Of a stretch of DNA of 33,615 nucleotides, positions 1 to 33,615 are shown in pieces. Location: NCBI GenBank assembly GCA_017441705.1, contig JAFRWU010000048.1, positions 1 to 33,615 on the forward strand, written 5' to 3'. The stretch's first letter is position 1. Every line of letters starts with the position of its first letter. The stretch comes from Clostridia bacterium (lineage in GTDB: Bacteria; Bacillota; Clostridia; Oscillospirales; QAMX01). Both the position numbers and the translations under genes were made by a program. The notes beneath the pieces are model-generated. The model saw only the letters and a list, made by a program, of their open reading frames with translations. It searched no databases and was not told where the DNA came from.

Positions 1-156
1 ATCGAGCGGGAGCAATAACATAGACTTGAGGCACATTTCGGAGGCTCGGAAACCCGCATAAATACTGGGTTTTTGAAATCCGGAAACGGCGTTTGGCAGC
101 GTTTTGGCGGCATCTGAAATAATCCCATCAAATAACGATAAAAGAAGGGAGAAAGC

Positions 157-1653
157 ATGAAAAAACACATAAGAATCCTGAACGTCATCCTGATCCTTGC
201 CCTCATGGCGGGGATCGCCGCGTCGTGCGCGGGGAAGCCGGAAAACGGGGAAAAGGAAACGGCGGCCCCGGGGAATACCGCGGCGACGGAAAGCGAAGAA
301 ACCGGGACAAGGGAAACCGAAACGGGGTTCGCGCCGGAGCCCGGAGATTTCGTCGTCGGCGCGATGCGCGATACGTCATATATGGTCCACCGGGGCCTTT
401 TCAGCGACTACGCCAAGGAAACCGGCGTCAAAATCGAGATCAAGGAGTACGGAAGCGACCGGGAACTGATCGACGCGGCGCGGGGAGGCGAGATCGACCT
501 TGCGGTGGGAAACGATCTGGTGAACCTGATCCTTGCCTCGGAGGGGAGTCTTTTGTCCCTGGAGCCGGCGCTGGGAGGACTTATCGGGACCGGCGAATAC
601 TACGACAGCGTTCTGGAGGCGGGAAGGATCAACGGCGAGCTTCTGATCGCGGTGCCGCACTTCCGCCTGAACCGGATGCTCGGCGTACCGCGCGGTGCGT
701 CGGAGGCCCTTGGCGGGGAGATCGGGACCATGGAGGAGATCGACACGCTTTACGACAGCCTTGAAAAGGGATACCGTGCGACGGGAGTCCTGGACAATTA
801 TGAATTGATGATCGACGCGGGGATCGATTTGCCGGGAAGACGGGTAGAGCTCGGCGAGACCGTAAAGGTCTGGCGCGACTTCCTCCGGAAATGCCGCGCC
901 GATGCCGCTGAGGAGGCGGACGGAGAAGGGGGGAGCCTGCGGAACGCCGCAGGGATTTTTGAATGGGCCCCCGAGGAGGAACTGCCTTTTTACGATATCG
1001 CCGGGCAGGATGACCGGTATGCTGCGGAGGGAGGACCGGTCACGCGGTTCGGAAGCGAGGCGATCTTTATGCCCATGCCGCTGGGGAAGAATCATAGCTT
1101 CGGTCTGTATACAACGAGCGGAGCCGTGCCGAAGGGCGCGCCGCACGCCGGGGGAGCCTTGGCTTTTATCGCCTGGCTTTTCTCGGAGGAAGGGCAGGAG
1201 AGCGTCCTGAAGGGGGACGGAGGGAACGAATATCCCTTCTCGATCCCGGTGAGAAAAAACGAGGCGCACCGGTGGATTGATAGTTTTTCACAATACGGAG
1301 AAGACGCTTCGGGCGGAGAAAAAGAAGATATGAAGGAAGCGAACCGGGAAAGAGCCGACGCGTATATCGCCATGGCGAACCGGCTTGCCGCAAGCTCCCA
1401 GAATTTCAAAAACGGGATCCTCAGCCTGATATCTCTCCGTACCGCCGATGAAGAAACGAGAAAGAGTCAGCTCGGCTTTATCAGCGAGGACGCGAACCCC
1501 GTCCTTTACCGGTATGCCTCGGAGATGAGCGGCACGGAAAGGACGCCGGGATTTTTGGAAGAGGGTACCTTCGATGACTGGCCGGAATATCTGGAAAGCT
1601 ACGTCGCCGATTATCTTGCCGATCTGGGGTATGAAGTGACGAAAGCGGGGTAA
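157..1653 (+). CDS. Solute-binding lipoprotein 1 (ABC-type, family 1 like)
   Basis: Predicted lipid-anchored extracytoplasmic binding protein of an ABC sugar importer, 498 residues. A Lys/Arg N-terminus, hydrophobic segment and lipobox AASC put the lipidated Cys at residue 24. An acidic Glu/Thr-rich linker runs to about residue 58, then a family-1-like binding domain: a GVKIEIKEYGS stretch, a GGEIDLAVG stretch (seen as GEFDLILGS in the third paralogue) and an AGRINGE motif. The ATG at 157 follows AAGGGAGAAAGC. It is shorter than its two downstream paralogues because it lacks their N-terminal beta-rich domain and the AEYIQNRVSIYLAEQG tail. The next gene starts 14 bases later, so the two are probably cotranscribed. 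No permease or ATPase lies nearby, so the ligand cannot be assigned. Confidence 0.85.
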   Translation: MKKHIRILNVILILALMAGIAASCAGKPENGEKETAAPGNTAATESEETGTRETETGFAPEPGDFVVGAMRDTSYMVHRGLFSDYAKETGVKIEIKEYGSDRELIDAARGGEIDLAVGNDLVNLILASEGSLLSLEPALGGLIGTGEYYDSVLEAGRINGELLIAVPHFRLNRMLGVPRGASEALGGEIGTMEEIDTLYDSLEKGYRATGVLDNYELMIDAGIDLPGRRVELGETVKVWRDFLRKCRADAAEEADGEGGSLRNAAGIFEWAPEEELPFYDIAGQDDRYAAEGGPVTRFGSEAIFMPMPLGKNHSFGLYTTSGAVPKGAPHAGGALAFIAWLFSEEGQESVLKGDGGNEYPFSIPVRKNEAHRWIDSFSQYGEDASGGEKEDMKEANRERADAYIAMANRLAASSQNFKNGILSLISLRTADEETRKSQLGFISEDANPVLYRYASEMSGTERTPGFLEEGTFDDWPEYLESYVADYLADLGYEVTKAG

Positions 1654-1667
1654 GGGAGAAAAAAAGA

Positions 1668-3644
1668 ATGAGAAGGAGAAGGATAACGGCGTTTCTTTTG
1701 ACGCTCGGTATGATAGCCGGTTTGTTCTCGGCCTGCGGGGAAACGAAAGAAACGGGAGACAAGGAAAAGATCCCGGTGCTGTTTTCGATCCCGGAGGGGA
1801 GCGAAGAAAAGCTTACCGTAACGGGAAAGGCGGTATATACCGGAGAGGATGAACTCACCGGGCTGTATCGCGACGCTGCAGGATCGATTTGCGTACGGCG
1901 ATACGGCGAGGTCAGCCTTTTGAACGATGCCTTTCAGCCTGTGGAATGGAAAACGGCAGCGGAGGAAGAAAGCCCTCGCGTCGTGTATGGGGATCTGGAA
2001 CTGCGGCAGGACAAGCTTGTGGTCCGCGGAAAAGAGATCCCTCTGGAAGACCACTTCGGAGAAGAAAAAATCGGTTTCTGGTCTTTTGAGGGGATCACGT
2101 ATCTGGTCACGGTGGTTTCCGAATACGATATCGTGAATATCGAGGAAGAGACCGACCGGTATACCGTGCTGTATCCCGTTACGGAAAAGGGCCTCGGCGA
2201 TCCGGTTCGTGCGGAAGGGCTTACGGCGAGCGGAGGCGTGACGGGCACCGACGGACGATGGAACTACTTTATTGATGGGCAATCGCTTTTCCGCACGGAC
2301 GGGAAAACGCTTCAGGACTTCGGGAACCTCACGCCTTTCGGCGTGAGTATTTCAGCGCTTCGCGGTGTCGTGCCGGTGGACGGGGACAGAGTGCTTCTGC
2401 TCTCCGGCTCCAACCTCTTCCTCTTTACGGCGGGGGAGACAAGGGCGGAGGAACCAAACGGCGGGAAGAGACGGAACGTGGTGCTGGGTGTCGAATATAG
2501 CTACTCAGGTTTTTTGTCGGATATCCTCACCAAGTATAACCTGTCTTCCGACAGCAAGGTGGAGGTAAAGGAATACGGAAGCATTGAGAAGCTGAATCTC
2601 GCGCTCCTGTCCAAAGAGGTGGATATGGTGGCGAGCATAGACGCCGGCGTTCTGGAAGGCTACGCGGCAAAGGGACTGCTCGCGCCGCTGGACGACGTGA
2701 TCGGTGAGACGATCGCTTCCGGAGAGATCTTTCCGAACATATTGGACGCGGGGAGGATCAACGGAAAGGTGTACATGGTCCCGGACGCGGTCATGCTCGG
2801 CGGCATGATGCTGCCGAAGACGGTCGTGGAGGAAAAGGGCGGCCGGTTCGCCGATATGAAGGATCTGATCGCGACGCTCGACGGACTGGAGAAGCAGAGC
2901 TTCTATTATCACCTGACCAAAGAGCAGGCCTTGACGAATTTCCTTCATAACGGGGTGTCCGCGTGGGTGGACCGGGATAAGGGGACCTGTCACTTTGAGG
3001 ACGAAAGCTTTATCGCCATGCTGGAGCTTTGCGGGCGGTACGCGCCGGATCAGGATACGGTATTCGCCAACGAGTCTTCCGGGAAGCCGCTGTTCATTCC
3101 TTTTCGCCGGATGGAAGACCCGATCGGTTATCTTTGGCTGGATGCTTACGAAGACGTGAAGGGAAGCGGGAAGACCACGTCCTCCTACGGGCTTGACGGC
3201 AGGCTGTTTCCGAGTCCGACAGAAAAGGACGGGGAATTCGCGCTGCTCCCGGATATGGTATTCGGTGTGGCGGAATACAGCGACGCGAAGGAAGGCGCGG
3301 GGGAATTCCTCGAGTGGCTCCTCTCGTCGGCCTGTCAGGATCTGACCGAAGAAATGACCGTCAACATGGCCGGGATGCCGGTGCGGATCGATTCTTTCCG
3401 GAAGCTGGCGGAGGAGAAAGCGGCGGAAGCGTCTGCGTATTATCCGCGGATCGATTGGGAAAAAGCGGCAGAAGACGGACTTGCCCTCTATCAAAGCGCG
3501 GATCATTACGGGGGACTCGGCTCGGAGATCAGCAAGATCGTCCAGGAAGAAGGCCTGCGGTATCTTCACGGTGAGATCACGGCCAAACAAGCCGCGGAAT
3601 ATATCCAGAACCGCGTTTCGATCTACCTTGCGGAACAGGGGTAA
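1668..3644 (+). CDS. Solute-binding lipoprotein 2, with extra N-terminal beta-rich domain
   Basis: Predicted 658-residue lipoprotein. MRRRR, a hydrophobic stretch and lipobox FSAC place the lipidated Cys at residue 23. Residues about 30-265 are strand-rich with repeating YPVTEKG and FRTDGK type turns, which looks like a propeller-like domain (inference from pattern only). Residues about 270-600 form a solute-binding domain with KVEVKEYGS, EVDMVASID and DAGRINGKVYMVP, which align by eye with the first paralogue. The last 16 residues, AEYIQNRVSIYLAEQG, are identical to those of the third. The ATG at 1668 lies 14 bases past the preceding stop with GGGAG upstream. No clear intrinsic terminator follows it. 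Confidence 0.85.
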   Translation: MRRRRITAFLLTLGMIAGLFSACGETKETGDKEKIPVLFSIPEGSEEKLTVTGKAVYTGEDELTGLYRDAAGSICVRRYGEVSLLNDAFQPVEWKTAAEEESPRVVYGDLELRQDKLVVRGKEIPLEDHFGEEKIGFWSFEGITYLVTVVSEYDIVNIEEETDRYTVLYPVTEKGLGDPVRAEGLTASGGVTGTDGRWNYFIDGQSLFRTDGKTLQDFGNLTPFGVSISALRGVVPVDGDRVLLLSGSNLFLFTAGETRAEEPNGGKRRNVVLGVEYSYSGFLSDILTKYNLSSDSKVEVKEYGSIEKLNLALLSKEVDMVASIDAGVLEGYAAKGLLAPLDDVIGETIASGEIFPNILDAGRINGKVYMVPDAVMLGGMMLPKTVVEEKGGRFADMKDLIATLDGLEKQSFYYHLTKEQALTNFLHNGVSAWVDRDKGTCHFEDESFIAMLELCGRYAPDQDTVFANESSGKPLFIPFRRMEDPIGYLWLDAYEDVKGSGKTTSSYGLDGRLFPSPTEKDGEFALLPDMVFGVAEYSDAKEGAGEFLEWLLSSACQDLTEEMTVNMAGMPVRIDSFRKLAEEKAAEASAYYPRIDWEKAAEDGLALYQSADHYGGLGSEISKIVQEEGLRYLHGEITAKQAAEYIQNRVSIYLAEQG

Positions 3645-3680
3645 GAAGTCCCGCGAAGGGGGTCGGAAACCGGGGGATAT

Positions 3681-3714
3681 GCAGTTCATGACATAAAACA
3701 GCAGTTCGTGACAT
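3681..3714 (+). promoter_or_regulatory. Direct-repeat operator candidate
   Basis: GCAGTTCATGACAT (3681-3694) is repeated as GCAGTTCGTGACAT (3701-3714), with one mismatch and a 20-base period. The second copy abuts the -35 box at 3714. Tandem sites about two helical turns apart touching a -35 box are what AraC-family activators use (known of that family). No AraC gene is in the window, so the regulator is unknown. Confidence 0.5.
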
Positions 3715-3742
3715 TGCAATACCGGGGGCTTCCTGTTATGCT
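3714..3742 (+). promoter_or_regulatory. Promoter for third binding lipoprotein
   Basis: TTGCAA (3714-3719), a 17-base spacer and TATGCT (3737-3742) fit a sigma-A promoter with a weak -35 box, consistent with activator dependence. It would give a leader of about 250 bases before the ATG at 4003. Confidence 0.5.
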
Positions 3743-4002
3743 ATAGATAAGATCACGGCCGGGATCTTAACGCAGGGGGAAGGGGGGATACCAATGGGCT
3801 GATTTCGGGAGCGTAATGCTAAAAAATCAATCTGTTGCTAAGCGAGTTTTTCGATTCTTTATTCCTTTCCAACAAAGAGCCTAACAAGAGTATAGGCCAA
3901 AGGAATGAATAACAAACATCATCAAAGAAAATAGGTAAAAACGACGGATCCCCTTCACACCCTGTATGAAGGGGATCCGTCGGCAAAGGAGGAAGAAGAG
4001 GT
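3743..4002 (+). promoter_or_regulatory. Long AT-rich structured 5' leader
   Basis: This gene-free stretch (part of a 358-base gap from 3645) becomes markedly AT-rich from about 3820 to 3945, unlike the GC-rich surroundings. It holds two nested inverted repeats, ATTCCTTT (3861-3868) with AAAGGAAT (3899-3906) enclosing GCCTA (3879-3883) with TAGGC (3893-3897), and a perfect 16-base-pair hairpin with arms 3942-3957 and 3967-3982 and a 9-base loop. The hairpin ends two bases before the Shine-Dalgarno AAAGGAGG (3985-3992). No U-run follows, so it is not an ordinary terminator. It does not match a riboswitch class I recognise. Confidence 0.45.
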
Positions 4003-6180
4003 ATGCGGAAAAAGAGCGCTGTCCTTTTGGTACTGCTGAGTATCCTTCTTTCGTTTTTTCCCTCCTGTGCGGAAACGGACGGGCGCTCGTCAAAAGGAAC
4101 CGGGGAAGAGCGGGGGAAGGAAACGGATCCGGAGCCGGTTTTATCCGGCGTGACGGAACTTGTCTCTTCCCCGGCGGCGACGTATGCCGCGAAGGAACTG
4201 GAGCTTCCGGGAAACGGGACCGTGCTGGACATGAAGCGGGGCGGGGAAAACGTTCTGATCCTGGCGTCGGGGGAATCGGGAAACGAGCTTCTGACGCTGG
4301 ACGGGGAATGGAACGTCCTTTCCCGGGAAGAACTTGACGGGACGGTTTTCCGTTTTGCCCGTCACGGGGGAGAACTCTATACACTGCGCCGTGAGGGAAA
4401 CGGGATCGCCTTTTTCCGCGGAGGTGAAAAGCTTTCCGATCTGGGAATCGAGACCTCGATCTTCTGCGGCGTGTGCGAAAGTCGGAACGGCGTCTGCGCG
4501 GCGACCGAAGGCGCGCTCTTCCGCGAGAGAGAAAAACTGAAGCTCCCGGAGGCGGCGATCGGATACCGGACGTCGATCCGGGGATTCTTCCGGCTCGGCG
4601 AAAGTCTGTATCTCGTGACGGAGGAGATCCCGGACGCGGAAAGCGGCGCGGCGGGAAGGAAACTGCTTTATCCCCTGACGGGAAAGGAGATCGGGGAGCC
4701 CGCGGAGGTGAAAAACCTTGGAGGAAACGCCGGTTATGCGGGGGACGGAGACTACGTCTACTATATCGACGGAATATACCTGATGCGCACCGACGGGAAG
4801 AAGGTCGAAAGCTGCGGCGGGCTGCTCTCGCTCGGTCTTTCGCCGAACGAAGAGACGGTCCTTCTGGCTCTGGGCGGCGGGAAGCTGCTCGCGGCCCAAA
4901 AGGGAACGCTTCTTCTCTTGGAGGAGAATATCCCCGATCCGAATACGGTGACTCTCCGCGCCGCGTGTCCCGCGGGCGTTATCGACCCGATCGTGACGCA
5001 GTTCATCAAGGAATTCAACGCGGAGGATAACGGCGTCAAGGTCGAGGTGAGACAGTATTTCGGGGACGAGGTCTCCTTCAGCAAGGATCGGCTGGACGGG
5101 GAATTCGATCTGATCCTCGGTTCTTACGGCTCGGCGGAAAGAATCCGGAAACTGGTGCGGGACGGCGCGCTCCTTTCGATGCGGGAGGTTTTGGGAGAGG
5201 ACCCGGAAGAATGGGGGATCCTTCCCAATCTGGTGAAGGCGGGCGAGATCGACGGAGAGTGCCGGTATCTCCCGGCGCTCTTCGGGGTGAAGGGCGTCGC
5301 GCTCCCGAAGAGCGTGATGGGAGAAAAGCGATATTTTGAAGACGTGAACGAGTTCCTCCGGACGGTGGAAGAGATCGACGACAAGCGATTTTTCCGGGTT
5401 GACGTCAGAAACGTCGTGCTGGAGGAGCCCTACGGACACGACGGATACGAGGAATGGGTGGATTGGGAAACGGGGACCTGTTCTTTCGACGATCCGGGGT
5501 TTGTGCACTTTCTGGAATTCCTGAAGCGGTATGCGGAGGATCTTGACGAAGCGGAAGCCAGCGCGACCGGCGACAAGGCGCTTCTTTATCCCGGATTCGA
5601 ACTCAGCAATCCGGAGGCATCGTTTGCGCTTTCCATCTTCTTTGAAAAAAAGGGGGCTGAGAAGCCTTACAGCAAATACGGCATGGAGGCCCGCTTGTTC
5701 CCGGCGCCGGGGAGGGGAAGCTTTCACGGACCGGCTATCCTCACGGGATGCTTGACAGCGGTATGCCGCGGCGGGGAGCACCGGGAAGAAGCGGCGGCGT
5801 TTCTGCAGGAGCTCTTTTCGGCGGAGGGTCAGGAGAAGCTTGCGTCGGGATATACGGCGAAGTATACCGGCCTCGGCTGCTTCCCCGTGATGGAAAGCGC
5901 TTTGGAACGCTTCCTGGAAAACGAGGTCGGATACAATTTAGAGCAGGACGACGAAGGGAACCCTACGATCAAGGTGGTCAGACCTGACGCGGAAACGGAA
6001 AGGCGGGATCTTCGGGAATATCTCTGCGGCGCGGATCACTATGCCGTAGGTTCCACGACGGAAATCGCAAAAGTCGTGAAGGAGGAAGCCCTGCGTTTCT
6101 TCGCGGGCGAGATCACGGCCGAGAAAGCCGCGGAGTATATCCAGAACCGCGTTTCGATCTATCTCGCGGAACAGGGGTGA
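4003..6180 (+). CDS. Solute-binding lipoprotein 3, with extra N-terminal beta-rich domain
   Basis: Predicted 725-residue surface lipoprotein, the largest of three tandem paralogues. MRKK, a hydrophobic stretch and FPSC put the lipidated Cys at residue 22. A charged linker is followed by a strand-rich region to about residue 310, with YPLTGKEIG and RTDGKKVES turns like the second paralogue. The binding domain (about 320-690) contains GVKVEVRQYFG, GEFDLILGSYG and KAGEIDGECRYLP. The C-terminus AEYIQNRVSIYLAEQG is identical to the second paralogue. The ATG follows AAAGGAGG by 10 bases. It has its own promoter and leader and ends before a strong terminator at 6251. The ligand is unknown; a saccharide is likely from the neighbouring glycosidases (inference). 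Confidence 0.85.
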   Translation: MRKKSAVLLVLLSILLSFFPSCAETDGRSSKGTGEERGKETDPEPVLSGVTELVSSPAATYAAKELELPGNGTVLDMKRGGENVLILASGESGNELLTLDGEWNVLSREELDGTVFRFARHGGELYTLRREGNGIAFFRGGEKLSDLGIETSIFCGVCESRNGVCAATEGALFREREKLKLPEAAIGYRTSIRGFFRLGESLYLVTEEIPDAESGAAGRKLLYPLTGKEIGEPAEVKNLGGNAGYAGDGDYVYYIDGIYLMRTDGKKVESCGGLLSLGLSPNEETVLLALGGGKLLAAQKGTLLLLEENIPDPNTVTLRAACPAGVIDPIVTQFIKEFNAEDNGVKVEVRQYFGDEVSFSKDRLDGEFDLILGSYGSAERIRKLVRDGALLSMREVLGEDPEEWGILPNLVKAGEIDGECRYLPALFGVKGVALPKSVMGEKRYFEDVNEFLRTVEEIDDKRFFRVDVRNVVLEEPYGHDGYEEWVDWETGTCSFDDPGFVHFLEFLKRYAEDLDEAEASATGDKALLYPGFELSNPEASFALSIFFEKKGAEKPYSKYGMEARLFPAPGRGSFHGPAILTGCLTAVCRGGEHREEAAAFLQELFSAEGQEKLASGYTAKYTGLGCFPVMESALERFLENEVGYNLEQDDEGNPTIKVVRPDAETERRDLREYLCGADHYAVGSTTEIAKVVKEEALRFFAGEITAEKAAEYIQNRVSIYLAEQG

Positions 6181-6250
6181 TGACCGGCCCCGCAAAGAGG
6201 AAAGCGCGGGCGCCGTACGGGAAACGCCGCGCCTGACGCCCGGCAAACAA

Positions 6251-6289
6251 AAAAGCGCCCTTCCGGCATGTTGCCGGAAGGGCGCTTTT
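6251..6289. terminator. Bidirectional terminator between convergent genes
   Basis: Perfect 17-base-pair hairpin AAAAGCGCCCTTCCGGC (6251-6267), loop ATGTT, complementary arm 6273-6289, with A-tract and T-tract ends. It can terminate the lipoprotein gene on plus and the GH20 gene on minus. Confidence 0.9.
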
Positions 6290-6301
6290 GCAGACGGAAG
6301 C

Positions 6302-7711
6302 TTACCGCAGCTTTTCCATGGCTCCGGTCAGGAACTTGTGGCTTTCTTCAAACTCGGCGAAGATCACGCGCTTTTCGGTGTTCCAAACGTTTTCGGCCGT
6401 GGCGGGAAGGCGGTCGGCCACAAGCCGCCACTCGCTTTCCAGATGCGCCTCGGGATCGGAACAGTCGACGCCCTTGTCGCCCCAGGAAAGAAGCTGGCCG
6501 CCGATCATTTTGTCGGTGGTCGGCACCGTGAAGGAGATCCCCTTCAAGGGGGAATCCTTGTGGATTGGCCGGAAGTTGAAGATGTTCCAGTCGAAGCATT
6601 CCCGCACGCTCCAGCAAATATCCGGCGCGACGATGTAATTCGGATTCCAGGTGCCGTTGATCAGGGTGTATCCCGCCTCGATCAGGTCGTAGGTAGTCTG
6701 GTAATAGTTTTCCCAGCTGAAGATCTCGGTGGTGCGGGGCACGAGGTCGTTGACCTCCTTCGCGAAGCCCTCCCACGCCACCGGCGTCCGGCCGCGGGCA
6801 AGGACCATGTCGGAGAGCTTTTTCACGAAGAGGGCAAGGAGACGTTCGCTGGAAAGCCTCGCGTCCCCGTCGACCGGGATGCCGCAGGCTGCGGCATAGG
6901 CGACGCTCTTTTCGTCCGAGAGCCATTCGGCGATATTCGCCTCGTCTCCGCCGACGTGGATGCGCGGGGAGTCGGGGAAGAGGGCCGCGATCTCGCCGAC
7001 GAGCGTGTCGAGAGCGGCGAAAGCCTCGGCGGTGAAGGGGATGATGGTGCCGGTGCCGAAAATCTCCGGATAGGCGCGGATGAACTGATTGCAGTGGCCC
7101 GGGCACTCCAGCTCGGGCATCAGGGTGACGCCGCGCTTTTTGGCGTAGGAGACCAGCGCCCCGATCTCCTCTTTGGTGTAGTGACGGCCTTCGGAGGGAA
7201 GCAGGGGGAAGGCCTCGGAGGGCAGGGTGAAGCTTTCCGAATCGGTGAAATGCAGATGAAGCGTGGAGATCTTGTAGAAGGCGCAGAGATCCACGTAACG
7301 GAGCACCAGATCCAGCGGATGCCAGATCCGCGCCAGGTCCACCAGAAGTCCGCGATAGGCGGAATCGGGCGCGTCCTCGATCCGCACGGCCGGGATCTCG
7401 CCGGTTTCGGATCCGGCCGTCAATTGCAGAAGCGTGACGACCGCGTTCATGGCGCCTTCGGGATCGGAAGCGGCGAGCGTGATCCCGCTTATCCGGGAAT
7501 CCAGAGTATACCCGCCGCGGGGAAGGCCCTCTTTGCGCAATAAGGTCACCGGAACGCCGTCGGAAACGGCGCCGAAAAGTCTGGCTCTGAAATCCATAAA
7601 GGTCTCGGCCGCGCTCTCGAAGAACGCGTCGGCCGTAACCGCGCCGGGACGAAGAAAGACGTGACCGAGAAGCTCGGCTTTTTTCGGCTGGGGGATCAGG
7701 TTCAGTTTCAT
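6302..7711 (-). CDS. Family 20 glycoside hydrolase, beta-N-acetylhexosaminidase-like
   Basis: Predicted exo-acting beta-N-acetylhexosaminidase removing terminal GlcNAc/GalNAc from oligosaccharides. It has 469 residues and no signal peptide, so it should act in the cytoplasm on imported sugars. An N-terminal GH20b-like alpha/beta domain (about 1-110) precedes the barrel: HLHFTDSESF near 153, PELECPGHC near 199 and HVGGDEANIAEW near 252, where the Asp256-Glu257 pair is the family's catalytic dyad (substrate-assisted mechanism, known for GH20). The start has AAAGGA upstream. It follows the GH4 gene on the same strand by 118 bases, with a hairpin in the gap, so joint transcription is likely but may be attenuated. 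Substrate specificity within GH20 cannot be fixed. Confidence 0.88.
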   Translation of the reverse strand: MKLNLIPQPKKAELLGHVFLRPGAVTADAFFESAAETFMDFRARLFGAVSDGVPVTLLRKEGLPRGGYTLDSRISGITLAASDPEGAMNAVVTLLQLTAGSETGEIPAVRIEDAPDSAYRGLLVDLARIWHPLDLVLRYVDLCAFYKISTLHLHFTDSESFTLPSEAFPLLPSEGRHYTKEEIGALVSYAKKRGVTLMPELECPGHCNQFIRAYPEIFGTGTIIPFTAEAFAALDTLVGEIAALFPDSPRIHVGGDEANIAEWLSDEKSVAYAAACGIPVDGDARLSSERLLALFVKKLSDMVLARGRTPVAWEGFAKEVNDLVPRTTEIFSWENYYQTTYDLIEAGYTLINGTWNPNYIVAPDICWSVRECFDWNIFNFRPIHKDSPLKGISFTVPTTDKMIGGQLLSWGDKGVDCSDPEAHLESEWRLVADRLPATAENVWNTEKRVIFAEFEESHKFLTGAMEKLR

Positions 7712-7758
7712 GATATGAGTCCTTTCGTCGTGAAATTCTCAACGGGCGGATCTGCCGG

Positions 7759-7797
7759 AAGGCCGCCGGGAAAGCGGATCGCTTTTCCGGCGGCCTT
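7759..7797. terminator. Large hairpin between GH4 and GH20 genes
   Basis: Arms 7759-7776 (AAGGCCGCCGGGAAAGCG) and 7780-7797 pair over 18 bases with one mismatch and a 3-base loop. On the minus strand, the direction of transcription, it is not followed by a T-run. It may be a processing, stability or attenuation element rather than a full terminator. Confidence 0.5.
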
Positions 7798-7829
7798 TGC
7801 GCCGGCTTTCCCGGTGGGGAAAGACCGGA

Positions 7830-9152
7830 TCATTTTTGGAACTGAGGCAGCCAGTCCTCGTTCATCTTGAACATTTCGTCCACCATGTCGCGGATCTCCC
7901 GGAGCGAAAGCACCGCTGCGGTCAGAGGATCGTAGCAGACGGCCTGGTAGATCATTTCCTTGTCGCCCCGGAGGCTTCCCTCCACCACCATCTCTTCGAT
8001 CTGGGCAGACGTGCCGCTGAGAAGAGCGAGCTGCGGAGGCATTTTTCCCACGTGGATGGGCTCGAGCCCGCGCTTGCTTGCCAGGACCGGCACCTCGACG
8101 CAGCAGCCGTAGGGGAGATTGTCGATCAGGCCGAAGTTGCGGACGTTGCCGTTGAATTTGAACATTTCGTTGTCGCCGAAGATCGCGTTGAAGATGTAGG
8201 CCGCGTATTCGTATCCGCGTTCCAGGGAAAGGGGCTCCTTGAACCAGTCCTCGGTGAGCTGCTTCCAGGTGGATTCGCGCTTGCGGTATTCCTCGAGGAT
8301 ATAGGCGTAGCGCCCGGGATTCCATCCGGTGCCCTGCATGCAGTATTTTTCGATCAGGTCGGGACGCTTGCGGAACCACCAGTTGTATTCGCTGTTGTGG
8401 CCGGAGGATTCGGTGACGTAGTAACCGAGGGCCAGGAACATTTCGTTCCGGACCACCTCTTCGTTGTAAACGTCTTCGTTTTCGGTGACCGCCTTGCGGA
8501 TCAGAGGATAGGCGTCCTTGCCGTTCCAGCGGAAGTCGGTGTAGAAGGCCTGATGATTGATGCCGGCGCAGGTGTAGGAGATCTCCTCGTCCTTGGCGCC
8601 GATCCAGCGGGCCAGCATGGAGGCGGTCCCCTGCACGCTGTGGCAAAGGCCCGAGCAGACCATGTCGGGGAAGGCGCCCTGTACCGTGCGGCAGAGCATG
8701 GCCATGGGGTTGGTGTAGTTCAGATAAACGGCGTCCGGGCAGTACCGGTCGATGTCCCGCGCGATGTCCATGATCGGATTGACGGTGCGCAGGAACCGGA
8801 AAATACCGCTGGGACCGCGGGTGTCGCCCACGTTGGTATCGACGCCGTATTTCTTGGGGATCAGGATATCGTGCTGCCACACGTCGACCTCGCCGTGCAG
8901 GATGGTGGTCACCACGCCGTCGGCGCCCGTCAGAGCTTCCTTCCGGTCGAGGGTGGCGATGACCTTCGCGGGATAATGACCTTCGGCCACGATCCGGTCC
9001 ACGGCGCGCTTGATAAAGTCAAGGCGTTCGGCGTTGATGTCCATCAGTGCGATGGTGGCGTCGGCGAAAGCGGGGAAGGTCAGGATGTCGTTGACGAGCT
9101 TGCGGGTAAAGCCGAAGCTTCCCGCTCCGATAAAAGCGATCTTTTTGGGCAT
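7830..9152 (-). CDS. melA: Family 4 glycoside hydrolase, alpha-galactosidase-like (MelA type)
   Basis: Predicted NAD- and Mn-dependent glycosidase of family GH4, 440 residues, cytoplasmic; the family oxidises C3 of the glycone to enable elimination. The Rossmann motif GAGSFGF is at 9-15 with an acidic strand end near 38. NYTNPM lies at 145-150, CHSVQ at 170-174 with the metal-binding Cys170, and GINHQ near 197-201 with the second metal ligand His200. The CHSVQ variant favours alpha-galactosidase (raffinose/melibiose) over 6-phospho-glucosidases, but GH4 specificity is hard to call. The ATG follows AAAGGAG. It heads a minus-strand unit with GH20 from a clear promoter at 9198-9226. Confidence 0.85.
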
Positions 9153-9197
9153 TCCGGTTTCTCCTTTACATGTTATTTCAGGCGTTTTCCAAGGATT

Positions 9198-9226
9198 ACT
9201 TTATCACGGGGCAGAAGCTTTGTCAA
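9198..9226 (-). promoter_or_regulatory. Promoter of GH4-GH20 unit
   Basis: On the minus strand TTGACA (9226-9221), a 17-base spacer and TAAAGT (9203-9198) form a near-consensus sigma-A promoter 46 bases before the GH4 start. Confidence 0.75.
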
Positions 9227-9261
9227 CTCTGAAAAAAGAAGACAAAAGAAGGAAAAGGGGC

Positions 9262-9290
9262 TTGCTTTCGCTTCTTTTCTGCGGTATGAT
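9262..9290 (+). promoter_or_regulatory. Promoter of PHP-SGNH unit
   Basis: TTGCTT (9262-9267), a 17-base spacer and TATGAT (9285-9290). It is divergent from the GH4 promoter, with the two -35 boxes separated by about 35 bases, enough for one shared regulator site. Confidence 0.6.
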
Positions 9291-9364
9291 GATGGCGGGA
9301 AATCCGTCCGCCGCAGGGCGGAGGATGGGATCCCCGCCGAATGATTACGATGGAGGAAAGGGCA

Positions 9365-10159
9365 ATGAAGATCACCCACGATTTTCACGTTCACACCAGC
9401 CTTTCCCTTTGCGCGGCTCCCACCGCGCTTCTGGAAGGCTATCTGGAAAAGGCGAAGGATATCGGCCTGACAAAGCTCGGCATTTCCAACCACTTCTGGG
9501 ACGCGGCGATCCCCGGCGCCAACGAATTCTACGTGCCGCAGGATTTCGATCACGTGGTTTCTCTCAGGGATGAGATCCAAAAGGCCGATTCTCCGGAGCT
9601 TCGGGTCTATTTCGGATGCGAATGCGAATACGATCCCTGGCGGCACGGGGTGGCCTGCACCGAAGAGATCGCCGAGAAATTCGAATACATGCTCGTCCCC
9701 AATTCCCATACGCATATGATGATGCCGAAGGAATACTATCATCCCTATGAAAAGCACGCCGAATTCATGCTTCAGGCTTACGAGGATATCCTGGACTGTC
9801 CGCTCTCCCGCTATGTGACCGCCATGGCGCACCCCTTCGAGGCGGTTGGCTGCCCCTACGACAACCAGATCCTGATCGACCTCGTTCCCGACGACCGTTA
9901 CAGAAGGCTCTTTGCGAAAACGGCGGAAAAGGGGATCGCGTACGAGATCAACGTCTCGGTGTTCCGGGAAAAGATAACCGAAAACATCGCCGAAGCCTCC
10001 GTCTTCCGCCTTTACCGGCTCGCGAAGGAGGAAGGCTGCAAATTCCTGTTCGGCAGCGACGCGCACGACGTTTCCTATTACGATTCCTACCGGAACGCGG
10101 GGATCGTGGCCGATATCGCCGGCCTGACCGAAGCGGATCTCGCGCCGCTCGCCAAATAA
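9365..10159 (+). CDS. PHP-domain metal-dependent hydrolase
   Basis: Predicted 264-residue PHP-superfamily phosphoesterase, related to histidinol-phosphatase HisK/YcdX. Metal-ligand motifs appear in order: HDFHVHTS near residue 4, SNHFW near 43, an acidic GCECEY near 88, NSHTHM near 113, AHPFE near 154 and GSDAHD near 224. This is a full trinuclear-site set. No other his gene is nearby, so histidine synthesis is not implied; dephosphorylation of a sugar phosphate is possible (inference). The ATG at 9365 is chosen over an upstream in-frame ATG at 9341 because GGAGGAAAGG directly precedes it. The SGNH gene follows after 41 bases, probably in one transcript. Confidence 0.8.
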   Translation: MKITHDFHVHTSLSLCAAPTALLEGYLEKAKDIGLTKLGISNHFWDAAIPGANEFYVPQDFDHVVSLRDEIQKADSPELRVYFGCECEYDPWRHGVACTEEIAEKFEYMLVPNSHTHMMMPKEYYHPYEKHAEFMLQAYEDILDCPLSRYVTAMAHPFEAVGCPYDNQILIDLVPDDRYRRLFAKTAEKGIAYEINVSVFREKITENIAEASVFRLYRLAKEEGCKFLFGSDAHDVSYYDSYRNAGIVADIAGLTEADLAPLAK

Positions 10160-10200
10160 AGAAGACGAAAAAGAATGCTTTTGATAAGGAGAAGAACGAT

Positions 10201-10863
10201 ATGATTTTCGAAAGCGGCGACCGCCTGGTATTCGCGGGCGACTCCGTCACCGATATGGGCTCTGCCCAGCCGGTGGGCGAAGGCCTTTTCGACAACGTGG
10301 GAAGAAGCTACGTCCGAGAGATCGAGAACCTCCTGTCGGCGGTCTATCCCGAGGTGAATCTTCGCGTCACCAATTCCGGGATCAGCGGCAACACCAGCCG
10401 CGACCTGCTTTCCCGATTCGACCGGGACGTGGTATCGCTCGATCCCGACTGGGTCTCGATCTGTATCGGCATCAACGACGTGTGGCGTCAGTTCGATACC
10501 CCCGCGATCTTTGACGCGCAGGTCATGCCGGATGAGTACGAAAGCAACGTGGAAAAGATGATCCTTGCCGTGAAAGGCCGGGTCAAAGGGATCTTTATCC
10601 TCTCGCCCTATTATATGGAGCCGAACCGGGAAGACCGGATGCGCGCCCGGATGGACGAATACGTGGCGATCTGCCGGAAGCTCGCCGAAAAGCACGGATG
10701 CGTTTTCGTGGATTTCCAGAAGCTTTACGCGGATTACTGCCGGGTGCGCCACTCCTCCTATATCGCCTGGGACCGGATCCATCCGAATCAGGTGGGCGCC
10801 GCGCTGATGGCGCGGGAATTCCTTTCCCATTGCGGCTTCGACTACGGGCACAAGGGCTTCTGA
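10201..10863 (+). CDS. SGNH/GDSL-family hydrolase
   Basis: Predicted esterase or lipase-like acylhydrolase of 220 residues without a signal peptide. All SGNH blocks are present: FAGDSVTD (nucleophile Ser near residue 14), NSGISGNTS with the oxyanion Gly near 62, GINDVW with Asn near 92, and DRIHPNQVG giving catalytic Asp and His near 192-195. Such cytoplasmic proteins often deacetylate plant or host glycans (known of the family), which would suit the adjacent GH4/GH20 genes. AAGGAG sits 9 bases before the ATG. It is second in the unit with the PHP gene and ends at a strong bidirectional terminator. Confidence 0.85.
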   Translation: MIFESGDRLVFAGDSVTDMGSAQPVGEGLFDNVGRSYVREIENLLSAVYPEVNLRVTNSGISGNTSRDLLSRFDRDVVSLDPDWVSICIGINDVWRQFDTPAIFDAQVMPDEYESNVEKMILAVKGRVKGIFILSPYYMEPNREDRMRARMDEYVAICRKLAEKHGCVFVDFQKLYADYCRVRHSSYIAWDRIHPNQVGAALMAREFLSHCGFDYGHKGF

Positions 10864-10872
10864 AAAAGGAAA

Positions 10873-10913
10873 AAACGCGCCGCGGACGTCCTGCCGACGC
10901 CCGCGGCGCGTTT
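10873..10913. terminator. Bidirectional terminator
   Basis: Arms AAACGCGCCGCGGACGTC (10873-10890) and its near-perfect complement (10896-10913) sit between convergent genes ending at 10863 and 10923, with A- and T-rich flanks. Confidence 0.85.
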
Positions 10914-10922
10914 GCGTTTTCT

Positions 10923-11750
10923 TCATTCTACCGTTACGGTGCGAAAGGTCGCCACGTCGGTGACGAACTGCGGAAGCGCGGGGGTCAGCATGCATTCCGC
11001 GTCGTAGTGCATGTGCCCGGCGAAGATCGCCTTGATCAGCGGCTCGGATTCGATATACCGGACGGCCTCCCGCGTGACGCCGTCGGCCGTCTGCTGCATC
11101 CTCCGGTAGACCGGATAGGAGGCGCAAAGCTCCTCCGGCGCGCCCATCAGATAGGAACAGGGGTTCCCCTGTTCCTCCATGGCCTTTTTCGCAAGGCTTT
11201 CCTCGTAAAGCGGCGTATGCAGGAAGAGCAGGATCGGCTTCCCGAGGGAGGCGGCGCGTCTGAGCGCCGCAAGCTGCCAGTTTTCGATCAGGTAATATCC
11301 GTTGTCCACGGCGACCAGGAGGACGCCGTTCTTCTCCCGCACGGCGAAGCGGATGGGGTTCCGGAAACAGGCCTGCACCTTGTCCAAGCTCGCCGCACGG
11401 TAGGTCGCGTCCTCGTACGCCTCGCCGACGTATTGGGAGAATTCGTGATTGCCCGCGGCGAAGAAGAGGTCGTGCTCCGCCGAAAGAGCCATGGCCGCGT
11501 CCAGATTGGCCTCGGACACGAAATCGATCAGGTCGCCGGTGTGGACGATCAGCTCGTCCGCCGGACGCTCCATAAGCGCCCGGTACCCCGTTTCGGAATC
11601 GGGGAAAGACGGCGCGCGCCGGGCGGCAAGCTCGTTTTTCATGGCGTTGTCGCGTCCGTCCGCGCGTGCAAGATGGGTGTCGCTCGCCAGGAGAAAAGTA
11701 AAAGGATCCCGGCTTCCGGCCGTGACTCTCGTTTCGATGTATTTCAGCAT
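10923..11750 (-). CDS. Calcineurin-like metallophosphoesterase
   Basis: Predicted 275-residue cytoplasmic metallophosphoesterase. The family's five blocks appear in order: LLASDTHLA near residue 20 (Asp, His), HTGDLIDF near 71 (Asp), AAGNHEF near 99 (Asn, His), FLHTPLY near 177 (His) and FAGHMHYD near 244 (His-X-His). Together these bind two metals. The substrate cannot be told: nucleotide, phosphodiester or phosphoprotein are all possible. GGAGG lies 5 bases before the ATG, and a consensus promoter is at 11775-11803. It appears monocistronic, divergent from the lipoprotein gene at 11987 and closed by the shared terminator. Confidence 0.82.
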   Translation of the reverse strand: MLKYIETRVTAGSRDPFTFLLASDTHLARADGRDNAMKNELAARRAPSFPDSETGYRALMERPADELIVHTGDLIDFVSEANLDAAMALSAEHDLFFAAGNHEFSQYVGEAYEDATYRAASLDKVQACFRNPIRFAVREKNGVLLVAVDNGYYLIENWQLAALRRAASLGKPILLFLHTPLYEESLAKKAMEEQGNPCSYLMGAPEELCASYPVYRRMQQTADGVTREAVRYIESEPLIKAIFAGHMHYDAECMLTPALPQFVTDVATFRTVTVE

Positions 11751-11774
11751 GGGCCCCTCCTTGTCGTTTGGACT

Positions 11775-11803
11775 ATTCTACCTCCCGCGGCCAGCTCTGT
11801 CAA
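11775..11803 (-). promoter_or_regulatory. Promoter of metallophosphoesterase gene
   Basis: Minus strand TTGACA (11803-11798), 17-base spacer, TAGAAT (11780-11775): a near-consensus sigma-A promoter. Confidence 0.8.
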
Positions 11804-11822
11804 GGGGAAGGGGACTTCGATC

Positions 11823-11851
11823 TTGACGCGGAGCTTTGAAAATGGTAAGAT
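11823..11851 (+). promoter_or_regulatory. Promoter of acidic-linker lipoprotein gene
   Basis: TTGACG (11823-11828), 17-base spacer, TAAGAT (11846-11851). Its -35 box lies about 20 bases from the divergent -35 box at 11798-11803. Confidence 0.75.
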
Positions 11852-11857
11852 ACAGGG

Positions 11858-11973
11858 GAGGAACGGCGCTCCGCGGGGAACAAAAGGGCGCCCGGAGCGT
11901 CCAACCTGACGGAACGGCGCGTTTCCGTTCCGGGAAAGAAGAATACTCCGGCCGGCGCGCCGGCTTTCCGAAA
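11858..11973 (+). promoter_or_regulatory. GC-rich structured leader of lipoprotein gene
   Basis: Between promoter and Shine-Dalgarno three inverted repeats occur in series: CGCTCCG (11867-11873) with CGGAGCG (11893-11899), GGAACGG (11911-11917) with CCGTTCC (11925-11931), and the palindrome GCCGGCGCGCCGGC near 11951-11964. They end just before AAAGGAG at 11971. I recognise no known RNA family in it. Confidence 0.35.
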
Positions 11974-11986
11974 GGAGATCGACGAT

Positions 11987-12820
11987 ATGAAAAAGATGAA
12001 ACGCGTTTTGGCGATCCTCGCGATCCTGGCGCTTTCGGCGGGGATCCTTTCCTCCTGCCTGTTTGTCAAGAAAAACGACCCGTACGGCAGAGCGACTGAG
12101 AGCCAGATACAGCCGCAGACCGTGGAAACGCTTCCGGATGAAAGCGAGACCGGCCCCGCGACGGAGCCTGCGTCGGAACCTGCCTCCGAATCCGGGACCG
12201 CGTCCGAAACCGAACCGGCGTCCGATCCCGATTCCGAGACCGATCCCGAACCGGCGACCGAACCTGCGTCCGATCCGGAACCGGTCGAGCTGCCCTCGGC
12301 GGAAGAGCTTGAGGCGTTTTTGAGCACGCCGGGCGTCAACGGATTTTTGGCGTCCACCTATTCCGACGTGCGCGACGCCAGCCTGCGGGAGGTCATTTAT
12401 CAGACGAACGACGAGGAGATCCCCTACGAAGACGTGGTCGCCGTCCTGGAAAAGAAGCACGGGCACGAATTGATGAGCAGCGTCAGCTACATCTCCGCCG
12501 AAGGGCTGCAGGCGCTCGTTCTGGAGCGCACCGGCCGTTCGCTGGACGAATTCCGGTGCGATCTGTCGGAGTATTATCTGAGCGACGAGGATCTTGACAT
12601 CTATTACGTCGAACACGGCGACACCAACATGCAGCCGGTGAAGGTCCTTGATGTGGGCGAGGAATCCGGGAAGATCGTGGTGCGCTACACCACAAGCTTC
12701 GGAAGCGACTGGTTCTGGGTCAACGAGGGCGGCCAGTACGGCTCCGCCGCCGAGATGGAGGTCGTTCTGATCCGGAGCGGCGACGGCTTCCGCTTCGTCT
12801 CCAACCAGCCCGCCGCCTGA
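11987..12820 (+). CDS. Lipoprotein with acidic low-complexity linker
   Basis: Predicted 277-residue surface lipoprotein of unknown function. MKKMKR, a hydrophobic stretch and lipobox LSSC place the lipidated Cys at 24. Residues about 45-103 are an acidic low-complexity linker of Glu/Asp, Pro, Ala, Ser and Thr with repeated EPAS and SDPE units, typical of spacers that carry a domain across the wall. The C-terminal 170 residues are compact with no transmembrane segment; they hold a predicted helical part (EELEAFLSTPGV, ISAEGLQALVLERTG) and a strand-rich end (GKIVVRYTTSFGSDWFWV). I do not recognise the domain. AAAGGAG precedes the ATG by 9 bases, and a terminator closes the gene, so it is probably monocistronic. 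Confidence 0.8.
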   Translation: MKKMKRVLAILAILALSAGILSSCLFVKKNDPYGRATESQIQPQTVETLPDESETGPATEPASEPASESGTASETEPASDPDSETDPEPATEPASDPEPVELPSAEELEAFLSTPGVNGFLASTYSDVRDASLREVIYQTNDEEIPYEDVVAVLEKKHGHELMSSVSYISAEGLQALVLERTGRSLDEFRCDLSEYYLSDEDLDIYYVEHGDTNMQPVKVLDVGEESGKIVVRYTTSFGSDWFWVNEGGQYGSAAEMEVVLIRSGDGFRFVSNQPAA

Positions 12821-12888
12821 TTTTCCCGCGCGGCGGGGAATCGCCGCCGGGTTCCGGCCCTTTGCGCGTGAAATCGAATCCTGCATAT

Positions 12889-12921
12889 CCGGCGCGGTCC
12901 GCGTGACCGCGCCGGTTTTTT
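12889..12921 (+). terminator. Terminator of acidic-linker lipoprotein gene
   Basis: Perfect hairpin CCGGCGCGGTC (12889-12899), loop CGCGT, GACCGCGCCGG (12905-12915), then TTTTTT. Confidence 0.9.
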
Positions 12922-12960
12922 GCGCCGCGCGAAGAAAACCGCGCGGCGCGGGCCGAAGCA

Positions 12961-12992
12961 AAAGAAAAAGGGAGAGGATCCGCCTCTCCCTT
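12961..12992 (-). terminator. Terminator of DUF4234 gene
   Basis: Minus-strand hairpin with arms AAGGGAGAGG (12983-12992 read in reverse) and CCTCTCCCTT, followed by TTTTCTTT (complement of 12961-12968). Confidence 0.85.
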
Positions 12993-13014
12993 ATGTTCCT
13001 GTGCGTATTCCCGA

Positions 13015-13416
13015 TCAGGCGTTGGCCTTCGCGGTAAGACGGGCGTTGTAAGCCTTGTTGGCGTCGTTCCACAGATGGAGCTGCTTCACGTAAGCGACCA
13101 GAGGTCCGACAACGATCAGGGAACCGACCAGCGTCCAAAGGAGCCAGCCGCCGCCGGTGATTCTGGGGGTGCCGCCGCTGAGACGGACCGAGTTGCCGTA
13201 CTTCTCGCAGATGCGGTAATTCCAGTACATGGCGTAAATACCGAGGGTGAGGGCGCCCAGGAAGATCACGGCCGCGAGACCGCCGACCTTTTTACCGCCT
13301 TCATCGACGATGTTGGCTTCCTTCGCCATGTTGTGCGTGACGACAAGGCCGTAGATGCCAAGGGTGATGAGGTTCAGGAAAAAGATTTTCCAGAATCCGC
13401 GGTTGGTTTTCAGCAT
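13015..13416 (-). CDS. DUF4234-type small membrane protein
   Basis: Predicted 133-residue integral membrane protein of unknown function. Three hydrophobic segments are visible at about 8-27, 43-64 and 90-110. A twice-used motif, LITLGIYGLVV and ALTLGIYAMYW, gives an internal repeat typical of DUF4234 (T-L-G-I-Y followed by aromatic residues). A basic, Ala-rich tail ends the protein. AAGGAGG precedes the ATG. It has its own consensus promoter and terminator and is thus a single-gene unit. DUF4234 proteins have no established role; I infer only membrane location. Confidence 0.78.
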   Translation of the reverse strand: MLKTNRGFWKIFFLNLITLGIYGLVVTHNMAKEANIVDEGGKKVGGLAAVIFLGALTLGIYAMYWNYRICEKYGNSVRLSGGTPRITGGGWLLWTLVGSLIVVGPLVAYVKQLHLWNDANKAYNARLTAKANA

Positions 13417-13456
13417 GAAAATGCCTCCTTCATGTATAGTAGACTACGCTGCATCC

Positions 13457-13485
13457 ATCATAGCATAGCCCGCCAAAAATGTCAA
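13457..13485 (-). promoter_or_regulatory. Promoter of DUF4234 gene
   Basis: Minus strand TTGACA (13485-13480), 17-base spacer, TATGAT (13462-13457). Confidence 0.8.
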
Positions 13486-13591
13486 TAAATGTTTTTCGGA
13501 AGATTTAGGCCGGGAAAACGCCCGGAGAGGCGCGCCGCCGGCGCTGCGTCCGGGAAAAACGCGCTTTCCGCCCCGCGGGCCGCCTGCATGT

Positions 13592-14737
13592 TTATTCTTC
13601 TCCGGCGTCGATCCGGCAGGCGACGCCGTTGATCTCCACGCCCTCGTCGGCGGGGATCAGGAGATATTTGCGCCCTTCGTACAAGCGGGCCTCGATCCGG
13701 GAGGAAAACTCCGGATCCACCGTGATCTTCACCATGGGCGTCAGGACCTCGAATTTGCGGCTTTCCATCACGGTGGTGGGATCGAGCGGCGCGTCCGCGC
13801 CGAAGCTTTCGGCACACCTTTCCCGGAAGAGGGCGACCTTTTCCTCCGGCACGCCGCTTTCCCGCAGGATATCGCCCACGTCGTCCGGGGAAAGCGCCAG
13901 AGAGTCGGGGAGCTTGCTTTCCTTGTGAAGCAGGAGCTTTTCGCGCACGTCCTCGTGAAGCTTTTGGACCACCTCGAAGCTGCAGTCCTCGCCGAGGGCG
14001 TCGGCAAGGACCCCGCTGAAGGTTTCCTTCTGCTCCGGGGCGCTCATGCCCGCGTCCAGATGAAAGATCCGGTCGACGAACGCCTCGTGCTTCCGGGCGG
14101 GGTCCCGGGTGTAGAACAGAGCGCCGTATAGATTCGGCGCGCGGTCGTCAAAAGCGGGGAAAAGGAACCCCAGCGCAGGATCCTCCACGAGCTGGTTGAC
14201 GGTACGGCTGCGGAAAACGCCCTCGTCGCTGTCGTAACCGAGTACGGGCTTGCCGGATTTCACCGGGCAGACGGCCGAAAGAAGATACCGGTACACGGTT
14301 TCGGAGGAATCGGGAAGGACTTCGTCGTCCTTCGCGCGGTAAGGAACGTCGTAGGCGTCCGCGGCCAGAAGGATCAGGACGTTGTATCCGTCGGGCTCGA
14401 GCGTTTCGATCACGCGGCTGAAAAACTCCTCCCGGAGCTTCCCGTCTTCAAGATTCGTCCGGAGGAGCGAGACCAGAAGCCCGTGCGCGTCGCCCTCCAT
14501 CACCTCGGAGGAGGGAAAAGAAAGCTCCCTCAGATTCTTGCCTGGCGTGCCGGTCAGAGGCTTTTTCAGCAGATCGAAATAGGTCTCCGCCTCCTCGTTC
14601 GACATCAGTCCGAAGGAGGCTTCGGGATAAGCAATGACGTTTTTCGCGCTGTTGACGTAGCATCCGTATACTTTTCCGACGGCGCACCGGCCGGGGGCGA
14701 TATGGCGGCGGATCTCGCCGATCTCTTTTGCGTTCAT
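13592..14737 (-). CDS. DUF4317 domain protein
   Basis: 381-residue protein of the DUF4317 family, common in Clostridia and of unknown function. The family's start pattern is recognisable: MNAKEIGEIRR, then GCYVNSAKNVI, then FGLMSNEEAETYFDLLKK and TGTPGKNL. No signal peptide or membrane segment is seen, so it should be cytoplasmic. The C-terminal part has many strands (KITVDPEFSSRIEARLYEGRKY). AAAGGAC lies 5 bases before the ATG. A promoter lies at 14789-14817, and the gene is divergent from the iron-sulfur operon, the two -35 boxes being about 16 bases apart. Confidence 0.82.
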   Translation of the reverse strand: MNAKEIGEIRRHIAPGRCAVGKVYGCYVNSAKNVIAYPEASFGLMSNEEAETYFDLLKKPLTGTPGKNLRELSFPSSEVMEGDAHGLLVSLLRTNLEDGKLREEFFSRVIETLEPDGYNVLILLAADAYDVPYRAKDDEVLPDSSETVYRYLLSAVCPVKSGKPVLGYDSDEGVFRSRTVNQLVEDPALGFLFPAFDDRAPNLYGALFYTRDPARKHEAFVDRIFHLDAGMSAPEQKETFSGVLADALGEDCSFEVVQKLHEDVREKLLLHKESKLPDSLALSPDDVGDILRESGVPEEKVALFRERCAESFGADAPLDPTTVMESRKFEVLTPMVKITVDPEFSSRIEARLYEGRKYLLIPADEGVEINGVACRIDAGEE

Positions 14738-14788
14738 AGGATCGTCCTTTCCGTAAGGATCGCCGCCGCGGACGCGGCGAACGGCTTT

Positions 14789-14817
14789 ATTGTATCACAG
14801 GAGGCGGAAAAGCGCAA
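14789..14817 (-). promoter_or_regulatory. Promoter of DUF4317 gene
   Basis: Minus strand TTGCGC (14817-14812), 17-base spacer, TACAAT (14794-14789). Confidence 0.65.
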
Positions 14818-14832
14818 ACCGCTTTTTTGTGC

Positions 14833-14861
14833 TTGACAAGAGGCGCCGCGCGTGCTATACT
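14833..14861 (+). promoter_or_regulatory. Promoter of the iron-sulfur operon
   Basis: TTGACA (14833-14838), exactly 17 bases, TATACT (14856-14861): a near-perfect sigma-A promoter, with the dyad operator just downstream. Confidence 0.88.
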
Positions 14862-14868
14862 TAATCCA

Positions 14869-14885
14869 CCTACTGAAATGGTAGG
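14869..14885 (+). promoter_or_regulatory. Putative IscR/Rrf2 operator over transcription start
   Basis: CCTAC (14869-14873), a 7-base spacer, GTAGG (14881-14885): a perfect dyad 7 bases past the -10 box, where a bound repressor would block initiation. The operon's last gene encodes an Rrf2-family protein with IscR-like cysteines, so autoregulation is the natural reading (inference). The dyad resembles the CCTAC/GTAGG style of site I associate with clostridial IscR-like regulators, from memory. Confidence 0.6.
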
Positions 14886-14964
14886 AATAAAATGCAGACG
14901 CCGCCCGCAGACGGGCGGCCCCCGCGACCGGGATCCGTCGGAATGCAAAGGAAGGAGAATCCCG

Positions 14965-16149
14965 ATGATCTATCTGGACAACGCAGCCACCACAAAAATG
15001 AGCAAAACCGCCGTCGAGGCCATGCTCCCGTATCTGGAAAACTGGTACGGCAATCCCTCGAGTCTCTATTCCTTCGGTCAGAAGTCGAAGGAAGCGCTGG
15101 AATCGGCGAGGGAGAGGATCGCGGCCTGTCTCGGCGCCGATCCGAAGGAGATCACCTTTACCTCCGGAGGCAGCGAAGCGGACAACCAGGCGATCCTTTC
15201 CGCCGCGATCCTGGGAGAAAGGAAAGGGAAAAAACACATCGTCTCCACCGCGTTCGAACATCACGCGGTGCTTCATACACTGGAAAAGCTGAAAAGGGAA
15301 GGATACGAGATCACGCTTCTGGACGTGCATCCTTCGGGCGTCGTCACGCCGGAGGAGGTGGCGGCGGCCATCCGCCCCGACACCTGTCTGGTGACGATCA
15401 TGTTTGCCAACAACGAGATCGGGACGATCCAGCCCATCCGGGAAATCGGCGCGATCTGCCGGGAAAAGGGCGTCCTGTTCCATACGGACGCCGTACAGGC
15501 GGTGGGACACGTCCCGGTGAACGTGAAGGAAGACAATATCGATATGCTTTCGCTTTCCGCCCACAAGTTCCACGGTCCGAAGGGGACCGGCGTCCTTTAC
15601 GCCAGACGCGGCGTCCGGCTTTTCAGTCTGATCGAAGGCGGCGCGCAGGAACGCGGCAAGCGCGCCGGCACCGAAAATCTGGCGGCGATCGCGGGAATGG
15701 CGGCGGCGCTGGAGGAAGCCTGCGGCGCTCTGGAGGAAAACCGCCGGAGGATCCTGCCGCTGCGCGAACGGCTGATCGACGGGCTTTCGGAGATCCCGCA
15801 CGGCGCGCTCAACGGCGACAGGGAAAGAAGGCTTCCCGGCAACGTGAACTTCTGCTTTGAAGGGATCGAGGGCGAATCGCTGCTTCTGCTTCTGGACGAC
15901 AGAGGCGTCTGCGCGTCCTCCGGCTCGGCCTGCACGTCGGGCTCGCTGGATCCCAGTCACGTGCTCCTCGCCATCGGCAGGCCGCACGACGTGGCGCACG
16001 GTTCCCTCCGTCTGACTCTCTCGGAGGGAAATACCGCGGAGGAGATCGAGGAGACGATCGGCGCGGTGAAGGAGGTCGTTTCCTATCTCCGGAGCATGTC
16101 TCCGGTGTGGCGCGATCTGGAAGAGGGCAAAAAAGAGCATCTGCTCTGA
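14965..16149 (+). CDS. iscS: Cysteine desulfurase (NifS/IscS type)
   Basis: PLP enzyme converting cysteine to alanine and an enzyme persulfide, the sulfur donor for Fe-S clusters and thio-tRNA; 394 residues, cytoplasmic. It opens with [20 protein letters not shown] at 67-74 and EHH at 98-100 contact PLP; HTDAVQA is at 173-179; [10 protein letters not shown] carries the PLP lysine Lys201; SGSACTSG carries the catalytic Cys323. The ATG at 14965 is chosen, with GAAGGAG 8 bases upstream, rather than a longer in-frame start near 14827 that would lie upstream of the promoter. First gene of an operon with IscU, MnmA and an Rrf2 regulator. Confidence 0.95.
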
Positions 16150-16217
16150 ATCGAAATCGATTTGCGGCGCGGATCCCTCGGGAAAACGGCCGCATATCTC
16201 GGGAAAGGACGGTTCTC

Positions 16218-16649
16218 ATGGCACTTTACAGCGAAAAGGTAATGGATCATTTCCGCAACCCCCGCAACGTCGGCGTTCTGGAAAACCCCGACGGCGTGGG
16301 AGAAGTGGGCAACGCCAAATGCGGCGACATCATGAAAATCTATCTCAAGATCGAAAACGACGTCATCGCCGACGTGAAATTCGAGACTTTCGGGTGCGGC
16401 AGCGCCATCGCCTCAAGCTCCATGGCCACCGAGCTGATCAAGGGGCAGCCGGTGTCCGAGGCGCTGAAGCTCACCAACAAGGCCGTGGCGGAAGCGCTGG
16501 ACGGTCTTCCGGCCCACAAACTCCACTGCTCGGTCCTGGCGGAGGAGGCCATCAAAGCGGCGCTGAAGGATTATTACGACAAAAACGGCATCGCCTACGA
16601 CCCGGCGGACTTCCCCGATACAGAGGACTGCGAACACTGCGCGCTCTGA
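16218..16649 (+). CDS. iscU: Iron-sulfur cluster scaffold IscU
   Basis: Scaffold on which [2Fe-2S]/[4Fe-4S] clusters are assembled from IscS sulfur; 143 residues. The conserved ligand set is complete: Cys35 and Asp37 in AKCGD, Cys60 in FGCGSA, and Cys104 in HKLHCSV. An extra C-terminal tail, DTEDCEHCAL, adds a CxxC pair absent from the enterobacterial protein. The ATG at 16218 has AAAGGAC upstream; an earlier in-frame codon lies inside iscS. It follows iscS by 68 bases, and mnmA begins 4 bases after its stop. Confidence 0.93.
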   Translation: MALYSEKVMDHFRNPRNVGVLENPDGVGEVGNAKCGDIMKIYLKIENDVIADVKFETFGCGSAIASSSMATELIKGQPVSEALKLTNKAVAEALDGLPAHKLHCSVLAEEAIKAALKDYYDKNGIAYDPADFPDTEDCEHCAL

Positions 16650-16653
16650 CGGT

Positions 16654-17763
16654 ATGAAAAAAGCATTGATTGCCATGAGCGGCGGCGTAGACAGCAGCGT
16701 CGCCGCCCTCCTTGTCAAGGAATCCGGGATCGAGGCGGTGGGATGCACCATGCGCCTTTACGATGCGGAAGAGATCGCCGGCCTTCCGGAGCCCGGCGCG
16801 CGGACCTGCTGTTCCCTGGAGGATACCGAGGACGCGGGCGCGGTGGCGCGGCGACTGGGGATCCCTTATCACGTATTCAATTTCAAGTCGGAATTCCGGG
16901 AAAAGGTGATGGTGCCCTTTGCCCGCGCCTATCTTTCCGGGAGCACGCCGAATCCCTGCATCGAATGCAACCGGCATCTGAAATTTGCGAAGCTTCTGGA
17001 ACGGGCGGAGATCCTGGGATGCGGCTGTGTCGTCACCGGGCATTATGCCCGGATCGATGAAAAGGACGGCAGGATGCGCCTGCTGAAGGCGAAGGAGCCG
17101 GAAAAGGATCAGAGCTACGTGCTCTATCAGATGGATCAGTACGCCCTGCGGCATACGCTTTTCCCGCTCGGAGAGCTTTCCAAGGAGGAGACGCGCCGGA
17201 TCGCCGAAGAGCACGGCTTCCTGAACGCGCGCAAGCCGGACAGCCAGGATATCTGTTTCGTCCCGGACGGCGATTACGCCCGCGTGGTGGAGGCCCTTTC
17301 GGGCGTCCGGTCGGAGCCGGGGGATTTCGTCCTTGCCGACGGTACGAAGCTCGGGCGGCACAAGGGCGTGATCCATTATACCGTAGGCCAGCGGCGCGGA
17401 CTCGGGATCGCGGGCCCTGCGCCTTACTACGTGATCCGGATCGATCCCGCGGAGAACCGGGTGGTACTCGGCTTCCGGGAGGAGCTGTATTCCTCCGAGG
17501 CGCGGCTTGCCGGGGTCAACTGGATCGCGGGAAACGCGCCGGGCGGCCCGTGCCGCTGCGGCGTGCGCATCCGTTATCATCACCCGGAGGAGCCCGCCAC
17601 GGTATTCCCGGGGGAGGGGGACACGGCGCGCGTCGTGTTCGACGAGCCGCAGAGAGCGGTGACGCCCGGCCAGGCGGCGGTATTCTACGAGGGAGAAGAA
17701 GTCCTCGGAGGCGGCGTGATCCTGCCTCCCGGCGGCGAAGGAACAGGAGGAGACCGGATATGA
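16654..17763 (+). CDS. mnmA: tRNA-specific 2-thiouridylase MnmA
   Basis: Adds sulfur to U34 of tRNA-Lys/Glu/Gln using ATP and persulfide from the desulfurase; 369 residues, cytoplasmic. The PP-loop SGGVDSS lies at 9-15; Cys102 in NPCIECN and Cys201 in DICFVPDG match the two catalytic cysteines of the family; the C-terminal beta domain follows (HYTVGQRRGLGI, then strands). Placement directly after iscS and iscU ties it to their sulfur supply. It starts 4 bases after the iscU stop and ends with an ATGA overlap with the Rrf2 gene, indicating translational coupling. Confidence 0.95.
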   Translation: MKKALIAMSGGVDSSVAALLVKESGIEAVGCTMRLYDAEEIAGLPEPGARTCCSLEDTEDAGAVARRLGIPYHVFNFKSEFREKVMVPFARAYLSGSTPNPCIECNRHLKFAKLLERAEILGCGCVVTGHYARIDEKDGRMRLLKAKEPEKDQSYVLYQMDQYALRHTLFPLGELSKEETRRIAEEHGFLNARKPDSQDICFVPDGDYARVVEALSGVRSEPGDFVLADGTKLGRHKGVIHYTVGQRRGLGIAGPAPYYVIRIDPAENRVVLGFREELYSSEARLAGVNWIAGNAPGGPCRCGVRIRYHHPEEPATVFPGEGDTARVVFDEPQRAVTPGQAAVFYEGEEVLGGGVILPPGGEGTGGDRI

Positions 17764-18161
17764 TGGTATCCACCCGGGGCAAATACGCTCTGCAATTCAT
17801 GATCGATCTGGCGGAAAACGGAAAAGACGGCTGCGTTCCCCTGAAGGAGATCGCCGAAAGGCAGCAGATCTCGGTGAAGTATCTGGAACGGATCCTGCCG
17901 GTCCTGGTGAAAAGCGATCTGATCCGTGGCATCCAGGGCAAGGAGGGCGGCTATAGGCTGACCCGCGAACCCGCCGCGTACAGAGTGGGAGAGATCCTAC
18001 GCCTGACCGAAGGGGACCTTGCGCCCGTCAGCTGTCTCGAACAGGGCGCGCCGCCCTGCGCCAAAACGGCGGAATGCCGCACAAGGCCTCTCTGGAACGG
18101 ACTGAACGCCGTGATCAACGAGTATCTGGACAAGGTCACGATCGCCGATCTGATGCAGTAA
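17760..18161 (+). CDS. iscR: Rrf2-family regulator, IscR-like
   Basis: Transcriptional regulator of 133 residues, probably sensing Fe-S cluster status. The N-terminus STRGKYALQFMIDLA and helix-turn-helix EIAERQQISVKYLERIL (about 30-46) followed by the wing GKEGGYRL are diagnostic of Rrf2. Cys92, Cys100 and Cys106 (C-x7-C-x5-C) correspond in place to the three cluster-ligating cysteines of IscR (C-x5-C-x5-C in E. coli). The symbol is by similarity; a CymR-type role is less likely because CymR lacks these cysteines. AGGAGG lies 9 bases before the first of two Met codons; the start overlaps the mnmA stop. It is last in the operon, not first as usual. Confidence 0.88.
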   Translation: MMVSTRGKYALQFMIDLAENGKDGCVPLKEIAERQQISVKYLERILPVLVKSDLIRGIQGKEGGYRLTREPAAYRVGEILRLTEGDLAPVSCLEQGAPPCAKTAECRTRPLWNGLNAVINEYLDKVTIADLMQ

Positions 18162-18190
18162 GGCGATCCGGATGCGTTTCCCGGCATGTG

Positions 18191-18224
18191 AAAAGCCGGC
18201 GGATTTCCGCCGGCTTTTTCTTTT
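18191..18224 (+). terminator. Terminator of iron-sulfur operon
   Basis: Hairpin AAAAGCCGGCGG (18191-18202), loop ATTT, CCGCCGGCTTTT (18207-18218), with T-rich run after. Confidence 0.9.
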
Positions 18225-18236
18225 TGGGGAAAGGGA

Positions 18237-18842
18237 TCAATCCTCCAGCTCGATGCTTCCGCCCGACTCCAGAGTCTCGCCGTTCAAAAGCAGGAGCTTT
18301 TCGGCAAGCAGCCGGCAGAATCCGCCGGTCAGAGCCGAAGCGAAGATCAGCTCCTCCGTGTTCTCTGCGGTCAGCTCGGTCTTTTCCTCGTGATCCAGAA
18401 CGGACGCGGCGAAGAGCTTGACCTGCTCGCAGAAATACCGGGCGATGATGCGGTGCCATCTCCGGTAGGCGTCGTAGTAGGCGCGGAGCTCGTCTGCGGA
18501 GAGCTCCGCCGGGATCATGGTCTGAAGGGTCGCGATGCTCAGACTTTGCTTCAGGGTGCAGATGATGATCAGATAGACGATATGGATGCGGTAATACTTC
18601 TTTTTGACCGGCTCCGGCATGACCCTTTTGCGGACATAGTTGTTGATGGTGGCGGGCGTGATGAACTGCTCCTCCTTCAATTCGGGGGGCAGATAATCCA
18701 GGTATTCCTTCAAAAGCGCCGTCACCTGTTCCATATACAGCCCGAAATCGGGGATATCCTCCCATGCGGGCAGCTTGTAATGATCCATATACCGTTCCCA
18801 GCGCCGCAGTTTTCCCGCAACCAGTTCCTTGTCATAGCCCAT
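18237..18842 (-). CDS. DUF1836 protein, possible MerR-like DNA-binding regulator
   Basis: 201-residue protein of the DUF1836 family. Typical motifs are LPAWEDIPDFGLYMEQV and TPATINNYVRKR, then PVKKKYYRIHIVYLIIICTL, which read like a winged-helix MerR-type fold followed by a helical hydrophobic core, so it may be a transcription factor (inference; the family is uncharacterised). The start at 18842 is chosen because GGAGGAGG lies upstream and the promoter -10 box at 18874-18879 excludes the earlier start codons. It is divergent from the FakA-C / GT8 / acyltransferase operon, about 25 bases between the two -35 boxes, so it may control that operon. Confidence 0.78.
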   Translation of the reverse strand: MGYDKELVAGKLRRWERYMDHYKLPAWEDIPDFGLYMEQVTALLKEYLDYLPPELKEEQFITPATINNYVRKRVMPEPVKKKYYRIHIVYLIIICTLKQSLSIATLQTMIPAELSADELRAYYDAYRRWHRIIARYFCEQVKLFAASVLDHEEKTELTAENTEELIFASALTGGFCRLLAEKLLLLNGETLESGGSIELED

Positions 18843-18873
18843 ATCGTCCGCCTCCTCCGGCATTCTTTTTCTC

Positions 18874-18902
18874 ATTGTAGCAAAAATGATCCGGAAAATC
18901 AA
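18874..18902 (-). promoter_or_regulatory. Promoter of DUF1836 gene
   Basis: Minus strand TTGATT (18902-18897), 17-base spacer, TACAAT (18879-18874). Confidence 0.7.
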
Positions 18903-18923
18903 GAAGAAATTTCCGGGAAAGAC

Positions 18924-18952
18924 TTGACATAATACAAAAAATCTGATATTCT
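18924..18952 (+). promoter_or_regulatory. Promoter of envelope-lipid operon
   Basis: TTGACA (18924-18929), 17-base spacer, TATTCT (18947-18952), in an AT-rich patch. Confidence 0.8.
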
Positions 18953-19025
18953 AATCGCAAAGACAAGATGATAAATATCTGCCGGCGATCTGATCGCCGG
19001 ATCGGGTCGAGAACGGGAGGCAGCC

Positions 19026-19283
19026 ATGGAGAAATCCGGATATCGTTACGATACGCAGCTTCTGATCGAAGGGCATGATCTGGACGAGGACGCCGTCGGC
19101 GCGTATTTCCGCGCACATTTTGAAGGCGACTGTCTTCTGGCGGTGGGGGACGAGGACCTGATCAAGATCCATTTTCATACCGACGAGCCGTGGAAGGTAT
19201 TGGAATACTGCGCTTCCCTCGGCGAAATCTTCGATATCGTCGTGGAGGATATGGATCGTCAGGCAAGAGGGCTGAAAGGCTGA
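19026..19283 (+). CDS. Free-standing FakA C-terminal-like domain protein
   Basis: 85-residue protein resembling only the C-terminal domain of the fatty acid kinase FakA (DhaK-like, older name 'kinase to dihydroxyacetone kinase'). The motif GDCLLAVGDEDLIKIHFHTDEPWKVLEYCASLGEI shows the family signature of V-G-D-D then K-I-H-H-T-D-P-x-V-L-E-Y. It lacks the DhaL-type ATP-binding domain, so it cannot be a kinase alone; it could bind a FakB-like fatty-acid carrier or act as a regulatory subunit (inference). GGGAGG precedes the ATG by 5 bases. First of a four-gene run with GT8 and two acyltransferases. Confidence 0.75.
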   Translation: MEKSGYRYDTQLLIEGHDLDEDAVGAYFRAHFEGDCLLAVGDEDLIKIHFHTDEPWKVLEYCASLGEIFDIVVEDMDRQARGLKG

Positions 19284-19310
19284 AAATCACACGGGAAAGA
19301 GGGCGACGGC

Positions 19311-20252
19311 ATGAAAGGCAGAGAAACGATCCCGGTTTTCTTTTCGACGGACGACCGTTACGCGCCGTATCTCGCGGTGGCGATCGCGTCGCTTGCGAAA
19401 AACGCCTCAAAGGAGTTTGATTACAGACTTCACGTACTGAACTGCGGGCTTGCCAAAAGGAACCGGAACCGGCTCCTCGCGCTTGCGGGCGGGAATATCG
19501 CTCTGGAATTTGCGGACGTGAGGGATTATCTGATCCGGATGGGGGGAAGGCTCCATCTGCGCGATTATTACACCGCGGCGACCTATTACCGCTTTTTCAT
19601 CCCCGATCTTTTCCCGGCGTATGAAAAGGGGATCTATCTGGACTGCGACGTGGCGATCAACGGCGATATCGCGGAGCTTTACGGGACCGATCTCGGCGAA
19701 AATCTCCTCGGCGCGGTCACCGAAGAGGTCATGACCGACATCCCGACCTACGGCCGCTACGCGCGGACGGTTCTGGGCCTTCGCCCGTCGGAGTATTTCA
19801 ACGCCGGCGTGCTCCTGATGAATCTGGGGAAAATGCGCAGGACCGGTCTTCTGGACCGCTTCTCCGCGCTTTTGGACCGGCGCCGTTTCCCCGTGGCGCA
19901 GGACCAGGACTATCTGAATCTCCTGGCCGCGGGCAGCGTCACCTATCTGGATGCGGGATGGAACCGGACGCCCTTCCCGTATGCGCCTTCGGAGGAGCCG
20001 AAGCTTGCGCACTACAAGATGAATTTCAAGCCGTGGCATTACCGCGGCGTTTCCTATGAAGACTGCTTCTGGCGTTATGCGGAGGCGACGCCCTATTACC
20101 GGGAGCTTCTGGCGGAAAGGGAAGCCTACTCCGCCTTCGACGCGGCGCGGGACGATCTGCAGAACGCAAGGCTCCTCCGTCTCGCCGAGGAGGAGACCGA
20201 AAAGGCCGAAACCCTCGCGGCGGAGGAATACCGCCCGGCGGTCTACGCGTAA
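19311..20252 (+). CDS. Glycosyltransferase family 8
   Basis: 313-residue cytoplasmic or membrane-associated glycosyltransferase using a UDP-sugar. It starts IPVFFSTDDRYAPYL (a GT8 N-terminus), has TAATYYRFFIPDLFP near 88 and the metal-binding DxD as Asp111-Cys-Asp113 in YLDCDVAING, then FNAGVLLMNL and the late HYKMNFKPWHY that contacts the donor phosphate. The C-terminus is a charged Ala/Glu-rich helix. Acceptor unknown: cell-wall polymer or glycolipid are possible. It starts 27 bases after the FakA-C-like gene and 12 bases separate it from the next gene, so it is operonic. Confidence 0.87.
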   Translation: MKGRETIPVFFSTDDRYAPYLAVAIASLAKNASKEFDYRLHVLNCGLAKRNRNRLLALAGGNIALEFADVRDYLIRMGGRLHLRDYYTAATYYRFFIPDLFPAYEKGIYLDCDVAINGDIAELYGTDLGENLLGAVTEEVMTDIPTYGRYARTVLGLRPSEYFNAGVLLMNLGKMRRTGLLDRFSALLDRRRFPVAQDQDYLNLLAAGSVTYLDAGWNRTPFPYAPSEEPKLAHYKMNFKPWHYRGVSYEDCFWRYAEATPYYRELLAEREAYSAFDAARDDLQNARLLRLAEEETEKAETLAAEEYRPAVYA

Positions 20253-20264
20253 AGGAGAAACCTC

Positions 20265-21101
20265 ATGGAAAAATCAAAGGACCGTCTGGCGATCCTCGAT
20301 AAGATCGCGGAATACGAAAAGCGCGGCTGGTTCGACAAGGACGTGGAAAACGATCCGCCGACAAGACCTCTCAGGCCGGGAGAATGCGATTATCTGGCGG
20401 AAAAGCCCTCCACGCGGATCCTCACCGGGATCTCGAACCGTATCGCCAAGCGCCATTTCGACAGGAAGATCCGGGAAGGCGAGCTGATCATCAAGCGGAT
20501 CCGCGGGATCGACAATTATCTCGCGATCCGGGACCGCGGCGCGATGATCACCTGCAATCATTTCAATCCCTACGACAATTACGCGATCTTCAAGGCCATC
20601 GAGCCGTATCTCGGCAAACGCCGTCTCTATAAAGTAATCCGGGAGGGGAACTACACTTCCTTCCCCGGGCTTTACGGCGTTTTTTTCCGGCACTGCAACA
20701 CGCTGCCTCTGGCGGCTTCGGTCCCCGTGATGAAGGAATTCCTGAACGCCGTTTCGGTGCTTTTGAAGCGCGGGGAGAAGATCCTGATCTATCCGGAGCA
20801 GGGCATGTGGTGGAATTACCGGAAGCCGCGGCCTCTGAAGCCGGGCGCTTTCCGCTTCGCGGCCTCCGCCGGCGCTCCGGTCCTTCCGGTGTTCATCACC
20901 ATGGAGGATTCCGACAAAACCGGCGCCGACGGCTTCCCGATCCAGGCGTACACTCTGCATTTTCTGCCAGCGATCTGGCCGGACGGGGACCTCCCGGTCC
21001 GCCGGGCGGCGGAGAAAATGGCAGCGGAGAATTACCGGATGTGGAAAGAGGTCTATGAAAGGACCTACGGTATGCCGCTCACCTACGGCGGGGAGAACTG
21101 A
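20265..21101 (+). CDS. PlsC-type acyltransferase 1
   Basis: 278-residue lysophospholipid or glycerol-phosphate acyltransferase-like protein. Motif I is NHFNPYDN with the HX4D pair His99 and Asp104; motif III is IYPEQGMWW near residue 172, where Gly follows Glu-Gln. There is no obvious transmembrane helix, so it is probably a peripheral membrane enzyme. The acyl acceptor cannot be inferred: phospholipid or a glycolipid built by the adjacent GT8. AGGAG is 7 bases before the ATG. It is followed after 2 bases by the CrtO-like gene. Confidence 0.8.
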   Translation: MEKSKDRLAILDKIAEYEKRGWFDKDVENDPPTRPLRPGECDYLAEKPSTRILTGISNRIAKRHFDRKIREGELIIKRIRGIDNYLAIRDRGAMITCNHFNPYDNYAIFKAIEPYLGKRRLYKVIREGNYTSFPGLYGVFFRHCNTLPLAASVPVMKEFLNAVSVLLKRGEKILIYPEQGMWWNYRKPRPLKPGAFRFAASAGAPVLPVFITMEDSDKTGADGFPIQAYTLHFLPAIWPDGDLPVRRAAEKMAAENYRMWKEVYERTYGMPLTYGGEN

Positions 21102-21103
21102 AG

Positions 21104-21673
21104 ATGCTGTTTTACGGGATTGTGATCCTCGGATCCGATATTCTGATCCTGCTTCTGAACTGGCTCCTCCGGGGCGGCGGACTTCCCGAACTCGGCAAAG
21201 CCGCGCTTGCCGTCTTCGGGGGGACGGTCCTGGTGATCGCGATAGACGGCCTCTTCGCTTTTTTGATCCGGAGACTGCCGGAAAAGTGGTTCGCGCCCGG
21301 CGCGCGCCTTTTCCGCGTGGGGAAAAAGGAGCGGGATCTCCTCGGGAAGCTCGGCGTCAAGCGATGGAAGCATCTGGTGCCGGAGCTCGGCTTTCTCTCC
21401 GGATTCCCGAAGGACAGGATCGGCGGCACCCGGGACGGAGCGCATATCGCGAGATTCCTTCTGGAGTCGAATTACGGGGTGGCGATCCATCTGGAAAACG
21501 CGCTGTGCGGCCTGTTCCTTCCGGCCTTTCCCTTCCTGCGGCGCTTTGCCGTCTGGTTCCCGATCTTTTTCGTGAACCTCTTTCTGAGCTTTCTCCCGGC
21601 GATGATCCTGCGGTACAACACGCCGCCGCTCCGGCGTCTCTACAAGAGAAACGGCGGGAAGGTCGACGAATAA
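21104..21673 (+). CDS. Integral membrane protein, CrtO-like acyltransferase
   Basis: 189-residue membrane protein with hydrophobic segments at about 2-22, 32-54 and 144-168. The soluble loop has WKHLVPELGFLSGFPKDRI, which resembles the KW-x-LPE-G motif of the glycosyl-4,4'-diaponeurosporenoate acyltransferase (CrtO) family. No carotenoid genes are in the window, so the label refers to the fold and not the staphyloxanthin pathway. It is cotranscribed with the PlsC-like gene upstream (2 bases apart) and closes the operon at a terminator whose hairpin overlaps the convergent GNAT end. Confidence 0.62.
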   Translation: MLFYGIVILGSDILILLLNWLLRGGGLPELGKAALAVFGGTVLVIAIDGLFAFLIRRLPEKWFAPGARLFRVGKKERDLLGKLGVKRWKHLVPELGFLSGFPKDRIGGTRDGAHIARFLLESNYGVAIHLENALCGLFLPAFPFLRRFAVWFPIFFVNLFLSFLPAMILRYNTPPLRRLYKRNGGKVDE

Positions 21674-21709
21674 AAAAAGCTTCGCGCGTTCATTCGCGCG
21701 AGGCTTTTT
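21674..21709. terminator. Terminator overlapping convergent GNAT end
   Basis: Hairpin AAAAAGCTTCGCGCG (21674-21688) with complementary arm about 21693-21709 and a T-run after. On the minus strand the same bases encode the last residues and stop of the GNAT gene. Confidence 0.8.
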
Positions 21710-22328
21710 GCTTTTTTTCCCGCAGCACGTGCCACAGAGCCTTTTCCCGGAACCCGGCGCTTTCGTAGAGCAGGGAAGGCCGGAAAACGCTGTTCTCCCG
21801 TCCGGAGACCGTGACGAAGGAAGCTCTTCCCGAAAAGCGCCCGAGCAGGATCAGAACGACTGCCTTTCCCAGCCCGCGCCGCCTGAAAGCGGGAGAGACC
21901 TGGATCCATTCCAGGCTCCCCTCCCGGATCCCGGGGTCGAGGACGGCGATACCGGAGGCGGCGGGCTCGCCGCTTCCCGCAGGACAGAGCGCGACCCAGA
22001 ACGCAGGATCGTAAAGCGGCGGCCGGGAGATTTCGGAAAGCGCCGCTTCGGCGTCTTTCATGCCGTAACAGAGCGCGATATGGCGCCGGAAGGCTTCCGG
22101 AGGAAGCAGACGGAGCTCAAAGCCCGGCGGGATCACGGGGGAGTCGAGGTTTTCCATCCGGTGGATCAGCCGGAAATAGATCTCGTCCTCCCATCCCGGA
22201 TATTCGTCTGCGCGAAAAAGCCGGTCGGGTACGACGCGGATCCCCTCCGGGAGAACGAGGCTGCGGCTTTTCCGGTATGAAAGGGAGGAGGCGCGGGTCG
22301 GGGAGGCGAGATATTCTTCTTTCGTCAT
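21690..22328 (-). CDS. GNAT-family acetyltransferase
   Basis: 212-residue N-acetyltransferase of the GNAT superfamily, cytoplasmic. Motif A reads IQVSPAFRRRGLGKAVV near residue 138, supplying the acetyl-CoA pyrophosphate loop (R-x-x-G-x-G); a following SLLYESAGF pattern matches motif B. The acceptor is not predictable. It starts 1 base after the upstream PlsC/zinc-ribbon gene stop with no clear Shine-Dalgarno, so it is probably expressed by coupling from that gene. Confidence 0.75.
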   Translation of the reverse strand: MTKEEYLASPTRASSLSYRKSRSLVLPEGIRVVPDRLFRADEYPGWEDEIYFRLIHRMENLDSPVIPPGFELRLLPPEAFRRHIALCYGMKDAEAALSEISRPPLYDPAFWVALCPAGSGEPAASGIAVLDPGIREGSLEWIQVSPAFRRRGLGKAVVLILLGRFSGRASFVTVSGRENSVFRPSLLYESAGFREKALWHVLREKKQKASRE

Positions 22329-22329
22329 A

Positions 22330-23589
22330 TCATTCCGCGGTTTCGGAGGGCGGGCCGTTTTTGCCCGGATGCAGGTGAGCGTAAAGCTCCTCCGTGGCCA
22401 GGGCGAATTTGGTCACGGCGAAATCGCGGCCCTTCGGGTAGATATAGAAGGTGTCGTTCAGAGTGTTCAGATCCACGCAGTCCCCGTATTTCCCGAGATA
22501 TTCGTATTCGATGTGGCAGGAATAGAGGGTTTCGGCGGGAAATCTGACGGTAAACGGTTCTCCGCGGTCGTTTCCGGTCAGGGTAAAGCCGGTCATGTCG
22601 TGGGTCAGGGTCCCGTCTCCCATATCGATATATCCCTTCGCGTTCGGCAGGGCGTCGATCCGCACCGGACCGGAGAAACGGTAGGTCCCTTCCTCCACCT
22701 CCCGGCGCACGTTCCCGCGTTCCCATTCGTACCAGTCGGGGACGTGGGGAAACTCGGTTTCACCCTCCGCGGCGGAAAGGACGCCGTATTCGTCCATCCG
22801 CCAACGATTGCCGCAGCTTTCGCAGAAAAGCTCGGTCCCGGCGGAGTTCATGCGGTATTCGGTCCCGCAGTGCGGGCACTGATAGAGGACCTTGTGGAGT
22901 CCCTCGGCCCGTTTGGGATAGTCGATCCGCTTGCCGTTTTCCTTCTGCCAGGCCCAGTCGTCGTACCGGAACGCCTTTTCGATGGCGGCGGTGACCTCCT
23001 CGTGGGTGTGCTCCTCCAGCTCCCCGGCGGTGAACAGGCAGGTCATTTCGGCCTCGGTGCCCTTCACGTGATGATCGGGCAGGTTCCAGAAGGGAGAATT
23101 CACGTGGTGCCCGTGGCAGATCAGGGTCACCACCGGGATCTTCAGAAGCTTGCACAGCTTTCCGAGCGAAGCGGGCAGCACCGCCGTCGTGCCGCAGAGC
23201 GAGTAGCGCGCCTCGGGATAGATCACCGGGATGTCGCCGCGCTTCGCCACCCGCATCAGTTGACGGATCAGGACGGTGTCGCGGGTGAATTTCCTCTTGC
23301 AGATGCATCCGATCAGCCGCAGGAGCCACTCGCGCTTCAAAAAACCGTCGATAGCCACCACGAAATTGGCGCAGTGAGGGAAGGTGGCCTTCAGCGCCAC
23401 CGAAAAATCCATGAAGGCGTTGTGGTTGCAAAGCAGAAGATAGGGCGGCTTGATCCCCTCCATGCGAATCTTCGTCAGTTTGTTGTGATGCGAAACGAGG
23501 GTGGGAACGACCAGAAGGCGCATCAGAAGGCGCAGATGCTGCCGCATGGGCGGCTTTTTCATATCGAAGCGTTTGACGTCTGAAAGCAT
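22330..23589 (-). CDS. PlsC-type acyltransferase 2 fused to zinc ribbon
   Basis: 419-residue fusion. Residues about 1-230 form a PlsC-type acyltransferase: NHNAFMD with His56 and Asp61 (HX4D), and IYPEARYS near 124. Residues 239-260 hold CPHC and CESC, a four-Cys zinc ribbon, followed by about 160 residues of strand-rich sequence of unknown fold. The ATG at 23589 is preferred, with GGGAG upstream, over a TTG 18 bases earlier. The promoter at 23630-23658 is near consensus. The zinc ribbon is unexpected for a lipid acyltransferase and may be for protein or RNA contact (inference). Confidence 0.8.
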   Translation of the reverse strand: MLSDVKRFDMKKPPMRQHLRLLMRLLVVPTLVSHHNKLTKIRMEGIKPPYLLLCNHNAFMDFSVALKATFPHCANFVVAIDGFLKREWLLRLIGCICKRKFTRDTVLIRQLMRVAKRGDIPVIYPEARYSLCGTTAVLPASLGKLCKLLKIPVVTLICHGHHVNSPFWNLPDHHVKGTEAEMTCLFTAGELEEHTHEEVTAAIEKAFRYDDWAWQKENGKRIDYPKRAEGLHKVLYQCPHCGTEYRMNSAGTELFCESCGNRWRMDEYGVLSAAEGETEFPHVPDWYEWERGNVRREVEEGTYRFSGPVRIDALPNAKGYIDMGDGTLTHDMTGFTLTGNDRGEPFTVRFPAETLYSCHIEYEYLGKYGDCVDLNTLNDTFYIYPKGRDFAVTKFALATEELYAHLHPGKNGPPSETAE

Positions 23590-23629
23590 GGCTTTTCTCC
23601 CGAGCAAGAATTGTGTGGCTTTTTGTCAT

Positions 23630-23658
23630 ATTATAAAGTAAAGCGGGGCGCTTGACAA
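23630..23658 (-). promoter_or_regulatory. Promoter of PlsC2-GNAT unit
   Basis: Minus strand TTGTCA (23658-23653), 17-base spacer, TATAAT (23635-23630). Confidence 0.8.
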
Positions 23659-23700
23659 GGGAAAAATCGAAAAAAGTCCATAGAAACGGGAATCGGGAGA

Positions 23701-23735
23701 GAAAAAAGAGCAGACCGCGCATCCGCGGTCTGCTC
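23701..23735 (-). terminator. Terminator of Gfo/Idh gene
   Basis: Minus-strand hairpin GAGCAGACCGCG with its complement (23724-23735 and 23708-23719), loop of 4, followed by TTTTTT (complement of 23702-23707). Confidence 0.9.
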
Positions 23736-23769
23736 GCCGGTCCCGTCGCCGTTTTTCGCTCTGCCGCCC

Positions 23770-25026
23770 TTACTTCATCCCGGGCGTGAGATCCACCTTC
23801 AGAAGCTCTTCCCGGACGGCCTCGTAGACGCTTTCGTCCACCTCGGGCGTTCCCGTCTTGCAGGTGGGAAGAAGATAAGGGGCGGGCGTTCTCGGATCGG
23901 TGGAATAAAGATCGTTCCGGTACGCTTCCCGGACGGAAGGGTCGCGCATATCCGGGATCTCGAAGGGAGCGCCGCGCTCCAGGACGGAATGGTATCCCAG
24001 AAGACCGGGCAGCGCCATGTCCAGCGCCTGATAGACGTCGATGGAGCGTCCGGTCCCGACGGGATCCCCCAGGATCCTTGCGACGAAGAAGCCGAAGGCG
24101 GTGGCGTTGCTGTTGGAAACCGGCCCCAGATCGACCTTAGGGCGGTACGGGAAGGGAGGGAAAGAATTCTGCTCGGTCCTGGTATTGAAGTGGAATTCCT
24201 TTTCATACCGGTAAATCGTGATTCTGTCGGCTGTCGCTTCGATCGAACCGTTCTCTCCGATCAGGCGGTAAAAAGCGACGTAGGGATGCTTCAGGCCGTT
24301 CGAATTCAGGCTCCGCGCCACGGCGCCGTTGCTCATTTCCATGGAAAGGAAGGTGCCTCCTCCGCACCGCGCGCCCTTTTCGGCCATGCTCGGAAGCCGC
24401 GGAGTCTCCAGACCGCTGACCCGGACGGGGCGAAGGCCGGTGGAAAAGAGGATCGGACCGATGCTGTGGGAAGAGTAAAAGGAGGACGGAACGTAATTGC
24501 GCCAGTGATCCCGTTTCCCGCGGGTCAGAAGATGCCATTTCGGAGCGCAGTCGTTGATGAAGTTCCCCTCAAGGCAGACGGCTTCGCCGATATCCCCGGC
24601 CTCGTAATGCCTCCGCATGGCGAAGACGTTGTCGAAATAACAGTAGTTTTCACCGTAGGCGTAGATCTTTCCGCTCTTTTCCACCGCGTCGGAGAGCGCG
24701 CAGGCCTCGGCCAGGGTCTGTACCGGCTGGACCTCGCTGTATACGTGGATCCCCTTCGTCAGGGCGCGGATGGCATAAGGCGCGTGCTCGTTGGCGTAGT
24801 TGGCGATGATGACGGCGTCGATCCCCGCGTCCAGCATCTCGTCGAAATCCGCAGTGCACAGGACCTGCTCTCCCTTTTCCCGGAAAAAGCGTCTGCTCTT
24901 TTCCAGAAGATCCGGATAGGTCTCGCAGACGGCTCGGATCTCCGCGTATTCGTAGCCGGGCAGGATGCGCATGGCGAAGTCCATACCGCGGCTCGCGCCG
25001 AGAATGCCGATTTTCAGCTTGCCCAT
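23770..25026 (-). CDS. Gfo/Idh/MocA-family protein, GH109-like motif
   Basis: 418-residue NAD(P)-binding protein. The Rossmann segment is KIGILGASRGMDFA (about 4-17). The catalytic EKP motif of normal members is replaced by Glu98-Val99-Gln100-Pro101, so the usual lysine is missing. Downstream, GENYCYF near 125 and YSSHSIGPIL near 184 resemble the ENCCYG and THGLGP motifs of GH109 NAD-dependent alpha-N-acetylgalactosaminidases. It could be a dehydrogenase or an NAD-dependent hydrolase. The start at 25026 is chosen for the AAAGGAGGAG upstream; an earlier in-frame codon at 25086 is unlikely. It is divergent from the KDG-kinase-like operon. Confidence 0.8.
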   Translation of the reverse strand: MGKLKIGILGASRGMDFAMRILPGYEYAEIRAVCETYPDLLEKSRRFFREKGEQVLCTADFDEMLDAGIDAVIIANYANEHAPYAIRALTKGIHVYSEVQPVQTLAEACALSDAVEKSGKIYAYGENYCYFDNVFAMRRHYEAGDIGEAVCLEGNFINDCAPKWHLLTRGKRDHWRNYVPSSFYSSHSIGPILFSTGLRPVRVSGLETPRLPSMAEKGARCGGGTFLSMEMSNGAVARSLNSNGLKHPYVAFYRLIGENGSIEATADRITIYRYEKEFHFNTRTEQNSFPPFPYRPKVDLGPVSNSNATAFGFFVARILGDPVGTGRSIDVYQALDMALPGLLGYHSVLERGAPFEIPDMRDPSVREAYRNDLYSTDPRTPAPYLLPTCKTGTPEVDESVYEAVREELLKVDLTPGMK

Positions 25027-25117
25027 TCTGGCTCTCCTCCTTTGACGGACCGGGCTTTGACATGCGCTTCCCCGCGCCCGGCGCACGGGCGCAGTCCGAA
25101 GCCGGCCGGTTCGTTCG

Positions 25118-25147
25118 CGTTTATTTTATCAAAGCGTCTTGCGCGAT
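25118..25147 (-). promoter_or_regulatory. Promoter of Gfo/Idh gene
   Basis: On the minus strand TTGCAA, then about 18 bases, TAAAAT, within 25120-25152. The -10 is good and the -35 is weak. Exact coordinates are approximate. Confidence 0.4.
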
Positions 25148-25205
25148 TGCAACGATTTCCGCACGCTTTTTCTCTTTTCCTCTTTCTTTTTTCGGAAGAG
25201 TCCTG

Positions 25206-25211
25206 TATAAT
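25206..25211 (+). promoter_or_regulatory. -10 box of sugar-acid operon
   Basis: TATAAT at 25206-25211 is consensus; at 17 bases upstream only TTTCTT is found, so an activator may be needed. Confidence 0.45.
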
Positions 25212-25258
25212 GAAGGAGAAGAAATCGGCTTATCCGAATGACGAGGGAGGATACGATC

Positions 25259-26329
25259 ATGGAAATCCGGCCGTATCAATATGCCGTTGCGAGTCCCACC
25301 AGCATGGGGCTCCGCATCACGCCGCAGAACCGCATGGCGGTCCACAACAGCAATCTCTTCCTGCTGCAGGCGACCTCGGCGGAATCCAACGTCCTGAACG
25401 TGGCTTCCAGCCTGGGGAAAAGGTGCCTGGTCCTGACGAAATTCGTGGAGGGAAGCCCCCTGGCGGCCTTCATCAAGGCCCAGCTTCGCGCCCGCAACAT
25501 CGACTTCGTCGGCCCCGACGTGCCGCAGGGCGGCCCCTGGGGCTTCCGGCATCAGTTCAACGTGGCCGATTCCGGCTTCGGCCTGCGCGCGCCCAGAGTC
25601 TGGAACGACCGGGCGGGAGAGGTCGGACGGACCCTTTCGGCCGCGGACTACGATCTTCACGATATCTTCGAGGTCAGGGGCGTCGGCATCCTGCATATTT
25701 CCGGCCTGATCGCCGCCATGAGCGAAGACACCACCCGGTGCTGTCTGGAGATCGCAAAGGCGGCGAAGAAGGCGGGAACGCTCGTCAGCTTCGATCTGAA
25801 TTACCGCGCCACCTTCTGGAAGGGACGGGAGGAGGAGCTTTCCCGCGCCTTCGACGAGATCGCGTCTCTCGCCGATATCCTGGTGGGCAACGAGGAGGAT
25901 TTCCAGCTCTGCCTGGGCTTCCGCGGACCGGAGACCGGCGGAAAGGATCTGAGCGGAAAGCTCGCGAATTTCCGCGCGATGATCGAGCAGGTGCGCGAAA
26001 AGTATCCGAACGCCCGCGCTTATGCCACCACTCTGCGTCAGGTGATCTCTGCGAACGAGCATCTTTGGGGCGCCGTCCTGTATGCGGACGGGCAGTGGTA
26101 CGTGGAGGAACCCCGGACCATCGAGGTCATGGACCGGATCGGCGGAGGAGACGGCTTCTCCGGCGGGCTCCTTTACGGGATCCTGGCGGGATGGACGCCG
26201 GACAAATGGCTGCAGTTCGGATGGGCTGCGGGAGTCCTCGCGGCTTCCAGCCTGAACGACTACGCCGAACCGGCCGACGAAAAGCAGGTCTGGGACGTAT
26301 ACAAGGGCAACGCGAGAGTACAGAGATGA
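25259..26329 (+). CDS. PfkB-family sugar kinase, KDG-kinase-like
   Basis: 356-residue ribokinase-family kinase, cytoplasmic. The N-terminus MGLRITPQNRM, the SFDLNYRATFW strand near 176 and the ATP/anion-hole DRIGGGDGFSGG near 290 match 2-keto-3-deoxygluconate kinases; the base is the Asp of GGGD. Product 2-keto-3-deoxy-6-phosphogluconate is therefore the best guess, but PfkB specificity is easily misjudged. GGGAGG sits 8 bases before the ATG at 25259; the upstream ATG at 25238 has no ribosome site. First gene of a four-gene run; the 6-phosphogluconate dehydrogenase start follows after 28 bases. Confidence 0.8.
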   Translation: MEIRPYQYAVASPTSMGLRITPQNRMAVHNSNLFLLQATSAESNVLNVASSLGKRCLVLTKFVEGSPLAAFIKAQLRARNIDFVGPDVPQGGPWGFRHQFNVADSGFGLRAPRVWNDRAGEVGRTLSAADYDLHDIFEVRGVGILHISGLIAAMSEDTTRCCLEIAKAAKKAGTLVSFDLNYRATFWKGREEELSRAFDEIASLADILVGNEEDFQLCLGFRGPETGGKDLSGKLANFRAMIEQVREKYPNARAYATTLRQVISANEHLWGAVLYADGQWYVEEPRTIEVMDRIGGGDGFSGGLLYGILAGWTPDKWLQFGWAAGVLAASSLNDYAEPADEKQVWDVYKGNARVQR

Positions 26330-26357
26330 CAAAGCTTTGAGAAGAGGAGAAAACGAT

Positions 26358-27809
26358 ATGAAAAAAGCGGATATCGGCCTGATCGGCCTGGCCGTCATGG
26401 GCGAAAACCTGGTCATGAATATGGAATCCAAGGGCTTCACGGTGGCGGTCTTCAACCGCACCACCTCCAAGGTCGACGATTTTGTCGCGGGAAGGGCCGC
26501 GGGCAAAAACGTCATCGGATGCCACAGCCTCGAGGAGCTGGCGGAGAATCTGGAAAAGCCGCGGAAGGTCTTCCTTATGGTGAAGGCCGGCGACGCCGTG
26601 GACGGCATGATCGAAAAGCTGCTCCCCGTTCTGGAAGACGGCGACGTCATCATCGACGGCGGCAACTCTCATTTCCCGGATACGATCCGCAGGACGGCGT
26701 ACGTGGAATCCAGGGGAAAGCTTTACATCGGCACCGGCGTTTCCGGCGGCGAGGAAGGCGCTCTTCTCGGGCCCTCGATGATGCCCGGCGGATCCCCCGC
26801 GGCCTGGCCTCTGGTCAAGCCGATTTTCCAGGCGATCTCGGCGCACGTGGAGGACGGCTCTCCCTGCTGCGACTGGGTTGGCGAAAACGGCGCCGGGCAT
26901 TTCGTCAAGATGGTCCACAACGGCATCGAATACGGCGATATGCAGCTGATCTGCGAGGCTTACCAGCTGATGCGCGACCTTTTGGGCCTTTCGGACGACG
27001 AAATGCACGAGATCTTCCGCAAATGGAACGAGACCGAACTGAACAGTTATCTCATCGAGATCACCCGCGACATCCTGGCGTTCAAGGACAGGGACGGAAG
27101 CCCTCTGGTGGAAAAGATCCTCGATACCGCGGGACAGAAGGGGACCGGCAAATGGACCGGCATCGCGGCTCTGGACGAGGGCGTGCCCCTCACCCTGATC
27201 GGCGAAGCCGTGTTCGCGCGGTGTCTTTCCGCCATGAAGGAGGAACGGCGCGAGGCCGCGAAGACCTTCGACCGGAAGATCCCGCCCTTTGAGGGCGATA
27301 AGGACGCCTTTATCGAATCGATCCGCCAGGCGCTTTACGCCTCCAAGATCATCTCCTACGCCCAGGGTTACGTCCTGATGCGCACCGCGGCGGCCCACTA
27401 CGGCTGGAACCTCAACTACGGCGGCATCGCTCTGATGTGGCGGGGCGGCTGCATCATCCGGTCGGTCTTCCTGGGCAAGATCAAAGAAGCCTACGACCGG
27501 GATCCGGGACTCACAAATCTGCTTCTCGACCCGTATTTCAAGGAAACCGTCGAAAAGCTCGTGCCCGCCTGGCGCACGGTGGCGGCGGCGGCGATCGCCC
27601 ACGGCGTGCCCGCTCCGGCCATGACCTCGGCCCTCAGCTATTTCGACGGATACACCACCGAAAGACTGCCGGCCAACCTCCTGCAGGCGCAGCGCGACTA
27701 TTTCGGCGCCCATACGTACGAAAGACTCGACGCGCCGCGGGGTGAATTCTTCCACACCAACTGGACCGGTCACGGCGGAAACACCGCCGCTTCGACCTAC
27801 AATGCGTAA
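26358..27809 (+). CDS. gnd: 6-phosphogluconate dehydrogenase, decarboxylating
   Basis: 483 residues, the length of the long-form enzyme converting 6-phosphogluconate to ribulose 5-phosphate with CO2 and NADPH. GLAVMGENLVMN gives the Rossmann loop; FNRT follows the second strand; GGNSHFPDT near 101, GVSGGEEGALLGPSMMPGG near 126 and GHFVKMVHNGIEYGDMQ near 178 carry substrate residues (the Lys and Asn-Gly-Ile-Glu of the active site), and RDYFGAHTYER near 446 supplies the other subunit's contact. The ATG at 26358 has GAGGAG upstream; a TTG 21 bases earlier is weaker. The next gene begins 8 bases before its stop. Confidence 0.95.
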   Translation: MKKADIGLIGLAVMGENLVMNMESKGFTVAVFNRTTSKVDDFVAGRAAGKNVIGCHSLEELAENLEKPRKVFLMVKAGDAVDGMIEKLLPVLEDGDVIIDGGNSHFPDTIRRTAYVESRGKLYIGTGVSGGEEGALLGPSMMPGGSPAAWPLVKPIFQAISAHVEDGSPCCDWVGENGAGHFVKMVHNGIEYGDMQLICEAYQLMRDLLGLSDDEMHEIFRKWNETELNSYLIEITRDILAFKDRDGSPLVEKILDTAGQKGTGKWTGIAALDEGVPLTLIGEAVFARCLSAMKEERREAAKTFDRKIPPFEGDKDAFIESIRQALYASKIISYAQGYVLMRTAAAHYGWNLNYGGIALMWRGGCIIRSVFLGKIKEAYDRDPGLTNLLLDPYFKETVEKLVPAWRTVAAAAIAHGVPAPAMTSALSYFDGYTTERLPANLLQAQRDYFGAHTYERLDAPRGEFFHTNWTGHGGNTAASTYNA

Positions 27810-28644
27810 GCCCGGGATCATCGCGCTGGATCTGGACGGGACCCTTCTGAATTCCGAAAAGATCCTGACGCCCGAAAACGAGGCCGCCCTCCGCCGCGCG
27901 GCGGAGGAAGGGATCGAGATCGTTCCCGCCACCGGCCGGTTTTACCGCGGCATGCCGGAATGCATCCGGGATCTTCCCTATGTGCATTACGCCATCACGA
28001 TCAACGGCGCGGAGGTCACGGACGTCCGGCGGAAGACCGCTCTGGTGCGCGCAGAGCTTCCGACCGGGACGGCGATCAGAGTGATGGAGGAGCTGGACAG
28101 GCTCCCGGTGATTTACGACTGCTACGCCGACGGCTGGGGCTATATGACCCGCGCGCTGTACGAAAAAGCCGCGGAGTACGCCCCGACCCGCCACAATCTG
28201 GACATGATCCTGAACCTCAGGACGCCGGTCCCCGAACTGAAGGCCTATCTCCGGGAAACCGGATACGGCGTGCAGAAGATCCAGGCCTTTTTTCTGGATC
28301 AGGATCTGCGGAAGCGCACGATGGAAAACCTTGCGGCTCTCTTTCCGGATACCGCGGTTTCCACTTCCATCGTAAACAATATCGAGATCAACAGCCGCAC
28401 CGCGCAGAAGGGCTTTGCGCTCCGGAGCCTCGCGGAGGCGATCGGCGTCGATCCCGCAGATACGATGGCTTTCGGCGACGATCTCAACGATCTTTCCATG
28501 ATCGAAGCTGCGGGCACCGGAGTCGCCATGGCGAACGGAGCCGGCGAAGTCAGGGAAAAGGCGGATTACGTCGCCCCGTCCTGCGACGAAAACGGCGTGG
28601 CGGCGGCTCTTGCGGATTTGCTTTGGAGGAAAGAAGATGCGTGA
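27802..28644 (+). CDS. Cof-type HAD phosphatase
   Basis: 280-residue phosphatase of the HAD superfamily, Cof subfamily IIB, cytoplasmic. Motif I is IALDLDGTLLNS (nucleophile Asp near residue 10), motif II is ATGRF, a conserved Lys is followed by the C2 cap, and motif III/IV is FGDDLNDLSM (metal ligands). It likely dephosphorylates a sugar or sugar-acid phosphate. The ATG at 27802 overlaps the gnd stop by 8 bases; no Shine-Dalgarno is seen, so it depends on coupling. Confidence 0.85.
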   Translation: MRKPGIIALDLDGTLLNSEKILTPENEAALRRAAEEGIEIVPATGRFYRGMPECIRDLPYVHYAITINGAEVTDVRRKTALVRAELPTGTAIRVMEELDRLPVIYDCYADGWGYMTRALYEKAAEYAPTRHNLDMILNLRTPVPELKAYLRETGYGVQKIQAFFLDQDLRKRTMENLAALFPDTAVSTSIVNNIEINSRTAQKGFALRSLAEAIGVDPADTMAFGDDLNDLSMIEAAGTGVAMANGAGEVREKADYVAPSCDENGVAAALADLLWRKEDA

Positions 28645-29929
28645 TCTGTATCTGAAAGCGTTACGCGAAGAAGGCCTTTCGCCGGAGGAGATCCGGCGGG
28701 CGCTTCTGGAGAGTCTGGAGGGCAGGAACCTGAAAAGAGTCCTGATCCTTCCGCCGGATTTTACACGGTATCATTCCAACGCCGGCTTCATCACCAACGT
28801 CTTTTATCACGTACTGACCGAAAAGGGCGTCCGGGTGGATATCCTTCCGGCTCTGGGCACTCACGTGCCGGTGTCGAAGGAGCAGTGGGAAACCATGTTC
28901 GGAGATATCCCCTACGGGCTCATGCTGGCGCACAACTGGCGGACCGACGTGGTGCGCCTGGGAGAAGTGCCCGGCGACTATATCGCCGGGATCACCGGCG
29001 GGCTGTGGACCGATCCGGTCAGCGTGGAAATCAACCGCCGCGTCATGGATGAAAGCTACGATCTGATCATCTCCCCGGGACAGGTGGTCCCGCACGAGGT
29101 GATCGGCATGTCGAATCACGCGAAGAATCTCTTTGTCGGCGTGGGCGGCAGCGATATGATCAACAAATCCCACATGGTGGGCGCCGTCTACGGCATGGAA
29201 AAGATGATGGGCAAGGACAACACGCCGGTCCGGAAGATCTTCGACTACGGGATGGAGCATTTCCTCCGGGAACGGCCGATCCTCTTCGTCCTGACCGTCA
29301 CCACCGCGCCGGGCGGAAAGATCCGCACCCACGGCCTTTTCATCGGGGAGGGCAGAGACTGCCTGACCGAGGCGGTGAAGCTTGCGCAGGAGAAGAATAT
29401 CGACTTTGTGGAGCACGGCCTGAAAAAGTGCGTGGTCTACCTCGATCCGGCCGAATTCAAGAGCACCTGGCTCGGCAACAAGGCGGTGTACCGCACCCGC
29501 ATGGCGATGGCCGACGGGGGAGAGCTCCTGATCCTCGCGCCGGGAGTGGAGCGTTTCGGCGAGGATCTGACGGTGGACGCCCTGATCCGGAAATACGGAT
29601 ACCGCGGCAGGCTCCGGACGCTGGAGGCCTTCCGCAGTCCGGAGGGAGGCGACCTCCGCGACAATATGGGCGCCGCGGCGCATCTGATCCACGGCTCCAG
29701 CGACGGGCGGTTCTCGATCACCTACGCGGTCAAGGAGATCTCCCGCCGGGAGATCGAAGGCGTCGGCTTCGCCTCCGCCGATTATGACGAGGCGGCGGCC
29801 CGGTACGATCCGGAAAAGCTTCGTTACGGCTTCAACGACGTGGACGGGGAAGAGGTTTATTATATCCCGAATCCCGCTCTCGGCCTCTGGATCGCAAGAG
29901 ACCGGTTCACGGCGGAGGACCGGGATTAA
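28637..29929 (+). CDS. LarA-family nickel-pincer racemase/epimerase homologue
   Basis: 430-residue protein related to lactate racemase LarA (DUF2088). Residues match known LarA functional positions by eye: Asp41-Phe-Thr-Arg44 (substrate-binding DxTR), His76 in GTHVP, His153 in VPHEVIG (acid/base), Lys163 in HAKNLF (cofactor attachment) and His179 in INKSHM (nickel ligand). LarA uses a nickel-pincer nucleotide cofactor made by larBCE, none of which are in the window. The operon (Gnd, KDG-kinase-like, HAD) suggests a sugar-acid substrate such as gluconate/mannonate rather than lactate (inference). TTGGAGG lies 7 bases before the ATG at 28637, overlapping the HAD stop by 8. Confidence 0.82.
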   Translation: MRDLYLKALREEGLSPEEIRRALLESLEGRNLKRVLILPPDFTRYHSNAGFITNVFYHVLTEKGVRVDILPALGTHVPVSKEQWETMFGDIPYGLMLAHNWRTDVVRLGEVPGDYIAGITGGLWTDPVSVEINRRVMDESYDLIISPGQVVPHEVIGMSNHAKNLFVGVGGSDMINKSHMVGAVYGMEKMMGKDNTPVRKIFDYGMEHFLRERPILFVLTVTTAPGGKIRTHGLFIGEGRDCLTEAVKLAQEKNIDFVEHGLKKCVVYLDPAEFKSTWLGNKAVYRTRMAMADGGELLILAPGVERFGEDLTVDALIRKYGYRGRLRTLEAFRSPEGGDLRDNMGAAAHLIHGSSDGRFSITYAVKEISRREIEGVGFASADYDEAAARYDPEKLRYGFNDVDGEEVYYIPNPALGLWIARDRFTAEDRD

Positions 29930-29941
29930 AGACCGAAAATG

Positions 29942-29975
29942 AAAAAGCGCCCGCTTTGCGGGCGCTTTTTTATAT
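29942..29975 (+). terminator. Terminator of sugar-acid operon
   Basis: AAAAAGCGCCCGC (29942-29954), loop TTT, GCGGGCGCTTTTT (29958-29970), then T/A tail. Confidence 0.92.
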
Positions 29976-30010
29976 GCGGTCATAACTTTTTGTTTGATCT
30001 TTCCCCCAAA

Positions 30011-30217
30011 GCCTTCCCCTCCGAGGGAAAGCCTATAGTTGAGCGTCATTTATGCCTTCCCCTTGGAGGGGAAGGTGGGCCGCGAAGCGGCTCAGATGAG
30101 GTGAAAAAGCCTTCCCCTTGGAGGGGAAGGTGGGTCCGAAGGACCCGGATGAGGTGGGACCCAGGCCGTCTGTGCTGTCTCCGTGGCGAACGCAGAAAAC
30201 GCAATACCACCTCATCC
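30011..30217. repeat. Cluster of palindromic intergenic repeats
   Basis: The stretch 29930-30364 has no gene. It has a degenerate unit at 30011-30033 and two good units at 30054-30103 and 30109-30157, each reading GCCTTCCCCTTGGAGGGGAAGG, then a second short hairpin, then GATGAGGTG. The 11-base GGATGAGGTGG (30147-30157) recurs inverted as CCACCTCATCC at 30207-30217. Similar units are common in ruminococcal-type genomes (from memory), suggesting a non-autonomous element or structured spacer. Confidence 0.7.
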
Positions 30218-30327
30218 ATCAGCCTCCCGGCCGACGGCTTTCTCGCTGCGCGCCCGGTCAGGGCAGGGTTCTGACATGCAGACCGGGTTATGACCGCTCG
30301 GCGGGGGAGTGGTTTACTATAAATAAA

Positions 30328-30351
30328 GGCGCGGCCGATCAGGGCCGCGCC
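30328..30351 (-). terminator. Terminator of PlsC3 gene
   Basis: Minus-strand hairpin GGCGCGGCC with GGCCGCGCC (arms 30328-30336 and 30343-30351), followed by TTTATTTAT. Confidence 0.85.
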
Positions 30352-30364
30352 GCTATTCTGCGCT

Positions 30365-31183
30365 TCATTCCGCACCGGAGGCGATCTTTTGATCCTCCGG
30401 TATTGTTTGCGTTTCATCCGGGATCTTCCGGTATTCCACGTGCCGGTAGGTGGAAAGAGAGGCGCGTCGCGTCATGGCGTCGCGGCACTGACGGCAGAGG
30501 ATTTCCTGATTCTCCCTGGCGGAGGCGCCTTCACGCCCGAAATACGGCCCGTCGATGAAGAGGACGACGCGCGGGAGACGGAAGAAAAGCCGCCTGCGAT
30601 AAACCGCGGTAAAGGTGAAAACGGGCTTCCCTTCCTCCGCGGGATAGCGGAAGGAGGCGGAGGGAAAGGGACGGATGCCGGTGAAATACGGCCAGATATG
30701 CGCCTCGGGATAAACGGCGATCACGTGTCCCCGCTCTGCGTGGATCCGGATCGCCTCTCGGAAATTCCGCCATCCGGCGGCGCTTGTGGGCAGGGGCACA
30801 GCCCCGAGATCCTCCACCACGCGCCGGAGTCCGGGGATCGAAACACAGTCCGGATTTGCGAGGATATACGCCTTTTTCGGGAAGGCGACGAGAGACGGCG
30901 CATAGGCGTCTCCCGCGGCGCGGGTGTGATTGCCGTAGAGGAAGTACCCGCTTTTCCGGTAGGGACGGAGCTTCTTCCGCCCGACGATCCTTTCGCCGTA
31001 GAGGATCTTCTGCATGAGAAACACCAGAGGCGTTGCGATCAAGTGATAAAAGACGAAGGCGAAGCCCTTCCGGAAGAAAGTCTTCGGGAAATAGGCGTAA
31101 TCCGGCGGAAGCTTTTTTTGCTTGATCTCCCAGGAGGCGAAATCCTCAGCCTCGGCGCCGGTATACGTGATGACCTTTTTCAT
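30365..31183 (-). CDS. PlsC-type acyltransferase 3
   Basis: 272-residue acyltransferase-like protein with a likely membrane segment at about 40-60 (FAFVFYHLIATPLVFLM). Motif I is NHTRAAGD: His86 to Asp92 is H-x5-D, one residue longer than the canonical HX4D. Motif III is YPEAHIWP near 153. The start at 31183 is supported by the ATGA overlap with the upstream glycosyltransferase stop (31182-31180). The pair GT4 / acyltransferase suggests glycolipid assembly (inference). Confidence 0.78.
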   Translation of the reverse strand: MKKVITYTGAEAEDFASWEIKQKKLPPDYAYFPKTFFRKGFAFVFYHLIATPLVFLMQKILYGERIVGRKKLRPYRKSGYFLYGNHTRAAGDAYAPSLVAFPKKAYILANPDCVSIPGLRRVVEDLGAVPLPTSAAGWRNFREAIRIHAERGHVIAVYPEAHIWPYFTGIRPFPSASFRYPAEEGKPVFTFTAVYRRRLFFRLPRVVLFIDGPYFGREGASARENQEILCRQCRDAMTRRASLSTYRHVEYRKIPDETQTIPEDQKIASGAE

Positions 31184-32322
31184 GCACGGAACCTCAGGGC
31201 GGCGGCGTCGGCAAGCATGTCTTCCATCTGTTTCATACAGCTTTTCTGATCGAATCCCTCGCGGACCTTTGCGTATTTGTCCCGGCAGGAAACAAGCTCG
31301 GAGGGATTTTCGATGAAGTATTCGATCTTCCGGCACAGATCCTCCGGATCGCCCGCGCGGAAAAGGGTCCGGTCGTCAACGGCGAAGAAGCGCGTGGCCG
31401 AACGGGGCGAATCGGCGATCACGGCCGGAAGGCCGGAGGCGATGGCCTCCATGCATCCGATGGCTTCGATCTCCACTACGGCGGCGTGCACGTACAGATC
31501 GGCGTTGTGAAGCGTTTCGGCAAGCTCCTCGCGGGCAAAGAAACGGAATGAGGCGTTCACGCCTTCTCTTTTCGCAAGAGATTCCAACTTCTCCTGCATG
31601 GGGCCGCTGCCGGCGAGGATCAGCCGGATCTTCTCCCGGTACCGGGAAAGCCCGATCGCGCGGATCAGGGTCGCCTGGTCCTTTTCCCGGCTGTATCGGC
31701 CAGTGGAAACGATATCGAAGGTCTCGTGCTTGACCTTTTCGCCCTTTTCCTGAAAAAAGATATCGTTGACGCCGTTGGAGATGACGCGGTAAGGCCTTTC
31801 GATGGGGACGTTTTCGGTAAAGACGCGGCGGATGAATTCGGTCGGGTAGTGGATCACGTCGCAGTATTGATAGATGCGCTGATAAAAGACCTTGTAAACC
31901 AGATGATTGGCGATCCGGTCGTTCATCACCGGCCCCAGATGCGCGGTCACGTTCTCCGCCTGACAGTGGAAGCTGGCGGTGACCGGCTTGCCCATTTCCC
32001 GGGCGAAGCGCAGGGCGCATTCGGAAAGCTCGAAGGGGACCTCCAGATGGACGACGTCGGCCATTTCGACCACCTTCTCCAGGACCCCGGGGTCCGCTTT
32101 CGCCAGCGAGACGCCGTTCTTTTCGAAGATCCGGTTGATCAGGAAGCCGAAATCCCGGGTCGGGGTCACGTAATAATCCTCCAGACCGCGGGTGGAATCC
32201 TGCGGTGAAACGACGTAGACCGTGTGCCCCCGTTCCTTCAGATAGCGGATCAGGTTCAGCGCTGCGAGCACGGTGCCGTTGTTTGCTTCGCCCAGGACGT
32301 CGCAGATCATGGCGATTTTCAT
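31180..32322 (-). CDS. Glycosyltransferase family 4
   Basis: 380-residue GT-B glycosyltransferase. N-terminal MKIAMICD and NNGTVLAALNLIRYLKERGH match the acceptor domain of diacylglycerol glucosyltransferase-type GT4 proteins; the C-terminal domain has FDIVSTGRYSREKDQ near 222, LILAGSGPMQEKLE and the sugar-nucleotide motif E-x7-E in EIEAIGCMEAIASG near 308. It probably transfers a sugar from a UDP donor to a lipid or polymer. The ATG at 32322 has GGAGG upstream. No strong promoter of its own is seen; it lies just after the tRNA terminator. Confidence 0.85.
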   Translation of the reverse strand: MKIAMICDVLGEANNGTVLAALNLIRYLKERGHTVYVVSPQDSTRGLEDYYVTPTRDFGFLINRIFEKNGVSLAKADPGVLEKVVEMADVVHLEVPFELSECALRFAREMGKPVTASFHCQAENVTAHLGPVMNDRIANHLVYKVFYQRIYQYCDVIHYPTEFIRRVFTENVPIERPYRVISNGVNDIFFQEKGEKVKHETFDIVSTGRYSREKDQATLIRAIGLSRYREKIRLILAGSGPMQEKLESLAKREGVNASFRFFAREELAETLHNADLYVHAAVVEIEAIGCMEAIASGLPAVIADSPRSATRFFAVDDRTLFRAGDPEDLCRKIEYFIENPSELVSCRDKYAKVREGFDQKSCMKQMEDMLADAAALRFRA

Positions 32323-32375
32323 AGAGATTCCTCCGTGTGTTTTCGTACTGCCGGGGGTATTTCCGGCGGCAAGAG

Positions 32376-32409
32376 AAAAGGCGATCAGAGAAATCACTGA
32401 TCGCCTTTT
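32376..32409. terminator. Terminator after tRNA-Pro
   Basis: AAAAGGCGATCAG (32376-32388), loop about 8, CTGATCGCCTTTT (32397-32409). On the minus strand it ends the tRNA transcript, directly upstream of the GT4 gene. Confidence 0.85.
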
Positions 32410-32411
32410 GC

Positions 32412-32489
32412 TGGTCCGAGTGACAGGAGTTGAACCTGCGGCCTCTTGAACCCCATTCAAGCGCGCTACCAAAACTGCGCCACACCCGG
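32412..32489 (-). tRNA. tRNA-Pro, anticodon GGG
   Basis: Minus strand. Acceptor CCGGGTG pairs with CACTCGG, then discriminator A and encoded CCA. D-stem GCGC, anticodon stem CTTGA/TCAAG with loop ATGGGGT giving anticodon GGG, T-arm GCAGG-TTCAACT-CCTGT. All stems pair. GGG reads CCC and CCU proline codons, in keeping with a GC-rich genome. Confidence 0.93.
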
Positions 32490-32505
32490 ATACCCGACAA
32501 CCGAT

Positions 32506-32534
32506 ATCATATCACACTTCCCCGGAAAATGCAA
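32506..32534 (-). promoter_or_regulatory. Promoter of tRNA-Pro
   Basis: Minus strand TTGCAT (32534-32529), 17-base spacer, TATGAT (32511-32506), 16 bases before the tRNA. Confidence 0.7.
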
Positions 32535-32563
32535 GCCTTTTCTGAAAAAAGAACCGGGAGAAG

Positions 32564-33615
32564 TGTAGGGTTTACAATGATGTGTGACAGTTGGTAAAAA
32601 AGAATAGCGAATAGGAGTGGCCTGTGTTAAGGTTGAGTTGTCCAGACAAAACCGAAAGGCAGGTGCCACCCTATTCGCCATGAATAAGATAACACAAACA
32701 GCACGGTACAGGCAATCCCTAATTCGTTATGCGCAGAAAAACGGCGTCACGGCAGCGGCGATCCGGTACAGGACATACCGGCAATACATCTACCGCTGGA
32801 TGAAACGCTATGACGGAACCCTGCAATCGCTGGAGGATCGCTCGCACCGTCCGCGTAGCCATCCAAATCAGCACCGTCCCGAGGAGATCAAGCTCATAGA
32901 CGACATGCGGCGTCGCAATCCCAACGCCGGTCTGGCGGTGTTTTGGGTTAAGCTTCGGGAACGCGGTTACAGCAGATCCATCTCCGGCCTGTACCGGTTT
33001 CTAAGAAACCGGGGCCAGATGGCGGTCAAGCTGCCGAATCCGAAATACGTTCCCAAGCCCTATGAAAAGATGCAATACCCCGGCCAACGGGTGCAGATCG
33101 ACGTGAAATACGTCCCGCAGACGTGCCTGGTTGGGAATGCGGTCAGCGACGCGGCGGAGAACGGCGGCTTCTATTACCAGTTCACGTTCATCGACGAATA
33201 CAGTCGCTTTCGCTATTTGGAGGCGTTTAAGGAGCATACTTCGTATTCTGCCGCCGAGTTCATCCGCCATTGCGTGGAGAAGTTCCCTTACGCGATCGAA
33301 TGCGTCCAGACGGACAACGGCTCCGAGTTCACGAACCGGATGAACAGTTCCAAAACGGTGCGGCCTACTCTCTTTCAGAAAACCCTCGACGAGCTCGGAA
33401 TCCGGCATAAGCTCATTAAAGTCTTCACGCCGCGGCATAACGGAAAGGTCGAGCGCAGCCATCGCAAGGATAATGAGTATTTCTACGCGTCGCATTAGTT
33501 TTATTCTTTCGAGGATTACCGGAAACAGCTTGCCGTCTGGCAGTACAAATACAACGATTTCCCCATGCGCCCACTTAATTGGCGCTCTCCTAAACAGGTC
33601 CTTTATTCTTTTCCC
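32564..33615 (+). mobile_element. Insertion sequence (IS481/IS3-like), cut by window edge
   Basis: TGTAGGGTTTACAATGATG starts at 32564, a plausible left terminal repeat, followed by the transposase from 32680. The right end is beyond the window, so the inverted repeat cannot be confirmed. It lies 30 bases upstream of the tRNA-Pro -35 box. Confidence 0.6.
32680..33615 (+). pseudogene. DDE transposase, interrupted by amber stop
   Basis: IS481/IS3-like transposase. An N-terminal helix-turn-helix region (about 1-60) precedes the integrase core with all three acidic residues: Asp141 in QIDVKY, Asp212 in QTDNGSEF and Glu258 in HNGKVERS. The frame hits TAG at 33496-33498 after YFYASH, yet the same frame continues with FYSFEDYRKQLAVWQYKY and FPMRPLNWRSP, the usual C-terminus, to the window end. 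This implies a point nonsense mutation, so the gene is likely dead unless the stop is read through. The ATG at 32680 is preferred over a GTG at 32617. Confidence 0.75.

Follow-up and report, generated by a model that had tools for sequence, protein, structure and literature searches.

A DUF1836 gene divergent from a putative acylated-glycolipid operon headed by a stand-alone FakA middle domain in a Clostridia bacterium

In the fatty-acid kinase FakA, according to the available part of its description, dimerisation resides in FakA_L, and activity is restored when FakA_N and FakA_L are supplied in trans (PMC9136124). The DUF1836 family was linked to haemolysin III in the CREST paper, of which the available part also places the family in the HTH clan and names DegV as a neighbour of HlyIII (PMC3146951). 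An 83-residue protein of Lentilactobacillus diolivorans, named 'Kinase to dihydroxyacetone kinase' (WP_057864359.1), is judged in the accessible portion of its source to be a short and most probably non-functional DHA kinase (PMC5719546). For GT8-PlsC units, DegV-glycolipid clusters and stand-alone FakA domains, no description was found by title or by the start of the abstract.

The window analysed here is the whole stretch of 33,615 nucleotides from a Clostridia bacterium. The five genes of the locus are real by Pfam, with matches above cut-off, and their order and the divergence of the first from the other four are as described in an earlier note on this DNA. The DUF1836 protein (18237..18839, minus strand; PF08876, E 7.5e-23, 81.1 bits versus a cut-off of 27) has 200 residues from an ATG at 18839. 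A longer frame on the same strand could start at TTG 18902, and comparison with the congener indicates that the ATG is probably the start. On the plus strand lie a protein of 85 residues (19026..19283; PF21645, E 3.6e-18), a stand-alone FakA middle domain for which we coin the name FakM; a GT8 glycosyltransferase (19311..20252; PF01501, E 4.8e-43) that keeps the DxD motif, D111 and D113 being invariant in an alignment of 9 sequences; a PlsC-type acyltransferase (20265..21101; PF01553, E 8e-11) with NHFNPYD (HX4D) in alignment; and a CrtO-type acyltransferase, also supported by alignment (21104..21673; PF18927, E 1.6e-14, 54.7 bits versus a cut-off of 27.3). A single FakM-GT8-PlsC-CrtO operon is plausible, because a sigma-70-type promoter-like sequence, TTGACA-17-TATTCT (18924..18952, plus strand), lies 5' of FakM and a terminator-like hairpin of 15 pairs followed by a T run (21674..21709, plus strand) lies 3' of CrtO, signals from scans that are weak on their own (2 promoters found versus 1.2 expected, and 7 terminators versus 4.2). 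At the congener locus L140, the sequence is identical to that of the FakM promoter in the window over the first 22 bases, counted from the -35 box.

The 85-residue protein had been taken for a lone FakA C-terminal domain, an identity that is rejected here. PF21645 (FakA-like_M) matches residues 6-81 and is the sole Pfam match; matches to TIGR03599 and NF038248 fall at middle-domain positions, far below cut-off; and PF13684 (FakA-like_C) occurs in the genome at two places only, both on other contigs. By its sequence, the protein is the FakA middle (dimerisation/zinc) domain, with neither the N-terminal DhaL-like kinase domain nor the C-terminal FakB-binding domain by Pfam, and the idea of FakB binding falls in the form proposed, no FakA-C being present. 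The AF2 model (pLDDT 90.8) matches the FakA structure 7w7h in Foldseek (TMq 0.77-0.80, E 4.8e-05). In alignments, Asp9 replaces the zinc Cys and His49 and His51 (HxH) are kept. Asp occupies the zinc-Cys position in all 98 FakM copies read, and FakA proteins retain YCTE (13 of the 13 correct-strand rows among 20, plus 11/11 in FakM-bearing genomes). Because the zinc Cys is lost and the last helix is short (9 residues modelled by AF2), a pairing of FakM with FakA remains a proposal.

The association as a whole is not conserved as drawn in the earlier note, since the complete cluster occurs in 2 of 59 related genomes, namely its own and one congener. No PlsC, CrtO or DUF1836 of these kinds lies within 5 kb at 107 FakM loci outside the genus, just 52 of which have 5 kb on both flanks; one distant GT8 is found among them at 4.9 kb. 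FakM and PlsC co-occur at the level of chance (5 genomes observed versus 4.6 expected among 295). Among the 59 relatives, full FakA is present in all 11 FakM-bearing genomes, the present one included.

The AF2 model of the DUF1836 protein (pLDDT 87.2) aligns in its residues 34-117 with CueR by VIA (Z 8.1, rmsd 2.3, 68 residues aligned). VIA gives 14 rows that exceed Z 5 (5.8-8.1), all of MerR type, the title naming this type except for some, such as GlnR and SCO5550, that are taken to belong to it; the next row stands at 5.0. Foldseek matches are non-significant (best E 0.79), and a sequence search of the PDB gave no match at E 1. From the model, a MerR-like DNA-binding regulator is predicted.

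DUF1836 also has a match in Bacillus subtilis. Neighbours were compared at 65 DUF1836 loci, which form 46 clusters at 60% identity. One fragment at a contig edge (G119) was left out, L211 was added by hand, and L217, at a contig edge, has no 5' neighbour. The 5' neighbour is DegV/FakB at 11, HlyIII at 11, a GDSL lipase at 7, an AMP-binding ligase at 2 and a lone FakA-M at 2 of 64 loci, and all 33 of these are divergent from DUF1836. The remaining 31 have other 5' neighbours, such as DUF436 (5), PspA (3), peptidase (2) and YqeY (2). In the background of other loci (an estimated 1,565 genes in 1.57 Mb) DegV occurs 4 times, HlyIII and GDSL not at all; on the 3' side of DUF1836, DegV is found at 4/59 loci and HlyIII and GDSL at one each. 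For DegV this 3' control is not clean, its occurrence there being read as the same association, and the binomial tails for the neighbour excess are too small because close relatives remain in the set. The neighbourhood survey that the earlier note had proposed thus yields a strong link of DUF1836 to DegV/FakB (adjoining at 15/65 loci, 11 divergent and 4 downstream) and, as given below, a real GT8-PlsC unit, the FakA-C of that proposal being absent. With such partners, DUF1836 has the appearance of a lipid regulator.

A 20-bp palindromic pattern, TAGTwTTnAwAACTAkATwA, reaches a leave-one-out score of at least 15 upstream of DUF1836 in 33 of 63 regions, compared with 3 shuffles and 2 other segments, out of 1260 each. 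When the motif search was rerun on control sets, the hits at this score averaged 0.8 and 1.25, with maxima of 3 and 7. Lowering the score to a lenient 9 brings the motif to 47/63 regions, yet repeated controls then reach 18 and 27. In this sample of DUF1836 genes, which spans the phylum, roughly one gene in two has the same predicted site upstream. In the window, the candidate DUF1836 operator TAATCGCAAAGACAAGATGA (18952..18971, plus strand, from matrix scans) is a degenerate copy that overlaps the end of the -10 box and the likely transcription start of the FakM operon. It is weak, its leave-one-out score of 8.7 falling under the lowest threshold of 9; it is the best site of the window with the 24-column, 52-column and refined matrices and the second with the 19-column matrix, and 18 of 1000 shuffles match its earlier score. 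The congener's site is strong (15.6), with a perfect 8-bp inverted repeat. When a palindrome was sought from symmetry alone, only L140 stood out and the window was equalled by 98% of shuffles; because the symmetry test fails for the window, the case for the motif rests on the leave-one-out scores and the rerun controls. Sites scoring up to 15.8 also occur at whole cassette loci without DUF1836, and outside the genus none of 95 FakM upstream regions reaches a score of 9. With the first, smaller matrix, a site before the MGDG-synthase/FakA/DegV genes of the same genome (L295:785) scored 13.3 versus 13.7 for the window; it is unsupported by the refined matrix.

At the order level, a GT8+PlsC cassette, which may be accompanied by CrtO or by a second GT8/PlsC pair, is present in 33 of 295 genomes. 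A GT8-family gene is found in all 33 loci, CrtO in 7, and at 10 the cassette is fused into one protein of about 590 residues, so that GT8 and PlsC are seen, from the genomes compared, as one conserved unit. L160 is one locus with a GT8-PlsC fusion. An apparent GT8-PlsC fusion in congener G002, an open frame of 566 residues, proved to be two genes. In another part of the genome of the window, FakA and DegV are flanked by an MGDG-synthase-type gene on one side and PlsX on the other.

The locus may be an acylated-glycolipid operon under DUF1836 control in which FakM possibly modulates fatty-acid kinase, a proposal that we hold to be evenly balanced. DUF1836 would act as a dimer whose DNA-binding part is MerR-like: bound to the palindrome, it would repress the divergent operon as well as its own gene, until a signal from fatty acids or the membrane made it release the DNA. 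At the inner face of the membrane, a lipid acceptor would receive a sugar from GT8, and acylation of this product by PlsC and CrtO would yield an acylated glycolipid. FakM would most likely be a small trans-acting modulator of fatty-acid kinase that associates either with the middle domain of FakA or with itself, and would tie the supply of acyl phosphate to glycolipid output; this role is one that we only infer, and it is the weakest step of the proposal. The interpretation in the earlier note is thus partly supported: 'fatty-acid-responsive' finds indirect support through the regulator, and 'glycolipid' is a product deduced from the enzyme families.

FakM may instead be a mobile passenger with no role in the pathway that landed before the GT8 operon in an ancestor shared by two species, a possibility of real weight that we place somewhat below even and regard as nearly as likely as the kinase-modulator reading. 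By its distribution FakM is a widespread orphan gene, also carried on Paraclostridium plasmids and in one phage, where it lies in the tail module with a GC of 29% versus 40% for the stretch. No neighbour is conserved (best Pfam family 3/75 upstream and 3/75 downstream, in a survey with crude gene calls and shadow frames in which L040 and L072 had no gene seed). Because the distribution is patchy (41/295 genomes in the order, 10/398 in the phylum) and copies occur on mobile elements, horizontal transfer is inferred; yet mean identity is 73.8%, versus 58.8% for the middle domains of FakA in the 11 genomes with FakM. Strong constraint could, however, also give such identity, and a scan of viral_contigs gave 20 pattern matches with none confirmed. 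Moreover, two species retain FakM in place with an identical arrangement of promoter and operator, and it sits where three of the closest DUF1836 relatives have DegV/FakB. A search of PHROGs gave no match. The 'phage' record MT835716.1 resembles bacterial DNA, with dlt-like and ABC genes by eye and AMP-binding by Pfam, and a FakM-YjbR pairing prompted by the phage (YjbR by Pfam) was dropped, no homologue being found in 113 FakM-type loci. The locus L127 is interrupted by TAG.

GT8, PlsC and CrtO might modify something other than a glycolipid, for example a glycan of lipoteichoic or capsular type, or a sugar metabolite that carries an acyl group: GT8 enzymes have many acceptors, and the only NCBIfam match of the GT8 in the window is an LPS galactosyltransferase, far below cut-off. 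This is rather doubtful in view of the two lipid-type acyltransferase families, of DegV adjoining the cassette at 3/33 loci, and of a CrtO homologue that adjoins an MGDG-synthase-type gene (L154). As for the site, its half-sites TAGTA/TACTA are presumably similar to those of FapR, and it could belong to another lipid regulator of that kind, with DUF1836 as one of its targets. FapR 17-bp inverted repeats likewise lie within or just after promoters, as the available part of the source has it (PMC5052256). Such an assignment seems improbable, because the pattern tracks DUF1836 and not DegV (the 300-bp upstream regions of this genome's two DegV genes score -0.6 and -5.9, hence no site; a site is present in 1/4 DegV upstreams of cassette loci) and also stands beside non-lipid partners (PspA 3/3, DUF436 1/5).

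With DUF1836 control of an acylated-glycolipid operon as the preferred reading, an uncharacterised family gains a predicted DNA site and partners and would be tied to the use of exogenous fatty acids, which is relevant to resistance against inhibitors of fatty-acid synthesis. A short Bacillota protein that is widespread and misleadingly named as a kinase is also recognised as a detached and altered FakA domain. It is unlikely, though conceivable, that both ideas extend further: that DUF1836 proteins act throughout the phylum as MerR-like fatty-acid or membrane regulators, share a 20-bp operator and govern the genes for FakB/DegV, HlyIII, lipases and acyl ligases, and that FakM is a horizontally mobile, single-domain regulatory subunit derived from the fatty-acid kinase (Asp-His-His metal site), tuning the kinase of any host that carries it, phage-borne copies included.

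Compared with FakA (YloV; S. aureus, and S. suis 7w7h), FakM shares the middle/FakA_L fold and the HxH pair but has no kinase domain and no FakB-binding domain, with Asp in place of the zinc Cys240. FabT of Bacillota presumably resembles the predicted DUF1836 system in having a palindromic operator at lipid-gene promoters and in regulating its own gene, and FapR and FabT belong to protein families different from DUF1836. For FapR, the available part of the source gives the same arrangement of operator and autoregulation (PMC5052256), the latter being read here from the layout. The HlyIII neighbour of DUF1836 in the CREST paper is reproduced (11/64, divergent), and the present analysis extends what the available part of that paper contains (PMC3146951) by DegV, GDSL and ligase partners, by the site pattern and by a MerR-like model. 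The L. diolivorans protein agrees in species and length (83 residues), the two points on which it was matched, with the FakM member L103, which by domain is a FakA middle domain, unlike the DHA kinase reading in the accessible portion of PMC5719546. The sugar enzyme of the window is a GT8 and not of the MGDG-synthase type of the UgtP-type glycolipid synthases, while its last acyltransferase belongs to the same Pfam family as CrtO of staphyloxanthin synthesis, whose named reaction is the acylation of a glycosyl group.

The gene families proposed in the earlier note for DUF1836 (18237-18839, minus strand) and, divergent from it, for the GT8, PlsC-type and CrtO-type genes of the operon (19026-21673, plus strand) are all borne out by Pfam. 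The 85-residue protein encoded at 19026-19283 (plus strand), taken there as a FakA C-terminal domain (FakA-C), is instead assigned to FakA-like_M, the FakA middle domain, and is termed FakM here. FakA-C is ruled out, as the PF13684 matches are two FakA proteins on other contigs. In a structure search the fold of FakM is matched best by the FakA middle domain and next, at weak scores, by ACT-like folds. The operon has a promoter-like site (18924-18952, plus strand) and a terminator-like hairpin (21674-21709, plus strand), and the FakM leader carries a perfect 9-bp inverted repeat, CCGGCGATC-t-GATCGCCGG (18982-19000), with no counterpart seen at this position in the congener. Two more acyltransferase genes lie near the operon (22330-23607 and 30365-31336, both minus strand), one with a PF01553 match (3.3e-5) and a zinc-ribbon-like stretch (zinc-ribbon matches below cut-off), the other resembling the second PlsC of the order-level cassette. 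Consecutive genes at 14827-18158 (plus strand) encode an aminotransferase class V (cysteine-desulfurase type), a NifU_N/IscU-type protein, tRNA_Me_trans (MnmA-type) and Rrf2.

The association drawn in the earlier note is not conserved as a whole: among 59 related genomes (own included), DUF1836, FakM, GT8, PlsC and CrtO were found together in just two, the host and its congener G002 (identities 86%, 88%, 74%, 91% and 76%, respectively). FakM was not found in three other congeners, two of whose genomes are only 72-77% complete. The union of regulator and cassette with FakM is genus-specific.

DUF1836 was sampled at 22 places in relatives and 48 places in 47 of 388 phylum-sample genomes, which together yield 65 distinct loci, and a 5' neighbour is present in 64 of these. 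By Pfam, this neighbour is DegV in 11, HlyIII in 11, GDSL lipase in seven, DUF436 in five, PspA in three, AMP-binding in two and FakA-M in two; an estimated 1,565 background genes of other loci include four DegV and no HlyIII or GDSL. The survey of DUF1836 with FakB/DegV that the earlier note suggested thus has a positive outcome. DegV, HlyIII, GDSL, AMP-binding or FakM adjoins DUF1836 in 33 loci, always divergently, and another neighbour is present in 31. DegV also lies 3' on the same strand in four loci, and adjoins DUF1836 in a Ligilactobacillus ruminis gene table (PMC12688256). Among the five nearest relatives of the window DUF1836 (about 50-75% identity), DegV is divergent in three (L216, L218, L219) and HlyIII in one (L215); the fifth stops at a contig edge. 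A lipid-linked DUF1836 regulator is supported. Its structure model (pLDDT 87.2) gave no significant Foldseek match; in a second look (VIA) the 14 best chains are MerR-type regulators with Z of 5.8-8.1, a range that includes chance arrangements, and most of these alignments cover residues 34-117.

A candidate DUF1836 operator, a 20-bp palindromic pattern (18952-18971), lies just after the FakM -10 box. The first site matrix was built from the promoters of four relatives; the site ranks first of 67,184 window positions (second with the shortest matrix), and shuffles of the AT-rich gap match or beat it in 18 of 1000 cases in the window (modest) and 0 of 1000 in the congener (strong). The matrix refined over 63 regions (TAGTwTTnAwAACTAkATwA, 49 sites) scores the window copy, one half of which is no longer symmetric, at 8.7 and the congener copy at 15.6. 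In leave-one-out scoring of the 63 DUF1836 regions, 47 reach 9, 40 reach 12 and 33 reach 15; in the controls, each of 1260 sequences, a score of 15 is attained by 3 shuffles and by 2 other segments. When the whole motif search is rerun on control sets, at most 3 and 7 reach 15 and up to 18 and 27 reach 9; therefore, only the higher thresholds discriminate. The pattern accompanies DUF1836. The three PspA loci (L257-L259) are all divergent and score at least 14.5, and the five DUF436 loci (L273, L278, L284, L287, L288) are on the same strand, with the pattern in just one. Outside the genus, no FakM upstream region among 95 reaches a score of 9, and neither do the 300-bp stretches 5' of the two DegV genes of the host; among the four regions upstream of DegV at the cassettes, one (L150) reaches 11. 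Against the link to DUF1836, cassette loci scanned whole contain sites scoring up to 15.8, and a site before the host's own FakA row (L295:785) scores 13.3 with the first matrix, a result that the refined matrix does not support.

Within the order, 33 of 295 genomes carry the PlsC subfamily of the window (E 1e-40); among 378 phylum-sample genomes (E 1e-35), the host alone does. All 33 cassettes include a gene of the GT8 family; in 32 it is fused to PlsC or immediately next to it, and in L184 a second acyltransferase separates the two. Ten encode a single GT8-PlsC protein of about 590-609 residues (Pfam-confirmed on one), and many have a second GT8/PlsC pair. CrtO is present in seven, as in the window, an HTH_3-type regulator gene lies near 11, and DegV near three (L150, L173, L178), flanking the cassette on both sides in L150, which also has a MarR gene. 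The window enzymes retain the DxD and HX4D motifs. A lipid-linked cassette is supported, and its simplest product would be an acylated glycolipid.

Three of the DUF1836 loci closest to that of the window have DegV in the slot that FakM occupies here. This makes a role in fatty-acid use the favoured reading, but it is almost as probable that FakM is a mobile passenger. It has no conserved neighbour: in 107 loci outside the genus (full 5-kb flanks in 52), PlsC, CrtO and DUF1836 were found within 5 kb in none and DegV in two. Plasmids of Paraclostridium bifermentans, about 140 kb in size (L307, L309), carry FakM, annotated as 'dihydroxyacetone kinase', next to a rod-shape (MreB-type) gene. In Faecalimonas phage NatCom_26447 (L308, PV036436.1), the locus at 4992-5627 has FakM and, after it, a YjbR-type gene within the tail module; FakM lies between the major tail and tape-measure genes and has a GC content of 29% versus 40% for the phage stretch. 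In another record filed as bacteriophage (L311, MT835716.1), the DNA surrounding FakM appears to be bacterial: Pfam identifies an AMP-binding gene, and inspection by eye suggests dlt-like and ABC transporter genes. Distribution is patchy: 11 of 59 relatives (own included), 41 of 295 genomes in the order and 10 of 398 in the phylum, the last counted by open-frame length, one copy having an internal TAG. At least 578 related stretches, their stand-alone status not checked one by one, were found in a GTDB-based collection; the best 80 (75-89% identity) come from taxa that include Lachnospiraceae, Oscillospiraceae, Sharpea, Lentilactobacillus and Murdochiella. One member, L103 from Lentilactobacillus diolivorans, matches in length and species an 83-residue protein set aside in one report as a probably non-functional DHA kinase (PMC5719546).

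Full FakA is also present in all 11 FakM genomes among the 59 relatives. In the host (L295, C101:4000-11000) the gene order is MGDG-synthase-type (PF06925), FakA, DegV/FakB, an unassigned 377-residue protein and PlsX (PF02504), a second DegV being located elsewhere. With all three domains present in this FakA, the host possesses a complete fatty-acid kinase in addition to FakM, and that kinase sits beside a glycolipid-type enzyme. Between genomes (55 pairs), mean identity is 73.8% for FakM versus 58.8% for FakA middle domains. The zinc-binding triad of FakA (Cys and HxH) is reported as needed for activity, and its metal pocket as critical for dimer stability (PMC11617999; PMC9136124). FakM shares the HxH pair with FakA, but the zinc-binding Cys240 of FakA is replaced by Asp in all 98 FakM copies read.
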